A stretch of DNA of 64,000 bases, from positions 1-64,000 of the forward strand of contig CM017455.1 of the NCBI GenBank assembly GCA_007674295.1, in the 5' to 3' direction. The stretch is from Antonospora locustae (lineage: Eukaryota; Microsporidia). The number at the start of each line of letters is the position of its first letter. The stretch's first letter is position 1. Positions 1 through 64,000 of this stretch are shown here, piece after piece. The translations under genes and the position numbers were made by a program. A model generated the notes under the pieces. That model saw only the letters and a list, made by a program, of their open reading frames with translations. It did no database searches and was not told the origin of the DNA.

Positions 1-2530
1 CGCATCGCAGGTCTGAGCAGTGCAGAGATGAATCGGTACCACCATTATGTATATGACGCACTTATATGCATCTTCAGTGCAGAGGACCATGCGTTTCTGG
101 AGTGTGTGTACAGCGTCCTGGTTACGTGCAGAATTATCGAACAGTACTACTATCTGGAAAACGTGCACACACGCGTGTACTTTGACTATGACTTCCTCAT
201 GCACGGGTTTGCGAGCATTTTCTCTCTATGATGTCCAGACGTAGAGTTGAAGACAACGTGTTTGGAAAAAATATATCGAATGCAGATGGCGACAGCGTGT
301 ACGACGGACACCTGTGCAGCATTCTGACAACCCCATACCGTATGGTAGACCTTATGTATGGTCTTGCTATGGAAATCGGGCTGAGCAGTAGTAGGACGCT
401 TTCTTGCGGTTTGGATGATATTCTTAGATCCTTGTTTCATTTGCGTTCTTCAAAAGGCGAAAGAAAGAGTGTGCAGCAGCGCTCGGAATTGCAGCCTTTG
501 TACAGGCTATTGGCAGCAAGGAAAACTGGGCTAGCGAGAAACTTGCGATTCTCGTACCCCCACTCTTGTTCTATATGGGACAGGACGGCCCAGATATAGA
601 CATCTTGTAGTCACACTCTCCTCTATTTGTTGAGAAAGCTTGTATTAGCACACAGGATGTGAGCAGTGATGTTGTGGAGCTGCTGTTTGAAAGTCTCTCG
701 TCGCCGTTTCAGGACCTTCGCACACAGCACTTGCTGTGCTGAGGTGCTGCTCAAGAAAAAGAGGCGTGGAGGTTAGGGACATGCTGGAGCCGTACTCAGC
801 GTCATTCTGCAAAAATATAAGCACAAAGGCAATAGGAACAACCTTCTTGGTCTTCTTGATTGTTTGTTGTCGTGTCAAGCCTTTTTCCACAGTTAGAAAT
901 CGAGCTGCAAACTCGCCCGCTTTCATGAGTGCGTCGGCTTGCAAGTAGTGCTGAGTCTTCCAGCGGCTCCTGAGGACGCGCTCCTTAGAACAAGAGGTCA
1001 GTTCTATCTGCTCAGGCTGCGAGAGACAGAGGAAGCCACTGCTGCGGCACTGGAGTGCATATGCAAGCATCTTGTCGATCCTGTATATAACGAGAACGAC
1101 ATGTTCATTGAGCACTGTAGGGAGATGGTATTGGGTGCCCGCAACAGGGCGGGTTGTAGCGAGCTTCTCGAACCGTCTTGTTTCGTGGCATCGTTTCACA
1201 GTCTGCATAGTGAAAGAACAAATGTACGGAACAATTTGTGTGTGTGTCTTGCTGTTCTTCGCATCTTCCCTGCAGATTTAGTGAGCGACATGGCAGGCAT
1301 CTGTGTTGCTCTCATGGCAGACTGCTCGGGCGAGGTTTTTCTGAGAGTGGTAAGAATCCTATCACACTTTCCAAGAGTTGTAGAGGCAGACCGCATCGGC
1401 ACTCTGCTTTCGCGCCGTTTCTGGGCGATGTGGACACGTCTATAATCACACTTATTGAGCGCCATGTGTGCATTGCAGAGGCACTGCTGGGATCACCTTG
1501 ACAGCACTAATGTCTTGGAGCTTGTAGTTCAGATGTTGCAGAAGTCAGTGTCCATGCGCAGCGTCCTTAGAGCCCAGACACCAAGGCTCAGAAAGCTAGC
1601 AGTCCAGGAGGGCTCTCAGATGTCCGTGAACCGCAGCCCTGCTTCTCTCGCACATGAGCCATTCCTTCGAGGATACTGAGTTGTTACACATACTGTCAAG
1701 ATACAGCTCCCTCTATCATACAGAATACATGCAGTTCATGAGTATGAATGCTACACGAATGACACATAAGCATATGAACACAATATATTCCGTGGCGCCC
1801 CATGTAGTATTTAATCGCAAAGTGTTAGATACCGTGCGTCCAGACTACCATGATGCAGAGTACACAGAGACAGTACGCGATGCAGTTCTCAGAAATGCAT
1901 GCATGTTTGGAGACGATACCGGGACTACATGTCTGCGACACGATATTGTGTTTGAAAGAATGAGAGAAAAAGACAGCCACGTGGCTCTTCTAGACAGCAA
2001 CATGGGCTTTTCAGAAGCCGCGTATCTCTTCCGCCACCGTCCAACACCAGAACTCTTTACACAGCTTGCATTGTACAGTGAGTCACCCTCCAGAATACTA
2101 GAAGCACTGAAGGCACCACTTCTTGACCCAGAGACGATGGAGAATGCTGTGCTAGGCGTATTTGGTCATGGTGTTTCGTACAAGACGCATCTAATGGTGC
2201 TCATTCCTCTCCTCACAGAAAGACCTGAGCTAATAACTTTCCGTATTCTTCCAAAAGTAGTCGACGCAATCCACAGGCTCTTTGGTACAGCAAGTGCTGC
2301 ACACAAGCTTGTCGGTGGGCGGCTTCTGCTTTCTGCATACCGCTTTGCAGGTCCTCACACGAGCTACAGCACATTGTTCACGCATCTATTCAACTTCTGT
2401 GTGGCAATGGCAAGCAAGGAGCTGATTGAGCTCTACAAGGAGTTCGATTTGGACATAGGTGAAGATATTGATCTTGAGGGGTGCAAACACACGCACACTT
2501 GCAGAGTGCCTGTCACACGAGATCAGCAGA
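1..2530 (+). pseudogene. TRA1: TRA1 5' part with interrupted reading frame
   Basis: This stretch runs into the open TRA1 frame that follows and looks like its helical-repeat part, but no single frame stays open. Plausible coding pieces are frame 1 (1 to about 228), frame 3 (about 228-455), frame 2 (about 458-740, with a TAG at 608-610), frame 1 or 3 (about 740-940), frame 3 (about 940-1440), frame 2 (about 1440-1500), frame 3 (about 1500-1670), frame 1 (1654 to about 2490), then frame 2. The piece beginning CAAALGIAAFVQAIGSKE near 470 reads as clear coding sequence. The gene must start before the window. Either this is real decay of the 5' half or it is a run of sequencing or assembly errors near a contig end. 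I am confident of the frame breaks, not of the cause. Confidence 0.6.
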
Positions 2531-5500
2531 GGAAAATCTGCACATCTCTATGCACAAATGTTGACTTACCTCAGTGAGCATCTCAGTGATAGCGAGGAGG
2601 ACATAGTTCCTGCACTTGCTGAGCACCTCTTCAGACATTGTCCTGACTTCTGCATCGAACGCATGCACAGCACAAGAAAAACACCCTTTATTGCGTATCA
2701 TCTTCTTGTACATGCTCTTGGAAGAGAGAACATGCCTAAAGGATTTGATCATGAGCTTGTACTTGGAACGCTAGAAGGCCTTCTGGATGCATTTGTGGAC
2801 ATGGCATCAGGACATGCCAGGGTATCTGGTTCGAAGACAAGCATTGTCGAATTGCAATATGTTTTTGAGAAATATCCTTTTGCAAAGGACGCGAGATATC
2901 TTGCGTTTCTTGGCCGTCTTGCAAGCCACGTGGACGACTTCTATGTCTTTGAGGAGATCATTACAATCATGGAAACAACAGATGTCGAGGGCTTGGATTT
3001 TCTGGACCTCTCAAAAGACACAGAGAGCTTCCTCAACTTTGTTGTATATATCTTTCGAAGTAGCAAACACGTGCGTTTCTACGAGGACCTCCAGAAATGC
3101 TTTGTACGAGGTCTTCAATCGCAAATTCCATACATCAGAAATGAGTTCCATCAGCTGTTTGAAGAGAGTCTGTCATTCGACAAGGTAGAAAGACTGAAGT
3201 ATCTTCTGTCTTTTGATTGGAATATGTTTGAGAGACACTGGACATACACCTTTTTACGGCTAATGGTAGACGGGAATCTAGACATTCGCACGCCAAGACT
3301 ATATGCAGTAGGTAGCGACACTTTTTACGAGGGCATCTACACAAAGGAGGCCAAAAACACAACACATGTCGAGACGTGCGCTGAAAGAGCATTTTCAAGT
3401 CTCGAAAAGTTCCGCAAGCGACTTCCGATGTATGTACCAGCAAGTCTGAGAGATGTTATCCTAGATGTATGTTTCCACAACGAGAATGCATGTCTTGAAC
3501 TTCTCTTTTCATACTTGAAAAGCCTCGTAGGAAGAGATAGCAGGTGGGTAGAGAGCTTTGAAAAGGACTTCAGAGGCTTTGCACACGCACTTAACACTAG
3601 TAGAAGAAGCAGCACTGCTGTTGAAATGTTTTTATCTGTATTCAACTATTTTGTGCCGGACGTGAGAATCCGGCACGGTGTTCCCTTTGCAGGCCTTGGC
3701 GGTCTCAGCTTGAGCGAGAGAAACAAAATATACAAGATTGCAGAGGTAGAAGAGTTTTACTATGGCTCATTCTCATCAATGCTCCGCGAAACAGACCTAG
3801 CCATTCGTGAGATGTTGATTGGAAACTACGGAGAAGCACAGCGCCTGATACTGAAGGCAGGCGAGTATCTTGATAGGGAGAACTTCAGTCGCGAAGAGGC
3901 CGAATTTATGAAAGAGGAGTGGAAGAATGCAGCTAAGAACCTTGCACAATGGGACATGCTCTACGAGGTCTCTGCATCCACAAAGGACTACAATGCAGAG
4001 GCCGAAAGCTACTTTATATCCCGCGGCGCTGGTTCCGAGCTACGGGGTATTCTGACAAAGATGGAGAGGACCTACGACAGGTTTGTTTTTGAATGCATAT
4101 GCGATCCACACAGCCAGGATCTTGACTCTGCTCTCTACTTGGGACAACAGGAGCTTGCGCAGGCACCTCTTTATACACCACAATTCTCGCGCATTCTTTC
4201 CAGAGTGCAGGCTGTGGTCGAACTCGGAGAGAAGCTGCGCAGCCGCTCACACACTGCATGGGCACGCCGCGAACCCTTTCGCAACGCGCCTCTTGCAGAG
4301 TGGGCATACTTCTATAGCTTTCGGGAATGCTTGTTTGGCCCTGATGAGAACGACAGCGAGTTACAACACGAGCTCGCAAGGACCTTGAACAGAATTACTG
4401 GAATTGCGATCAAGAGGCGAAACTGGGATGCTGCAAGTCACTTTGGTGCCAAAGTGTTTGCCATAAAGAACATCCGCCCTTCTGATGCGTTCGAGAAGAT
4501 CTGCAATGAACTTGAGATATATCTGCAACAGGATGACCGCGAACAGGGCCTGAGAAGAGCCCGAATGGTGAACGTCGGGTATTTCACGGATGAACAGCGA
4601 GGCACTGTGTTTGGATATATTGCAAGGTTTGGAGAATCTGATAACAGCTACAGAAGTGCAGTGCAAATCTGCCCTACAAACGCATGGTGCTGGTTTAACT
4701 GGGGACAGTACCTAGAGAAGAAGGCAGGAAAGAGTGCCGAGGAAACACAGAATGCAATTGAAAACATCTTTGTGGCGTTTCTTCATGCAGCAGTGTATTC
4801 GCGAAGCAGAGATGCATTCAAATCTTTCATAAGATGCTTGCGGTATTTTGAGTATGAGCAAAAGGTAGATATCGGCAGACACCTGCGAGAGAGCATTCGC
4901 TTTCTCAGCTACCATGCTCTCTCCTGGTTCTGTTGCTTCTTCATCGGCGAGATAGTGGAAAAAGGAAGTACATGCTCCGAAATGTGCCTTGATAAGCTCT
5001 TCCATCACATTCCACAGGCTGCTTTGCGGCTTGCACAGATCCAGATCGACAGGCTTCTTTCGCCTGCGCTGCACACAGAAAGAACCGAAGCAGCAGCACG
5101 CAGGCTCCAGAGCATTCTTGGGCGTTCGCGATTCGAAAGCTCTCGTGAACAACTTGGACTGACTGTTATCATCTCATTTTTCAAGAAGAAGATAGTGTTC
5201 ACGCTAGAAGAGACAGCCTATGCACTTTTGGACTCAATATTCTCCACAGCAGCGTCGCAGATAGAAGGAAAGATCCCTGCATTCGACCTCAGAAAGATCG
5301 TCCAAAGAGTCATTAGCGTTGCAAAAGCTTCATGCTGGAACCAAGATCTGCTTGACAGTTTGTTGGATGATTTCTCATGTGATTCAATGACTCTTGTTGA
5401 GCTTGCGCTAAAGACATACAGATGGCTGGAGATCATAGAAAACATCCTTAAGACATATGTATTCAAAGGCGCCGCAGACGTAGGCATCGCAGGCCTCACT

Positions 5501-6562
5501 AGGCGCCTAGGTGGATTCAGAGTGCTCATGTTTGGGCGCAACGAATATAGAGAGCACACATCAAGAGTATATATCGACCATTTCAGACCTGCACCAGCCC
5601 TTTGTGTGAACAGGCAACTTCTCACTAGGTCGCTGACAGCAGTAGGCTCCGATGGAAAGGACTACGTCTATTCTGTGACAGTAGCCGGCTCTGGACACCG
5701 TGCATCAGAATGCAACGTCTCTATTCTTGCTGAGCTTGTTGATTTGGATCTGGAGCTCCGTCCCGACTTCTACAGCACCTTGATTGGCATTCCAAGACCA
5801 GTGAATCTAACCTCGGACGTCGACTTGGTTGCAGTCCCGGAACCCATCGTGTTCTTCGGAGACTTGCTTGAGGACTACCTGTTCAAGACACAGAGAACAC
5901 CCAAGAAGATTCTCTTTGAGTACCTTGCAGCAATCGAGAAGCTATCCGGAGAAAAGATGTATCCAGGTCTTGAGCGTCTTTACGAATATGTCGACCAAAT
6001 AAATTCCCACTACAGTGGACAAAAGAACACAGAACATGTTGTTGACAATACAGAGGCGCCCGCAATTCTGGGAAACAATAAGCTTCCGACAAAGCAGCTC
6101 AGGCTCAAAGCTTTCAGAAAGATAATGGAAATAGTTAGGAAGAACGTACTCTCTGATGGGTTTGAGGAACTATACGGGGACAGCCACACGTTCTTTGTGT
6201 TTAAGAGAAAAAGCATTCAGAGCTATGCTCTAGTATCTGCCTTTGCCTATGCAATGTTCATGCACCAGCACCATCCTAGCCGTGTGGGAATCGGCGTATT
6301 TTCTGCCACAGTGACCTTAAGTAGTGTTCTTCCCTTCACACCAGATGAAAACGATTACTTTAGAATGACACAGAATATCCAGCATCTCTTTAGAGAAGAG
6401 GGTCTTGAGGGTGTTTTCGCTCCGTTAGCACACAGGTTCTCAGTCTTTATGAGTAAAGAGGATTTCATCAGGTGTTTGTCGAGCATATGTTCAAAAGAAA
6501 TTACAGCGAAGTTGCATCAAGACTTTCCGCCATGTCCAGTGGAAAAATTAGAAACATCATGA
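2459..6562 (+). CDS. TRA1: Tra1/TRRAP, central and C-terminal part (PIKK-family pseudokinase)
   Basis: Large scaffold subunit of the SAGA and NuA4 histone acetyltransferase complexes that contacts transcription activators. The 1367-codon open frame is mostly helical FAT-type repeats, then a PI3K-like fold near residues 1000-1330. The part around FAYAMFMHQHHPSRVG and NDYFRMTQNIQHLF matches the Tra1 C-terminus. I see no HRD or DFG catalytic motifs, as expected of the Tra1 pseudokinase. The true N-terminus lies in the broken region upstream, so base 2459 is only where the frame becomes open. At the 3' end this frame stops at 6562, but frame 1 from about 6487 to the TAA at 6622-6624 encodes a typical FATC ending (SDPENLCMRNILWHPWL). 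A further frame change near 6450-6487 is therefore needed to finish the protein. Confidence 0.82.
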   Translation: MKILILRGANTRTLAECLSHEISRGKSAHLYAQMLTYLSEHLSDSEEDIVPALAEHLFRHCPDFCIERMHSTRKTPFIAYHLLVHALGRENMPKGFDHELVLGTLEGLLDAFVDMASGHARVSGSKTSIVELQYVFEKYPFAKDARYLAFLGRLASHVDDFYVFEEIITIMETTDVEGLDFLDLSKDTESFLNFVVYIFRSSKHVRFYEDLQKCFVRGLQSQIPYIRNEFHQLFEESLSFDKVERLKYLLSFDWNMFERHWTYTFLRLMVDGNLDIRTPRLYAVGSDTFYEGIYTKEAKNTTHVETCAERAFSSLEKFRKRLPMYVPASLRDVILDVCFHNENACLELLFSYLKSLVGRDSRWVESFEKDFRGFAHALNTSRRSSTAVEMFLSVFNYFVPDVRIRHGVPFAGLGGLSLSERNKIYKIAEVEEFYYGSFSSMLRETDLAIREMLIGNYGEAQRLILKAGEYLDRENFSREEAEFMKEEWKNAAKNLAQWDMLYEVSASTKDYNAEAESYFISRGAGSELRGILTKMERTYDRFVFECICDPHSQDLDSALYLGQQELAQAPLYTPQFSRILSRVQAVVELGEKLRSRSHTAWARREPFRNAPLAEWAYFYSFRECLFGPDENDSELQHELARTLNRITGIAIKRRNWDAASHFGAKVFAIKNIRPSDAFEKICNELEIYLQQDDREQGLRRARMVNVGYFTDEQRGTVFGYIARFGESDNSYRSAVQICPTNAWCWFNWGQYLEKKAGKSAEETQNAIENIFVAFLHAAVYSRSRDAFKSFIRCLRYFEYEQKVDIGRHLRESIRFLSYHALSWFCCFFIGEIVEKGSTCSEMCLDKLFHHIPQAALRLAQIQIDRLLSPALHTERTEAAARRLQSILGRSRFESSREQLGLTVIISFFKKKIVFTLEETAYALLDSIFSTAASQIEGKIPAFDLRKIVQRVISVAKASCWNQDLLDSLLDDFSCDSMTLVELALKTYRWLEIIENILKTYVFKGAADVGIAGLTRRLGGFRVLMFGRNEYREHTSRVYIDHFRPAPALCVNRQLLTRSLTAVGSDGKDYVYSVTVAGSGHRASECNVSILAELVDLDLELRPDFYSTLIGIPRPVNLTSDVDLVAVPEPIVFFGDLLEDYLFKTQRTPKKILFEYLAAIEKLSGEKMYPGLERLYEYVDQINSHYSGQKNTEHVVDNTEAPAILGNNKLPTKQLRLKAFRKIMEIVRKNVLSDGFEELYGDSHTFFVFKRKSIQSYALVSAFAYAMFMHQHHPSRVGIGVFSATVTLSSVLPFTPDENDYFRMTQNIQHLFREEGLEGVFAPLAHRFSVFMSKEDFIRCLSSICSKEITAKLHQDFPPCPVEKLETS

Positions 6563-6624
6563 ACGAGTCGTCTGACCCTGAGAACCTATGTATGCGAAAC
6601 ATCTTATGGCATCCCTGGCTCTAA
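6487..6624 (+). pseudogene. TRA1: TRA1 FATC end in a shifted frame
   Basis: Frame 1 here encodes a 45-residue tail ending in LWHPWL and a TAA stop. FATC domains of the PIKK family end in just this way, with a Trp-x-x-Trp-like hydrophobic terminus. The main TRA1 frame (frame 2) runs out at 6562 with an unrelated, Pro-rich tail. The conserved ending is therefore in a different frame from the body of the gene, so there is a net one-base change between about 6450 and 6487, or an assembly error there. Confidence 0.6.
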
Positions 6625-7616
6625 GAATTGTAGGTTATAGCACCTCCGCGTTAATAGGTGCAACAAAAAAGAAGAAAGGTTGTGCTTGTAAACAAAAATC
6701 TCAAAAACGCTTGAAATAGTGCAGTCTAGTAAAAGTGAATAAACAACATGCTATCGTTAAGCTGCACTATTGTATTAGCATGTTAGTTGCTCTTTACATG
6801 CTTCACTGCGTATGTGTCTCTGCATATATTCGGCTTTCTTTACTTACACCTTTTGAAAAGCAATCCTTGTCATCTAAACTTTTTGCGATAACTTTATTTA
6901 AAGCGTTTGAAACACAAAACTTCTTTGCATGTTATGACCTATCTTATGTGTCAAGCACTTTATTTATAGTTATAAAAAGCTATCTAATACATAAATAAAT
7001 ATCACTATCTATGGAATATGCATACAATTTCGTGAGAGTTGTTGAAATCGCTGGCGTGTGTATCGAGTCCGGCATATACATCAGAACGGGCCCAAAGCTT
7101 GGCCATATAACAAGTTTGATATTGTAGTTTACGATAATACTAGGAATGAAATGACCATCAAGGAAATGAAAATAACCTTTATGGTGAGGTTGCAAGAGGT
7201 TGGGATTGGGTCTCTTGCTGCCGAGCTGAACTGAAGAGCCACAGGTGCAAGGTTGTGGTAGTTTATGTGATGATCTGAAATGATGTGGTAACTCCATGTC
7301 ACAGGAAGTACCCCAAGGAGACTGTAACTCCAATAAATGTGGATATCATCCTCATTTAAACTATAGCACTAAGGAAAACTGTTGCAAGCTTGGTTGAGAG
7401 CCAAGGAAGAATGACTCTGCAAGTGATTCATTCACTCAACTATTCGAGTATAATGAAAATGGTCTTTCTAAATAAATCACTAAGATCATGTACAAATAGG
7501 ATCAAAAGCTTCTGCATGCATGATAGATAAATAGGTTTATTTGTTAAGTTACAAGATTTAAAAATTATATAAATAATTATTCTTATTTTTGTCATTTTTT
7601 AGAACATGCTATTAAT
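6625..7616. other. Gene-free stretch after TRA1 with a GC-richer island
   Basis: Composition drops sharply to AT-rich after TRA1. An island at about 7010-7340 is clearly GC-richer than its surroundings and holds a short plus-strand open stretch (from 7012, about 38 codons). It matches no gene I recognise. A diverged copy of the dispersed repeat follows at about 7340-7480. I see no supported gene. Confidence 0.5.
7340..7480 (+). repeat. Dispersed repeat, copy C (diverged)
   Basis: It shares the landmark AGCACTAAGGAAA-CTGTTGCAAG (written here with a gap) and the tail TTTCTAAATAAA with copy A at 14623. It also keeps a small hairpin just upstream (AAATG..GGA paired with TCC..CATTT at about 7337-7360). 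The middle is diverged. Confidence 0.55.
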
Positions 7617-8189
7617 TCATTTACCTGCAAATAAAATGACTTTTTCATAAATAATATTTTTCTTTGAAACTTTCCATTCTCCATTAATTAAGTTTACGTT
7701 GTAAACATGAATCTTCTGTATGGTATTTTGATCGTTTTTTGCTATCCTTAAAATGAAACTTTCTCCTTTACCTTTAGGTTTCATGAAAGCAAAAGATTTT
7801 GCTGCATCATAGGGGAATTTTGTAAATATTGTCTTTGGCTTTCCAAAGGCATCATGAGCTACTGTGTTATCATCCAATACCTCATACCAATGTTGTTTAT
7901 TAAGCATATAATAGCTAGATGCCTTAGTTAACAACCTAAATTTGTCTTTCAAATCTACTGAACTCCTACACGGATGAAATACATCTGAGGAGCTCAATAT
8001 TAATTGCCATTTTCCTTCTCCATGCTTTTCAATACCTTTTAAAAGTGCATCTTGCTCCGCACTAGACCATGGATGTTTTTCTCTGGTAACAATTGAATAT
8101 GCTATTGGTATTTTCTTTCTGTTATTTTCTAGATGTATTACAATAGTGTTCGGCTGTTTAGCACTTTCAGTGTTTTTAGCATAGTTCAT
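7617..8189 (-). CDS. Myb/SANT telobox DNA-binding protein
   Basis: A 190-residue protein with one Myb-like domain at about residues 38-90: it starts PWSSAEQDALLKGIEKHGEG, has KWQLIL in helix 2, and ends with VDLKDKFRLL. VDLKDKxR is the telobox signature of telomere-repeat binding proteins such as TRF1/2, Taz1 and Tbf1, so a role at telomeres or as a Tbf1-like regulator is likely. Here the Myb domain sits near the N-terminus rather than at the C-terminus as in TRF. The remaining 100 residues are not recognised. The start is the ATG just after CCCTA (two bases after CCC), the usual signal here. It is divergent from the PAB1 gene across about 370 bp. Confidence 0.75.
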   Translation of the reverse strand: MNYAKNTESAKQPNTIVIHLENNRKKIPIAYSIVTREKHPWSSAEQDALLKGIEKHGEGKWQLILSSSDVFHPCRSSVDLKDKFRLLTKASSYYMLNKQHWYEVLDDNTVAHDAFGKPKTIFTKFPYDAAKSFAFMKPKGKGESFILRIAKNDQNTIQKIHVYNVNLINGEWKVSKKNIIYEKVILFAGK

Positions 8190-8561
8190 TAGGGCTTGTA
8201 AACATTATGTCTATAATATCGTAATGAATCATGTGTATTACTGTTGCAATTTAATAACAGAAGATTAAAACATAATTTTTTTGACACTATTTGAAAGATT
8301 TGTGCTAAAATTGCTTGTCATTTATATAACTAGTCATGAATAAACTAGGAAATATATTGTTTTGATAAGGCCAACTAAAAAGCATGGAAACTAACTAGTG
8401 AATAACATGTAAAAATTAGATTAAAAAAATGATAATTAAATAAAAAAGAATTAAAGAGTTTTGTAATAAATATTCACAGTCTATAAAGTTAGAATTATCC
8501 GTTTCTTTCTTTTAGTAAACGAATATAAACCTTTGTAAAAAATTTACCCTTGGTGTGTGCT
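8190..8561. other. Divergent AT-rich spacer, telobox gene / PAB1
   Basis: About 370 bp between two divergent starts. It is AT-rich with CCC at each end (8194-8196 on the minus strand as read from the gene, and 8547-8549). I see no gene or RNA in it. Confidence 0.5.
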
Positions 8562-10055
8562 ATGGATTCAATAAGTAGCAAAGAAAATGACCAGAACGAT
8601 GTTACCACGCTGTATGTAGGAAATCTCTCTCTGAATACTACAGATGTCGACATATATAGGCTATTCACAACAATAGGAAGTATTTCATCGGTCAAACTTG
8701 TTAGGCCATCTAATGACCAATTTTACTTTAAGCCTACATGCTATGCTTATGTGTCATATCGTAAAAAAGATGTTGCGGAAGAAGCTATTCGACGACTTAA
8801 CTTCTATGAATTGCATGGGATGCAAATGAGAGTTATGATATGTGATAAAAATATTCTAAAATGTGGAGAGTGCAATGTTATTGTGAAGAATTTGCCTGAA
8901 GATATTGATGACAAAACACTTTATGATACATTTTCTTTGTTTGGAAGGGTCATCTCCTCAAAAGTTGCATGCAGAAATGGTAAGTCTCTTGGATATGGAT
9001 ATGTGCAATATGCTGATAAAAAGTCAGCTAAAAAGGCTATAAAATTAGGGACAGGTACTAAAATGAATCAGAATATTCTAGTAGTTGAAAAATATGAAAA
9101 AAAGAGTTCTAGTACAGACGATTCCTTTACAAATGTATACATCAAGAACTTTCCTTCTAACATAGAGGAAGAACAATTAAGAGGTATTTTAGAAAAGTAT
9201 GGGGAAATTCTCTCGTTCTATATGCCTAGAAAAGAAAACGGAGAACCAAAAGGGTTTGCTTTCTGTAACTTTAAGAATTTTGAGTCTGCAAAAAGCGTAG
9301 TGGATGAACTTCATAATACAAATGTTTTTGAATTGCCAGAACCATTCTACATACAAAGAGCACAGCCAAGAAGTGAAAGAGAAATCGAAATCAGAAGCAG
9401 CATAGCAAAGCTCTCTATTGAAGGAAAAAGCTTCAAAAGAAACCTGTATGTTACGAATATTCCAGGAAATTGTAATGAACAAGAAATACTGGAATTGTTT
9501 TCTAAGTATGGCCAAATCATATCAGTATCTGTAAAACCAGATTCCAGATCAAAACAGGGAACCAATTTCGCTTATGTTTGTTTTTCAAAACCAGAAGAGG
9601 CAAATTCCGCCATGGAAAATTCGGCATATATTTCAATTGATGGCAACAAACTTTCTATTTCATTGTTTAAATGTAAGAGGGAGCGTGAATTAGAAAGAGA
9701 AAATAGTAATTTTGCTTATCAGCCAGGATTTTTGCTTCAACAAAAAATGGGTGGAATTTATGATACTCGTATTGATCAAGTTTATGATATACAAGCCTAT
9801 AATGATTTGTATAAACTTGCTTATTCTCAGGCAGTCAAATATGAAGATATGTGGGACGTTATGGGTGTAAACGATTGTGCTGAATTTGCTGATAAAGTTA
9901 CACGTATAATTTTAAAAGAATACCGTGCCAAATCGCAGAGTACTATTGATTTGTCAAGTTCTTTAACAGAATATAATATCTACGATGTCGTGAGGCAATA
10001 TAACGAGAATAGTGGCTCGTCATCAGGCATGTTATCAAAGAAAAATAAAAAATGA
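8562..10055 (+). CDS. PAB1: Polyadenylate-binding protein with four RRMs
   Basis: Cytoplasmic poly(A)-binding protein that stabilises mRNA and bridges tail and cap. Four RRMs follow one another: RNP2/RNP1 pairs LYVGNL / CYAYVSY (residues about 13-85), VIVKNL / GYGYVQY (about 105-175), VYIKNF / GFAFCNF (about 190-265) and LYVTNI / NFAYVCF (about 295-365). A helical C-terminal part follows (about 410-480, around MWDVMGVNDCAEFADKV) where a PABC/MLLE domain would sit, but I do not see a clear MLLE motif. Total 497 residues, shorter than the roughly 580 of yeast. The start is the ATG at 8562, 12 nt after CCC; an upstream TTG in the same frame is not needed. Confidence 0.92.
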   Translation: MDSISSKENDQNDVTTLYVGNLSLNTTDVDIYRLFTTIGSISSVKLVRPSNDQFYFKPTCYAYVSYRKKDVAEEAIRRLNFYELHGMQMRVMICDKNILKCGECNVIVKNLPEDIDDKTLYDTFSLFGRVISSKVACRNGKSLGYGYVQYADKKSAKKAIKLGTGTKMNQNILVVEKYEKKSSSTDDSFTNVYIKNFPSNIEEEQLRGILEKYGEILSFYMPRKENGEPKGFAFCNFKNFESAKSVVDELHNTNVFELPEPFYIQRAQPRSEREIEIRSSIAKLSIEGKSFKRNLYVTNIPGNCNEQEILELFSKYGQIISVSVKPDSRSKQGTNFAYVCFSKPEEANSAMENSAYISIDGNKLSISLFKCKRERELERENSNFAYQPGFLLQQKMGGIYDTRIDQVYDIQAYNDLYKLAYSQAVKYEDMWDVMGVNDCAEFADKVTRIILKEYRAKSQSTIDLSSSLTEYNIYDVVRQYNENSGSSSGMLSKKNKK

Positions 10056-10624
10056 TAATGGCCTTCCTAAACTTTTTGTCTTCTTATTTATTATTCAAAA
10101 GAAAATTGAAATTTTTTTACACGTTTTTAATAAAAATGCCTCTTTAATAAGTATTCTGTTCATATTTTTATACAACCTATTTAAAACATGGAATCGTACA
10201 TGCAACAGTTTGAATACAATTATGGTATCCAACTTCTTCCTACAAACAAGTTTATTGCGTTTGTGCATGCCCTTAACGCACAAAATAAGCTCTAGTATAC
10301 GACAAAGTATTAGTGGTTTTTATATGATTATAAAAATTTTGAATATTTATAATTTTCATTAAAAAATGGGTTTTTACTTTCTCAAATGCTTTTGTAAAAG
10401 CCTAGATTAAGTAACGTAATAACAGCATCCGAGCGAATTTTTTTCTTCTATCCATATAAAAATGTATTGTTCCTAAATAAGTTCTGACTATACACCATGA
10501 TCACTCTTTTTTATTTACAATATTAGATTGAATTAACATATATTTTATATTTTAAAAAATTGCAGCATGCATTGAATGAGAAATATAAACATAAATTCAT
10601 AAATTAAACGCTTTTAAAGCAAAT
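10056..10624. other. AT-rich intergenic stretch
   Basis: About 570 bp between PAB1 and tRNA-Ala. It is highly AT-rich with many short runs of A and T. No gene, RNA or repeat was recognised. Confidence 0.5.
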
Positions 10625-10696
10625 GGGGAATTAGCTCAGTGGTAGAGCGCTTGATTCGCATTTAAGAGGTCGCGGGTTCAACTCCTGCATTCTCCA
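10625..10696 (+). tRNA. tRNA-Ala (CGC)
   Basis: A complete 72-nt cloverleaf. The acceptor stem GGGGAAT pairs with ATTCTCC (one G-T pair). The D arm is GCTC/GAGC. The anticodon stem CTTGA/TTAAG holds loop TTCGCAT, giving anticodon CGC. The T arm is GCGGG/CCTGC with loop TTCAACT, and the discriminator is A. T-rich sequence follows directly as a Pol III terminator. No intron and no encoded CCA. Confidence 0.95.
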
Positions 10697-11117
10697 TTAT
10701 TTTATAAAATCTATTTATAATTTTATTTTGTACTATTTTAATCATTGTTTTTTTTTGTATTTTGTAAATATGGCTCATAATACAATTGATGATATACGAA
10801 CCAAGGTGCAACGGTAACATGGCAGAGTGAATGGACTACAACTGTGAGCCACATTTCCAAGTGGAAATGTGAATAAAGGTCATCATACATTTAAAAATGA
10901 AACTTTCAAATCTTTTTAGTATCTCTCTTTATTTTTCCAATTATATTCAGGTGTTTTTATCATTTTTGTGTTATCATCATAACAATTTTAAATGTGATTT
11001 ACCAAGCTATTATGTAAAAATAAAGAAATATTGTTTTCAACAATACAAAAAAATATTTAATAATGAGAAAAATTAACATAAAAATAAAAAAACATAGAAT
11101 ATAAAATTTGTAGGTAA
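10697..11117. other. AT-rich stretch with one strong hairpin
   Basis: About 420 bp. A less AT-rich patch at about 10796-10880 contains a 9-bp perfect hairpin (CACATTTCC / GGAAATGTG, loop AAGT) near 10851-10872. No protein frame and no recognised RNA family. Confidence 0.4.
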
Positions 11118-12035
11118 CTATATTCTTTTATTCTTGCTGCCCCATCTCAAGGATTCTTCTATAAGAAATTGTTTTCTATGTAATTTGCTATTCATTTTAA
11201 CATATCCTCTAGGCACACAAAGCCAAGGAAAAATGTTAAAAAAAGTCTTATAACCACCTTCAAGAATGTAAATTTCAGGAAATCGCAGATTTGGGTATAT
11301 ATTTTGTGTTCTATCAAAATTTCTCAATATTCTTGATAAAAATGGAGCTCTAACAGAAGAAAATTCACAATGAAATATAAGCGCAACAGAACTTTCTTTT
11401 TTGTAAAATTCTTTGATTTGTTCCACAGTGTTGATATTTATTGCATTTATTATGTGTCCACCTTCATATTCATACGAATAACGGCAATCTATAAGTATGT
11501 AAGGAAGGTTGATTTCTTTTGTCAATAAAACTTTTAAAACATGAGGTGTTATTCTACGTATACTGTCGCACCTCCCTATACCTAATGTTGGCAGTACATG
11601 TCTTTCGCCGTTGTCGAAATCACTCCAAAGACGCTGATCACAGCCTGATAAAAAAGATAATATATTCATAAAACCTTTCTTTTCACAAAAATCATTGTAA
11701 GAACCTCCACTATGCACCTTTTTACCATCGAAAATAGGACAGCCATCAACCGGCTTATTTTCTTTATTTACATAAATGTTAGTATTTGATAAGAAAAAAA
11801 ACTTTGTACTACCACAATCTTCTTTAGAAAAACTTTGTTCTTCCGAAAAATCTTTGCAAAAAAAGTTATACTCATTCTCACCATTATCGCATACAATTAA
11901 ACTTGATTCACTGTTCCTAGATAAATTAAATTGCCCTTATACTTACATTTCATTATCCACAGCTTCATTCAATGTACATATACAACAATCCTCTGCGTTT
12001 TGAAAAAATTCTATCTTATCTGGTTCAGAGGACAT
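11118..12035 (-). CDS. CDC25: Cdc25-type M-phase inducer phosphatase, spliced (two exons)
   Basis: Dual-specificity phosphatase that removes inhibitory phosphates from CDK1 at mitotic entry. Reading on the minus strand, exon 1 is 12035-11947 (89 nt) and exon 2 is 11916-11118, giving 295 residues. Exon 2 holds the rhodanese-fold catalytic domain: the LIDCRYSYEYEGGHI motif and the active-site loop HCEFSSVRAP, with the catalytic Cys at about residue 213 of the joined protein. Exon 2 alone has no ATG before its MNIL codons. Its frame is open right back to the intron acceptor, with a TAA just inside the intron, so splicing is required. Exon 1 begins at an ATG 8 nt after CCC and reads MSSEPDKIEFFQN. 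The N-terminal 100 residues are not conserved, as usual for Cdc25. Confidence 0.85.
11917..11946 (-). other. CDC25: 30-nt spliceosomal intron in CDC25
   Basis: Minus strand: donor GTAAGTATAAGG at 11946, a TTTAAT branch-like element, and acceptor TATCTAG ending at 11917. Length 30 nt. Microsporidian introns are typically a few tens of nucleotides with a GTAAGT donor and a branch point close to the 3' end, which fits. Removing it restores phase (89 nt in exon 1, so two bases are carried into the next codon) and joins two open frames that share no single start. Confidence 0.8.
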
Positions 12036-12915
12036 TAAAAGGTGGGCCAGGTCTGTTTATAAATTTTTGTTTAAGCTTTCTAAAAGAATCGAATACTGTC
12101 ATGATATTTCCAAAAAAGATTATAATAAAATCTCATTGTGTTTTTATGAAAAAACAAAATACATAATAGGCAATTTCGTGAGCTATTTCAGGGCCATTTA
12201 GTAAGTCCTAGATGGAAAGATGTAAATATAGAACTATAGAGAAAAATAGGGTTAATCTGTATAATTAAACTCTAATACTTTTATTTAAATATAATATTTT
12301 TCACGGAATAAGCTACAGTTAATATTTATTTTTGAGAAGAAAGTTACTATACTATCCGCATATCATGATTCAGTCTAGCAATGATAGCGTAGTATTGTGC
12401 TGAACTCAATTAATTTCTTCTGCTTATAATCAATTTCTATTATCAGCCTCTGTTCTTTTAAATATATACTATCTTTCATGTTAATTGCAATGAATACTTC
12501 ATTAAAGCAATTTTTTAAACATGTTTTTCAAAATTCTTTAATATTTGCATTCAATATCTAATTGATATAAATAAATAAAGTAATACTGATTCTTAATATA
12601 TGATATATACATATAAAGTATTTAAATGACCTTTTTTAATATATCCCCCCTCCTTTTACATAGAACATATATTCTGTGTAACAAAAGCATTGTTCATATA
12701 TCTAAATAATTATATGTAATAATTGTTTTAATACAAATGCTGGTTATTTTCTTTGAGATACGATTTAAATAGTATTACTTTACATAATATGAGAGTTTTT
12801 TTTTTCTTATTTCCTCAAATATTATAGAATTCATAATATAGTACTAAAAGTTGTTAAGCTACTATCCAAATAAATGCAAAAATTCGTTACTCAAAAATTT
12901 TGAATCCAATAAAAC
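12036..12915. other. AT-rich intergenic stretch, CDC25 / VMA2
   Basis: About 880 bp upstream of CDC25 and downstream of VMA2. It is very AT-rich, with a CCCCCCTCC run near 12645. I see no gene, tRNA or repeat copy. Confidence 0.5.
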
Positions 12916-14367
12916 TTATTTAAAACTACTATTTTCGATTTTTGATTTAGAGTGGTATATATCTAAAGTTTTAGATGGTATTCTATTAAGCATTTCTCTA
13001 GGGAATATTTTTAATAGTTCCCAACTAAGATTTAGTGATTCATCAATTGTTCTGCTTTCTTCACTTCCCTGGCTAATGAAATGTCTATCAAACTTTTCAG
13101 AGAACTCAATATATAACTTATCTTTTGGACTTAGACTTTCTTCCCCAACAACAGCTTTCATTGCTTGAGCATCCTTTCCAATAGCATACATAGAATATAG
13201 CTGGTTAGATACATCTGAATGATCCATTCTTGTAAATCCTTCGCCAATTGCGCTTTTCATCAATCTAGATAAACTTAATAATACATTGATTGGTGGATAT
13301 ATTTGTCTGTTATGCATTTGTCTATCAAGATATATTTGACCTTCGGTTATGTAACCTGTAAGGTCTGGTATTGGATGCGTAATATCATCATTAGGCATTG
13401 TTAATATGGGAATTTGTGTTATAGAGCCATTGACACCACATATCCTTCCAGCTCTTTCGTATATAGTGCTTAAGTCTGTGTACATGTATCCAGGATAACC
13501 TCTGCGTCCTGGAATCTCCTCACGTGCAGCACTAACTTCTCTTAGAGCATCCGCATATGAACTCATATCAGTCATTATTACCAAAACGTGTTTTTCTGTT
13601 TCATATGCGAGATATTCAGCAGCAGTAAGTGCAATTCTAGGCGTTATTATTCTTTCTATTGTTGGATCATTAGCAAGGTTCAAAAAAAGAGTTGCATTTT
13701 CAGCTCTTCCCATTTTTTCAAAGCTATCTTTAAAAAACTTCGCTGTTTCCATATTTGCTCCCATTGCAGCGAATACTATTGCAAAATTATCGTTACTCAT
13801 GTCAATAACACCCTTTTTCTGAACAAGACCTGCTTGTCTACAAATTTGAGCTGCAACCTCATTATGTGGTAATCCAGATGCACTAAAAATTGGAATTTTT
13901 TGTCCTCTTGCAATGGAATTCATTACATCAATGGCAGAGATACCTGTTTGTATCATTTCTTCCGGATATATCCTACATTCTGGGTTTATTGGTTGTCCTT
14001 GAATATCTAAGTAATCCTGAGCAATGATATTTGGACCATTATCAATCATTCTTCCACTTCCATCGAATATTCTGCCCATTATATCTTCAGATATTGGCAT
14101 TTTTAGCGTATCACCTGTAAATGTTACCATGGTTTTGTTTACATCTATTCCAGAAGTTCCCTCAAAAACCTGCACTACAGCTCTTTTTCCTGATACTTCT
14201 AGCACTTGCCCATGTCTAGAAGATCCATCTCCAAGTGTTAAATTTACAATCTCGGCATATTTAAGTTTAGGAACATTGTCTAGTATTACAAGTGGCCCAT
14301 TAACACCAGTAACCTTTCTATAGCTCATATTTGGCCCTAACTTTGTATTTGGTAGAGTGTTCAACAT
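12916..14367 (-). CDS. VMA2: V-type ATPase subunit B
   Basis: Non-catalytic nucleotide-binding subunit of the V1 head, which acidifies vacuoles and endosomes. The 483 residues cover the whole family: beta-barrel domain (about residues 15-85), Rossmann-like central domain (about 110-370) and helical C-terminal domain. Conserved pieces include the family block [20 protein letters not shown] and the following [21 protein letters not shown]. The site of the A-subunit P-loop reads SASGLPHNE rather than GxxxxGKT, as is normal for subunit B. The start ATG is 6 nt after CCCC. Confidence 0.95.
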
Positions 14368-14867
14368 TCTTATGGGGTAGAGTTATGAATATAATTAAAT
14401 TTATTGACAATTTACATAGATATAAGTATAATTAGGGATAAGTACGTTTATTAAAGGTCAAAATATAGAAAACCTTCATTTTTATATACACAAACCTAAA
14501 TAAAGTTTCGGCTTTTATTTATACATATTTTCTATTTTATTGATAGAACCTCCGTATTACAAAAACACTAGAAGAAGATTGTATTCGGAGTAATGTGGAC
14601 ATCCCCCACATTAAGAATGGAGCACTAAGGAAAGCTGTTGCAAGTATCTTTGCAAAACGCCAAAGAACATCAACGCAAGTAGACTGTTACGAGAGAATCA
14701 GAGCATGAAGGTAGCGTTATTGAGTCTGAAGCTGGAAATAGTTTCTATCAGATTTTTCACAATAATCTTTGACTGTATAGAAAATACCATTTCTAAATAA
14801 ACTGATGGTTATTATTTACTTTACAATAATAAGCCATTATCATAATGTATTTAGTTTAAACTTATAC
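14368..14867. other. Intergenic region holding repeat copy A
   Basis: 500 bp between RFC5 and VMA2, AT-rich at both ends and occupied in the middle by the dispersed repeat described separately. No gene. Confidence 0.5.
14577..14823 (+). repeat. Dispersed repeat, copy A
   Basis: Bases 14623-14823 are identical, as far as I can read, to the reverse complement of 63800-64000 (201 bp). The repeat is less AT-rich than its surroundings and ends in TTTCTAAATAAACTG plus a short AT tail. A perfect 7-bp hairpin (AATGTGG / CCACATT) lies just upstream at about 14593-14612. It has no open frame of useful length. Confidence 0.85.
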
Positions 14868-15935
14868 TTAATGGCTACTACTGTATAACATAAGAACAGA
14901 AGCAACAAAGCTTTCAAGATGAACTATGCTTTTTGTACCTAACTTCAGCCTTTCGTCATATATGGAAGCATAGTTAACTACACTTTTATAGTTTTTTAAA
15001 TTGATATCATCTAATATAAAATGAAGAAGTGTTAAAAGGATATCTTGAGGAGAAATGCATGTTGTTAAAAGAAAATATAAATCTTCACGTATTTTTCGAA
15101 GTACATTAGATGATTGTTCTTTTTTCATTAGATTTACTATTGACTTTATTTGCCTTTCCCAATCAAGATGAAGAATTGGTGCATCTATTTTTTTTCTTTT
15201 GACAATATTTTCATCACTGATATGGTTAAAGCAGTGCACTTCTAAAAGACATAAAGTTCTACGAAGATTTCCTGCGCTTGATGCACATATTTCATGAATA
15301 AACTGTTCATTTATATAAATATTTTCAGTTGACAAGATTTTCTTACAAATTGATGCGGAAGTTTCTTGAGAAAATCCTGGCATCCTTATATTTAAAAATC
15401 TGCTTTTAATGGGATTTATAATTGGTGAAAGTTGGTTGCATACAAGTATTAACCTAAAAGTAGACGAATATAGCTCAATTGTTCTTCTTAATGCAGATTG
15501 TGCATCTTTGCTAAGACATTCTGCATTTGTTATAACCGCTAATCTAATGTTAGCAGACTTTTTTTGTTTAAATAAACCTAACATAGGTTTTGTTTGTGCT
15601 ATTTCTTTAATAACCTTTTGAACAACTATCTTGTCATGGTGTCCATATTCAGATAAATTCAATTCAATAAATTCTTCGGATTCTATAAACGCTACTTCCA
15701 AATTTTTACCTGAATTTACTGTAATTTCCATCTTTCTTTGCTTTATGTTTGGAATATTTCCATATAGATGTCTTATAAAGGAGTAAAGAAGTGTTTTTTT
15801 ACCATACCCTGGCAAACCGTATATTAAAATATGTGGCATAGTGTCCAATGAATATCTTTGTAGTAATGAAGTTATTTTCTCATGACTTTCCATATCATGA
15901 AAAGAATGTGGTCTATATTTTTCAATCCATATCAT
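14868..15935 (-). CDS. RFC5: Replication factor C small subunit (yeast Rfc5 / human RFC3 type)
   Basis: Subunit of the clamp loader that opens PCNA at primer ends. The 355 residues show RFC box II (MIWIEKYRPHSFHDMESHE), a modified P-loop GLPGYGKKT (GKK is typical of Rfc5), the ALRRTIELYS segment and IKSRFLNIRM at the arginine-finger region. A C-terminal collar helix domain ends in YASIYDERLKLGTKSIVHLE, close to the Rfc5 ending. The ATG lies 2 nt after CCC. Next to repeat copy A on its 3' side. Confidence 0.9.
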   Translation of the reverse strand: MIWIEKYRPHSFHDMESHEKITSLLQRYSLDTMPHILIYGLPGYGKKTLLYSFIRHLYGNIPNIKQRKMEITVNSGKNLEVAFIESEEFIELNLSEYGHHDKIVVQKVIKEIAQTKPMLGLFKQKKSANIRLAVITNAECLSKDAQSALRRTIELYSSTFRLILVCNQLSPIINPIKSRFLNIRMPGFSQETSASICKKILSTENIYINEQFIHEICASSAGNLRRTLCLLEVHCFNHISDENIVKRKKIDAPILHLDWERQIKSIVNLMKKEQSSNVLRKIREDLYFLLTTCISPQDILLTLLHFILDDINLKNYKSVVNYASIYDERLKLGTKSIVHLESFVASVLMLYSSSH

Positions 15936-16666
15936 TAGGGTTTAATATTTACGCAAAATATCAACATATATAGAGTTATCAAATAATACAAAATGTTCTT
16001 GCAAATAACACAGCATCATAAAAACCTATTATTTTGAAGTATTATCGTTTGTACGGTAGTAGTAAACATTTTTTTCATAGTGTTAAGTAATTAGGTGTAA
16101 TCAGAGTTACATATTACTCGTAAGAAAATACAATCTTCAACGAATGAAGTTTAATTCAATCAACGGTTAAATAAATGTTACAAGAACACAATTATTATTT
16201 TTTAGGTTTTCTTATATTCGTTTTATATAATCTTACAAAATATAATCTAGCTGAAATAGTGAAAATTAATTTATTAATAATGAAATCAGATGTACACATC
16301 CATTTTAACTTATGATTTCTGAAACTAAGGAATTATTGATATTTATATGAATTTTTAGCTTATAAAGGAAACATATTTAGCAAACTTTTTATAGAATACA
16401 AATCACATAGCCTGTTTTTATTAGTTGAGAATAACAAAAGCTACTACTATAATTTATTTTACTGATAAAAATTAAAGTAAGTTATAATAATGTACATCAA
16501 TCAACAAATAAAACAGTTCTAAATGTATATAATGAGATGATACCTTAAGTATGACTTAAACTTTAATGCAAGCATTGAAAATATAAGCTCTAGGTATTTC
16601 CTAAAACTATATTTTAGCGAAAAAATAGACTACAACTATTTATATGTCTAATTACTATGGTAAAAA
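15936..16666. other. AT-rich intergenic stretch
   Basis: About 730 bp between the pseudokinase and RFC5. Extremely AT-rich. No gene, tRNA or repeat copy recognised. Confidence 0.5.
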
Positions 16667-17638
16667 TTAAGATTCAACATTATAAGTATGAGCTTCTATC
16701 GGATCATCATAAGAATATGTATGTCTAACTTTTGAACATTTGAATATAAGGCCATATCCATCGTTACGTCCATAATGTTTGGGCGTTGGATACATAGTTT
16801 CTAAAGTCTTACCATCCATATAAACATAAAGATTTAATTGTTTTGGTTCTAAAAAATCAATTTCGTCCGGCTTTATATTTTCCCAGTTAATATCAGAAAA
16901 TGCATCACACAACTTTATGTGGCTAAAGTCGTTACGTATAAGTTTATTTCTATTTGCTATGGTTGTGTCACATAATTCATTTACTATAAAAACTATTGCA
17001 AAAAAAATTTTAAGTTGAAGAATATCAGGATCCCTGTTAGTTCTTCCAAATCTTTTCATTATAATCCCAACTGAATACAACGCTGGATGTATAGGTTCTT
17101 GTCCATCTTCAAAAGAGAATGGCATAATGTACTCTGGGTATTCATTTGCTAGTTCGCACAATACCCTTTCATTAGTATAACCATCTAGATTTACTTTAAC
17201 ATGTCCGTTTTTGCGTAGTATCTCTACACCTTTAGGACTAATCATTGGTAAAATTATGTCTTTGCGGCTTAAGTAAAATATTGCACTAAGTATCTGTGCA
17301 GCAACAGATACTATTAATCTATAGTTTTTGACATCATATACATTTATAAGTTTTTCTATGCATACTGAATCATGTATATCGTATATCACATATATATTGT
17401 TATAATCTTGAAATGCATCTAATATGTTCACAAGATTCTTATGTCTTTGCTCAATCCTTGTTCTGATTTCTCTGCACACATTTTTTTCCTCTTCTGCTTT
17501 TATGATTGCTTCTTTATTATAGACAAAAGTGGTATTATATATTTTTTTTCCGTGAACTTCAGTGAAAGATAAGTATCTTGTGTAAATACAATTTGTATAT
17601 GTTTTTACAATCAGTTTTATCGTGTTTTTATCAAACAT
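16667..17638 (-). CDS. Protein kinase-like protein, probable pseudokinase
   Basis: The 323 residues have the layout of a protein kinase domain. There is an N-lobe with a possible alpha-C helix followed by HKNLVNILDAFQDYNNIYVIYDIH (broken here: HKNLVNILDAF, then NIYVIYDIH), matching the beta4-beta5-hinge segment. Where HRDLKPEN would be, the sequence is LPMISPKGVEIL. Where DFG would be, it reads VKVNLDGYTN. No glycine-rich loop is visible. The catalytic HRD Asp and the DFG Asp are therefore not convincingly present. The C-terminal 80 residues are unlike a kinase C-lobe. The ATG is right after CCCT. Which kinase family it derives from I cannot say. Confidence 0.6.
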   Translation of the reverse strand: MFDKNTIKLIVKTYTNCIYTRYLSFTEVHGKKIYNTTFVYNKEAIIKAEEEKNVCREIRTRIEQRHKNLVNILDAFQDYNNIYVIYDIHDSVCIEKLINVYDVKNYRLIVSVAAQILSAIFYLSRKDIILPMISPKGVEILRKNGHVKVNLDGYTNERVLCELANEYPEYIMPFSFEDGQEPIHPALYSVGIIMKRFGRTNRDPDILQLKIFFAIVFIVNELCDTTIANRNKLIRNDFSHIKLCDAFSDINWENIKPDEIDFLEPKQLNLYVYMDGKTLETMYPTPKHYGRNDGYGLIFKCSKVRHTYSYDDPIEAHTYNVES

Positions 17639-17814
17639 AGGGCTAATGTGCTTACGTTTGATATTAAACTTTGCTATAGCCTTAGCTTAGCATATCATTC
17701 TGAGATGTAATTTTTCATAAAAGTTTTTAAATTAGTAATTTGTTTCATACAATTTTAATAACGTAGGTAAGTCATATCATAGGTATATAAAAAAGATACA
17801 TTGGGGTTTTATTT

Positions 17815-18654
17815 ATGGACAGAAGATTGTCAAAAAATAAATATATGTGCAGCTCAAGTACAGAAGCATCTAAATATAATAATGATATAGATGAGAACAT
17901 TGAAGCAGAAAGATACAATAACAATAAAACATCAGGAAAAAACGTATATACTAATAGAAATATTGAATGTAAAATACCATCTGAAGCTTTTACATCTTTC
18001 ACTGATAAATTTCTTGTAGATATTGATCAGAAACTTTTTGATTTTGTTACAACGGAATACAAAATAAACAAGACTTTAAGACATAATCATGGTGAAAAAA
18101 ATCATTCGAAAATATGCAGACTAAAAATTCTAAAGAAAAAAATAAAGTACGCTATCATCTTTGGGGTTTCATCACAAGCTAAACAAACAAACAACAAATC
18201 TATACATATAAGTAAAATAGGAAAGGACATTTTTAACACTTTTATTAGAGACTCCGAAAATATATCAAATGAAAAAGATTTTGAAGTGTTTTCTGACATT
18301 AGAAATATATTTATTAAACAAATTGAAATTAACAATCGCAGAAGAAGAACTTTAACAACAGCTATATTGAATAGACTTCAAAATTACGCATATTTTCATG
18401 CGTTAAATATACTTGAGAATGACATAGAGACTATATTTATTTCGCGTGTTCGCAACAAAAGACTTAAAAAAAATAAGGATGCAGGATGTATCGAGTTGAA
18501 AACACTTATGGAACGTATACAGTGGTTTAAAAGTGTTTACGGGAACGTTGATGATCGCATAGAGAATCTTACAAATTTTGAGGATTTATTTGATGCATCA
18601 GAGAATTTAGATATAACAAGGTTTGGGTTTGAAAATGAGCCATATTTTGACTAG
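17815..18654 (+). CDS. NGG1: Probable Ada3/Ngg1 SAGA subunit (C-terminal domain)
   Basis: A 279-residue protein whose last 130 residues resemble the Ada3 C-terminal domain. A helix around FSDIRNIFIKQIEINNRRRR is followed by ILNRLQNYAYFHALNILEND, a basic stretch RVRNKRLKKNK, then LKTLMERIQWFKSVYGNV, which corresponds to the Ada3 segment ending in a Trp and a short helix before VFE-like residues. Ada3 links Gcn5 and Ada2 in SAGA, so this would match the TRA1 at the left edge. The N-terminal 80 residues are polar and probably disordered. The start ATG is 8 nt after GGGG. The match is by eye only. Confidence 0.5.
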   Translation: MDRRLSKNKYMCSSSTEASKYNNDIDENIEAERYNNNKTSGKNVYTNRNIECKIPSEAFTSFTDKFLVDIDQKLFDFVTTEYKINKTLRHNHGEKNHSKICRLKILKKKIKYAIIFGVSSQAKQTNNKSIHISKIGKDIFNTFIRDSENISNEKDFEVFSDIRNIFIKQIEINNRRRRTLTTAILNRLQNYAYFHALNILENDIETIFISRVRNKRLKKNKDAGCIELKTLMERIQWFKSVYGNVDDRIENLTNFEDLFDASENLDITRFGFENEPYFD

Positions 18655-19049
18655 TAGAAACTATTTCGTTTAGGATGATGTTTATTCAAAGTTATTTTTA
18701 TATCAGAACAATTTGTGTGAAATATTTATGAATATTTACTTACTATAGTGTTAGATAAGTCAAAATAACTTTAAAAAATGAATAGAATATTGTTTTTTAC
18801 TTACATGCATGGATTCTTTATTTTTTACATGAGGAAATTATGGACCTATGAAATATTAATTTGTAAATTGAACATAACATAGACTGTTAACCAAGGTGTA
18901 GTGTGCATATGTTAGACAGTAACTGGCTAATGTTCCACAAGGTGATTTCCTGATATTAAATTGTTAGTAAAGCTGCTCCCTAAAAAATAACTATAACATT
19001 TAACTTTATTACTATGTTATACTCTTTAGTTTATATATACCAATTCACT
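18655..19049. other. AT-rich intergenic stretch
   Basis: About 395 bp between the convergent Ada3-like and AOS1 genes. A slightly GC-richer patch lies at 18885-18975. No gene seen. Confidence 0.45.
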
Positions 19050-19625
19050 TCAAATTTCGAGTTTAAAGTTTTTTAGGTATTCCTCTCCCCTTAGCATTTT
19101 CACCATTTCGTGGACAAAAATAGATCCTATCATACATTCCATAGCAATCGATTCGTCATTAAATTTTTTAACACAGGCATTATGGGATTCAAAAGCTGGG
19201 TGGAAAGAATAGCAACTGGAACATATGAAATATATATTGTCACCTGCAATATTACCTGCCTGATCAACAAGAGCAACTATTTGATCCTTACTTATATCAT
19301 CTAAATTACATTCGTGCATAACTTCTATTTTAGCATTTTCATTTATATCATTTATATCATGTGGCACAATTCTATTGAAAGATTCAAGAGCTGCTCTGTT
19401 TAAATGAATTTTTTGAAATCCTAACAATGCGAAATTCTTTATAATTTCACCAGAAACTAAAGAATGATGTACACTATTACTAGTATTTAAACGTTCTTCA
19501 TATTTCAAGAGAGCTCCCTGTAATACGACTACTTCTGTTTCTAGAATTTTTTTCTGAACATCAGTACCAAATAGTCTTATTTGTCTATCGTATTTTTCTA
19601 TAACGTCTTGTGGAAGATTCGCCAT
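19050..19625 (-). CDS. AOS1: SUMO-activating enzyme AOS1-like, miniature
   Basis: It opens with VIEKYDRQIRLFGTDVQKKI, the signature N-terminus of E1 small subunits (AOS1/SAE1, ULA1) and of the N-half of UBA1. The end (AMECMIGSIFVHEMVKMLRG) matches the last helix of the family. Total 191 residues, against roughly 340 for yeast Aos1, so the middle is heavily cut. The expected glycine-rich Rossmann loop is not recognisable: the region reads VVVLQGALLKYEERLN, then a SGEIIKNFALLGF stretch. In AOS1 the subunit contributes an arginine in trans while UBA2 binds ATP, so loss of its own site is tolerable. SUMO over NEDD8 pathway is inferred. The ATG directly follows CCCC. Confidence 0.7.
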   Translation of the reverse strand: MANLPQDVIEKYDRQIRLFGTDVQKKILETEVVVLQGALLKYEERLNTSNSVHHSLVSGEIIKNFALLGFQKIHLNRAALESFNRIVPHDINDINENAKIEVMHECNLDDISKDQIVALVDQAGNIAGDNIYFICSSCYSFHPAFESHNACVKKFNDESIAMECMIGSIFVHEMVKMLRGEEYLKNFKLEI

Positions 19626-20194
19626 GGGGTTTGACTTTATTTGGAATTCTGTGAGATGACAGAATATTGTCTATATTAAAAAAGGGTATAATAATGCATC
19701 GCTTATATTTTTTGTAAAACCCTTATGCGGTAGTTAATTCTTCAGATTAGCTAATTTTCAGCAATGTAGAACAGTGCTTTTTGTAATAAAAGGGAACTTG
19801 GTAAAGTATATTTAGATCATATAAGAAGTTCAAAATAATAATAGTTGAAAATGTACAAAGTCATTTATTTCCAGAATTCACATTAAAAGTCATGTTTGTT
19901 TTTCTTATTTATTCAAAAATAAACCTTTTGTTTATAATCCCTCTTAGTATGAAGTCATTTAACTTGATAGCTAAGAGAGCATACTCATAGCCAAGTAATC
20001 AGCATATATATTTGTGCTTAATTATGTATCTTTTAGCAACTTGCTTCGGCTGACATATTGTTATATTTATTAAATAATATAAAATAATACTATGTTAAAT
20101 TTAGATAACATCAGATCAAGAGATGTATTATTATTTCGACTCATATAATATAGTATAAAATAAACCACAAAATTAAAAGCGGTCAAACAGGGGT
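19626..20194. other. AT-rich divergent spacer
   Basis: About 570 bp between the divergent AOS1-like and Sen1-like genes. Only AT-rich sequence seen, with GGGG directly before the right-hand start. Confidence 0.5.
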
Positions 20195-22225
20195 ATGAGA
20201 AAAATAAAAGTAATATTAAAAAAGAGAAATCCATTAGATATATCATACATGCAAGAAATCCAATCATATAGATGGTGTAATAATTTTAAAGAAGTCGCAG
20301 AAAAATTAAAGGCCTATATTAAAAATAACTCCTTTGAAAAAAATAGTGTTTTTTCAAATTATTTTCTTTTCGTTCATAATAGAAAATTTTGCTATGAATG
20401 TATGCGAGCTTACTACGATTTCAGAACAACAATACATAAAAAGTCTGAACTTAATATTTTAAATATCATAGATACAGAACGAATGACCAAAATGTTTAAA
20501 AGCAAAATGAAGAAGTATGCTATGTTTGAAATAATTGTTTATAATTGGAAAGTGCTCAAAAATGCATTTTTGAGAAATGAGTGTGTAAAGACATTGAAGA
20601 CCTACATAGGAAAGAATATTGGATCCTTCAACCGTCTGTCTTTTTCGCATATTGTTATGCTTCTTTTTCATGAAAGTACATTATCAAAATACGTAGCTAG
20701 AACTTTGGGTGCACATTTAATCAATGATACTCTATTTCTACATACAAGCCATCTAGAATGGGAATATTTAATTGGTTTTATCAATTTCTATTCAAATAAG
20801 GTTTTTAAATCGAATACATACCATGATTTTAAGATTAAAGGATGGATATACGCTGTATTTGTCTACATGAATATAGAAGGAACGTATTTTGATGATAGAA
20901 TCGTAAGTATTGTTAACAGGCTATTTTTTGAACTGGATAATCCACAATGCAAAACTGGAGTTTTCATGATAGTTTTAGCACTTTCTAAGCGTGATATTTC
21001 TATGATGTACAAATGTGAAAGAATATACGAAAGTGCATTAGATTACAAGCTTCTTCGTTTTGTAACAACTCTACAACCTACTTCTTTGAAATACACCGAA
21101 AATATGATATTTTGGCATCCAATGTATTTCTACATCTACGCATTTCCCAGTTACTGCAAACTACTATTAGAAGAAAAATATTTTGTATTTTTCTCGGAGA
21201 TTTCAGACGATTTTTATAAAAGAGAGTTGTATATTAATATAATAAGAAACAGCTACTGTATAACAAATGTAAAGGAATTTATATACAAATTTTCATTCTT
21301 TGAAGAATTAGTTATAGAATGCTTGAAATGCCAACTTGGAGATACTGACAATCTGTTAAAGCTAAATACTAATTTTATACATTTGTGTTCTCAAAAAACC
21401 TGTAATTTAGTTTTTAAGTCTAAAAGATACCAGGATTCTCAATGGGAGATATTGTATACAATTATCTATAAGTGGTTCAAAATCTTGACTTTCATAATGC
21501 ATGAAATATCAGATAAAAAGATCAATGCGGATATAAAGCAACTTTTTGGATTTGTTTTGATTATTTATTACGACTTAGAGAAATATCTATCGCAAAGCTG
21601 CCCAAAAGTCAAAGTAAAAGATTTATATATAAATTTTAAAAATATGATTCTCAGCACTATTATGAGATTCAAAAAGAATTTAAAAATTGAAGCTTATGAT
21701 GAGAACATTATATATATAACTATAATAAGACACCATATGAAAAACAATATAATATCACCTAAATTTTATGATTTAATGGAAGAAGGCACTTTGGCTATGA
21801 TAATAGACAAGCATTGTGTTTTTCAAAAGAAGTTTGGGTATAGCTCACCTTATTTTATAAGTTTTATAGAAGTTCTCAAAAAAATTCCTAAAATTAGTTT
21901 ATATATATATGAGAGGTATTTTATGCTTCTTCTTAACAAATGTCTTACTTTTGAAATTTGTGAACTCATTTATTTATCAATCGAAAAAATTGAAGTTTCC
22001 GAGAGAGATTTACAAGAAAACTACATATCAAGCCTAAGCTGGTATAATATTCTTGAGAAACTCAATGATGATAAATTTTTTGAAGTAAAAAAAAAAATAA
22101 TTTATGGGAATATGAATTTTATTTATCAAAACAGTTGTAATCTAAGTGAAGAACAAAAGCAGAAATGTATGAATATATCTAAGTTTTATGGACTACAAGA
22201 TTTATACAAACAATCAAACATATAA
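20195..22225 (+). CDS. Sen1/senataxin N-terminal-like protein without a helicase domain
   Basis: A 676-residue all-helical protein with no transmembrane or low-complexity segments. Residues about 60-75 read RKFCYECMRAYYDF, like the CLEC..EYHKAR motif of senataxin. It is followed at similar spacing by MFEIIVYNWKVLKNAFLRNE and by HIVMLLFHESTLSKYVARTL, matching the SETX order of segments (EILKYP..LLHERVNE, then VHPNEMVRRWA). A later YQDSQWEILYTIIYKWFK also fits. In Sen1 this domain binds the Rad2/Pol II partners and precedes a superfamily-1 helicase. Here no Walker A or helicase motifs follow. The ATG is 1 nt after GGGG. The assignment rests on motif order and is moderate. Confidence 0.5.
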   Translation: MRKIKVILKKRNPLDISYMQEIQSYRWCNNFKEVAEKLKAYIKNNSFEKNSVFSNYFLFVHNRKFCYECMRAYYDFRTTIHKKSELNILNIIDTERMTKMFKSKMKKYAMFEIIVYNWKVLKNAFLRNECVKTLKTYIGKNIGSFNRLSFSHIVMLLFHESTLSKYVARTLGAHLINDTLFLHTSHLEWEYLIGFINFYSNKVFKSNTYHDFKIKGWIYAVFVYMNIEGTYFDDRIVSIVNRLFFELDNPQCKTGVFMIVLALSKRDISMMYKCERIYESALDYKLLRFVTTLQPTSLKYTENMIFWHPMYFYIYAFPSYCKLLLEEKYFVFFSEISDDFYKRELYINIIRNSYCITNVKEFIYKFSFFEELVIECLKCQLGDTDNLLKLNTNFIHLCSQKTCNLVFKSKRYQDSQWEILYTIIYKWFKILTFIMHEISDKKINADIKQLFGFVLIIYYDLEKYLSQSCPKVKVKDLYINFKNMILSTIMRFKKNLKIEAYDENIIYITIIRHHMKNNIISPKFYDLMEEGTLAMIIDKHCVFQKKFGYSSPYFISFIEVLKKIPKISLYIYERYFMLLLNKCLTFEICELIYLSIEKIEVSERDLQENYISSLSWYNILEKLNDDKFFEVKKKIIYGNMNFIYQNSCNLSEEQKQKCMNISKFYGLQDLYKQSNI

Positions 22226-22823
22226 ACAAAAGAATTTCAATCAAATTTATAGTAATTAAAAAACTACTAATAAAGACATAATGCACATTATAAGGTAAAC
22301 GTAGCGTAACATTTTCTAGGTGGTGTTGGTATTATGTATGTCTGCAAAGTGTAGTTTAATTTTTCGAAATTTACTATTTCAAGTTAATATGTCTTATTTA
22401 TTAGATATGCACAGAATAGCTTGTCTATTTAGAAAAGGCATTCTTGTCACACAAAGATGTTCATTGTGAAACATCCTGTCGGAGATCTTTTTAATTTTAG
22501 ACTCAATAGATCGCCACCCTTTTGCTTGTACATAATAGAATGTATAATGTTTTAATAAGTAAATAACTTACTATTTGCGATAGATTGGTGTTTATCCTAT
22601 ATAGCTTTGTATAGATGCAATAAAATGTTTTTTGCTCATTTATTTAATTCTGTTTTCATTTGATAACTTTTTAGTGCCTCATTTGATTTTTAAGTCAATA
22701 TAATGTCTTTCCTGGGTTGTCTAACACGCTATAGTTAACACTATATCTTTTGACTTATTATTAACACAACTTAGACCCTAATTGTTAGAATATGCTTATT
22801 TAGGGGGTTATTAGGGGTGTTTT
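22226..22823. other. Intergenic region with repeat copy F
   Basis: About 600 bp between two plus-strand genes. It carries a diverged minus-strand copy of the dispersed repeat near 22400-22520. The rest is AT-rich. Closely spaced GGGGG and GGGG runs precede the fibrillarin start. Confidence 0.5.
22400..22520 (-). repeat. Dispersed repeat, copy F (diverged)
   Basis: Read on the minus strand it follows copy A in order: GGTGGCGATC.TATTGAGTCT against GGTAGCG.TTATTGAGTCT, then TTTCACAATGAACATCTTTG against TTTCACAATAATCTTTG, then CCTTTTCTAAATAGAC against CATTTCTAAATAAAC. The 5' third of the element is not seen. Confidence 0.6.
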
Positions 22824-23651
22824 ATGTGCATTTATAACCCTTATTATATGTATAAAGCATCAAAAAGGAACTTCAAAAGCAATGAAAGGAAGGGTGTAGT
22901 AAAACTGAAAAAACAAGGAACATCTCGATCTGGAGGACATAACAAAGTTATAATTACTCCGCATCCAAAGTTTCCTGGGGTTTTCGTATGTAGAGGAAAA
23001 GACGATTTTCTTGCAACAAAAAATTATGTGCCTGGTCTGAGTGTGTATGGAGAAAAACGGATTTCAGTTATGACAGATAAAGACAAAATCGAATACAGAG
23101 TTTGGAATCCTTATAGGAGTAAGTTGGCAGCAGGTATTGTGTCTGGAATTGATAATATTTACATAACTCCTGGAGCTAAGGTTCTTTATCTGGGAGCCGC
23201 GTCTGGTACAAGTGTCTCACATGTTTCTGATATTGTTGGTTCTGAAGGTGTTGTATATGCTGTTGAATTTAGTCAGAGATCCGGAAGAGATTTGATTAAA
23301 CTAGCTATTAAAAGAAAAAATATTGTACCTATAATCGAAGATGCGCGATATCCAAGCAAATACAGAATGTTAGTTCCTATTGTTGATGTAATATTTTCTG
23401 ATGTTGCACAACCAGACCAAGCTAGGATTATTGTGTTGAATGCAAAATACTTTTTAAAGGAAAAAGGTGGCATGTTGGCATCAATAAAAGCAAACTGTGT
23501 GGATTCATCTGCACCACCTCAAAAAGTATTTGCAGAAGAGGTAGAAAGATTGAAAAAAGACGGAATGAAGCCCAAAGAGCAAATAACATTAGAACCATTC
23601 GAAAAAGATCATGCTATTGTAGTGGCTACATATAAACAACCCAATAACTAA
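22824..23651 (+). CDS. NOP1: Fibrillarin, box C/D snoRNP 2'-O-methyltransferase
   Basis: Nucleolar enzyme that methylates rRNA guided by C/D snoRNAs. The 275 residues contain the fibrillarin N-domain ([20 protein letters not shown]), the hinge [15 protein letters not shown], the SAM-binding GxGxG-like [14 protein letters not shown], the acidic [10 protein letters not shown] motif and the final IKANCVDSS block (fibrillarin signature KANCIDST). The usual N-terminal GAR (Gly/Arg) domain is missing, replaced by a short Lys-rich stretch. The start ATG is 6 nt after GGGG. Confidence 0.95.
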
Positions 23652-23746
23652 ATTACTTTTGGCATATATTTATTTTACTATCCCTAGCCATGTATTATCT
23701 TTCGCTTTTTTGAATATTATATATTTGTAAAGAACTATAACCTTTT

Positions 23747-24379
23747 CTACCACTTAAGTCTATTTTTGGCTTTTTTACGACGAATATGACTAAATTCTTC
23801 ATCGCTCTCCTCAAATTCATACTCTTTAGTTTTTTTCTGAAATTTGTCTTTGGCCTCTATTCCATATATTCCATCCTCAAGTCTTTTGTAAAGCTCTTTC
23901 TCTATATTGTGTTCAAAGTTGATTTTATTCAAAGCCTTAATAGCACCAGCTTTCTCTCTTCGAACCTGCTTCTTTTTTATAGCATGCATTTCAATGCTTC
24001 CTTGTAGGTTTTCTTTTCGTCTAAGATAAAGTGTTAATTTTGTGAACCTTTGCTTGCACTTATGAATAAGTTCATAATCCCAATATTCTAGATATTTCTC
24101 GATTTCCAACAGTGCTGTCTCGTAGTTTTTGCTAAGTTCAACTCTTTCATATGTAATTGATGGTTTATGCACTCTTTCTGGAACTTTCATGTAAAGATAC
24201 AAGGAACTATTTTCCTCTCTCACAGTTGCATATTGCGAGTTAGCAAGTGGACATGAAAACTCATTACACAATCCTGTGACATTATAAGGGTTCTTGCAGA
24301 ATGTTTCTGTTCGACTTGTCATTTTGAACGCACAAAACTTTTTGTCACCAATATTCTTCCAAATATTTTTGTCATCCAT
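23747..24379 (-). CDS. MAK16: MAK16, 60S ribosome biogenesis factor
   Basis: Nucleolar protein required for early 60S subunit assembly. The 210 residues start MDDKNIWKNIGDKKFCAFKM and keep the Cys-containing N-terminal region (FCKNPYNVTGLCNEFSCPLA) that in yeast binds an Fe-S or zinc centre, then VHKPSITYERVELSKNYETA. The acidic/basic C-terminal tail ends EEFSHIRRKKAKNRLKW. It is shorter than yeast (306). The reading frame is open upstream, but the ATG at 24379 fits the family start and has CCC 5 nt before it. That triplet lies in the 7-bp spacer to LUC7 on the other strand. Confidence 0.9.
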   Translation of the reverse strand: MDDKNIWKNIGDKKFCAFKMTSRTETFCKNPYNVTGLCNEFSCPLANSQYATVREENSSLYLYMKVPERVHKPSITYERVELSKNYETALLEIEKYLEYWDYELIHKCKQRFTKLTLYLRRKENLQGSIEMHAIKKKQVRREKAGAIKALNKINFEHNIEKELYKRLEDGIYGIEAKDKFQKKTKEYEFEESDEEFSHIRRKKAKNRLKW

Positions 24380-24386
24380 AGAGGGT
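24380..24386. promoter_or_regulatory. 7-bp divergent spacer MAK16/LUC7 with one shared GGG/CCC
   Basis: The two start codons face away from each other and only AGAGGGT separates them. GGG at 24383-24385 is 1 nt before the LUC7 ATG; read on the other strand it is CCC, 3 nt beyond the MAK16 ATG plus TCT/A. No room remains for separate core promoters or 5' UTRs outside coding sequence. Confidence 0.75.
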
Positions 24387-25094
24387 ATGGACAGAGCAAG
24401 ATGCTTATTAGATGAACTTCTTGGGCCTGATAGAGACAGACTGGTCACTGAAGAATGGAATGAAACGATATATGCGGATGTTTGCATATACATGTTAGCT
24501 GGATTTTGTCCATACCGATCATTCTACAATGCCAAATGTTATATAGGAAGATGTCCTTTTAAGAAGCATGACAGACGTTTTTTTCATCTATATGAAAAAT
24601 GCAATAAACCAGGATTAGAAGAAAAAGAACATGCTCTTCTACACCTATTGATAGAGATATATATAGATAAATGTAAGGACATATTAAAAAAGAACAATCA
24701 GTTTGAATTGTTGTATGGATCAAATGATGAACTGCTTGCTCGCATTTATATGCTAAGGATTAAAAAAGATGAACATATTGAGGAAATGGAAAAAAATCTG
24801 ATTTTAAATAATTTAAGGGAAGCTTACTTATATTATGAAAAAATAGAATATATAGAAAGTACCATAAGTTGCTACCTGAATACAAATATAAAAATTTGTG
24901 AATGCTGTGGGAAAGTGTTTGACAAAATTAGCCAGCCACCAAGATACTGGGACCTACATATAACAAGTAAGTACCATCTTTTATTTGTGGAAGTTGAACA
25001 AAAAATTGGGAATCTTCTATTTAAATATAGGTGTGAAAATGGGAGTATCTTTTCTACCGATGTTCTAAATATTGTAAATAAAAGAATGTGTTAA
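24387..25094 (+). CDS. LUC7: LUC7-like U1 snRNP protein
   Basis: U1 snRNP component that helps select 5' splice sites. 235 residues: the LUC7 N-terminus (RCLLDELLGPDRD), first CCCH zinc finger from VCIYMLAGFCPYRSF to CYIGRCPFKKH, then the helical middle, and a second C2H2-type finger CECCGK..(W)..DLHITSKYH. Its presence agrees with a working spliceosome, as does the CDC25 intron. The open frame extends 31 codons upstream inside MAK16, but the ATG at 24387 follows GGGT and fits the family start. Confidence 0.9.
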   Translation: MDRARCLLDELLGPDRDRLVTEEWNETIYADVCIYMLAGFCPYRSFYNAKCYIGRCPFKKHDRRFFHLYEKCNKPGLEEKEHALLHLLIEIYIDKCKDILKKNNQFELLYGSNDELLARIYMLRIKKDEHIEEMEKNLILNNLREAYLYYEKIEYIESTISCYLNTNIKICECCGKVFDKISQPPRYWDLHITSKYHLLFVEVEQKIGNLLFKYRCENGSIFSTDVLNIVNKRMC

Positions 25095-25590
25095 CCAGAT
25101 CAAAATGAAATTCAACATATGCACAAATAAAATGCATGTAAATTTTATGATATTTAATTATCTACATAATATTGCTTCATTCATATAAGGTTATCTTATT
25201 AAAATTTAATTGGTGCATGTTTTGCTTCTACTCGATTTATGGATAAGCATATTAATCTGTCATGGCAATATGCATTGTTTTATTTTATTCATTCATGTGC
25301 GCATCTTTTAGAGCTTTTAGATCTTCTGTTTCGTAGACATAATTTTCTGTATTTGTAAGTAATATATTAAATATATATAGACATACAATCGTTTACAAGA
25401 TATGAAAACGTTTAAACAAATACTATTTATTTAAGAAGTTCTCCATNTTCATTCATGTGCGCATCTTTTAGAGCTTTTAGATCTTCTGTTTCGTAGACAT
25501 AATTTTCTGTATTTGTAAGTAATATATTAAATATATATAGACATACAATCGTTTACAAGATATGAAAACGTTTAAACAAATACTATTTAT
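25095..25590. other. Intergenic region containing an assembly join
   Basis: About 500 bp. It is AT-rich with a duplicated segment separated by a single undetermined base at 25447, described separately. Otherwise no gene. Confidence 0.6.
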
Positions 25591-25606
25591 TTAAGAAGTT
25601 CTCCAT
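25288..25606. repeat. 159-bp direct duplication flanking an undetermined base
   Basis: Bases 25288-25446 and 25448-25606 are the same sequence, with 'n' at 25447 between them. A perfect duplication on both sides of one N is what a scaffolder leaves when two overlapping contig ends are placed end to end. A real tandem duplication is possible but less likely. The second copy includes the last codons and stop of GOT1; the first copy carries only that 3' end. Confidence 0.8.
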
Positions 25607-25935
25607 AGAATGGTAGCAACCTTTCTAGCAACAGACTTTGGTGTTGGAATTCTATCAAAAAACAAAATAAACAAGCCAATAATTTCAAGTAGAAACCCCA
25701 CAAAAACATATGTTTTTAGTAGAAAAAAAACACCTAGAACAAAAAGAGCCACTCCTTGTAATTTGTTAAAGTATAGTAAGTCTGTAATTCTTGGTCCAGT
25801 GAAAATACTTGCTCCCACTATTATGAGGATATTACCTGACACTACCATGGCTTTGTCAGCTAAGAGAGTAACACCTATCATGAAAAAAATAATTCCAAAC
25901 CCAATTACTGTAAGCCCTGTTTCTCTTCTATCCAT
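25591..25935 (-). CDS. GOT1: Got1-family Golgi transport protein
   Basis: Small four-helix membrane protein (114 residues) of early Golgi that acts in ER-Golgi vesicle transport. It starts MDRRETGLTVIGFGIIFFMIG (broken: MDRRETGLTVIGFG then IIFFMIG). Four hydrophobic helices lie at about 8-28, 33-47, 60-76 and 80-92. The family loop LLYFNKLQGVALFVLG aligns with the Got1 block FFF..K.KGT..F. The ATG has CCC 2 nt upstream. The stop codon sits inside the duplicated segment next to the N. Confidence 0.9.
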   Translation of the reverse strand: MDRRETGLTVIGFGIIFFMIGVTLLADKAMVVSGNILIIVGASIFTGPRITDLLYFNKLQGVALFVLGVFFLLKTYVFVGFLLEIIGLFILFFDRIPTPKSVARKVATILWRTS

Positions 25936-26533
25936 ATGGGTGAGTTAGAGCATTGGTGTAGTTCAACTAAATTAGTTTTCATTTTTAAGTTTTACAATAG
26001 TTTATTATTTACATATGCTACTTGCAACAAAAGCAAGATAATCGTTTTGTGATAAATTTAAATCTAAAGAGACTTATTATTAAGTTGGGTTTTAATGCAT
26101 ATATAACATAATTCTGACGAATTCATATAAAATATAACTAAAAATTATATAGAAATGTAAAATAAGTAACTTGTCAAAATATTGTTAAATTAACAAGATC
26201 ATAAAAATGCTAAGGTAAAACAATTCGTTGCATTTTATAGTTCAAATACAACTGAATATGCGCATTCTCAATATGGATTTTATAGTAAATTATGAAATAT
26301 GATACCATTTTCTGACATAAAATGCATCTCTTTTGATATGATGTGCTTTATTTAAGTAACAACCTCTAAGCGCCACATTCAAGGAGACTAACTGAAGACA
26401 GAACAAGATCGCACAGATATTATAGATTCATACATTACAAAACAAAATGTAGCATCGTAATTAATAATATTCATCAGAGTAAACTAGTATCGCTATTAAT
26501 TTAGTTTACAATGTTTTTGTAATTTCAGCCTTA
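25936..26533. other. AT-rich divergent spacer
   Basis: About 600 bp between GOT1 and the guanylate kinase gene. A slightly GC-richer patch at about 26340-26430 has no recognised gene. Confidence 0.45.
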
Positions 26534-27130
26534 ATGAAAGGAGTCAATGATACAAGACCGGTTGTTATAAGCGGACCAAGTGGAGCTGGTAAATCAACAT
26601 TTATTAAACATCTAGTTCATCACACCCCTTTTTTCCGACTATGCATTTCTCATACAACTCGTCAAAAAAGAGAGAGCGAAGAAGATGGTAGAGAGTACTT
26701 TTTTGTGAGTAAAGATGACTTTGTAGAAAAGATTAATAAAAATGAATTCTTTGAGTATCAGATGTATAACGGGCACTACTATGGAACCTCAATAAATGAA
26801 TTAAGACGAAACAGTAAAATATTATTATTAGATTGGGAAAGAAAAGGTGTAGTAGATGCGAAAAAAAAGAAGTTTGATGCAAGGTTTGTTTTCATCTGGT
26901 GTTCAAAAGATGAGGTAAAACGAAGGCTTGTAAAAAGATTAGGAAAAAAACAGTTAAATCATGCAGAAAAAATAGATATACAGAGAAGAATTCAAGAATA
27001 TGATATGGATATGCATGTGTGGAAATCTGGAATTTACGATATTAGTATAGAAAATAGTAGTTTAGAAGGTGCTCTCAAGAATTTATATGACTTTTTAGGA
27101 ATATCTTACGCAAAAGATATGAATATGTAG
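26534..27130 (+). CDS. GUK1: Guanylate kinase
   Basis: Transfers phosphate from ATP to GMP, making GDP for nucleotide pools. 198 residues, full family length. P-loop GPSGAGKSTF (residues about 14-23), GMP-binding segment SHTTRQKRESEEDGREYFFV, then FFEYQMYNGHYYGTS, and the lid RLVKRLGKK. The start ATG has no CCC or GGG close by; the sequence upstream is TTTCAGCCTTA. Since the P-loop is only 13 residues from this Met, the start is well placed. Confidence 0.95.
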   Translation: MKGVNDTRPVVISGPSGAGKSTFIKHLVHHTPFFRLCISHTTRQKRESEEDGREYFFVSKDDFVEKINKNEFFEYQMYNGHYYGTSINELRRNSKILLLDWERKGVVDAKKKKFDARFVFIWCSKDEVKRRLVKRLGKKQLNHAEKIDIQRRIQEYDMDMHVWKSGIYDISIENSSLEGALKNLYDFLGISYAKDMNM

Positions 27131-28124
27131 TAGGCCATAACCATGTAAATGTTTTAACTAACAAATGTATAAAGTCTTTAGTTAATAATCTACGTACTTA
27201 TTGTAAGAAAGCGCACATCTTTATTTAATGAAGACATTCACTCTGACTTTCTTTTTCCTAGCAATTTAGAATGTTAGCAGCACCATATGCATCATATTTA
27301 GTTATGCAGAAATTCTTGACTAAAGTATCTATTAACGTCTGTTTTGGTATATTCCTAGCCCAGATATGTTTTGTTATGGACTACAATTTTGGTACATGTC
27401 CTTATGTTCGTTCCTGTTAATGTTTACCTTTCTTATATGCTTACTCTGATAATCTGTTCATTGCTATTGCTAGCTTTTTTATTCATCCGAAAATGACATG
27501 CAAAGAAAACGTATATTAGAAGATATGGGGATAGCAGTAGTATATAATAAAGTACAATGAATATTATAAAAAGATTGAATCGTAAAGCAAATTATATAAC
27601 AAACATAAACTATAACATTTATGTATTGGTAGATAAAATAAAACCGAGTAATATATGTTCAAACACTTTTATAATGATTTTAATTTGGATTGGAAATTTA
27701 ACTCAAGATAACAAATAATATAAAACTAAATGATTTATTCTCATATAAACATTCTCTAATGTTTCCAGAAGATTTTCAACACAGAATCTTGGATATTTAT
27801 ACAAACTCTTTTTAAATAAACTGTACAGATTGTTTCACAATAGGGACATGTGTATACTGAAATAACTCTCCTAAATATATAACAGACTACATAATTATTA
27901 ATTCATTCTAATGAATATGAAAGAACATACATGCAAGTTTAAATATAAGGAATTAAAACTAGTCAAAATCACTCTTAACATACAACTATAAAACATTTCA
28001 AATATTACAAATACAACATCATGTTTACTTTAATAAGTATAAAACTAACAATTTTTTTATAAAGCACTATTTTTGTTGAAAGTAACTAACAGATTATTAT
28101 GAAATTGAAAAGTAAAGAAAACCC
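27131..28124. other. Gene-free AT-rich kilobase with repeat copy E
   Basis: The largest gap in the window (about 1 kb). Very AT-rich. A fragment of the dispersed repeat lies at about 27757-27832. I see no RNA gene or protein frame. Confidence 0.5.
27757..27832 (+). repeat. Dispersed repeat, copy E (3' fragment)
   Basis: Aligns with the last 80 bases of copy A: GTTTCCAGAAGATTTTCAAC against GTTTCTATCAGATTTTTCAC, then TTTTTAAATAAACTG against TTTCTAAATAAACTG. Confidence 0.5.
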
Positions 28125-28748
28125 ATGACAAAAATTGAAGAAATATCCAAGGCTACAATTATTATCATATTTCTATCATTCATGATACCACTACTATCCA
28201 CTATGTATCCACATCTCAACAAGTTCATTATGTTAGATAATGTTTTTTTCATGCCTATAAGCATATTTACATCTGTGTTTATAGTGAAACTTGATCTTCA
28301 ACACATTGTGACATGTGTTATGAGATTCCAGCTGTTACATTCCGTTGAAAATATATCGAAAAACGATGTTGAATTGTTATTTTATACAGCATTGTTTGTA
28401 TTTCCTCTTCTAGTATCCTATGTTTTAGAAGGTTTGAAAAGCTTTAATAGCAGTATAAACATGGCCTATGTATACATGCTATCAAAGAATCAGACTAATT
28501 TTAACGTCTTTGGCTTTAACGTAAGCAACAGTGTCTTACCATATTTGTATCTCTGTATAGATTTTATATTATCAAATGGACAAACAAAAGCCTACTATGG
28601 CCTGATATATGGAATTCTTTATTTTAAACTAAAAGAATATGGCATTGTCTCCGCACCAAAATGGTTTTCTAATGCTTACTATAATTTTTGTAATAGATTA
28701 AATCATAAACCTGCTTTCAAAGGTAGAGGACGCAAAGTCAAAGGATAA
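28125..28748 (+). CDS. DER1: Derlin/Der1-like ER membrane protein
   Basis: Rhomboid-fold pseudoprotease of the ER that works in retrotranslocation of misfolded proteins (ERAD). The 207 residues show about five hydrophobic segments (residues about 9-27, 42-58, 86-103, 138-150, 160-170). Derlin-like features include the N-terminal MTKIEEISKATIIIIFLSF and, near the C-terminus, LPYLYLCIDFILSNGQTK followed by YYGLIYGILYF with a GxxxG. The C-terminus is basic (FKGRGRKVKG). CCC is directly before the ATG. Conservation is modest, so a different rhomboid-like protein is possible. Confidence 0.7.
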   Translation: MTKIEEISKATIIIIFLSFMIPLLSTMYPHLNKFIMLDNVFFMPISIFTSVFIVKLDLQHIVTCVMRFQLLHSVENISKNDVELLFYTALFVFPLLVSYVLEGLKSFNSSINMAYVYMLSKNQTNFNVFGFNVSNSVLPYLYLCIDFILSNGQTKAYYGLIYGILYFKLKEYGIVSAPKWFSNAYYNFCNRLNHKPAFKGRGRKVKG

Positions 28749-28875
28749 TTTGATTTATAGGAAATATAAAGTCATTATCAATAATGCTAATTATAATATC
28801 CTTGTAATGGTTATAAAAAGCTTAAATAAAATACATGAAATACTATATTTACATATATTTCAAAAATATTTAGTA

Positions 28876-29223
28876 CTAGCTGTAGACCTCTATGACTTCA
28901 GCTTGGGATAGTTCAAAGAAATGCATGTATGCACATACTTCATTTTTTTTAATTGTTATCGGATGAAAAGAATTGTTAAATATCATAACTTTAAGTTCTC
29001 CTCGATAATCTGAATCGACAACGCCACCCAAAGCGCGTTTAGTAGGGCTATGACAATTTATATAAGCAAAGTACTGTGCTGGAAACTCTAATTTAATACC
29101 AGTAGCTATAAGTGAAATATCATGTGGCGATACAACTGTATCTTCTCTTGAAAACAGCTCGAAATATCCATTCTCTCTGCGTGGAATATTCACATCTTTG
29201 GATATTCTCAAAAATTTGAACAT
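28876..29223 (-). CDS. DUT1: dUTPase-like protein, short
   Basis: dUTP pyrophosphatases keep uracil out of DNA and are homotrimers with five motifs. The 115 residues contain a motif-1-like ENGYFELFS, a divergent motif 2 (NCHSPTKRAL in place of RSGLA), and an excellent motif 3 GVVDSDYRGEL, then an IKKNEVCAYMHF motif-4-like block. Motif 5 (the glycine-rich C-terminal lid) is absent. The ATG has CCCC 4 nt before it. The catalytic motif 3 Asp and Tyr are present. A dCTP-deaminase or inactive relative is less likely given DSDYRGEL. Confidence 0.75.
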   Translation of the reverse strand: MFKFLRISKDVNIPRRENGYFELFSREDTVVSPHDISLIATGIKLEFPAQYFAYINCHSPTKRALGGVVDSDYRGELKVMIFNNSFHPITIKKNEVCAYMHFFELSQAEVIEVYS

Positions 29224-29280
29224 CTAGGGGTAACAGGTAATTTTTGTTCAAAGCTAAAAAACTAGTTTACCCTCAATAAT

Positions 29281-29721
29281 ATGAAATACAATTCTAAAGT
29301 TCTTTATCAAAAATCAGATAAAAATGAATTTCAAATTGTTTACAAAAACGATACAACGGTAATTGTAACCTTAAGCGTAACAGATGAGATAATATCTGAG
29401 AAGGCTGATATAAACTCCATCAAAGACAGCGATAAGTTAAGCATAACTTTTATAAATCCAGTAAACCAACAAAATGAATCATGCTATGAATTAGTAATTA
29501 GAAAAATCCTTAGTCTTACGTGTAAAAAAAATGTAAGTATAAGCTATTTATGTTTTGATGAGGTTAATTTAACTCTTATTATTGAGGCACTCACTTTCAT
29601 GCTCGCATATGCGGGAATTGTGCATGAAAATCAAATAGCATTTGAATTTGCTAATAAAAAAAAAATATGGGTGAATCATAACATAATATATGAAGAAGAA
29701 TGTATTTTTGTTAAATCATAA
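29281..29721 (+). CDS. RNase PH-fold exosome ring subunit (Rrp46-like)
   Basis: A 146-residue protein that resembles the second half of RNase PH-fold subunits of the RNA exosome. The segment DEVNLTLIIEALTFMLAYAGI corresponds to the family helix in which a central helix carries ALxxALxDAGI. It is short for the family (about 220) and has no catalytic residues to check, as expected of eukaryotic ring subunits. Which ring subunit (Rrp46, Mtr3, Rrp43) cannot be decided by eye. CCC lies 9 nt before the ATG. Confidence 0.5.
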   Translation: MKYNSKVLYQKSDKNEFQIVYKNDTTVIVTLSVTDEIISEKADINSIKDSDKLSITFINPVNQQNESCYELVIRKILSLTCKKNVSISYLCFDEVNLTLIIEALTFMLAYAGIVHENQIAFEFANKKKIWVNHNIIYEEECIFVKS

Positions 29722-29912
29722 TACAACATCTTACAAATAGATGATGTATATTTGACAGACAAAGCTTTCTATTTTTTTTTCTTTTTCTGAAAACATGGGA
29801 TGGTGGGATCATTTCTATTTTAATTAGTCACATGAATAGCTTTAGGTTTTCGGCTTAATTTTAGTTGTTTGTTGGTTTTACGTTTAAAATGTTGATATGT
29901 TATAAACCCCGA

Positions 29913-30191
29913 ATGAAATACATCAATGAGATTTTTAAAGAGGATTATGTATACTCATTTGGTAGAATAACAAGAATTATAGATGAAAAGTTGATGGAAG
30001 TTGAGTTTCAAGGAGCAAAAAAGATAGTGGAGGGTACTTTGAACCTTAAAACTGAAGTCGGTGAGTGGATAAGGTTCTATGGAAGAAACAAGGATGATAT
30101 TATAGTACCAATATTTATTATAAAAATGCCTGAATGCGACATAAGGATTCTAGAGGCAGGTATATCATATGTAAATAAGAATAACATATGA
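29913..30191 (+). CDS. Small OB-fold candidate (Rfa3/RPA14-like)
   Basis: 92 residues from the ATG at 29913, which is 2 nt after CCCC; the longer upstream frame begins with a TTG and is not needed. The pattern is five short beta-type segments with VYSFGRITRIIDEKLMEVEF then GEWIRFYGRNKDDIIVPIFI. This is the strand order of a minimal OB fold such as the 14-kDa subunit of replication protein A, where a FVGRL-like strand opens the barrel and a VEVxGRV-like strand follows. Ten1/Stn1-like is the alternative. Convergent with FAP7, stop codons separated by 1 bp. Confidence 0.35.
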   Translation: MKYINEIFKEDYVYSFGRITRIIDEKLMEVEFQGAKKIVEGTLNLKTEVGEWIRFYGRNKDDIIVPIFIIKMPECDIRILEAGISYVNKNNI

Positions 30192-30192
30192 A

Positions 30193-30684
30193 TTATGACA
30201 GGATTTTATTAATAGCTTTTTTATATGCATAATCTGGTGGTGTAGAGTTATCACTTTCAATTATTGTTATGACTTTATTGTGAAAAGTGATCCTACAATC
30301 CTCTTCAACAACACCAAAGATTTCACATTCAATGTTTTCTCTTATCTTATCTTCTGAATATTTTCTCAGGAATAATCGTTTATAGAGAATATCGTTTGGA
30401 ACCCTCAAAACGAAAACATGATCGAAGGAAAGGTACTTAACTGCACTTACACAATGTGTATCTATAATAAAGTCAGTCATATCTTTTAAATATTGTTCAA
30501 GTGCTTTTCTAACTTTTTTTGCAGAAAATTCATAAGTATCGAGCTCCTTATTGTAATTGCTGTATATTGATTGACTTTCAATAAAATCGCTTAAGTCAAT
30601 ATGCTCTAGTTTTAACTTTTGTGATAAAGACTTTGCAAGTGTTGTTTTTCCTGTGCATGGAGTGCCAGCTATTAATATCTTCAT
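30193..30684 (-). CDS. FAP7: FAP7/AK6-type adenylate kinase
   Basis: Nuclear P-loop NTPase that acts in the last steps of 18S rRNA maturation. The 163 residues open with MKILIAGTPCTGKTTLA (P-loop GTPCTGKT at about 7-14), then the NMP region EHIDLSDFIE, the FIIDTHCV strand where Fap7 has VDYH, and RVPNDILYKRLFLRKYSEDKIRENIECEIF, broken as the FAP7 LID and ENIxAEIF block. The reading frame runs on into the tRNA-His gene upstream, so the ATG at 30684 is the sensible start. Convergent with the OB-fold candidate, 1 bp apart. Confidence 0.9.
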   Translation of the reverse strand: MKILIAGTPCTGKTTLAKSLSQKLKLEHIDLSDFIESQSIYSNYNKELDTYEFSAKKVRKALEQYLKDMTDFIIDTHCVSAVKYLSFDHVFVLRVPNDILYKRLFLRKYSEDKIRENIECEIFGVVEEDCRITFHNKVITIIESDNSTPPDYAYKKAINKILS

Positions 30685-30746
30685 AAACGGTATATTTATA
30701 TAAAATTTTTTACGCCTTACTAATAATTGCAAACTTGAATAAAAAG

Positions 30747-30819
30747 TGCTGTAACCGGGCCTCGAACCCGGGACCTCCACGGCCACAACGTGGCACTCTA
30801 CCAACTAAGCTATTACAGC
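30747..30819 (-). tRNA. tRNA-His (GTG)
   Basis: Minus-strand cloverleaf. Acceptor GCTGTAA/TTACAGC, D arm GCTT/GAGT, anticodon stem CCACG/CGTGG with loop TTGTGGC giving GTG, T arm CCGGG/CCCGG with loop TTCGAGG, discriminator A. The base before position 1 is G, as is needed at -1 in tRNA-His, though eukaryotes add it after transcription. A T-run follows at its 3' end. It lies 62 bp upstream of the FAP7 start on the same strand. Confidence 0.95.
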
Positions 30820-31299
30820 CACTAAAACAACGTATGAACATATTATATCGTATAATATCTAAAAAAACAGAGGGTTTATCATTGTGTTATTCGTATTTAA
30901 AGGCACTACACTTTTTTTATTGTATGTTTTGCATATAATAGGAATTCATTGTTACACTTAAGTTTCAATTTGACTATTATTCGCTGTTTGAAAGCCGAAG
31001 AAGAATTTTGGTAAAAGCAGATTGATGGGTGAGGAAAGAGGTATAATTGTATTGAATATCTAGATGTAACGAAAACTCATACATGGACAAACTTACATTG
31101 ATTGACCTATGTAATAAATAATTACACTTAGAATTATCAAAATTAAAATAGCATTACTAATAAGTAAATAATCTTTTTTATATAAAATAAACAGAAATGA
31201 TCAAGTTTTGTTTTTTTTTTTATTTTTTTAATACCTAGACAGGTTTATTCAAGTATAAGTAACTTATATTACATCCACGACAACCTTATTCTCAGAATA
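30820..31299. other. AT-rich intergenic stretch
   Basis: About 480 bp between tRNA-His and the ricin-B-like gene. Nothing recognised. Confidence 0.5.
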
Positions 31300-31800
31300 C
31301 TAATGTAAATTTTTTTTGCGAGGAGAATAAACAGGAGGTTTGTAATCAGGTTCATAAGGAGATAATGGTTGTTGTTTATCATCATCTTTTGGTGATTCGT
31401 AGATATCAAATTTCTGATTTGGGCTTATTTTACAGGTAGTTGGAATCAATTTAAAATCTTCTACCACTTCTAAACACCTTCCGTCTTGACTGCTTCTAAT
31501 ACTATAACTCCCATCTTCGTTCCTTAATAATGAAAATACCTGGTGATTGTGTCCATGAAACTTGGCAAATACAACATCTGTGAGTCCATTAAGAATATCT
31601 AGTGTATAAGTTAAATCGTCTCCATTCTTCAGGTAAACATTTCCAGGATCTCTATCCTTTTGAACAAAGTCAACTGGAGTTTCATCATAAGACATTATCA
31701 CATCATCATTGATGCTCGATATGTATAATGATGAGTTTTTCTTGAACATCATAAAGCAAGACACCCTACATACAACAATAAGAATAGAATATATTTGCAT
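31300..31800 (-). CDS. Secreted ricin-B-lectin-like protein
   Basis: A 166-residue protein with an N-terminal signal-peptide-like segment (MQIYSILIVVCRVSCFMM) followed by a beta-trefoil-like repeat: GSYSIRSSQDGRCLEVVED, then PTTCKISPNQKFDIY, where ricin-B repeats carry a Q-x-W (here Q-x-F) with a preceding CL...C pair. The tail is Pro/Lys-rich (SPYEPDYKPPVYSPRKKN). Microsporidia secrete ricin-B-lectin-like proteins, several thought to act in host interaction, so a similar role is possible. Only one to two trefoil repeats are seen. The start ATG has no nearby CCC. Family assignment is moderate. Confidence 0.55.
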   Translation of the reverse strand: MQIYSILIVVCRVSCFMMFKKNSSLYISSINDDVIMSYDETPVDFVQKDRDPGNVYLKNGDDLTYTLDILNGLTDVVFAKFHGHNHQVFSLLRNEDGSYSIRSSQDGRCLEVVEDFKLIPTTCKISPNQKFDIYESPKDDDKQQPLSPYEPDYKPPVYSPRKKNLH

Positions 31801-32305
31801 GATATCTTCGATTTGGTTATCTTATATATATCATTTAAAACATTTAAAGGTTAACTACCCAATTTAATTATAGAAAGAGGTTTCGTAATACACCATACGT
31901 ACCGCAAGTTGATAACCGATAAATCAATGTTAACATAGTTGCCTCTATATCTTTTATTTAGTTTCATATAATTCACATTTTTGTGGTTTGGCATCAACTA
32001 CAACCGTGAAGTATATTAATGGATAAGTTATATGTTTCACATAACCCACCACTTCAGAGGTAACAAAATATTTGTCCAACATTTGAAAAGTAATTAATCA
32101 AAATAATTTACCAAACGCATTATTACTTTATAGATATACAAATTAAAACATTTAAACCGCTAAAAAACTTCATATTATTTAATCTACTATTGCTAAATAA
32201 ATCCACTTACATGGCAAATCAATCAAATTTAAACATACATAAGAACATAAAGGATAAGCTATAAAATTAACTATAATGCAAATGCCATGAGTCCACAAAG
32301 ATAAA
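31801..32305. other. AT-rich intergenic stretch
   Basis: About 500 bp before tRNA-Thr(TGT). The last 16 bp belong to the inverted repeat with the other tRNA-Thr gene. No gene seen. Confidence 0.5.
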
Positions 32306-32413
32306 AGCCACCTGCGGGGATCGAACCCACGGTCTCTAGTTTACAAGACTAGCGCTTTACCACTAAGCTAAGGTGGCACTTGCATCGTGTGGGAACGTAT
32401 TCATCCATCTTGT
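32290..32413 (-). repeat. Inverted-repeat arm carrying tRNA-Thr(TGT)
   Basis: This 124-bp block is the reverse complement of 38491-38614 apart from one base, the anticodon wobble position. The tRNA and its flanks (16 bp on the 3' side, 36 bp on the 5' side) are both conserved. The arms are 6.1 kb apart. Confidence 0.9.
32306..32377 (-). tRNA. tRNA-Thr (TGT)
   Basis: 72-nt minus-strand cloverleaf: acceptor GCCACCT/AGGTGGC, D arm GCTT/AAGC, anticodon stem CTAGT/ACTAG with loop CTTGTAA, giving TGT, T arm GTGGG/CCCGC with loop TTCGATC. Same as the Thr gene at 38527 except for the first anticodon base. It is divergent from SRP19, with 55 bp between. Confidence 0.95.
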
Positions 32414-32432
32414 TTTTTGAAAAAACATACCC

Positions 32433-32825
32433 ATGCAACGCAGCACATTTTCAATATACCCGATACAAATTGACTCTACTCGCTCAATCAAAAAAGGAAG
32501 ACGATTCCCTCTCTCGTTATGCATACCAAACCCGCTTTTTATAGAAATAGAAAAGGCACTGCAGAAGCTTGGTGTGGATCACACCTCTGATCCTACAAAA
32601 AGACATCCAAAGGAACCTTTTATTTATGGTAGATTTTGTATTGACAAAAAATATGGAAAAAAATACGTGATTGAAGGTACAAGACAAGTTGTTTTGAATG
32701 AAAGGGATAAACCAAAGTTTGAAGCAAAAACAGAAGCTTCTATAGATACTACTAAAAAAACAGCAAATAATAATCCGTTAAATTTAGTTGCAAGAAAAAA
32801 AAAGAAGGGAAAGAACAATAAATAA
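32433..32825 (+). CDS. SEC65: SRP19, signal recognition particle protein
   Basis: Binds the two SRP RNA hairpins and prepares the site for SRP54, for co-translational targeting to the ER. 130 residues: the N-terminal IYPIQIDSTRSIKKGRRFPL matches the family block IYP..L...KT..EGRRIP. The core NPLFIEIEKALQKLGV is helix 1, and FIYGRFCIDK carries the GR(V/I)RV-like strand. The C-terminus is Lys-rich. CCC lies directly before the ATG. Its upstream region is the inverted-repeat arm. Confidence 0.92.
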   Translation: MQRSTFSIYPIQIDSTRSIKKGRRFPLSLCIPNPLFIEIEKALQKLGVDHTSDPTKRHPKEPFIYGRFCIDKKYGKKYVIEGTRQVVLNERDKPKFEAKTEASIDTTKKTANNNPLNLVARKKKKGKNNK

Positions 32826-32991
32826 TATCTGAAAATCAAAAACTATATGAATAAACTTCGATACTATTAAATATAATATCTAGACAGTGATGTTGTAACG
32901 TTTATAGTAATACTTCCTAAAAATTAGGTTATTTACTTTCATTTTAAATATTTTCAACAGATATAAGTCATAATCTTAAATTTATTTATCT

Positions 32992-34251
32992 TTATAACAG
33001 CATGTTTTCTTTTGTTTGTTGGGGAATGCAATTTCGTCGTATTTGAATTTTGCGCATCACATCTTTGGAATTTGAAGAAACACATATTGGGATATGTATA
33101 TGCATATGCCTTTGAATATCAACTTCTTTTATGTTATTTGTGTATATGTAATTCATTCGTTCTTTTTCATTGTGTGTTTTGTCTACTATGTTGCATTTAG
33201 TGTGACGTTGTTTTGCGTCTTCGCTAATTAGAAATCCTTCAGCTTCAGTACAAATGTCTCTCATCATTTTTACAGCACAAACAGGATATTTCCCTGATGC
33301 AGTTTCTCCACTAAGCATCACAGCATCACAACCATCTAAGACTGCGTTCCCAACATCTGAGACTTCCGCCCTAGTAGGAAACATACTATTTGTCATACTT
33401 TCTAGCATTTGAGTAGCATAAATGAGAATCTTATCCTTTTCTAGGCAGAGTTTGGAGATTCTTTTTTGAGCTGTAAAGACTTTATCGTGTCCTATTTCAA
33501 CAGCAAGATCCCCTCTAGCAATCATAATGCCATCCGATACTTTTATAATTTTTTCTAAATTTTGCATTCCTTCTTTAGATTCAATCTTAGAAATTATCTC
33601 AGGTTTATTATTCCATCCTTTGATTAACTCCCTTATCTCATTAACCTCTACATCTGATGAGACAAATGACGCAAAAATAAAGTCGACTTGGTTCTCTAGA
33701 CCAAAAGTAATACTTTGCCTATCTTCATCACTTAAGCTTGTATGCCCAAGCGAAATTCCAGGAATGTTAATACCTTTTCTTGACTTTATAAAATGGTTGT
33801 TAAGTGCCTTAGTTACAAGTCTACCGTCACGTACCTCTAATACCTCTAAATTGAGAAGTCCATCGTCAATAAAGATCTGAACACCCCTTTCAAGGCTTAG
33901 CAAACTTTCTAAAGGAACATATATTACCTCTTTATCTATATTTTCATGGACATTTGTTAAAATAATCTCGTCCCCTGTTTTTACTGTAATGCACCCCTCC
34001 TGTATTTCGCCAGTCCGTAGCTCATGTCCCTTTGTGTCTAAAGCTACTCCTATCGCTATGCCAAGTCTTCTCTCTACCTCTCTGATATTTTTAATTATAT
34101 ATTTGTGAGATTCATAAGTGCCGTGGCTCATATTTAGCCTTGCTACATTCATACCATGATTAACCATGTCAGTTATAACTTCAACAGATGAAGACGCCGT
34201 ACCGATTGTGCATATTATTTTTGTGAGGCCTTGTGGTCTTTTGTTGACCAT
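32992..34251 (-). CDS. PYK1: Pyruvate kinase with compacted C-terminal domain
   Basis: Last step of glycolysis: phosphoenolpyruvate plus ADP to pyruvate plus ATP. 419 residues from the ATG at 34251, which is 6 nt after GGG; the frame extends to a TTG upstream. Family blocks are present: TIGTASSSVEVI, VARLNMSHG, the substrate/Mg site IISKIESKEGMQNLE and IMIARGDLAVEI, the YATQMLESM helix, and MLSGETASGKYP. After that the family has a C-domain of about 110-130 residues with the regulatory pocket; here about 90 residues remain, with a tail around HIPICVSSNSKDVMRKIQIR that resembles the last C-domain strand. The enzyme is probably active but not regulated by sugar phosphates. Confidence 0.92.
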   Translation of the reverse strand: MVNKRPQGLTKIICTIGTASSSVEVITDMVNHGMNVARLNMSHGTYESHKYIIKNIREVERRLGIAIGVALDTKGHELRTGEIQEGCITVKTGDEIILTNVHENIDKEVIYVPLESLLSLERGVQIFIDDGLLNLEVLEVRDGRLVTKALNNHFIKSRKGINIPGISLGHTSLSDEDRQSITFGLENQVDFIFASFVSSDVEVNEIRELIKGWNNKPEIISKIESKEGMQNLEKIIKVSDGIMIARGDLAVEIGHDKVFTAQKRISKLCLEKDKILIYATQMLESMTNSMFPTRAEVSDVGNAVLDGCDAVMLSGETASGKYPVCAVKMMRDICTEAEGFLISEDAKQRHTKCNIVDKTHNEKERMNYIYTNNIKEVDIQRHMHIHIPICVSSNSKDVMRKIQIRRNCIPQQTKENMLL

Positions 34252-34388
34252 ATTAAGCCCTCTGTACTTTTGCAATATTTAGGCACCTATACACAAATCA
34301 GCTTTTGTTTACTGTATCAAAAACGGGAGCTTCAATTAGAAAATTTATTTTGATAAACAGTCATTTCTGAGTACTTGAGAATCCCCTT

Positions 34389-34700
34389 ATGGTAAGTGAT
34401 GATATAGATGTTCTGCTACAGAATATATGTAAGAATATTGAGATTATAATAGAGAACATAGGTTCTATTTTAGATTTGTTAAAGAAGTATAATAGTAGAA
34501 TAGATAATGAAATGGCTAGTCTTGTTATGTGCAAGCAAAAGTCTATTTTGATATGCGACGCTGTTCTCTTGATTTTTAAAGATATTGTCAGTCTGAAACA
34601 CTCATTTGTAGATATATCCTCTTTAGATGATTATAAACATCAGCATTTCAATGCAGAAGAGGAATTTAATAAACTGATTAAGAAAATTGCAATAGAATAA
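34389..34700 (+). CDS. Small helical protein, unknown
   Basis: A 103-residue protein predicted all-helical, with heptad-like patterns (IEIIIENIGSILDLLKKYNS). No recognisable domain. CCCC lies 2 nt before the ATG. The start reads ATGGTAAGT, so the sequence just after it resembles a 5' splice site. A candidate 30-nt intron ending at CTACAG (34421) would leave the frame intact, so it is not decidable by frame. Small kinetochore or mediator-like subunits have this look, but I do not assign one. Confidence 0.55.
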   Translation: MVSDDIDVLLQNICKNIEIIIENIGSILDLLKKYNSRIDNEMASLVMCKQKSILICDAVLLIFKDIVSLKHSFVDISSLDDYKHQHFNAEEEFNKLIKKIAIE

Positions 34701-35087
34701 AGATAATTCGATCTAACTACATGTACAAATGGCTATGTTTATAATATTGAGAAACTTGGCAAATTTATTCAGAAACATTGAAATAATATTCACAAGAAAC
34801 TATTTAAACTAAGTTTTGAGAACTTATACAATAAATCATAATATCAATTTACTTAAAAGAGTATTATTATTTTACTCTTCTATCATTTTACTATCTTCAA
34901 TTCTCATATTTATATCTTAATCAAGTTAATCATTCTTTATCTGAATGTAGAGGCACTTCTACTTGTTCATACTAGACATGCTTTGTTGTTTTCCTGTAAA
35001 CATTCTCCTTTTATTTTTTATCGCATAAATAATAAAATTTGGAGAGGCCTCCTTTTTAACTAAAAAGTAAGTTTATACATACCCTCT
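34701..35087. other. AT-rich intergenic stretch
   Basis: About 390 bp between two plus-strand genes; no gene seen. CCC precedes the next start. Confidence 0.5.
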
Positions 35088-35975
35088 ATGAAAACATTCA
35101 GTTTTGACTATGCAGTAAGACCTTTTGAGATACCTAGAGAAGGCAGAGTGTACAAAAGACAGGGCAGAAATTCTTATGAATATACAATTGTAAACGATGC
35201 AGAGCGAGCCTTCATTTTCTTAAAGCCGACTACTGACCAGGAAAAGTGGTGCAAAAACCTATACAAATACATAACCAAGAAAATCATGTTGGAAACAACA
35301 GTTGAGTACTATCAAGGTATGTGTGAGGTTTCTTCTTACTTTGTCTTATTTTATTTCAAAGAATCGGCATCCGAAAAGTACAAAAAAATTGTAGAAGAGC
35401 TTAACAGAGACGACTTTTCTTCAGCAGGTTCGGAAAACATTGAACATGATACTGACAACATGCTGCAGTTTATTGATGAGGAGATATACGAAAAATGCAG
35501 TGTGGTTGTCACAAACGTACTACAGGAAAAATACATTCCTCTTGTTGAAAATGATTTTGTGATATATAATCGATACAATCATGTATTCATGAAAATGATG
35601 GAAAAGAGAGGAGTACGTCTTGCGCCAGAAGTTTGCGGTTCGTACATGAATACAACTTTGTCTTGGTTCTCACGCTCAATTGAGAACATAGACGATATAT
35701 ACAAGATATTTGCAATATTGATCTCCTGCCCAACTAGCATGTCTTTTTTGATGCTTGTTTACTACTTTAAAATTATTGAATCAGGTTCGAAAATAAAAAA
35801 CGTGGATGGTAACTTGTACAAGCACCTTGTTGCTTTAGAACACGAGTTTTTACGAATAGAAAATCAGGTGGATAACCCACCATTGATTCCACGGAAAAGA
35901 TTAGTGATTGGTGCTGCTGCTTTAGGTGTTGTTCTTGCTGTTGTAATTTATCAACTATCAAAAAAGGACAAGTAA
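35088..35975 (+). CDS. TBC-domain Rab GAP-like protein with C-terminal membrane anchor
   Basis: TBC proteins stimulate GTP hydrolysis by Rab GTPases. The 295 residues include a TBC core with ETTVEYYQGMCEVSSYFVL, the YxQG glutamine finger motif in the expected place, and MKMMEKRGVRLAPEVCGSYM like the later TBC helix with W..R. The catalytic Arg finger motif (IxxDxxR) is not visible: the region reads KPTTDQEKWCKNLYKYI, so activity is uncertain. A hydrophobic segment at about 270-290 (RLVIGAAALGVVLAVVIYQL) makes it tail-anchored, like Gyp8 / TBC1D20 at the ER. The ATG has CCC 3 nt before it. Confidence 0.75.
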   Translation: MKTFSFDYAVRPFEIPREGRVYKRQGRNSYEYTIVNDAERAFIFLKPTTDQEKWCKNLYKYITKKIMLETTVEYYQGMCEVSSYFVLFYFKESASEKYKKIVEELNRDDFSSAGSENIEHDTDNMLQFIDEEIYEKCSVVVTNVLQEKYIPLVENDFVIYNRYNHVFMKMMEKRGVRLAPEVCGSYMNTTLSWFSRSIENIDDIYKIFAILISCPTSMSFLMLVYYFKIIESGSKIKNVDGNLYKHLVALEHEFLRIENQVDNPPLIPRKRLVIGAAALGVVLAVVIYQLSKKDK

Positions 35976-36096
35976 ATTTCTTTTCTTTAGAATGTTCGAG
36001 ATTCTTACAAGTCATCTATGTCTCTTTTAAAAATGTTTAGTGGCAAGAATATAAATAAGTTATATTATATTTATAAATTAATATACTTTTTTACCC

Positions 36097-38043
36097 ATGA
36101 CTAGTTGTACTATTCGTCTGAAAGAAATCGCAAGTCCAATAAATGGTACATTTTCGCATCTTTTGGAATTAGATGAAATAAAAATTCTCATTAACTGTGG
36201 CACACCAGATCGTCTATCCACTGATATGTACAACTATTTAGATATAGAGCAATTAGATATTGTTTTGCTGAGTCATTCTAACATAAGCTTCACAGGTGCG
36301 CTCCCCTATATTTTTAAAAAAAACTTTCAGGGTCGTATTTATGCTACGCTTCCAGTCAAGAGCTTGGGCAAACTTATACTGTTGGAAAAATGCCATCACA
36401 TCCTTACTTTCAAAAAGGAAGTTGTATATTCAGAAAATGATATAGAAAAAACTTTCGAAGCAATACAAGGAATTAAATACCTTCAACCAGTAGATGTTAA
36501 TTCGGGTGTATCTGTCGTAGCATATAATTCGGGACATACACTTGGAGGAACCGTCTGGAAAATATCAAAAAATAGTGATGTTATTGTTTTTGGGTTAAAG
36601 TTCGACCATAGGAAAGTAAATCATCTAAATGGAATTGATATGGCATCTCTTCCAAAAAACGCAATATGTATTTTCGATACCGGATATGTTAAGCAAGTGT
36701 TTGTTAACCGTAAAGATAGAAATAAATACTTCTGGGAGATTGCTAGTGCAAAGTTAAAAGCAGGAAAAAAGATATTGGTCATAATAGGGTATGATATATT
36801 TCTAGAAATAGGACTTGTACTTGATGAGATAATAAAGGATTATAATGCAAGGTTTCAACAAAAAGTTAAGGCGTCTTGTATAGGATTTGTTGCACAGAAA
36901 TTTTCAGAGGTAATCAAGTCTATGGTTGAATGGTCAGGAGATAACGCTATTAAGGAGTTTTTAGAACAGAAAGAGAACCCTCTTGCATTTAACAACATAC
37001 GCTTTTTTCAAAGATATACACATGTTAATATAAATGACCGAATCTTTGTTACATTTGAAGGCTTTGGTTATGCATCTAAAATGTTTGAAATATTTTCTAG
37101 AGATAACGAAAATCTGATTCTAAATTTTACAGACTTAGATATTAAAGTAGGTATGATAGTTGAAGAAATTCCAAATTTTATAGCAAAACAAGGAAACACT
37201 GTAAGTAAAGAAGAAGGGGAATGCATGCTTCCTAGTAAGGAAGAAAATGTAGTTGAACAAAAGACATGGCATAGTGTATACACAGATGTATGGTCTGAAG
37301 ATGGCCCTATTTTCTTTCCCCGGTTAAGCAAAGGTCTTCCATTTGACGATTATAATGAATTTTTTAGTCACGAGCAACACGGAGAAAGCAGCGTACAAAA
37401 AAAAGAGAAGATTATAACTGTAGAAAAAGAAGAGTTACACGAGGAAGTGGAAATATGGAGATCACACTTTAAGCTAAATTGCGAAATATTGCATATAATG
37501 CTTGACAATACCTCCGATTTTAATTCATCTATAAATGTTCTCGAATTTATTTCGCCACAGAAACTAATATTAATACCCACAAACCTAAACCTGGGAAAAC
37601 TATATTTCTATAAACTACAGCTCAATGAAAACTTCAAAGATGTTATGCTTTTTGAAAAAGAAATAAGCTTAAACCCCGACAGTAAGTTTTCTTATGTCTT
37701 ACTTGATCAAAAGTTCTATTCAATTCACCCAAAAAAAATTGGAAATGATAAATATATAGGATTTCGTGGGTTATTAAAAAACAATGAACTGCAATACATT
37801 TCACCTATAAGTTGTTCAGTTAGAATAGGCAATGTTGATCTAAACAGTATTAGGAAAAAACTTGCTGAAAAAAGTTTCCAAGCTGATATATACAATGACA
37901 TACTATCAGTGGATGGCCAGATCAAAATTAGCAAAAATGGAACCATAGTTATGCTTGAAGGTGAAAATAAAATATCATACTACCTTATTAGAGAAGTGTT
38001 ATATAAAAATATTGCATACTTAGATCAAAATACAAAAGACTAA
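36097..38043 (+). CDS. CFT2: CPSF100/Cft2, mRNA 3' processing factor
   Basis: Inactive metallo-beta-lactamase/beta-CASP partner of the CPSF73 endonuclease. 648 residues. The N-terminal MBL domain has LLSHSNISFTGALPYI where CPSF73 has HxHxDH, so the metal ligands are lost as in all Cft2. Also YNSGHTLGGTVWKI and GLKFDHRKVNHLNG, both Cft2 signatures. A beta-CASP region follows (about 210-420). The acidic insert around 340-470 is polar. It matches the CPSF100 family better than CPSF73 on these motifs. CCC is directly before the ATG. tRNA-Thr(CGT) lies about 480 bp downstream. Confidence 0.9.
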   Translation: MTSCTIRLKEIASPINGTFSHLLELDEIKILINCGTPDRLSTDMYNYLDIEQLDIVLLSHSNISFTGALPYIFKKNFQGRIYATLPVKSLGKLILLEKCHHILTFKKEVVYSENDIEKTFEAIQGIKYLQPVDVNSGVSVVAYNSGHTLGGTVWKISKNSDVIVFGLKFDHRKVNHLNGIDMASLPKNAICIFDTGYVKQVFVNRKDRNKYFWEIASAKLKAGKKILVIIGYDIFLEIGLVLDEIIKDYNARFQQKVKASCIGFVAQKFSEVIKSMVEWSGDNAIKEFLEQKENPLAFNNIRFFQRYTHVNINDRIFVTFEGFGYASKMFEIFSRDNENLILNFTDLDIKVGMIVEEIPNFIAKQGNTVSKEEGECMLPSKEENVVEQKTWHSVYTDVWSEDGPIFFPRLSKGLPFDDYNEFFSHEQHGESSVQKKEKIITVEKEELHEEVEIWRSHFKLNCEILHIMLDNTSDFNSSINVLEFISPQKLILIPTNLNLGKLYFYKLQLNENFKDVMLFEKEISLNPDSKFSYVLLDQKFYSIHPKKIGNDKYIGFRGLLKNNELQYISPISCSVRIGNVDLNSIRKKLAEKSFQADIYNDILSVDGQIKISKNGTIVMLEGENKISYYLIREVLYKNIAYLDQNTKD

Positions 38044-38526
38044 AGTTTGCATACATATACTATTTATGTTGTTTATTTAGAAAGAACATTTTCCATACAC
38101 TCAAGTGATTATTGTTAAACAACCTGCTTAAGACTGTTTTCCGTACCAGAGTCAGTAAATCTTGGCTTGAAACAATTCCCCAAGGACATAATCGAATCTA
38201 GGCCTCATTTCTCGGAATTCCAATCCCCTTCTTATGTTTTTTGTTATACAGAATTTACTATTTATGGAAAATAAAAAGTATATTCATTAAAATTATAAGT
38301 TTTTTTTTTCATATTAAGTATGGACTTGTTGAATTTAATACGCAAAAAACAATAATTTTTAAATGCTATTAACCTAAATATTATCCCATTTATTTAACTT
38401 TTTTGTACATAACTTAAACTATGTTACTTTTATCCTTTTTATTAACGCATAGAACTGGCATTTGCTAAGCTTAAATTTTCTCAAAAAAAAACAAGATGGA
38501 TGAATACGTTCCCACACGATGCAAGT
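38044..38526. other. Boundary stretch with repeat copy D and tRNA repeat arm
   Basis: About 480 bp of AT-rich sequence between CFT2 and tRNA-Thr. It holds a diverged copy of the dispersed repeat at 38075-38240 and, at its right end, the start of the inverted-repeat arm. Composition changes to GC-richer just after this stretch. Confidence 0.5.
38075..38240 (-). repeat. Dispersed repeat, copy D (diverged)
   Basis: On the minus strand it carries, in order with copy A, a TTGAGTCTG-like TGACTCTGG, AACAATAATCACTTGAGTGT against CACAATAATCTTTGACTGT, and TTCTTTCTAAATAAAC. Part of the upstream hairpin region is also recognisable (AAATGAGG). Confidence 0.55.
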
Positions 38527-38614
38527 GCCACCTTAGCTTAGTGGTAAAGCGCTAGTCTCGTAAACTAGAGACCGTGGGTTCGATCCCCGCAGGTGGCTTT
38601 TATCTTTGTGGACT
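38491..38614 (+). repeat. Inverted-repeat arm carrying tRNA-Thr(CGT)
   Basis: Reverse complement of 32290-32413 except for one base, the wobble position of the anticodon. The identical flanks show that tRNA and surroundings were copied together. Confidence 0.9.
38527..38598 (+). tRNA. tRNA-Thr (CGT)
   Basis: Cloverleaf identical to that at 32306 apart from loop CTCGTAA, which gives anticodon CGT. A TTTT terminator follows directly. It ends 22 bp before the stop codon of the convergent UBC gene. It marks the change from the AT-rich to the GC-richer block. Confidence 0.95.
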
Positions 38615-38619
38615 TATAA

Positions 38620-39108
38620 TCACTCGCAGCTTTTGTGTTCATCCAGGTACCCCATTGCATACTTTTTTGTCCACTGTGCTGCTATTGCATCGTATTGGCT
38701 TCTGTTTTTGTTAAACATCTGCCCTATTGTGCTGTCAAGAGGGTCGTTTGGATTTGGTTCACTCAAAAGCGATGAGATTGAAAGCAAAACCTTATCGATT
38801 GTGAGTGCGGGGCTCCATGCGTCCTTTAGTATGTCTAGACATATAACACCGTTCTTGATGTTACAGTGGTATATCTTCGTCTTAAAGGTGACTTTTGGCG
38901 GCTTGAATGGATATGTTGCTGGCAGGAGGATCTCTAGCTCGAAGAGCCCGTCTTGGTATGGAGTACCCTTTGGGCCAAATATTTTTGCCTCCCAGATCTC
39001 AAGCTCGTTGGCTGACTTGGGCCCTGCACTGATGTTTGATGGGGGATTACATGCCATATCGCTGATTTCCTTCAGAATTCTTGCCCGCGACGGTGTTGTT
39101 GCTACCAT
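38620..39108 (-). CDS. UBC4: Ubiquitin-conjugating enzyme E2 (Ubc4/5-like)
   Basis: Carries ubiquitin as a thioester from E1 to E3 ligases. 162 residues, one UBC domain: PATYPFKPPKVTFKTKIYH, the HxN-type active site region IYHCNIKNGVICLDIL (catalytic Cys in VICLDIL at about residue 92), WSPALTIDKVLLSISSLL and NPNDPL. It fits the UBE2D/Ubc4 type best. HPN is changed to HCN, a small deviation: the Asn that stabilises the oxyanion is retained. The ATG is 1 nt after CCCC. A cullin gene follows upstream on the same strand. Confidence 0.9.
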   Translation of the reverse strand: MVATTPSRARILKEISDMACNPPSNISAGPKSANELEIWEAKIFGPKGTPYQDGLFELEILLPATYPFKPPKVTFKTKIYHCNIKNGVICLDILKDAWSPALTIDKVLLSISSLLSEPNPNDPLDSTIGQMFNKNRSQYDAIAAQWTKKYAMGYLDEHKSCE

Positions 39109-39215
39109 TGGGGTTTATTTTGAAAAATATTTAAACAACAAAACCGAGGCCCCTTTCAAAACAAGGTTGGCTGCGGTGTATGATATAGATATTTGCGAGA
39201 GTTACTCGCATGCTA

Positions 39216-41090
39216 CTATGGAATGTAAACTAGATCGCACCCCTCTCTCTTCAGATATGTTTTTTCAATAAGCATGTTGACACGCAAGGTGAAAAGATCA
39301 AGTCTTGCACGGAGTCGCCTGCAGAGGACAGTCTCTTTTGTCCTCTTTTCCCTCTTCAGCGTACTCATGATCTCACAGTCGAGGACACATCCTCTTTTTT
39401 CTGAATCGGTGTCTCCATTGTGTGCCTGGGCTCTCGATTCGACCTGCCTTCCAAAGCATGTTGGAAGACAATCTGTGTCAAAGCTGCTCTGTGAAGTCAA
39501 TGCGAGGTATCCGTCAACATTGACAAGCAGACGGCACCTGAGAAGTGGTTCATAGTGCTCAGCAAAGTTTTCAAAGCAGACAAGGGCTTCGAGCTCTTGC
39601 ATGGTTTTTGTGTTCTCTGCAACAAGGCTGAGGATTCTGTACTGGACAAGCGTCACAACAAGGGCCCTGCCATGAATGCTGATCTCGCAAAGCGACACTG
39701 TATCGACAAAATGAATTGCAACTCTCGGGTTTTTCCTCCTCTCCTCCTTGATGAACTTCTTCTTGATGCTTTCGAGCTCTGGAATTCCAAGGTTGCAGCT
39801 TTTGTACTTGGGCCAGAAACAGGAGCGCACATACAAAATCTCCCCTGCGGAAGCCATTATGCGTGTCTCTGCCTCCTCACACATCGTCTCAAGCTTGTAT
39901 ATCCAGTTTGAGCCGATGCCTGCGCTCTTTGAACACTGCAGAAAGTCTTTTGGAAAGGCGGGGTCGTTACGCAGTAGGAAGTCGGCGGCCCTTGCGCGCA
40001 GATGGGTGTCAAAGACCTCCTTCTTCGATGCAAACTTTAGCACCATGACTAGGCTCTTGCACAGCTCGAGCGCGCTGTGTCTGGTGTCAGACTTTGCAAG
40101 ATATGCCTCTGCGACTATCTCTATGCCGTTAGAAACAATTGTGTCCTCGTTTTCAGTAACTACTTTTGAGATAAGCGTAGCTACTCTCTCAGAAAGCGCA
40201 CCCTTGCCTACATATCTTGAGAACGCATTCAGCCTCTCCAGCGTGCGGTGACAGTCCATGAAGCAGCCTATCGTATATCCTGACACAAATTGCTCTATCT
40301 TCCTGAACAGGTCGTCCTCGCTATGCCCCCGAATGTACAGCTCTGCAAGACACCTAGGTGCCTGAGACGTCTTAAGCCTAAAGAATACACTGAGATCATT
40401 GTCCACCACCTGTGCAAGAAAAACACGCTCCAGCGTTTGGAACACTTTTCTCACGTGCCTGCTGCTGTCCTCTCTGCAGGCAATTCTGTGCATTCTCATA
40501 ATATGCGTGTCAAGGTCGCCGTTCTTGCACTCGGTAGAGAATATTGATGAGAATCTGGATGCCAAGTTTCTCTGGACTATGCGGAACAGTCTGTAGCGAG
40601 AGAACAGCCTGAGCGCTCTACGCACAATTGGAGTACATGCGCCACAGTCTCTGAACTCCACAAAGGCGTCCACAACCTTCTGTGCAACATCACCTGACAC
40701 CGACTGCAGCTTTCTACGGAGCGCCCTGCGAACCACATTTCTGAATGTGCTGGGGCGGGTTCTGAGAGATCGTCTCCTTGCTGCATAGTCTCCCTCTGAA
40801 ACGAGCGGCATCGCGTCTCTGCAAAATGCAGCGGTGCTGTGCTGCATCGCCTCAAACCATTCGAGGACGCTGGGGAGTTCTCTGCCTGGGTCCGCCTGCT
40901 GGATTGCACTTTTTGCACACTTCACAAGTCTTCTGTAGATTGCGGGTGCAAGACCTTGGAGATGGATGTTCCTGCATTCGTTATACACAACGGCATGGAA
41001 AACAGATGTCCTGCTACAAAGATATGCTCTGAAGATGCGCTCGACTCTTGCCCAATATTTCTCCACGGCAGCTGACTCATCGCCACCCAT
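39216..41090 (-). CDS. Cullin, RING-ligase scaffold
   Basis: Scaffold of cullin-RING ubiquitin ligases. 624 residues from the ATG at 41090 (MGGDESAAVEKYW), which is preceded by CCCCGAA. An upstream in-frame ATG at 41102 is possible but has no motif beside it. N-terminal cullin repeats are weak by eye. The C-terminal part is clear: LLRCRLLVNVDGYLALTSQS resembles the cullin-homology block, and the final segment IMSTLKREKRT..RVNMLIEKTYLKRE..VYIP is the neddylation/winged-helix region, with a Lys where the NEDD8 acceptor sits and the usual IEREYLxR ending. Which paralog (CUL1/3/4) cannot be told. Confidence 0.85.
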   Translation of the reverse strand: MGGDESAAVEKYWARVERIFRAYLCSRTSVFHAVVYNECRNIHLQGLAPAIYRRLVKCAKSAIQQADPGRELPSVLEWFEAMQHSTAAFCRDAMPLVSEGDYAARRRSLRTRPSTFRNVVRRALRRKLQSVSGDVAQKVVDAFVEFRDCGACTPIVRRALRLFSRYRLFRIVQRNLASRFSSIFSTECKNGDLDTHIMRMHRIACREDSSRHVRKVFQTLERVFLAQVVDNDLSVFFRLKTSQAPRCLAELYIRGHSEDDLFRKIEQFVSGYTIGCFMDCHRTLERLNAFSRYVGKGALSERVATLISKVVTENEDTIVSNGIEIVAEAYLAKSDTRHSALELCKSLVMVLKFASKKEVFDTHLRARAADFLLRNDPAFPKDFLQCSKSAGIGSNWIYKLETMCEEAETRIMASAGEILYVRSCFWPKYKSCNLGIPELESIKKKFIKEERRKNPRVAIHFVDTVSLCEISIHGRALVVTLVQYRILSLVAENTKTMQELEALVCFENFAEHYEPLLRCRLLVNVDGYLALTSQSSFDTDCLPTCFGRQVESRAQAHNGDTDSEKRGCVLDCEIMSTLKREKRTKETVLCRRLRARLDLFTLRVNMLIEKTYLKREGCDLVYIP

Positions 41091-41116
41091 TTCGGGGTTC
41101 ATTATGGCGTGCCCCA
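41091..41116. promoter_or_regulatory. 26-bp divergent spacer cullin/TAF1
   Basis: Two start codons face away. Each side has its own CCCC: minus strand CCCCGAAATG for cullin, plus strand CCCCAATG for TAF1. Confidence 0.65.
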
Positions 41117-43687
41117 ATGTGGCTGCAGGGAAAATACCCTGCCATGGAGCTGCGCGGACTTTTAGAGCAAAAGAGGAAGGACACGTGGACAGTAGGAGGG
41201 GGCGCGAACGCGTCAGATATCTTCTTTCCCGAGAAGGGATATGAGTACAGACTGAAGAGACCGCGTTTTCGAAGGAAACAGGCTGAATCACTTGTGCAGG
41301 ACCTCGACGAGAGCATTCGTGCGCGAGGCATGACTGGGTACCGGGAGACAAGTAGGCCACTCTCTGAGATATTTGGGGGCAGCAAATCTATAGCTATCAA
41401 AAGGCTTTTCAAGAAAAGAGAATACGAGCAGGGCCTGTGCGTGGTAAATTCGTGCTGCGCACCTGTTGACATGGTAGACTGGGAGCGGGACACCACAGAG
41501 GAGAGTGTGTGCAACACATGCGACATTAAGACGCGTGAGTTTGTCAACAGTATCTTTGAGGAGGAGTGTTGGGAAGGTCAGATAATCCACGATGAGACGT
41601 GCATGTCAAGGTTTAAGCCTTTCCTAACGCTTTGGCTAAATGACCCGAACCTGATCTTTGATGTCCGTGAGGACAAAAGAAAGGGAAAGAGGCGCCCAAG
41701 AGAGACGGGACGACTGGAAAGCCATGCACGATCGCGGTACAACATATCTAATGACAAGTACTACAGCTTTGAAGTGACTGCAAAGTCAAACCTGGGGACG
41801 CATGGCGTGCAGCATTCTGTTCCTGCGCTGAGGTTGCATCCTGACCTCTACAAAACGAACTTCACAAACGAGGAGCTACGCAACCTACACAGACAACCAC
41901 TGAGGCTGCGCGCAGGCACATACCGGTTTGCTGCGTTGAAAGACGCTGAGTTCAAGACGTCAAGCATAATCAAGAAGATATCTGAACTAACGCTTAGCAC
42001 AGAGTCGGACTTTTTGCTTGTGGAGTACTCTGAAGAGCATCCACCGCTTGTACAGAATGTGGGTATGGTGAGTCTTGTGAGTAGCTTTTTCCGAAGGGGC
42101 ACGCAACTGGAAGAGCCTGCTGCAGACAGATACCAGACCACGGTTCTGGAGCCAGATGACCCCTCACCCTTCTTCGGGTATGGAGACATCAGACCAGGGG
42201 AGGCTGTTCTTGCAATGACAAACAACCTGTTCAAGGTGCCGCTCTTTCGGCACACGTCCAATGACTTCCTCTGTGTATGCAGTGGCGAGAGCCTCTACAT
42301 GCGGAAAATCGAGGAGGTTCTTCTTGCAGGTCAAACGCTCCCATCCGACATTGTGTACAGCCCAAACTCAAGAAGGTACAACATGTTCTGCAAGAACCGG
42401 CTTCGAAATACAGTTTACAGGCTCTTCAACAGCTCTCGTGACCAAGGAGGAGTCTCCTTTAGCGTTGTTGACGGGCTCTTCACGCATTTCAGTGAGGGAA
42501 GCAAAAGAAAGTGGCTGAAGGAGTTCGCAGAAGTCGTGAAGCGTGGCAGGGAGAACTTCTGGGTGCTGCGGCCAGGCGAGGCTGTTCTGTCTGAGGAGGA
42601 CCTTCGCAAGCTTGTGACACCGGAAAACGTATGCCAGTACGAAAGCATGCTGGCTGCAGAGAGGAGGCTGCTGGACATGGGCTACGAGGTGTCCGAGCGC
42701 TTTGAGAACGAGGAGGAGGTTCGAATTGCACCCTGGAACCTGACAAGGAACTTTGTGAGTGTCTGCAATGGAAAGGGTCTGTTGGAGCTGGAGGGTGCAG
42801 GGGACCCCACAGGTGTAGGTGAAGGCTTCAGCTTTGTGAAGATGAAATTCAAGAAGGGAACAGAAGCAGAAGATAGGAGGCTTTTCAACGAGGCGCAGGC
42901 GCGGTACAAGGGCACCATCCAGAAAATATGGGCACGGCAAGCAGAGAGTCTTAGCTCCTCGCGGGACATTGTGTACGAAGATGAGGTTGCGGGTAGATTT
43001 GAGGCTGCAGAGAGTGCTGGGGCAAATGTTGTGCCGGAGGCCAAGACCAGACCGCACATAACAATAAGAAGAGTTTTTCTTGTTGACGGCGAACGTGTTG
43101 TAGAGGAGGAGGACATCTATGACAAGCGGGTGATTGACGGATACCTCAAAGGGAGAATACAGCCGAAGGCTGAGGACAGAAAGAGCCTGCGGTGTGGGTC
43201 GTGTGGACAGGCGGGGCACATGAAGACCAACAGAGTGTGTCCGCGGTTCTCCGAGACGAAGGTGACGAAGAAAGCGCGAGAGTCGATGCGAAAGAGAGCA
43301 CGAAACACACTAGTTGAGATGCAGCTGGGTCTAGTGGGCCGTTTCTTCGCCATTCCATACTCAGCTGCGTTTCACAGGCCTGTTTCGGCAAAGAAATTTC
43401 CTGACTATCGGAGCTTTGTGAGCAACCCGATAGACCTTGGTACGATCAAGGGACGCGTGAAGGCATTCAAGTACCGTGTGTTTGGAGACCTCATCCACGA
43501 CTTGGAGCTTCTTAGAGACAACTGCAAAATATACAACGGCGAGAATCATTCGCTGACAAAAATTGCACAAAGTATGGTTGATATGGCGCACGATACATAT
43601 GCACAGCACAGGGAGGAGATAGAGCATGCCGAGCGTGCATGCGAGGAAGAGGCACCAAGCGAATCGGTGCCATCCTTGCAGGGATAG
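41117..43687 (+). CDS. TAF1: TAF1, largest TFIID subunit, with zinc knuckle and one bromodomain
   Basis: Scaffold of TFIID, recruiting TBP to Pol II promoters. 856 residues. The central TAF1 domain (about residues 200-640) includes ALRLHPDLYKTNFTNEELRN, a core FFGYGDIRPGEAVLAMTNN and IAPWNLTRNFVSVCNGKGLL, a block that matches TAF1 APWNTTRNF...KG. A CCHC zinc knuckle (CGSCGQAGHMKTNRVCP) is at about 692-708. A single bromodomain at about 735-825 has NPIDLGTIKGRV and NCKIYNGENHSLTKIA. The start is chosen at the ATG 1 nt after CCCC; another ATG at 41144 is also preceded by CCC. Convergent with RNR1, 20 bp between stops. Confidence 0.9.
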   Translation: MWLQGKYPAMELRGLLEQKRKDTWTVGGGANASDIFFPEKGYEYRLKRPRFRRKQAESLVQDLDESIRARGMTGYRETSRPLSEIFGGSKSIAIKRLFKKREYEQGLCVVNSCCAPVDMVDWERDTTEESVCNTCDIKTREFVNSIFEEECWEGQIIHDETCMSRFKPFLTLWLNDPNLIFDVREDKRKGKRRPRETGRLESHARSRYNISNDKYYSFEVTAKSNLGTHGVQHSVPALRLHPDLYKTNFTNEELRNLHRQPLRLRAGTYRFAALKDAEFKTSSIIKKISELTLSTESDFLLVEYSEEHPPLVQNVGMVSLVSSFFRRGTQLEEPAADRYQTTVLEPDDPSPFFGYGDIRPGEAVLAMTNNLFKVPLFRHTSNDFLCVCSGESLYMRKIEEVLLAGQTLPSDIVYSPNSRRYNMFCKNRLRNTVYRLFNSSRDQGGVSFSVVDGLFTHFSEGSKRKWLKEFAEVVKRGRENFWVLRPGEAVLSEEDLRKLVTPENVCQYESMLAAERRLLDMGYEVSERFENEEEVRIAPWNLTRNFVSVCNGKGLLELEGAGDPTGVGEGFSFVKMKFKKGTEAEDRRLFNEAQARYKGTIQKIWARQAESLSSSRDIVYEDEVAGRFEAAESAGANVVPEAKTRPHITIRRVFLVDGERVVEEEDIYDKRVIDGYLKGRIQPKAEDRKSLRCGSCGQAGHMKTNRVCPRFSETKVTKKARESMRKRARNTLVEMQLGLVGRFFAIPYSAAFHRPVSAKKFPDYRSFVSNPIDLGTIKGRVKAFKYRVFGDLIHDLELLRDNCKIYNGENHSLTKIAQSMVDMAHDTYAQHREEIEHAERACEEEAPSESVPSLQG

Positions 43688-43707
43688 TGTTGGATAAAGA
43701 CACTTTA

Positions 43708-46014
43708 TTACGCTGCACAGGACTCACAATTTTCGTCGTCCAGACTGCACGAGGAGCTCTCTGTGCCTCTTCTTATCATCTCCTTGTCCACAGTGAACTT
43801 GATTGCAGAGGATATTGGCTGCGTCCTGAGGTAGTACAGCCCTGTCTTGAGACCTGCACGCCACCCGTAGAAGTGCATCGAAGTCAGTTGTGCAAACGTG
43901 GGCTCTGAAATGAAGATGTTCATCGACTGTGTCTGGTCTATAAAGGGGGCCCTTGAAATAGCCAGATCTATCACTGACTTCATGCGTAGCTCCCATACAG
44001 TTCTATAGATAAGCTTGAGGTTGTCTGGAATGCACTTAATTTTCTGGATGGAACCGTCGTGCTCTATGATGAGGTTCTTGAGCTCGGGCGACCAAATGCC
44101 GAGCTTTATGAGGTCTCTGATCAGATACGAGTTGACAACTTGGAACTCGCCTGCAAGTGTTCTTCGTGTATATATGTTTGACGTGAAGGGCTCAAAACAC
44201 TCGTTGAAGCCAAGAATCTGTGAGGTTGTGGCGGTGGGCATGAGAGAGACGAGCAGCGAGTTTCGTACGCCAAACTGCGCAATGCGCCTGCGGAGGCCCT
44301 CCCAGTCCCATCTGCACGAAGGTCTGACGCCCCACATGTCAAACTGAAACAGACCCTTGCTTATGGGCGAGCCCTGGTAGCTCTCGTAGGGACCATCCTT
44401 CTCTGCAATCTCGCACGATGCCTCAAGAGCGCCAAAGTAGATTGTCTCGAAGATGTCTCTATTCAAAGCAAACGCCTCCTTGGAGTCAAAGGGGTGCTTC
44501 AGCATTGCAAAGACGTCTGCGAGGCCCTGCACACCTATGCCTAAGGGTCTGTGTCGCAGGTTGGACATGCGGGCCTCCTGCACAGGATAAAAGGTTCTGT
44601 CGATGACTCGATTGAGGTTTCGAGTGACTGTTTTTGTGACTGCTTTGAGCTTCTCCAGGTTGAAAGCTCCCTCCTCCACAAACATAGGCAGTGCAAGAGA
44701 TGCAAGATTACACACTGCAATCTCCTCACAGCTTGTGTACTGCACAACCTCCGAGCAGAGGTTCGAGCACCGTATTGTCCCCAGATTCTTCTGGTTGTTT
44801 TTCTTGTTTATCGCGTCCTTGTAAAGAATGTACGGCGTGCCTGTCTCTATTTGGGATTCCACGATGGCTCTCCAGAGCTTCCGTGCTTGGATTGTCTTTG
44901 ACGCAAGGCCCATACGCTCATAATACTTGTAGAGGCTCTCGAACTTCCTGCCGTAGACATCGTTCAGACCCTTGGCAACGTTGGGGCAGAACAGGCTCCA
45001 GTTCTCGTTTCTCTCGACGCGCTTCATGAAGAGATCGGAGACCCACAGTGCAGTGAAAATGCTTCGCGAACGCATCTCTTCCTTGCCAGTGTTCTTCCGA
45101 AGGTCTAGAAACTCGAACACCTCAGGGTGCCAGGGCTCAATAAAGAATGCAATCGACGACGACCGCCTGTTTCCGCAGTGCGAAATAAACCTTGACATAG
45201 CCTCGAACACCCTGATCATTGCAATTATCCCGTTGGACACACCGCCCGTCGACATCGGTGATCCTCGCGAACGCACATGGGCTGCGTTGATGCCAATTCC
45301 GCCCGCAAACTTTGCGATGTTCATTGCCTGTGTCAGGGTCTCGAAGATGCCTGCTGCAGAATCCTCCTTGATCGTCACTAGAAAGCAGCTGCACATTTGC
45401 GGGTGTTGTGTTGATGCGTTGAACAGCGACGGCGTCCCGTGTATGTAGTACTTGTTTGACATCAGGTCGTATGTCTCCTGTACAGCACGCAGGTCGCTGC
45501 GGTGTATCTCGAGAGCCACACGCATGAACATGTCCTGCGGGCGCTCGATACACCGGCCCTGATGCTGCAAAAGATACGACCTCTGGAGTGTCTGTAGCCC
45601 AAAGTACGTTAGCTTTCTGTCGCGCGAGTAATCCACCATAGCATCGATATCCTCTCTGTTATTGCGCACCAGCTCGTATATTTCCTTTGATATGGAATTT
45701 GTGTTTCGATACAGAAACTCTATCTTCTCGCTAAATGTAGACAGCGTCTCCTTGTGCAGCTTTACAATGACAATCCGGGACGCAAGCAGACCAAAGTCGG
45801 GATGGATTGACATGCATGTTGCTGCAGTCTCGCCGGAGTATTCCAGTACGTCCCGCGTGGTCATGTAGTCGCATATGCCCTTCTCGACTTTTAACACAAA
45901 ATTGCGGTGGTTGACGAAGTCCGCATCAAGATCTGACGAGTATATTCTCACAAAGTTGGTAAGCTTTGCGGGGTCGTACTCTTGTTGTGCACCTGATCGT
46001 TTGATAAGTATCAT
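43708..46014 (-). CDS. RNR1: Ribonucleoside-diphosphate reductase large chain
   Basis: Makes dNDPs from NDPs in a class Ia reductase with a small radical subunit encoded elsewhere. 768 residues. An ATP-cone at the N-terminus (MILIKRSGAQQEYDPAKL). The catalytic barrel has HPQMCSCFLVTI, RNNLGTIRCSNLCSEVVQYT-like NLCSEVV, CNLASLALP with active-site Cys, and PTATTSQILGFNECFEPF. The C-terminal tail CESCAA ends in the CxxC redox pair. Full family features, so active. CCC precedes the ATG directly. In the same block as UBC4, cullin and TAF1 with very small spacers. Confidence 0.95.
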   Translation of the reverse strand: MILIKRSGAQQEYDPAKLTNFVRIYSSDLDADFVNHRNFVLKVEKGICDYMTTRDVLEYSGETAATCMSIHPDFGLLASRIVIVKLHKETLSTFSEKIEFLYRNTNSISKEIYELVRNNREDIDAMVDYSRDRKLTYFGLQTLQRSYLLQHQGRCIERPQDMFMRVALEIHRSDLRAVQETYDLMSNKYYIHGTPSLFNASTQHPQMCSCFLVTIKEDSAAGIFETLTQAMNIAKFAGGIGINAAHVRSRGSPMSTGGVSNGIIAMIRVFEAMSRFISHCGNRRSSSIAFFIEPWHPEVFEFLDLRKNTGKEEMRSRSIFTALWVSDLFMKRVERNENWSLFCPNVAKGLNDVYGRKFESLYKYYERMGLASKTIQARKLWRAIVESQIETGTPYILYKDAINKKNNQKNLGTIRCSNLCSEVVQYTSCEEIAVCNLASLALPMFVEEGAFNLEKLKAVTKTVTRNLNRVIDRTFYPVQEARMSNLRHRPLGIGVQGLADVFAMLKHPFDSKEAFALNRDIFETIYFGALEASCEIAEKDGPYESYQGSPISKGLFQFDMWGVRPSCRWDWEGLRRRIAQFGVRNSLLVSLMPTATTSQILGFNECFEPFTSNIYTRRTLAGEFQVVNSYLIRDLIKLGIWSPELKNLIIEHDGSIQKIKCIPDNLKLIYRTVWELRMKSVIDLAISRAPFIDQTQSMNIFISEPTFAQLTSMHFYGWRAGLKTGLYYLRTQPISSAIKFTVDKEMIRRGTESSSCSLDDENCESCAA

Positions 46015-46063
46015 GGGCGATCTGCACTGCTTTATTTATAGTTTTGGCGGGAAGCAGCGCACG

Positions 46064-46501
46064 CTACGCAGCAGAGTCTCGCGTGCATAAGGCAGTTCCT
46101 CGCGACTCCAGAAAGGATCTGTTCATCGCGCGTCTCACGTCATCGCTTCCGCTCTCGTATATGTGCTGAAGCAGCGCCTCGAGCGTTTGGTACTTCGCTG
46201 GCTCCTGCACGTCTTTCGTGAGATCAATCTTCGGCGGCAAGTAAGTGCCACAGTCACGGCGCGACCCGTTCAGACACCGCCATAGCCCTCGTTGCTCCTT
46301 CTCAAGGACAACCTCCGTCTTGTACTTGTCCACATGCACGCTGCATATGCATCGCACTCGTCTAAACAGAGATATCTCCGTTTCCCCAACAACAAGCATA
46401 CGGCCGTCTATGAGAAAGATTGGCATGCCCTCTCTCTCTTTCTGTGGCGCATAGAGACTTACTGCAACAATGTCTCTTGTCTCATAATGCGAATACTCCA
46501 T
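46064..46501 (-). CDS. SGT1: SGT1-like co-chaperone (CS plus SGS domains)
   Basis: Adaptor of Hsp90 for kinetochore and SCF assembly. 145 residues: a CS domain (HYETRDIVAVSLYAP, then VEVxx-like strands, EVVLEKEQRGLWRCLNG where the family has KLKKxxxxxWxxLEG) and the C-terminal SGS segment ESGSDDVRRAMNRSFLESRG followed by TALCT, close to the Sgt1 block DEDTRRAMxKSFxxSGGTVLST. The N-terminal TPR domain found in yeast and animals is missing. The start ATG at 46501 has no CCC; an internal ATG (MPIFLI) preceded by GGG would cut the CS domain, so I kept the longer form. It lies in an 100-bp divergent arrangement with RSE1. Confidence 0.8.
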   Translation of the reverse strand: MEYSHYETRDIVAVSLYAPQKEREGMPIFLIDGRMLVVGETEISLFRRVRCICSVHVDKYKTEVVLEKEQRGLWRCLNGSRRDCGTYLPPKIDLTKDVQEPAKYQTLEALLQHIYESGSDDVRRAMNRSFLESRGTALCTRDSAA

Positions 46502-46601
46502 TATTTGTTTTTGTAGACTGTTTTATGCATCGTGTTTGAAATTCCAAGCAGCATGCAGGCGTCTGCGCACTCTACCGCAAAACATTTTTTGGAAAGAACC
46601 C

Positions 46602-49439
46602 ATGGAGTTTGGTGCTGTGCGGACACTCAAGAAGTCCAGGTCTGTCCTTTGCGCAGCAACATGTCTGCTTAGCGGCACGCAGTGCATAGCCATCAGTTGC
46701 GGAAAGTCTGTTGAGTTCCGCAGCCTCGACATGCACATTCTAAAGACAATGGCCTGCAATGACCTTGTTGTGCAGATGGTGCCTGTGGGCCGTCTCCACA
46801 AGTGTAGACTCCTTCTTCTGTCGCAGAACAGCGAGTACGCTCTCCTGGAGAACGGCGAGATTGTGGACACAGGCAGCCTACTCCCAAAACACGTGTACGG
46901 AGTCAGGCCGCTGCGTGCACTTGTTCTTGAGGGCTTTGTTGCGGTTCTGCTTTCAGGCAGCCGGGTTGTCCTTGCATTCTGGAAGTTCGGGCGTCTTGTA
47001 TTCCATGACAGGTTCAATTATTTTGGGTCATACCGGATTCTAGACATGGCGCCCCGCACAGACAGGGTCTTCTTCCTGATGGAGGACAACGAGGGCAAGG
47101 TCGTCTACACACAATACGGACAGCGCCAGCCGGAGAAGAACTTTGTACACCTTGAGACAGGCTCGCTTCCTGCACACACATGCAAGGTTGCCTTTTCTAG
47201 AGACAGGATGATTCTGTTTCAAAAAGACAAGATCTCTCTTCTCCAGGGCGGCAAGGTCATTCACCAGACGAACTTTGCAAACCCGGAGCTACGATCGTGG
47301 GTGGAGACGGACGACGGTGTGTTGCTGGGCATGGGAAACGGCGAGATCATAAGGCTGCGGGTTGACAACCGAATGGATGTCAGACGGGTCTACGACACTG
47401 GATTCTCTGCAGACAGCCTCCTACGGACAGAGGCAATCTACTTTGGCACGTCCCGTTTGCACGGATGGATCTGTTTCGTACTCGAGGGCGACGACATGCG
47501 AGTTCTTGCAAGACAGGATGCATGTGCAAGGCCACACTCTCTGTGTCTCCAACAAGGCCTGGAGTTTCTTGCAGGGGGGATGCTTTGCAACGTCGCATAC
47601 CAGATCACCCCGCAGGTTGTAGCAACAATCAGGTTCGACGGGCCCATCAAGCACATGTGGGTCTTTGGCGGAAAGCTTTTTGTGTCTTTTCCAGAAAAAA
47701 GCATCGTCTACGACCTTGACGAGGGCAAGATGTTGAAAGACTTCGACGAAATAAAGAACGCCAGCGAGTACAGACAGACATTCCGATTCAACACAGACAG
47801 CCTGCTGGTTGAGACAACCAGTGGAATAGCATTCAGCGTCGTAGAGTGGGAAGATATTCTCCTGTCTAGCTACTACAAGGAACATGTGCTGATATACACA
47901 GGCACAAAGCTGCAGCTTCTGAAGCACAGGAGACTTGTTCGGGAGAGACCGCAGCCCAGCGACGTGTACATGGTGCTTCTGCGCGACTTTGTTTTCGTAT
48001 CTACAGACATCTGTGTCATCTGCAACTACAACCTTGATATAATTGCAACCATAGGAACACAAAGGTTCACGTACTTCTCTATACTGGGTGACGTGATTTT
48101 CCTTGTAGACAGCTCTCGCTCGGTGTACGCTGCAAGCATACGACGCATGAAAGAGCTCTGTGTGCGTGGAGATGCTGTCTGTAGTGACATGTTCTTCAGA
48201 AGAGTACTTCCGCCAGGCCGCCACAGGTATTGCACATTTGCGAGCGAGGAGCTTGGGTACGCGCTGTTCTCAGGATACCGTCCATTTCTGGTGTTTGCTG
48301 ACCGTGAAACCACGCCGTATGAGCTGTCCGTTGCGGACGCAGTTGCCTTTGGATTTCTGAAGGGTGCCGCCGCAACAGAAAGCAGGCTTCTGATTGCAAG
48401 GGGAAGAGAAGTTCTGGTGTGCAACACCTCTCTGTCACCCGGTGCTGTATGCAGAGAGGAGAGTGTAGACAGAAACGCAAGGCTTTTAGTCAAGCTTGGG
48501 GCTACAGAGAGGGTTGTTATTGGAAGCGTGGAAAACTCGCAGCAGCTGACATCTGTGCTAGCGTGTATGGATGCAGGAATCTGCATTGGAAAGTATGTAG
48601 TTGAGAACAAGATGCTGTTATTTGTAGAGCACATTAAAAACGGGCTTGTGATCGCAGGGTTCAACTATGGAGACAGACGTTGTCTCTGTTCGGAGCTTCT
48701 TTTATTTGATATGAGACGAAGCATCAAACCTCTGCATAAAATATCGTCTCCAGGGCTTCTCTGCACAATCTCCAGGTACAGAAGCACGTTTGTTGCGTCG
48801 CACGGCTCCAGAGTGGCTGTCTACGAGGTACTCAGAACGAAGATTGTGCTGAGGGCCGAGACTACTTCCTCTGTGTTTCCGCTCAACCTGAGGTTTTCCT
48901 CTTCGGGGAAAAGTGTCTTTGTGTGCGACTTGTCAGGATCATTTTGCACATTTAGATACGATAGAAGAAAGGCACGTCTTACTAAGGAGAGCAAGGTCGC
49001 AGTGGATGGTTGTAGTGTCGCAGAGACGCTGGACAGCAGCCAGGTTTTTGTTGGCGACGCACGGGGTCATCTCTCTTTGTATCACTGCAACGGGACAGCG
49101 GCAGTGCCCTGGATGCGCTTCTACTACGGAGAACATATTGTGGATGCGCGTTCGGGGCGTCTATGTCCGGGAAGAAAGAGGCGCGTATACTTTGCCACGG
49201 AAAGTGGGGCGGTTGGGCTGGTTGCTGCCGAGAATTTCCTCACAGATAGCGAGCACACAATGCTTGCACGTCTTCAGGAGCGTGTAAGAGACGGAAGAGC
49301 CTTCCGAACACCTGCTACAGACACCATGCTTGACATCGACCTTCTTCTAGAGACAGACATCGACTCCTGGTGCAGAAAGCTTGGTTTGGACAGCACCAGC
49401 GTCAGAAACATTCTTGAAAGACTCAAGATGGTCTTCTAG
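46602..49439 (+). CDS. RSE1: SF3b130/Rse1-type DDB1-CPSF160 family protein
   Basis: Large beta-propeller protein of 945 residues from the ATG directly after CCC. It shows the repeated short blade strands of the DDB1/CPSF160/SF3b130 family. Near the end, HIVDARSGRLCPGRKRRVYF and VGLVAAENFL align with the SF3b3 segment (LxxxTLIPGGSExLVYxTLSGGIGxLVPF). The last residues (IDSWCRKLGLDSTSVRNILE then RLKMVF) match the SF3b3 ending EELDRTPxEVxKKLEDIRxRY. SF3b130 is a U2 snRNP subunit, which fits the intron and LUC7. CPSF160 or DDB1 is the alternative. Family membership is firm, the exact member less so. Confidence 0.65.
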   Translation: MEFGAVRTLKKSRSVLCAATCLLSGTQCIAISCGKSVEFRSLDMHILKTMACNDLVVQMVPVGRLHKCRLLLLSQNSEYALLENGEIVDTGSLLPKHVYGVRPLRALVLEGFVAVLLSGSRVVLAFWKFGRLVFHDRFNYFGSYRILDMAPRTDRVFFLMEDNEGKVVYTQYGQRQPEKNFVHLETGSLPAHTCKVAFSRDRMILFQKDKISLLQGGKVIHQTNFANPELRSWVETDDGVLLGMGNGEIIRLRVDNRMDVRRVYDTGFSADSLLRTEAIYFGTSRLHGWICFVLEGDDMRVLARQDACARPHSLCLQQGLEFLAGGMLCNVAYQITPQVVATIRFDGPIKHMWVFGGKLFVSFPEKSIVYDLDEGKMLKDFDEIKNASEYRQTFRFNTDSLLVETTSGIAFSVVEWEDILLSSYYKEHVLIYTGTKLQLLKHRRLVRERPQPSDVYMVLLRDFVFVSTDICVICNYNLDIIATIGTQRFTYFSILGDVIFLVDSSRSVYAASIRRMKELCVRGDAVCSDMFFRRVLPPGRHRYCTFASEELGYALFSGYRPFLVFADRETTPYELSVADAVAFGFLKGAAATESRLLIARGREVLVCNTSLSPGAVCREESVDRNARLLVKLGATERVVIGSVENSQQLTSVLACMDAGICIGKYVVENKMLLFVEHIKNGLVIAGFNYGDRRCLCSELLLFDMRRSIKPLHKISSPGLLCTISRYRSTFVASHGSRVAVYEVLRTKIVLRAETTSSVFPLNLRFSSSGKSVFVCDLSGSFCTFRYDRRKARLTKESKVAVDGCSVAETLDSSQVFVGDARGHLSLYHCNGTAAVPWMRFYYGEHIVDARSGRLCPGRKRRVYFATESGAVGLVAAENFLTDSEHTMLARLQERVRDGRAFRTPATDTMLDIDLLLETDIDSWCRKLGLDSTSVRNILERLKMVF

Positions 49440-49471
49440 AACAGTTTATTAAAGACTATGCACAGAGACTC

Positions 49472-50725
49472 TTACCTTCTTATGCATACCTCACCCGAAA
49501 ACACCCTGTCCATGTACCTGACGCCTTCCACCCTCTCAGCCATGTCTATAAACGAGGGCATATGCGGGTCGTCTGTGCCCGACAAGCAGCTGATCATGAA
49601 GAAGTCAATGTTGTCGACAAATGTGTTGAAGGCCTTAATCCTGCTCCATATTTTCTCTATAACATCCGGATGCTTGTTTCGCACGTGGTTCTTAGCAAAT
49701 TCTGCAGAGGAAAACACCTTTATGCAGCAGTCGCACTTGAAGCGCTCAGAGTCTTTTCTGAGCACGAAGCCATCAAGCTCCGTGCTCTCGTTCTTTGTCT
49801 TGAGAAAGTCAAGGTTCTTGCATCCCATGTAGATTTCGTGCTTTCGTAGGAACATTTTCTTTGTATCTGCGCTCTCGTCGGCATCTTCTGCAGAGACATG
49901 CCAGTCGCCACAAAGAACCCGCATCTCGTAGACCGTGTCGTACTGTCTGTAGCAGAAGATGCAGAACAAGAACACCCGTCGCAGCGCAGCAACATAGATG
50001 TCCAGCGGCCTGCCGGACGCCTCTGCTCTTCTATCGAGAGCCTCAAGGACGCCGCTGCAGCCCTCTTGAGCCGCGCCTGGGTCATGTCGCAGGCACCTGT
50101 CCAAAAGCGCAGCGAACACGTCTCGTGCAGCCTCTTCAATGGCTCTGCCTCTCAGCCCGCACCTTCGCACTTTGATGTTTTCAAATCGGGCAGCCTCAAA
50201 CGTGATCTTGTGGCTCTTATCGGTTATTGACTTCATGAACTTTATGGCCTCTTCACAGTCGCCGTCAATTGAAATGACCGCAACTCGCCCAAAGGACCTA
50301 CGCTGCTCCTGTTGGTACGTGCTGAATTCCTTGAAGTAGAGGCACTTCCGCGCAAGGTCCTCTATGTCCTCGTGCGTCATTGTCTCCGGAATGTTCTTAA
50401 CGAGGATGTTGCTCTGGTGATAGTCTCCGAAGCGCTCGCTGGTGCTCCATGTATCACCGTCTAGAAAGGCACGGAGGCGTGCCACTGCATCACTGTATCT
50501 CGGGGCACTGTTGTCCACATAGCGCCTTCTGAACCATTCTGAATTGCAGCATGCAGAGAATATTTTGTTGAGCTTGCGCCTGTAGAAGGCCTGCATGTAC
50601 GAAAGATACGAAGCACGCGGCAACACCGCCAGAAACTCCTTCTTTGTCAGAATCTTGCGTTGGTTCAGCAGAAAGAAGATGTCGACCTGCGCTATCACAC
50701 TCTCGTTTTTCCGGGTGTGGCCCAT
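49472..50725 (-). CDS. ARS2/Serrate-type RNA-processing protein
   Basis: Partner of the nuclear cap-binding complex in RNA processing and decay. 417 residues. Supporting pieces: a central RRM-like/Arg-rich part (SNILVKNIPETMTHEDIEDL), a helix PLDIYVAALRRVFLFCIFCY like the ARS2 'DxYVRYLRxVHxFxYY' segment, and a C2H2 finger SERFKCDCCIKVFSSAEFAK followed by NHVRNKHPDVIEKI, which is the Serrate zinc finger (CxxCxKxFxxxEFVxKHIxNKH). The N-terminal coiled part is shortened. CCC is directly before the ATG. Next to LACS on the same strand, 34 bp away from its stop. Confidence 0.8.
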   Translation of the reverse strand: MGHTRKNESVIAQVDIFFLLNQRKILTKKEFLAVLPRASYLSYMQAFYRRKLNKIFSACCNSEWFRRRYVDNSAPRYSDAVARLRAFLDGDTWSTSERFGDYHQSNILVKNIPETMTHEDIEDLARKCLYFKEFSTYQQEQRRSFGRVAVISIDGDCEEAIKFMKSITDKSHKITFEAARFENIKVRRCGLRGRAIEEAARDVFAALLDRCLRHDPGAAQEGCSGVLEALDRRAEASGRPLDIYVAALRRVFLFCIFCYRQYDTVYEMRVLCGDWHVSAEDADESADTKKMFLRKHEIYMGCKNLDFLKTKNESTELDGFVLRKDSERFKCDCCIKVFSSAEFAKNHVRNKHPDVIEKIWSRIKAFNTFVDNIDFFMISCLSGTDDPHMPSFIDMAERVEGVRYMDRVFSGEVCIRR

Positions 50726-50759
50726 GGGCGCCTTTTTTGTGCAAAAGACACAACATTAG

Positions 50760-52589
50760 CTAGCTATCTCCGTAAAGTCTGTCGATGTGCCTTCCAAGTG
50801 CACTTTCGAGGAGCACTCGCTTTTTTTTTCCAGTTGGAGTCACAAAGTCGCCTAGCAACTGGAACGGCTTTCGCAGAACCGCAATCTTCCTTGGAACCTC
50901 AAACCTCATCAGCGCACGCTTCTCAACGGCTTTGTTTGCAAGAGTCCACACAGCATTTTGCACATGAGCGTCGTCCAGGTCCTGTGTGCACACAACAATT
51001 GCAACTACAAAGTCCTTTGTCGACTTTCCTGCTATAAGTATGTCCTCTATCTCGGAACATTGCAGTATGTTTTCGATCTTCTCCGGCACAATGTATTCTC
51101 CCTGGCTTGTCTTGAATATCTCCTTCTTCCTGCCCACAATCTTGAAGAGTCCGTTCTCAACAGCACCCATGTCTCCCGTCTTGAACCACCCGCCCTCGGC
51201 AAAGCTCTCTCTCGTCTCTGCATCGTTCTTGAAGTATCCCTGAAACACATTGTCTCCCTTTACCCATATCTCGAACTTTCCCGCGTATTCATCTCCAAGG
51301 GACGCCAACCTGATCTTGTTTGAGGGAAACGGAATCCCCACAGTGTCTACAGCCGTCTCCTCCATGGTCGACACGATCGATGCTGCGGTTGTCTCTGTCT
51401 GTCCATAGCCCTGGAATATCTTGCACGAAAGCGTCGCCTGCAGAAACCGAACGGTGTCCTTGTTCATAGGTGCAGAGCCAGAGAGACACGCCCGTATCCT
51501 TCCCCCGAACTCGCGCCGGACCTTGTTGAAGATGAAGTAGTCCAGGAAAGACGTGTAGCATCCAAACCCCTGCAGAAAGTACTTCCATCTCAGCCCCATG
51601 TAGAACATGCATTGCTGTAGCACGCCTTTCTTCTTCACCTGCTCCAGAATTCTATCTCTAAACAAGTTGAACACACGCGGGACACCCGCCACAAAGGTAG
51701 GCCGTATGATCTTGTAATCCTTTGCAAGCTCTTTCACAGCACCGCGGTAGAACCCGATAGCAGCACCCTTGCTGAGCAGCGTGTGCACGCATATCCTCTC
51801 CATTACATGCGCAAGCGGCAAGTACGATATGTACACATCCTCGTGCGTAGCCCTGTAGAACGTGTGCTCCTCTGTACCCCGAAAGAACGCTGCGATGCTT
51901 GCAATAAAGTTCTTGTGCGTGAGCATCACACCCTTGGGCATGCCTGAGGTCCCGCTTGTGTAGCATATTGTTGCAAGGTCTCCAACATGAGGCAGCCGTA
52001 CGTCTCCCATAAGCTGCGCTAGGATTGTGTCTGCATGCTGTTCTGTCTTTGCCACATCCTTGAAGCGGTATACAGCAATACCCAGTTCGCGGTACCCCTC
52101 CTCACTTCTGAACGTGTCAAAGACAATGACACGCTTCAAGTGCGTATGCGTGTGCAGCAGCACGTCTTCGTACAGCGAGTCGGCTTTTTCACCAGACATA
52201 AAGCACGTCTCCATCTCTGTCTGTTCTAGAATGTATCTCAGTGCGTTTACGCCGTATGTGGAATACAGCGGACACGAAACACCACCAAGCGCGTATATGG
52301 CGTGCTCGCTGACCATCCATTCGTACCTGTTGACAGAGTATATTCCAACAATGTGGCCTCTGCCAATCTCTTCCGCAAGGTGGCTGTACAGCCCCAGAAC
52401 CTCACCTAGCGCGTCGCGGTAGCTGATCCAAGTGATCTCCTCGCCTTTTATGACTCCGTACGCGCGGCCGCACGGAAATACCTGGCACTGGTTGACGAAC
52501 AGCTCAAGCAGCGTCTCAGAGCCGTCACTCAAGCAGGTGACGCCCTCCATGTACTTCTGGTGTTTGTAGCATTCTCCGTCAAAATTCAT
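50760..52589 (-). CDS. FAA1: Long-chain acyl-CoA synthetase
   Basis: Activates fatty acids to acyl-CoA, here probably scavenged from the host. 609 residues from the ATG at 52589 (MNFDGECYKH), with CCC 8 nt upstream. Motif I: YTSGTSGMPKGVMLTHKN. Others: YLPLAHVMER, GYGQTETTAAS, GWFKTGDMGAVE, GRKKEIFKTSQGEYIVPEKI. The linker and C-terminal lid are full length. The gene symbol FAA1 names the family, not an orthology decision (FAA1/FAA4/ACSL). No clear transmembrane segment. Confidence 0.92.
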   Translation of the reverse strand: MNFDGECYKHQKYMEGVTCLSDGSETLLELFVNQCQVFPCGRAYGVIKGEEITWISYRDALGEVLGLYSHLAEEIGRGHIVGIYSVNRYEWMVSEHAIYALGGVSCPLYSTYGVNALRYILEQTEMETCFMSGEKADSLYEDVLLHTHTHLKRVIVFDTFRSEEGYRELGIAVYRFKDVAKTEQHADTILAQLMGDVRLPHVGDLATICYTSGTSGMPKGVMLTHKNFIASIAAFFRGTEEHTFYRATHEDVYISYLPLAHVMERICVHTLLSKGAAIGFYRGAVKELAKDYKIIRPTFVAGVPRVFNLFRDRILEQVKKKGVLQQCMFYMGLRWKYFLQGFGCYTSFLDYFIFNKVRREFGGRIRACLSGSAPMNKDTVRFLQATLSCKIFQGYGQTETTAASIVSTMEETAVDTVGIPFPSNKIRLASLGDEYAGKFEIWVKGDNVFQGYFKNDAETRESFAEGGWFKTGDMGAVENGLFKIVGRKKEIFKTSQGEYIVPEKIENILQCSEIEDILIAGKSTKDFVVAIVVCTQDLDDAHVQNAVWTLANKAVEKRALMRFEVPRKIAVLRKPFQLLGDFVTPTGKKKRVLLESALGRHIDRLYGDS

Positions 52590-52619
52590 GATGTTGAGGG
52601 CGAAATTTTGACACAAGGC

Positions 52620-53615
52620 CTACTGGTCAAGAGCAGAGCCCCTAGCACCGCGTGTTGCACTCGCTGTCCTTGTGGCCCTCATATGGTCTATCCAGTACAC
52701 GTAGTAGTACGTAGGTCGCATTCGGAAGTACGTGGTATCCACGTGTCCCGCCATGCCCCTGTACCTCATCACAACATAGCTGAATACCAATGCCTTCTGT
52801 CTTTCAGACAGACTTGAGTCACCAAGCACACTTTGCATCACCATTGCAAATGCCTCCGCATGTGCCTCCACCTTGATGCCCTCAATCTCACCCTCCCTCA
52901 GTACATCGTCGTCTCCGTGGTCTCTCGCAAAGCTGTATGACAGAAGCATCTCTAGACAGTCAACGTCAAGACCTGCGACACCTCTGATGCCCTGACCCAA
53001 GAACCAGATCTTCTGCCCAACAACAAACTCCGCCATGTTTTCAATATCAAACGGTAAGTGAAAGTCATTCTCAAAGGATTTGGCATAGTGGCTCGAGTAC
53101 GGCCAGGAAAGGTCCAGAGGACTCAGGCTGCACAGCTCGTCCCTGCCGTTGAGAAACCTGCATGTCATCGTCACTATGTTGATTGCCAGCCGCAGACTCC
53201 GTGTGCCATTTCTGAAGCTGCCATCTGCACTCTTGCGCAGGGCCTCAATCGCATACGCCATCTTCAGCATGCTGTCCAGCGCCCTTGCAGTGCCTTTCAC
53301 ACTGATGCACGGTTGCTGTGTACTCAAAGGCGCGATGTTATCAACGAAAGCCATTGTACGCCTAAATACATCATGTGTCCTCTCTCTGAAGCGTGTCGCT
53401 GCCCTCTCCAGTCTATCATTGAACACAAAGAAGATGTCGTCCCTTGCATCAGACTCATTTAGACAGTGCGTCTCCGCACACAGCACATGTAGGAACACAC
53501 AGAGGTTCTCCCTTATGAATCGCCGCATCTCATCGTAGCGTGTAATCCTAGCCTCTGCAAGCCTGCGTCTTTTGCTGCGGAGCTCACACAGCAATATCTC
53601 AAGTCCTGTCTCCAT
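52620..53615 (-). CDS. Conserved-looking protein, unknown function
   Basis: 331 residues, helical, with hydrophobic stretches of moderate length but no clear membrane span. Recognisable parts: LRSKRRRLAEARITRYDEMR at the N-terminus and a possible SWPYSSHYAKSFENDF central piece. No catalytic signature seen. CCC lies 3 nt before the ATG. In the cluster of tightly packed genes, 20 bp from the kinesin start on the other strand and 30 bp after LACS. Confidence 0.75.
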   Translation of the reverse strand: METGLEILLCELRSKRRRLAEARITRYDEMRRFIRENLCVFLHVLCAETHCLNESDARDDIFFVFNDRLERAATRFRERTHDVFRRTMAFVDNIAPLSTQQPCISVKGTARALDSMLKMAYAIEALRKSADGSFRNGTRSLRLAINIVTMTCRFLNGRDELCSLSPLDLSWPYSSHYAKSFENDFHLPFDIENMAEFVVGQKIWFLGQGIRGVAGLDVDCLEMLLSYSFARDHGDDDVLREGEIEGIKVEAHAEAFAMVMQSVLGDSSLSERQKALVFSYVVMRYRGMAGHVDTTYFRMRPTYYYVYWIDHMRATRTASATRGARGSALDQ

Positions 53616-53635
53616 GCAGGGTTGTCCAATTTCAG
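53616..53635. promoter_or_regulatory. 20-bp divergent spacer with one GGG/CCC
   Basis: CCC (minus) / GGG (plus) at 53619-53621 lies 3 nt before the minus-strand ATG and 14 nt before the first plus-strand ATG at 53636. It is the only such triplet in the spacer. Confidence 0.5.
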
Positions 53636-55081
53636 ATGTGCCGTGTATGCAGCGACCCAGCTGAGCACGAGCCTTTGAAACGCGTCGTTGTTTTGCAGCG
53701 CACTTATCTGTTGCATGTCTGCAGAAACATGAGTGAGAAGGTCCATGTACTTGTCAGGCTTAGAAGCGCAGACCCAGCAGAGTGCAGCGCATGGAGTGTG
53801 CGCGGCAGCTCCCTTGTCCACTTAACCACCGAAACGGATCATGTTGTCTACTCTTGCTTTGACACGGTGCTTGAAAACGTGACAAACCAGGATCTTTATT
53901 GTAGGTACATGAGACAGTTCGTAGTATCTTGTATCGAAGGCACTAGTTGCGTTGTCTTTGCATATGGACAGACAGGTTCTGGAAAGACACATACCATTCT
54001 TGGAAACAGCAGCGAACAAGGTCTGATTCAGCTGTCCATTGCAGACATCTTTGACAGAGGCGCCACAGAGGTCACAATATCGTATGTCGAGATATACAAC
54101 GAGAAAATACTTGACCTCATCAGCCCAACGAGGATTGTGAGGCTCCTGGACACCGCAGGTACACCCAGACTTTCAAACGCAACAGAGGTGATTGCAAGAT
54201 CTAAAGAGGAGGCGCTGCAGCTCGTTGAGTTGTGCGAGAGTAACAGAAAGACTGGTGCAACTGAGTTCAACCAAAGAAGCAGTAGGTCGCACACTGTCTT
54301 CATCGCTGCCATTGCAGAACGAGGCACCTTGGGAAGGCTGTGCCTGATAGACCTTGCGGGCAGCGAAAAGGCTGCAGGTGTGCATGAGAGGCGTATGGAG
54401 GGATCCTTCATCAACAAAAGCCTCCTGGCCCTTGGAAAGGTTGTGGACAGCATGTCTCGCAACAGCTTTGTGTGTTTCCGCGACTCAAAGCTCACGCGCA
54501 TTCTCCAACCCTTGCTAGACGGAAATACAAAGCTCGTGGCGCTCTGCATGATATCTCCTCTGAAGTGCTGCGAGGAAGAGTCCATAAGCACTCTTGGGTT
54601 TGCGGCAAGGTTGGGAAGAATGAAGCTAGTAGGGAGAAGCGAACGTGTGGAGAATGCTGATGCAGTGTCCTCACAAGTCTGTAGACTATGTCGTTCTCCG
54701 CTCTCTCCCATAAAAGCGGAAAAAGTACTTTCCAGTGACCCGCGTAGCACCAATGGCAACAGCCAGGCTATCTATGATAAAGACGCACGGCCTGCATTAC
54801 AAGACGCTGTTTGGAGCAATGATGTGTACAATGCTTTGAAGCAAAACCAGTTTTTACTGCAGAAGCTGAAGTTGTATCAACAGAGGGTTGAACATCTTGA
54901 GAGGACCCTCCTATCTCTGTATGCTACTACGCCTAGAGTAGGAAGTGGTACCTTTTCAATTGAAAAGAACCTTTTTGACGTCAGATGCAAGCTGCTCGAG
55001 AAGACATTCTACAGAGCCAACACGTACCTGGAAGACAGCTCCTGTGGTGCTGCAAAAGGGAATACAGTTCACCCCAAATGA
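53636..55081 (+). CDS. Kinesin motor protein
   Basis: Microtubule motor of 481 residues, with the motor domain at the N-terminus. P-loop GQTGSGKTHT, switch I NQRSSRSHTVF, switch II LIDLAGSEKAAG, and the FRDSKLTRILQPLLDGNTK block. The remaining 140 residues include a short coiled-coil (about 415-440). The order and the RDSKLTRILQ..L.GN segment resemble kinesin-7 or -8, but this is weak. The start is uncertain: ATG 53636 is the longest, ATG 53729 (MSEKVHVLVRL) fits the motor start better but has no CCC or GGG. Its TGA overlaps the next ATG (ATGA). Confidence 0.88.
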   Translation: MCRVCSDPAEHEPLKRVVVLQRTYLLHVCRNMSEKVHVLVRLRSADPAECSAWSVRGSSLVHLTTETDHVVYSCFDTVLENVTNQDLYCRYMRQFVVSCIEGTSCVVFAYGQTGSGKTHTILGNSSEQGLIQLSIADIFDRGATEVTISYVEIYNEKILDLISPTRIVRLLDTAGTPRLSNATEVIARSKEEALQLVELCESNRKTGATEFNQRSSRSHTVFIAAIAERGTLGRLCLIDLAGSEKAAGVHERRMEGSFINKSLLALGKVVDSMSRNSFVCFRDSKLTRILQPLLDGNTKLVALCMISPLKCCEEESISTLGFAARLGRMKLVGRSERVENADAVSSQVCRLCRSPLSPIKAEKVLSSDPRSTNGNSQAIYDKDARPALQDAVWSNDVYNALKQNQFLLQKLKLYQQRVEHLERTLLSLYATTPRVGSGTFSIEKNLFDVRCKLLEKTFYRANTYLEDSSCGAAKGNTVHPK

Positions 55082-55539
55082 ATAGGGCTGCTCTCCTTTA
55101 CGGTCTGTCCCTTGCTGCAATGACTGCATTTCACTTTGGACACCGTGTCGTCGAGCATTATGCAGAGAAAACGCATTGCAAAATGCTTCGGAATGTGTTC
55201 AACACCAGAATACAAAGCATCGCCAGCGAAGAGGAGAAAATGTACTATTTGCTGGCAAGAAAGATTGTGCTCTACAACAGGTACTTTGGACACCTTGACC
55301 TGGTGAACTTGATAACAGTGTGCAACAAGGAAAACTACGACATTATGCACAGAGAGTGGGTGTGTTTGAAGACAAGCCCTAGAGATCTCTTTCTTGTGTT
55401 TTCTATTCCATACAACATGGGCATATTCATGCCTGTATTCCTGCCAATTGCCATTCATATTCTGAAGGCAGTCCGAGCACAGTGGAGAAGATCTAGAGAC
55501 CGGCTGGCGGCCTTTGCCCTGCCCTGTGGGACTTTATAA
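55078..55539 (+). CDS. Small membrane protein, unknown
   Basis: 153 residues from the ATG at 55078, which directly follows CCCCAA. Its ATG overlaps the kinesin stop (ATGA). The N-terminus (ALLYGLSLAAMTAFHFG) is hydrophobic like a signal anchor. A second hydrophobic segment lies at about 108-130 (FLVFSIPYNMGIFMPVFLPI). The middle is amphipathic with many charged residues. No family recognised. Its last 47 bases overlap the 3' end of HisRS on the other strand. Confidence 0.7.
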   Translation: MNRAALLYGLSLAAMTAFHFGHRVVEHYAEKTHCKMLRNVFNTRIQSIASEEEKMYYLLARKIVLYNRYFGHLDLVNLITVCNKENYDIMHREWVCLKTSPRDLFLVFSIPYNMGIFMPVFLPIAIHILKAVRAQWRRSRDRLAAFALPCGTL

Positions 55540-56830
55540 AGTTCACAATTGTATCGATATCGCCATACATCTGCAGCGCTCTGTCCTCGCCGTACATCAG
55601 CCGGAACCTGTTTTCTGCTATTTCCTTTTCACCCACAAGCAGGAAAAACGGAATGTCTGTCTTCCGCACGTGCTCCATCAGCGAAGCGTAGCCGTACTTT
55701 CGTGTGTAGAATGTCTCTGCAGCAACGCCCGCACGCCAGAGTCTGGAAAGCACGCCCATTCGCTCTTCTAGAAGAAGACCTCCCGAAGACCCCACAAAGA
55801 CCTCTGTCTCAGTTGTTCTGCGCCTGTCCACTTTAAGCATCACAGACAGTATCCTGGTTACACCAAGGCTGAAACCAACACAGGGGACACTCCACTCACT
55901 CTTCTTACCCAGAACCGACGATACCAGATTGTCGTACCGTCCCCCACCAGCTACAGACCCAACGTCTTTGAAATCAACAAGCGCAGCCTCAAAGATCACC
56001 CCCGTGTAGTAGTCCAGACCTCGTGCCAGAGAGAGATCCACCACCGCTCTGTCACCGACACCGTATATACCAAGGTACTTAAAAAGTAGAGCAAGATCGT
56101 CAATGCCCTTCTTTCCGTCGCTGTAGAGGTATAGTTCGCCGCTGCGCAGAGTATCAATCACCTCGATTCCACCTGAAACACACACGTATCTCTTCAGCAC
56201 CGCCACTTGGCCATCCACAAGACCCTTTGTGCGCAACTCCGCAGCAATGTCCGCCCACGGCAACCTGTCCATCTTGTCTATGGTCGAGCAGACAGTTGCA
56301 AAGTTATTGCGGCCGATACCAGAATGCTCCATCAGCGCATTAAGGATCTTGCGGCTGCTGATACGTATCTGGTACCGGTGCCCCACTCTGTCAAGGCACT
56401 CTGACATGATGCATATCGCTTCTGCATCGGCAACCATTTCCATGTACGCACCTGCAATGTCGAGGTCACACTGCACAAACTCTCTAAGCCGCCCTTTTGA
56501 CACAGAGGGTTGATCTCTTCTGAAAACCTTTCCAATCTGAAACCGCTTCAGCCTCTGCACTCGGTGTTTTGCAAGAAACCGCGCAAACGAAACAGTAAGG
56601 TCGTATCTCAGAGAACATATATCACCACCCTGATCGGCAAGGTCAAATATCAGCCTGGACTCGTCCCCATACTTGTTGCAGAGAAGCTCCCGGAGCTCAA
56701 ACGTCGGCGTGTCTATGCACGCTGCACCGTGTGTCTCGAAGACTTCTGTGACTGCCCGCAGAAACCTGTTGAGGAGATAGCACTCCCTTGGCCCGTAGTC
56801 GTGTGTTCCCTTTGGCGTCCTCAAGTCCAT
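55493..56830 (-). CDS. HTS1: Histidyl-tRNA synthetase
   Basis: Charges tRNA-His (a tRNA-His gene is at 30747). 445 residues. Motif 1 region (RTPKGTHDYGPRECYLLN), motif 2 (FRRDQPSVSKGRLREFVQCD), HisA block LARGLDYYTGVIFE, and motif 3 GFSLGVTRIL. The C-terminal anticodon-binding domain is present. The ATG follows CCCCG. It overlaps the small membrane protein gene at its 3' end by 47 bases, both in coding sequence. Confidence 0.95.
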   Translation of the reverse strand: MDLRTPKGTHDYGPRECYLLNRFLRAVTEVFETHGAACIDTPTFELRELLCNKYGDESRLIFDLADQGGDICSLRYDLTVSFARFLAKHRVQRLKRFQIGKVFRRDQPSVSKGRLREFVQCDLDIAGAYMEMVADAEAICIMSECLDRVGHRYQIRISSRKILNALMEHSGIGRNNFATVCSTIDKMDRLPWADIAAELRTKGLVDGQVAVLKRYVCVSGGIEVIDTLRSGELYLYSDGKKGIDDLALLFKYLGIYGVGDRAVVDLSLARGLDYYTGVIFEAALVDFKDVGSVAGGGRYDNLVSSVLGKKSEWSVPCVGFSLGVTRILSVMLKVDRRRTTETEVFVGSSGGLLLEERMGVLSRLWRAGVAAETFYTRKYGYASLMEHVRKTDIPFFLLVGEKEIAENRFRLMYGEDRALQMYGDIDTIVNFIKSHRAGQRPPAGL

Positions 56831-56860
56831 CGGGGTTGCTTTTTTGAACCATCTCGTTCT

Positions 56861-58312
56861 TTATTCAGAGATATCCCTGTCGACTAACGCTATCTTCTCG
56901 ATAAGGCTGATAAGCATTCTCACAGGCTGCCCAGTTGGGCCCTTGCCGTAGAGCTCTGAGAAGCAGGAGTCGCTCTTCACACCTGCAATGTCAACATGCG
57001 CCCACTTTGTGCCCTCCTTTACAAACTCATGCAGAAACACAGCAGCCACACATGCCCCACCGTGTCTTGTCCCGCAGTTCTTTATGTCAGCAACTCTTGA
57101 ATCAAGCTGCACCTTGTACCTCTCGTCAAGAGGCATTCTCCAGACCATATCGCCTGTGCGTGCACCACACTCCACAATCCAGGCAGCAAGCGCATCGCTG
57201 TTCGAAAATACACCGGAGTACACAGGCCCCAATGCAACTGAAATAGCTCCTGTTAGCGTTGCCACGTCAACCACATACCTGGGTGCAAACCTTTGTGCAT
57301 ATAGCAGCGCGTCGGCTAGCACAAGCCGTCCTTCTGCATCTGTATTGTCAATCTCAACCGTCTTTCCGTTGCTGGCCCTTGCAACATCTCCAGGCTTCGT
57401 CGCCCTTCCAGATGGCATGTTTTCGCAAAGCGGCACATGCACATCGATGTTGAGTACAACACCAAGCCTCGCAGCCAGCCCCACAGCGGACACAACTGCT
57501 GCTGCCCCTGCCATGTCCATCTTCATGTCGCTGATACCCGATGACGGCTTGAGGTTTATGCCTCCTGAGTCAAATGTTATTCCCTTTCCAACAAGCGCGA
57601 GATCCACTCCTGTGTCCTTTCCTCCGCGATATCTGATGCTTAGAAACCGAAGACTCCGCTCGGATCCTCTTGCAACGGAGAGAAAGAGCCCCATCTTTTC
57701 CTTCTTGGCCCACTTGCACCCGTGCACAAGGATCTTCACATTACCAAGGCCCTCCAGATGCTGCCTTACGTGGCGTACAAACAGGTTGGGGGTCATCATG
57801 TTTGCAGGTGTCTCTGCAAGGAACCTGCAAAAGTTCTGTGCCTCTACAACACGCACGGCCTTCTCAAAGCCTGCGCACGCTTTCTCAGGCAGAACTGCAA
57901 TGAAATGGTCTCTCTTCCCCTTCAGGCGATCATAGCTGAAGGATGCAAGCATGGCACCCTCCGCAGCAGCCTCAGCACCCGCCCCACCAGCAACTGTTAT
58001 GCTTGCTGCCTTGATCTTCTTCAGAGCTTGGTATGCAAGTGCACCTGCCTTTCTTGTAGCGTGGTTGTCATTCTCCTTCACGCCCACAGCACATATAAGA
58101 TCGTATTCACGGTCTCTATGCCAAAAAAGCCTCACGTCGCCCGAATGTGCGCACGCTCTAGTCTGTTCTAGAAAAGCTGTCAGGGCACGGCGTGTGTCCT
58201 GTGCTAGCTGCGCATCCGTTGCATAGCCACTTTCTGCTGTGCTGTAGAGAACAAGCAATGCCCTTGGACCGCCCTCGCTCTGCGGCCTTTTGTCTGTGCC
58301 AAGCAGTTCCAT
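56861..58312 (-). CDS. Leucyl aminopeptidase (M17)
   Basis: Zinc exopeptidase. 483 residues from the ATG at 58312 (MELLGTDKRP), directly after CCC. Catalytic block: VGKGITFDSGGINLKPSSG (Lys, Asp), MKMDMAGAAAVV (Asp), and signature NTDAEGRLVLAD. All metal ligands are present, so active. The N-terminal non-catalytic domain is about 160 residues. The start codon is 43 bp from tRNA-Arg. Confidence 0.95.
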   Translation of the reverse strand: MELLGTDKRPQSEGGPRALLVLYSTAESGYATDAQLAQDTRRALTAFLEQTRACAHSGDVRLFWHRDREYDLICAVGVKENDNHATRKAGALAYQALKKIKAASITVAGGAGAEAAAEGAMLASFSYDRLKGKRDHFIAVLPEKACAGFEKAVRVVEAQNFCRFLAETPANMMTPNLFVRHVRQHLEGLGNVKILVHGCKWAKKEKMGLFLSVARGSERSLRFLSIRYRGGKDTGVDLALVGKGITFDSGGINLKPSSGISDMKMDMAGAAAVVSAVGLAARLGVVLNIDVHVPLCENMPSGRATKPGDVARASNGKTVEIDNTDAEGRLVLADALLYAQRFAPRYVVDVATLTGAISVALGPVYSGVFSNSDALAAWIVECGARTGDMVWRMPLDERYKVQLDSRVADIKNCGTRHGGACVAAVFLHEFVKEGTKWAHVDIAGVKSDSCFSELYGKGPTGQPVRMLISLIEKIALVDRDISE

Positions 58313-58354
58313 GGGCGCGTTTCTGCAAGAAAACAAATGCGCGCCTTGCAAAAA

Positions 58355-58427
58355 CGAGTCTGACGGGGATCGAACCCGTAATCTCCTGATCCGTAGTCAG
58401 ACGCCTTATCCATTGGGCCACAGACTC
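58355..58427 (-). tRNA. tRNA-Arg (ACG)
   Basis: 73-nt minus-strand cloverleaf: acceptor GAGTCTG/CAGACTC, D arm GCCC/AGGC, anticodon stem TCTGA/TCAGG with loop CTACGGA giving ACG (inosine 34 expected), T arm ACGGG/CCCGT with loop TTCGATC, discriminator G. A T5 run follows. Confidence 0.95.
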
Positions 58428-58588
58428 ACGCAGGGGTGGCTGAGACGTAAATATTCTTACTCTCGCCTACGCATGCATCTGCAAGCCACTTGCTGCATGG
58501 GATATGTTCCTAAGACATGTTCTGCCGTGTTTTCAGGGGCTGTGCTGAGACTGCAGGCTGGGTTTATGTTCCCTGCACCCTAACCCTT

Positions 58589-60727
58589 ATGAAGAAAACA
58601 AGCAAGCCCAACCTCCAAACGCTTGTGGATACCCTTAAGGTGTTCAACAACGTGAAGGAGACAGAATCATCGTGGGCAGTGGTCAACACAAACATCATGC
58701 TTCTCTGCGAATTTGTGCAGACACGCCAAGATGCTACTACTGTTCTGGACACACTCCACCCCCTTGTTCAGAGTGCGATGCTCAGCGACAGGTCACGTCT
58801 CTCTGGCTCAGCTCTTCTTCTCCTCAGAACATGTGCAGAAAGAGGAGCGAACATGAACAACTACACATACTTTCTACAACCCCTGTTCAAGCTTGTAAAC
58901 AGACCATCGAAGGTCTTCAGCCAACGTGCAGAGGATGTTCTTTTGCTCGTCTGTAAGCTGATAAATATCGAAAGACATGTTAATCTTTTCAAAGAGATGT
59001 TTAAGTCTGCAAACAAGCTTGTCCGGCTCGCAGTTATCAAGATTGTGAAACATAGCAGTCACCCTGACCTCAAGGCTCTTCTCGAAAAAGCACAAACAGA
59101 CGCAAGTGCAGAGGTTCGGAGCGAGGCAAAGAATCAATATTCCCCGCTTAAGAAGGCTGCAAGGACCGGTGACTGTAGTGCTCCACTAAGACCTGTGACC
59201 AGTGGTGGAGCTGACGATAGAAAGCCCCTAGATCCCACCAAAGGACCCGAGACGTACAGGATCAGGGAGCTTGTAAACAGGCTGGAGCCTGACTTTGCAG
59301 AAAAGGCTTCTACCAGACAGAGGTTGCGTGCTCCCACCAGTTCTGGTGCAGCTAATACAGAGAGGCTTGGTGGGATTTCCAGATTGCATGCAGCAAGAAA
59401 GAGATGCCTTTCTGCGCGCACAACAACAGTGAATGGACGCAAAACCCAGGAAGGAGACAACCTCACTCCAAACACACTGAGCAGGTATCTCAAGAATTAC
59501 CAGAAAAGTCTGCTAAACAAAGAAGCGGAGGCCAGTCTTCTGCAAAAGATAAGGAAGAGGGAGGAGATTATGAAGGAGTTTACTTCCTGTGCCCTGAGGC
59601 CAAGCATAGAGTCATACAAAGATACTAACAGCAAAAGCCATGCAGATGCCATTTCTCCAAATCTTAAGGCCTCTGTTGCTAGGATTCAGGGCGAAAGAGA
59701 TTGGATGAGCAACGATTACAGAGTTTCTCTCCTACCAGCCAGCACCACAGCGCAAAAGAGAGATCAGGGGCTGGCCTATGACAACCCAGGGCTTGGGCTC
59801 TTACAGGACCTCATATGGGTCCCTAGCATGGATGAGAGCGCTGGCTCTGATGCGCCCTGCAAGTCATTTTCCAGAGAAATTGTCTCTGTTTCTCCTTCTA
59901 GTTCTGTACAGAAAACTCAGAGTTTTCATGAAAATGTGTCCACAGCAGGTAGCTGTAGGACTTCCTCTGCATCTGTAGGACTCTTCAACACAGACATTCA
60001 GACACTCATAGACGGAAAGTGTGAAAACGCATCTGAGTGTGGAACTGGTTGTGGAGACGAGCAGGGAGAAAGCCTTGTTTGCTTTCTGCTGAAAACAGGC
60101 AACAAGATCTCTAAGATACCTGATACTGCTGCAGAAAGTCTTGCCAGCGAACAGCACAGAAGTCACGAGGTTTGTGTTGAGGAAAAGGTGCACGATGAAG
60201 CCGCATGTGCAAAAAATAGAGTGAACAAAATATCCGATAGTTCTACTGTGACTCTGCCTACGGCTCAGAGCGATGTTTCTTTCCAGAAAACGCCAGACCA
60301 GGTAGAGGAGACCTTTCCTGTGCAGTCTGCAGAGACCATGCCATTGGAGAACAATGCACACAACATGACAATATACGAAGACATGCCTTCTCTTGACATG
60401 GATGAACAATTGAGTTGCGACATAAGCAGGCTGAGTTTGAACGAGACAGATGTTGAAAAAACTGTCTTATTAGTTCAGTGCACGCCTACCAATGTCCTTG
60501 AGGATACACCAAGGCTGCCTCTGGAAAAAAACACATGCAACATGCCATATGTGTCATCCGTGCAACTGCAGGAGACAGTGTGCATAGATTGTGCTGGTGA
60601 TGAGTCTCCGGTCACTCCCTCAGCAGCCATTGACATATGTTTGATGGAAAATGCAGGTTCCTCTACCGAGTTTACAGAAATAGATTCTGTGATATTTGTT
60701 AACAAGAAGACAATGGCTAAAAAATAA
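58589..60727 (+). CDS. CLASP/Stu1-like TOG-domain protein
   Basis: 712 residues from the ATG at 58589, two bases after CCC. The N-terminal 180 residues are HEAT/TOG-like: SSWAVVNTNIMLLCEF, LRTCAERGANMNNYTYFLQP, KLVRLAVIKIVKHSSHPDLK. This helical repeat resembles the CLASP N-terminal domain, which binds tubulin and promotes microtubule rescue. The remaining 500 residues are Ser/Thr-, Glu- and Lys-rich and probably disordered, with short coiled-coil stretches around 305-325. A C-terminal CLASP domain is not seen. With the kinesin and cell-cycle genes this fits a mitotic spindle role. Moderate. Confidence 0.55.
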   Translation: MKKTSKPNLQTLVDTLKVFNNVKETESSWAVVNTNIMLLCEFVQTRQDATTVLDTLHPLVQSAMLSDRSRLSGSALLLLRTCAERGANMNNYTYFLQPLFKLVNRPSKVFSQRAEDVLLLVCKLINIERHVNLFKEMFKSANKLVRLAVIKIVKHSSHPDLKALLEKAQTDASAEVRSEAKNQYSPLKKAARTGDCSAPLRPVTSGGADDRKPLDPTKGPETYRIRELVNRLEPDFAEKASTRQRLRAPTSSGAANTERLGGISRLHAARKRCLSARTTTVNGRKTQEGDNLTPNTLSRYLKNYQKSLLNKEAEASLLQKIRKREEIMKEFTSCALRPSIESYKDTNSKSHADAISPNLKASVARIQGERDWMSNDYRVSLLPASTTAQKRDQGLAYDNPGLGLLQDLIWVPSMDESAGSDAPCKSFSREIVSVSPSSSVQKTQSFHENVSTAGSCRTSSASVGLFNTDIQTLIDGKCENASECGTGCGDEQGESLVCFLLKTGNKISKIPDTAAESLASEQHRSHEVCVEEKVHDEAACAKNRVNKISDSSTVTLPTAQSDVSFQKTPDQVEETFPVQSAETMPLENNAHNMTIYEDMPSLDMDEQLSCDISRLSLNETDVEKTVLLVQCTPTNVLEDTPRLPLEKNTCNMPYVSSVQLQETVCIDCAGDESPVTPSAAIDICLMENAGSSTEFTEIDSVIFVNKKTMAKK

Positions 60728-60866
60728 AGACTCTCTTAATGTCACATTTATACAGAGACGCAGTCGCTACTGTAGATCTGTGAACACGCCTGTGTGCCCA
60801 TACGCTTCAGTACAGTTACATCTGCACAAGCTGCCTGCATTTAGTGTTTTCGTTTCGCATGTACCC

Positions 60867-61529
60867 ATGAAGAAAAGTCTTGTTATGACGTTCTTTGCTG
60901 TGTTTGTCTTATTTCTGAGAAACGTGAAGCGCATGAAGTGCATTTCAGACACACTGCCCCGTGCAAAAAGCCTTTTACTAGTTGCGCACCCAGATGACGA
61001 GTCGATGTTTTTTGCACCAACCTTGCTGCAACTACGCAGAAAAGTCATCATATTGTGCCTCTCAAATGGTGGGTATTATGGAAAGGGCGCCATACGGATA
61101 AGTGAAATGAAAAGCTTATGTGCATACTTGAATGTAAAGACGATCATTCTAGGATTTCAGGATAATGAAAACTGGAACCCAGATATCATAAATATTCTGC
61201 TTGAGACATTCCATCGCTTGTACAGGTTCAAATACATTTATACATTTGATAGTAAAGGTGTTTCTGGACACAAAAACCACATTTCATGCCATATAGGCGC
61301 AAAGAGATTTTCAGAGAAAGCAAATATCCCTGCATTTTATCTTAAGACAAAGAGTCTAGCGTCTAAGTACTGCATTGATTTCTGCGTAAGCAAAATAGCT
61401 GCATACACAAATTTGATGGATATGCTTCTCCCTGTAAGGATGATGCTTTTTCATAGGTCTCAATTAACATGGTATCGGTTTATATACATGTTTACATCAA
61501 ACTATACGCAATACAACGACTACCTTTAG
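60867..61529 (+). CDS. GPI12: GPI12/PIG-L N-acetylglucosaminyl-phosphatidylinositol deacetylase
   Basis: ER enzyme of the second step of GPI-anchor synthesis. 220 residues from the ATG at 60867, directly after CCC. An N-terminal transmembrane anchor (MKKSLVMTFFAVFVLFL) precedes the catalytic AHPDDESMFFAPTL motif (metal-binding AHPDDE). IILCLSNGGYYGKGAIR and GVSGHKNHISCHIG supply the further metal site (HxxH). The C-terminal part follows the family. The frame also extends into the upstream gene, but the CCC-linked ATG fits. Confidence 0.92.
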   Translation: MKKSLVMTFFAVFVLFLRNVKRMKCISDTLPRAKSLLLVAHPDDESMFFAPTLLQLRRKVIILCLSNGGYYGKGAIRISEMKSLCAYLNVKTIILGFQDNENWNPDIINILLETFHRLYRFKYIYTFDSKGVSGHKNHISCHIGAKRFSEKANIPAFYLKTKSLASKYCIDFCVSKIAAYTNLMDMLLPVRMMLFHRSQLTWYRFIYMFTSNYTQYNDYL

Positions 61530-61578
61530 CTCTAACTGCTTAAATCAATATTTACAAGAGCATGCACCATAAGAAAAT

Positions 61579-61650
61579 TTCCGTGGCCGGGATTCGAACC
61601 CGAGCCCTTGGCGTGAGAGGCCAAAATCCTAACCACTGGACCACCACGGA
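61579..61650 (-). tRNA. tRNA-Glu (CTC)
   Basis: 72-nt minus-strand cloverleaf: acceptor TCCGTGG/CCACGGA, anticodon stem TTGGC/GCCAA with loop CTCTCAC giving CTC, T arm with loop TTCGAAT, discriminator A. TTTT follows at the 3' end. Confidence 0.95.
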
Positions 61651-61920
61651 TGCTTCTGTATTTAGATGCATACATGAAAGTTTTTTGTATATATATGTTA
61701 AGTCAAAATAATAAAAATTATAATGTAAAATCATACTTTACTTAAAGTTCATTGTTTTCTTGATTTATATATGGAAACATACAAAGATGCAAAACGCATT
61801 TTTATTGAAAAACTATGTAGTATAAATAAAAATGTGTAGCAAGTTTTGCATGAAAATAAATGTGATTTATTAATTCTATATATACAAAAAATATTCTATT
61901 ATAGTTTAAGTAAACAACTT

Positions 61921-62214
61921 TTAATCTATTATAATTTGATTGATAAGATCCTCTATATTTTGGCTAAGGGCCTCTAATGATTCAATAACCATTATACGGA
62001 CTGGAGTACTTTCAACTGCGCTAACTCGTATAGATACAAAGTCATCTGAAGGATGTGCAACTTTATATGCGCAAAATGTGCAAGAATGATTTTTAAAAAT
62101 TATATCTCTTACCATATTTGCTAATGTATGTGACTCACCATGAACTACAAGTTCCATTGTATTAGCTGTGTCTTTTTCGTACTTCACCTCAACTTTTTTC
62201 CCTGATTCTGCCAT
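61921..62214 (-). CDS. RPC19: RNA polymerase I/III subunit AC19
   Basis: Small Rpb11-fold subunit shared by Pol I and III. 97 residues from the ATG right after CCCCC: MAESGKKVEVKY, then HTLANMVRDIIFKNHSCTFC, AYKVAHPSDDFVSIRV. The HTLxN..R..I.KN and HPS motifs match AC19 better than Rpb11 (which has HTxxNxxRxxLLxxxxVxFxGYxxPHP). The N-terminal acidic extension of yeast AC19 is missing. Confidence 0.88.
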   Translation of the reverse strand: MAESGKKVEVKYEKDTANTMELVVHGESHTLANMVRDIIFKNHSCTFCAYKVAHPSDDFVSIRVSAVESTPVRIMVIESLEALSQNIEDLINQIIID

Positions 62215-62379
62215 GGGGGTTCCATTCTTCAATGTTTGTGAGCTTCATTTTTAAATATGCTGTATAACTCTTTTAAATACAAGTGATTGATCTATACACA
62301 TCTAACATAATACAATTTCTGTACGAAACGTGGAGGTTTTGATGCTTTGTATTTTGAAACAAAAACTAAATATAGCACC

Positions 62380-62904
62380 ATGCATATGTTAGATATGGAG
62401 GACCATCGTCACCTCAATTCGCAAAGAATAGGAAGGATTGAAAAGTACTGGATATCCATGGACAATAGAGCAACAAACGAGCCTTTGGACTACAAAAACA
62501 TTCATCTACCATTGGCTCGCATAAAAAGACTTATGAAGGTGGAAGAAGGTGTAAAAATGGTTGCATCCGAAGTACCTATTCTCTTTTCTAAGGTTACTGA
62601 GAGTTTCATTGAGGAGCTAGCATTAAGATCATGGATCAATACAGACGAAAACAAGAGGCGTATATTGCAGAGAAGTGATATTTCGGCAGCAATTAAGACA
62701 TCAGATGTGTATGACTTTTTGATATATATAGTTCCAAAAAGTTCTTCCTTGGACAGTTCATTGGGAAAGATTAGTAAGATAAATATGGTAGATACACCAA
62801 AAAATATGGGCGGTGTTCCGCTTGACACTGAGTTTTCTACCGATGGTATTGTTCATAGTGGCCTTGATTTTGTAAATACATACAACAAAACAAACAACAG
62901 CTGA
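62380..62904 (+). CDS. HAP5: HAP5/NF-YC histone-fold transcription factor subunit
   Basis: Subunit of the CCAAT-binding complex. 174 residues from the ATG at 62380 (others at 62386 and 62395; no CCC nearby and the frame is open upstream without ATG). The histone fold is very clear: LPLARIKRLMKVEEGVKMVA, PILFSKVTESFIEELALRSW, ENKRRILQRSDISAAIKTSD. The C-terminus is polar. The partner histone fold (HAP3) must be elsewhere. DPB3/4 or CHRAC-like is less likely than NF-YC given the length and core. Confidence 0.85.
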   Translation: MHMLDMEDHRHLNSQRIGRIEKYWISMDNRATNEPLDYKNIHLPLARIKRLMKVEEGVKMVASEVPILFSKVTESFIEELALRSWINTDENKRRILQRSDISAAIKTSDVYDFLIYIVPKSSSLDSSLGKISKINMVDTPKNMGGVPLDTEFSTDGIVHSGLDFVNTYNKTNNS

Positions 62905-62972
62905 TTTATATTTTATACTTTAGTATTATAATCTACAAAAGCCCTTTTAGTAGTTAGAAAATATCCCTCAGT

Positions 62973-63329
62973 ATGACAAGTTCTTTGGAGAGCACGTTTT
63001 TGAAGCATCTTGAGGTCATTTACAAAAAATACGCTAGTGTAAACGACAAAGAGGAAGAAGGTGTGGATTTGGCTCAATTAGACAAAACCACATGGAGAAA
63101 AATTCTCTATGGAACAGTAAAAACTAGAATTAACCCACCTCAATTATTTGTATTTATAAAAAAGAAAAGAAGAGGAAACATACAGACAAAAAGATACAAG
63201 TTTGTTGATACAAAACGAGAGTTTGAAAATTTGTATAGAATTCATCATGGAAACCCATCGTTAGCCGATTTATACTGGCTAATAGATAACTATTGGGTAT
63301 TTGATAATCAAAGTTTTATTAAAAGATAA
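62973..63329 (+). CDS. Small basic protein, unknown
   Basis: 118 residues; ATG 6 nt after CCC. Basic middle (LFVFIKKKRRGNIQTKRYKF) between helical parts. The C-terminal YWLIDNYWVFDNQSFIKR is aromatic. I do not recognise a family. The frame is solid (codon pattern and motif). Confidence 0.6.
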   Translation: MTSSLESTFLKHLEVIYKKYASVNDKEEEGVDLAQLDKTTWRKILYGTVKTRINPPQLFVFIKKKRRGNIQTKRYKFVDTKREFENLYRIHHGNPSLADLYWLIDNYWVFDNQSFIKR

Positions 63330-63417
63330 TGTCGCTTAAACTACTTTCATCACAAACATTATCTATACACATTCCAAAGTCAGATGATGACGCAAAAACA
63401 ACATTCACAATCCTGAA

Positions 63418-63735
63418 TTAGCAAATGCCTTGATAGGACCGAACGTAACATGCATGGGTTTTATCACGTGAATGGTCTGCTACAGATGATGTTTGTGATG
63501 TCCTGTCATTATAGTTAGCATAAAAGCTATTGGTTTTTAAGTTTTTGTATCTTTCTGCAATAAAAGCTCTTTTACTATTATTTAAATTTTTATAATTGCT
63601 TTCACAATTTGTATATTCTGTGCGAATTAACTCTTTAATACTTTTCCTTTTTGCTGCACACCTTAAAGCAGCAGCTCTTCTTCTTATTCTTATTTTTTGT
63701 TTTCTCTCATCCTCATCAATAATAGGACGTCTCAT
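63418..63735 (-). CDS. Small basic protein, unknown
   Basis: 105 residues from the ATG at 63735, directly after CCCT. The N-terminal half is very basic (RKQKIRIRRRAAALRCAAKR) in a way that recalls a bZIP basic region, but the bZIP Asn and a following leucine zipper are not seen. The longer open frame begins with TTG. Unknown function. Confidence 0.45.
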   Translation of the reverse strand: MRRPIIDEDERKQKIRIRRRAAALRCAAKRKSIKELIRTEYTNCESNYKNLNNSKRAFIAERYKNLKTNSFYANYNDRTSQTSSVADHSRDKTHACYVRSYQGIC

Positions 63736-63799
63736 AGGGTTGTGTTTTCTAATTCTTATAACTGTCAATCGCTTTATTATACAATGAAATTCTCATTTC

Positions 63800-64000
63800 T
63801 AAAGTAAATAATAACCATCAGTTTATTTAGAAATGGTATTTTCTATACAGTCAAAGATTATTGTGAAAAATCTGATAGAAACTATTTCCAGCTTCAGACT
63901 CAATAACGCTACCTTCATGCTCTGATTCTCTCGTAACAGTCTACTTGCGTTGATGTTCTTTGGCGTTTTGCAAAGATACTTGCAACAGCTTTCCTTAGTG
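63800..64000 (-). repeat. Dispersed repeat, copy B (cut by window end)
   Basis: Reverse complement of 14623-14823 without a visible mismatch over 201 bp. The 5' part of the element lies beyond the window. Confidence 0.85.

Follow-up and report, generated by a model that had tools for sequence, protein, structure and literature searches.

Gene layout at the CDC25 locus

Antonospora locustae, the same species as Paranosema locustae, is a microsporidian that infects grasshoppers. In a 64,000-nt stretch of its genome (the window), we examined a gene on the minus strand whose coding sequence is divided into two segments. The larger of these, exon 2 (11118..11916), accounts for the Pfam and PDB matches. 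Its product matches the Rhodanese family (PF00581, E 5.3e-12), and residues 135-279 of the spliced protein match CDC25B in the PDB (1cwr, E 6.4e-31). Along with the rhodanese-like domain, the active-site position carries HCEFSSVR, which agrees with HCEFSSxR, the signature of the CDC25 phosphatases. CDC25 is the activator of the mitotic CDK. Judged by these matches, the gene encodes a CDC25-family phosphatase, and dephosphorylation of the mitotic CDK is its predicted activity. Two rhodanese matches were found in the genome (3.17 Mb, 17 contigs); the second, at C1:254378, was rejected as another CDC25, as by eye it looks like a ThiF/MoeB-type protein to which a rhodanese tail is attached, leaving one CDC25-family gene found in the genome.

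The exon-2 frame is open from position 11936 and runs for 89 codons without an in-frame ATG, up to 11669. Adjoining exon 2 is a putative 30-nt GT-AG intron (11917..11946, minus strand; GTAAGTATAAGGGCAATTTAATTTATCTAG) with the donor GTAAGT, a branch-like TTTAATT whose TAATT stands 5 nt ahead of the acceptor AG, and the acceptor CTAG (3' end TTTAATTTATCTAG). It is preceded by exon 1 (11947..12035, minus strand), 89 nt that start with ATG and comprise 29 full codons, MSSEPDKIEFFQNAEDCCICTLNEAVDNE, followed by the AT of the junction codon (phase 2). A CCC signal (12044..12046, minus strand) lies 8 nt before the exon-1 ATG at 12035 (context GGCCCACCTTTTAATG). Because the intron length of 30 is a multiple of three, both exons lie in one frame. 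The intron itself holds two in-frame TAA codons, and the unspliced sequence reads ATG-TAA-GTA-TAA, so that translation ends after 30 residues. When the intron is removed, AT|G is joined at the junction and the product is 295 aa long, exon 2 supplying in order the junction codon M, NSESSL, HCEFSSVR, and the stop. The longest start-to-stop frame without splicing is 199 aa, from a GTG, which is the length of protein record P0002. The earlier note had described this same layout (a CDC25 frame with no ATG back to the acceptor and a TAA just behind it, a GTAAGT donor 30 nt away, an upstream ATG with its CCC, and a phase-2 exon whose splicing restores the frame), and each of these particulars was confirmed.

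Conservation of both exon starts and the site of initiation

A search with the spliced protein returned 93 proteins (database clustered at 90%), the best 13 of which were aligned. P0007, the Tubulinosema ratisbonensis CDC25, runs through both exon starts without a break: it opens with MSSEPDSIQF and further on reads ...ERNSESSLLI; in A. locustae, exon 1 starts MSSEPDKIEF and NSESSL stands right after the junction codon. Eight of the first 10 residues match. Exon 1 aligned to the first 25 residues of P0007 with a score of 43, a value reached by 2 of 200,000 exon-1 shuffles; against the P0007 start, scores from the five remaining frames of the 600-nt flank were 16 to 21. P0007 was the one homologue among the 13 aligned in which exon 1 could be recognised; in the other 12 there was no recognisable exon 1, with later starts or different N-termini. 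As NSESS follows immediately after the junction, the CTAG acceptor is favoured. An alternative acceptor 6 nt downstream, AACAG, keeps the frame but loses the conserved NS and was rejected. The residue preceding NSESS is R in P0007, and here it is M if the transcript is spliced and R (AGG codon) if it is not; since unspliced AGG also gives R, this residue decides nothing. We rejected the idea that P0007 is itself an intron read-through, because GTAAGT in an open frame would give either VS or [GSRC]K and, by eye, neither occurs between MSSEPD and NSESS. A profile search gave 152 matches at E 1e-20 and, among the 120 listed, added Anncaliia algerae, whose CDC25 record (P0094) is partial and without the N-terminus. 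None of the 93 proteins from the clustered database was a 295-aa entry with exactly the spliced sequence.

Codon-usage scores, calculated with 13 window genes (6226 codons) as reference, were +9.8 bits over the 29 codons of exon 1 (other five frames, -27.6 to +2.1) and +16.2 bits over the 82 codons of exon 2 ahead of the internal ATG (other frames, -85.8 to +2.5). A CCC signal upstream of start codons has been described (PMC2803860); in the window, CCC was present within 15 nt upstream at 6 of the 12 gene starts examined versus 189 of 2601 ATGs overall. The 866-nt flank was also shuffled with its dinucleotides preserved. A strict intron, defined as GTARGT...TAATT(0-6)AG, that joined an ATG exon to the frame arose in 4 of 20,000 shuffles. 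This number fell to 1 of 20,000 when CCC was required too and rose to 119 of 20,000 when any AG was allowed as acceptor.

Translation might instead begin at the first downstream in-frame ATG (11667..11669, minus strand) or at a non-ATG codon. The gene would then encode a short CDC25 with little beyond the catalytic domain, and exon 1 together with the "intron" would be a 5' leader or the decayed remains of an earlier N-terminus. We regard this explanation, in either form, as very unlikely. The 183 aa encoded from ATG 11669 do include all of the CDC25B-matching residues 135-279, and N-termini vary among the other aligned homologues. Of two close relatives, P0001 keeps the M, but P0002 (identity 90%, covering 65% of the query) has V at the aligned position. 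Moreover, CCC is absent from the 25 nt ahead of this ATG, the 82 codons before it show the in-frame coding bias and largely align with P0001, and exon 1 has its own ATG and CCC in addition to its likeness to the T. ratisbonensis start. The protein models of P0001 and P0002 both start within exon 2, as would be expected from an intron-blind gene caller if exon 1 is cut off in these species too. The earlier note had named a full protein from a downstream start as one of two findings that would refute its reading. This applies in part: the product from ATG 11669 would retain the whole CDC25-matching part but would be little more than the catalytic domain.

Splicing machinery and intron candidates elsewhere in the genome

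A LUC7 gene in the window (24390..25016, plus strand) was identified by PF03194 (50.6 bits, E 3.1e-13), with matches in 0 of 14 control genomes. LUC7 is a family of U1 snRNP proteins. As the ORFs are drawn, LUC7 (ATG 24387) and a Mak16-like ORF on the minus strand (23747-24493) overlap head-to-head at their 5' ends (24387-24493). A gene at 46536..49439 on the plus strand encodes a CPSF_A-family protein (PF03178, E 1e-16), possibly RSE1/SF3B3. The CPSF_A domain is common to RSE1, CPSF1, and DDB1, and comparison of the protein with solved structures and named homologues revealed nothing that separates RSE1 from the other two. Hence, of the spliceosome genes that the earlier note had placed in the window, LUC7 stands, while the support for RSE1 extends just to the CPSF_A domain.

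The genome also contains U2 snRNA (71.8 bits), U6 snRNA (63.5 bits), a Prp8 domain (PF10596, E 5.1e-60), and a U1C zinc finger at C13:66568-66681 (L051; PF06220, E 1.4e-9), the last detected by a search that also matched in 2 of 14 control prokaryotes, one above the cut-off. A U1 snRNA candidate at C7:91865-92001 (L041:1501-1637, plus strand) is a full-length match of 45.2 bits (E 4.6e-10), which falls below the gathering score of 69.5; with the lax limit applied in this search (E up to 1), matches also appeared in 3 of 14 control prokaryotes, 0 of them above the cut-off. The candidate has the 5' end CUACUUACCUAG, an Sm-like AUAAUUUUU, and a 3' hairpin, and its fold has a z of -2.01, with 11 of 200 shuffles folding equally well. 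All 7 bases of the CDC25 donor GTAAGTA, +1 to +7, pair contiguously with the 5' end of the candidate, which forms 6 or 7 Watson-Crick pairs, counted from +1, with the other seven donors. The U1C finger fits with the U1 candidate and LUC7. A genome search for U5 snRNA, which lacked a positive control, found none.

On both strands of the window, the strict motif occurs in the CDC25 intron alone. Genome-wide, GTARGT...TAATT...AG was not enriched (35 matches versus 43 for the reversed pattern), and the counts against reversed controls were 8 versus 5 for GTAAGT...TTAAT...TAG and 15 versus 21 for GTAAGT...YTAAY...TAG. We rejected motif enrichment as evidence, as the bare motif is not above its reversed control; what is distinctive is motif, frame, and homology together, rather than the motif. 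The other intron calls therefore rest on frame and family, and their list, drawn from GTARGT donors and the branch forms searched, is not complete. Thirty of the 35 motif rows, some of which are the two ends of one site, were read in frame (best frame for each); the other 5 had no locus and were left out. Among the 30 rows read, an ATG exon joined to an exon 2 of at least 200 aa, with a frame broken by retention, was seen for RPS6 and CDC25 only. We set aside L032, where the frame stays open when the intron is retained, L014, which lacks an ATG exon in front of its 500-aa exon-2 frame, and L020 and L021, where ATG exons are joined to 48 and 57 aa, respectively.

Four intron candidates lie in ribosomal protein genes: RPL39 (C2:206188-206207; 20 nt, directly after the ATG), RPL37 (C5:137781-137803; 23 nt), and RPL37a (C14:35841-35866; 26 nt), all called by frame and Pfam, and RPS6 (C7:37394-37416; 23 nt, after ATGAAG), called by frame and by its family through eS6 of PDB 6zu5. 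Spliced RPS6 and chain SG0 (eS6) of 6zu5, the Paranosema locustae ribosome (PMC7644102), agree at 222 of 222 residues, and an A. locustae RPS6 intron is already published (PMC2803860). The distance from TAATT to AG is 0, 0, 1, and 4 nt in the ribosomal introns versus 5 nt in CDC25. The SEC61-alpha candidate (C2:165998-166030, L046; Pfam) is 33 nt, after ATGGACT, in frame and stop-free, and could be read through. In a ThiF/E1-like gene (C6:59997-60017, L048; Pfam), a 21-nt candidate, GTAAGTGAATACCCTAACTAG, lies within the glycine-rich motif GGCGGTG; an ATG that has CCCC just upstream stands 7 codons before the junction. Finally, a membrane-protein gene without a Pfam match (C14:18393-18411, L036) has a 19-nt candidate late in the gene that gives an immediate stop if retained and a 269-aa protein if spliced. 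A repeated sequence with GTAAGTCAAA...TAA(C/T)TAG was seen at C1:6571-6589 (L044), C11:140188-140206 (L049), and C10:63416-63435 (L031), two copies being identical around the motif and the third similar by eye; it is a family either of repeats or of genes that carry an intron.

The earlier note had proposed that the CDC25 intron gives a reason to retain a spliceosome. This is not supported, because seven candidate intron genes were found in all, CDC25 included; five of the others would be broken by a kept intron, and SEC61-alpha is the read-through case.

Known microsporidian introns and the predicted splicing of CDC25

Non-ribosomal introns are already known in Vavraia culicis, Encephalitozoon cuniculi, and Spraguea. 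In E. cuniculi, retention of the short introns leads to a stop or a frameshift, and non-ribosomal genes are among the carriers (PMC3629993), while a predicted 27-nt intron was reported as unspliced (PMC2803860). Four non-ribosomal genes of known function are spliced in V. culicis; those cases rest on motif and RNA-seq (PMC4435813), whereas the CDC25 intron is predicted here from DNA and protein sequence. In Spraguea lophii, 2 of 8 intron-like sequences are reported to be spliced; they belong to RPS23 and PABP, and their distances from the start codon are 89 and 152 nt (PMC3749934). The CDC25 intron also stands at 89 nt, but the spliced Spraguea introns are longer and out of frame, in contrast to its 30 nt, a multiple of three. 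The RPS6 intron has the same donor and TAATT motif as the CDC25 intron and differs from it in length and in position, the one lying right after ATGAAG and the other 89 nt into the coding sequence. According to the rule reported for T. hominis, TAATT lies 0-4 nt from AG (PMC3486916), which leaves the CDC25 intron one nt outside. According to PMC3629993, the U1 snRNA of E. cuniculi has not been identified, in contrast to the candidate found here. A literature search over titles and the starts of abstracts gave no microsporidian CDC25 intron among the matches listed, though one may have been published before.

From the sequence evidence, we consider it highly probable that CDC25 carries, close to its 5' end, a genuine U2-type spliceosomal intron of only 30 nt, which makes it ultrashort; this claim of the earlier note appears strongly supported by the homology, the like introns elsewhere, and the machinery. 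The signals, the frame, the homology at both exon starts, and the machinery genes are present, and from them we infer splicing of the intron, as well as what is said below of its efficiency and any regulatory role. Several points were counted against splicing: the intron is short, its length is a multiple of three, and like sequences often seem to go unspliced in other microsporidia; its TAATT-AG gap is wider than in the ribosomal introns here or in the T. hominis rule; and the exon 1 sequence is seen in P0007 alone of the 13 aligned. The unspliced sequences reported from the other species can be read through, whereas in CDC25 the stops prevent this, which counters the multiple-of-three objection. 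In the proposed mechanism, the 5' end of U1 snRNA would pair with the donor GTAAGTA, U2 would recognise TTTAATT near the acceptor as the branch site, and the acceptor would be the first AG past it (CTAG), so that splicing would join AT|G and give the 295-aa phosphatase. Since retention ends translation after 30 residues, full-length CDC25 output would depend on splicing efficiency.

The 30 nt could alternatively be a former intron, no longer or hardly ever spliced, in a decaying gene that has accumulated stops. The unspliced intron-like motifs of Spraguea (PMC3749934) are a precedent, and splicing is reported as low in E. cuniculi, with 30 of 37 introns spliced below 50% (PMC3629993). Yet both CDC25 exons keep their coding bias and homology even though retention stops the protein after 30 residues, and the donor has its 7-base match to U1; we find this explanation slightly less probable still than a downstream start. 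A sequencing or assembly error, by which an intronless gene acquired a spurious insertion or false stops, is a general possibility and P0007 is contiguous as annotated, but the two stops lie within an ordered donor, branch motif, and acceptor that chance produced in 4 of 20,000 shuffles, and we give it hardly any credence.

If, as we favour, the intron is genuine, it might act as a life-stage gate on mitosis, although we think this improbable. In E. cuniculi, splicing is reported to occur only in intracellular stages, and spores are reported to contain long transcripts that are unspliced (PMC3629993). Were A. locustae alike, spore CDC25 mRNA would stop after 30 codons, and with such a gate the CDK activator would appear only once splicing resumes inside the host cell. 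Median splicing in V. culicis is given as 25.3% (PMC4435813), and at rates like those of E. cuniculi or V. culicis translation of most CDC25 transcripts would end after 30 codons.

CDC25 very probably adds one more non-ribosomal gene to the short list of intron carriers in very reduced parasites, and a gene caller that ignores introns would annotate it minus its N-terminus. If the intron is spliced, production of a mitotic activator, encoded by a non-ribosomal gene, depends on the spliceosome, and CDC25 offers one cell-cycle gene whose splicing is measurable stage by stage. With its seven short intron candidates in recognisable genes, U1 candidate, LUC7, and U1C, the genome is a small test bed.

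According to PMC3749934, the PABP gene of E. cuniculi contains an intron, and that of Spraguea contains one that is spliced. The PABP gene of the window (8550-10055) has a continuous frame from an ATG with CCC 12 nt upstream. A 166-aa ORF on the minus strand of the window (31300-31800) matches the ricin-type beta-trefoil lectins (PF14200, 3.8e-7).
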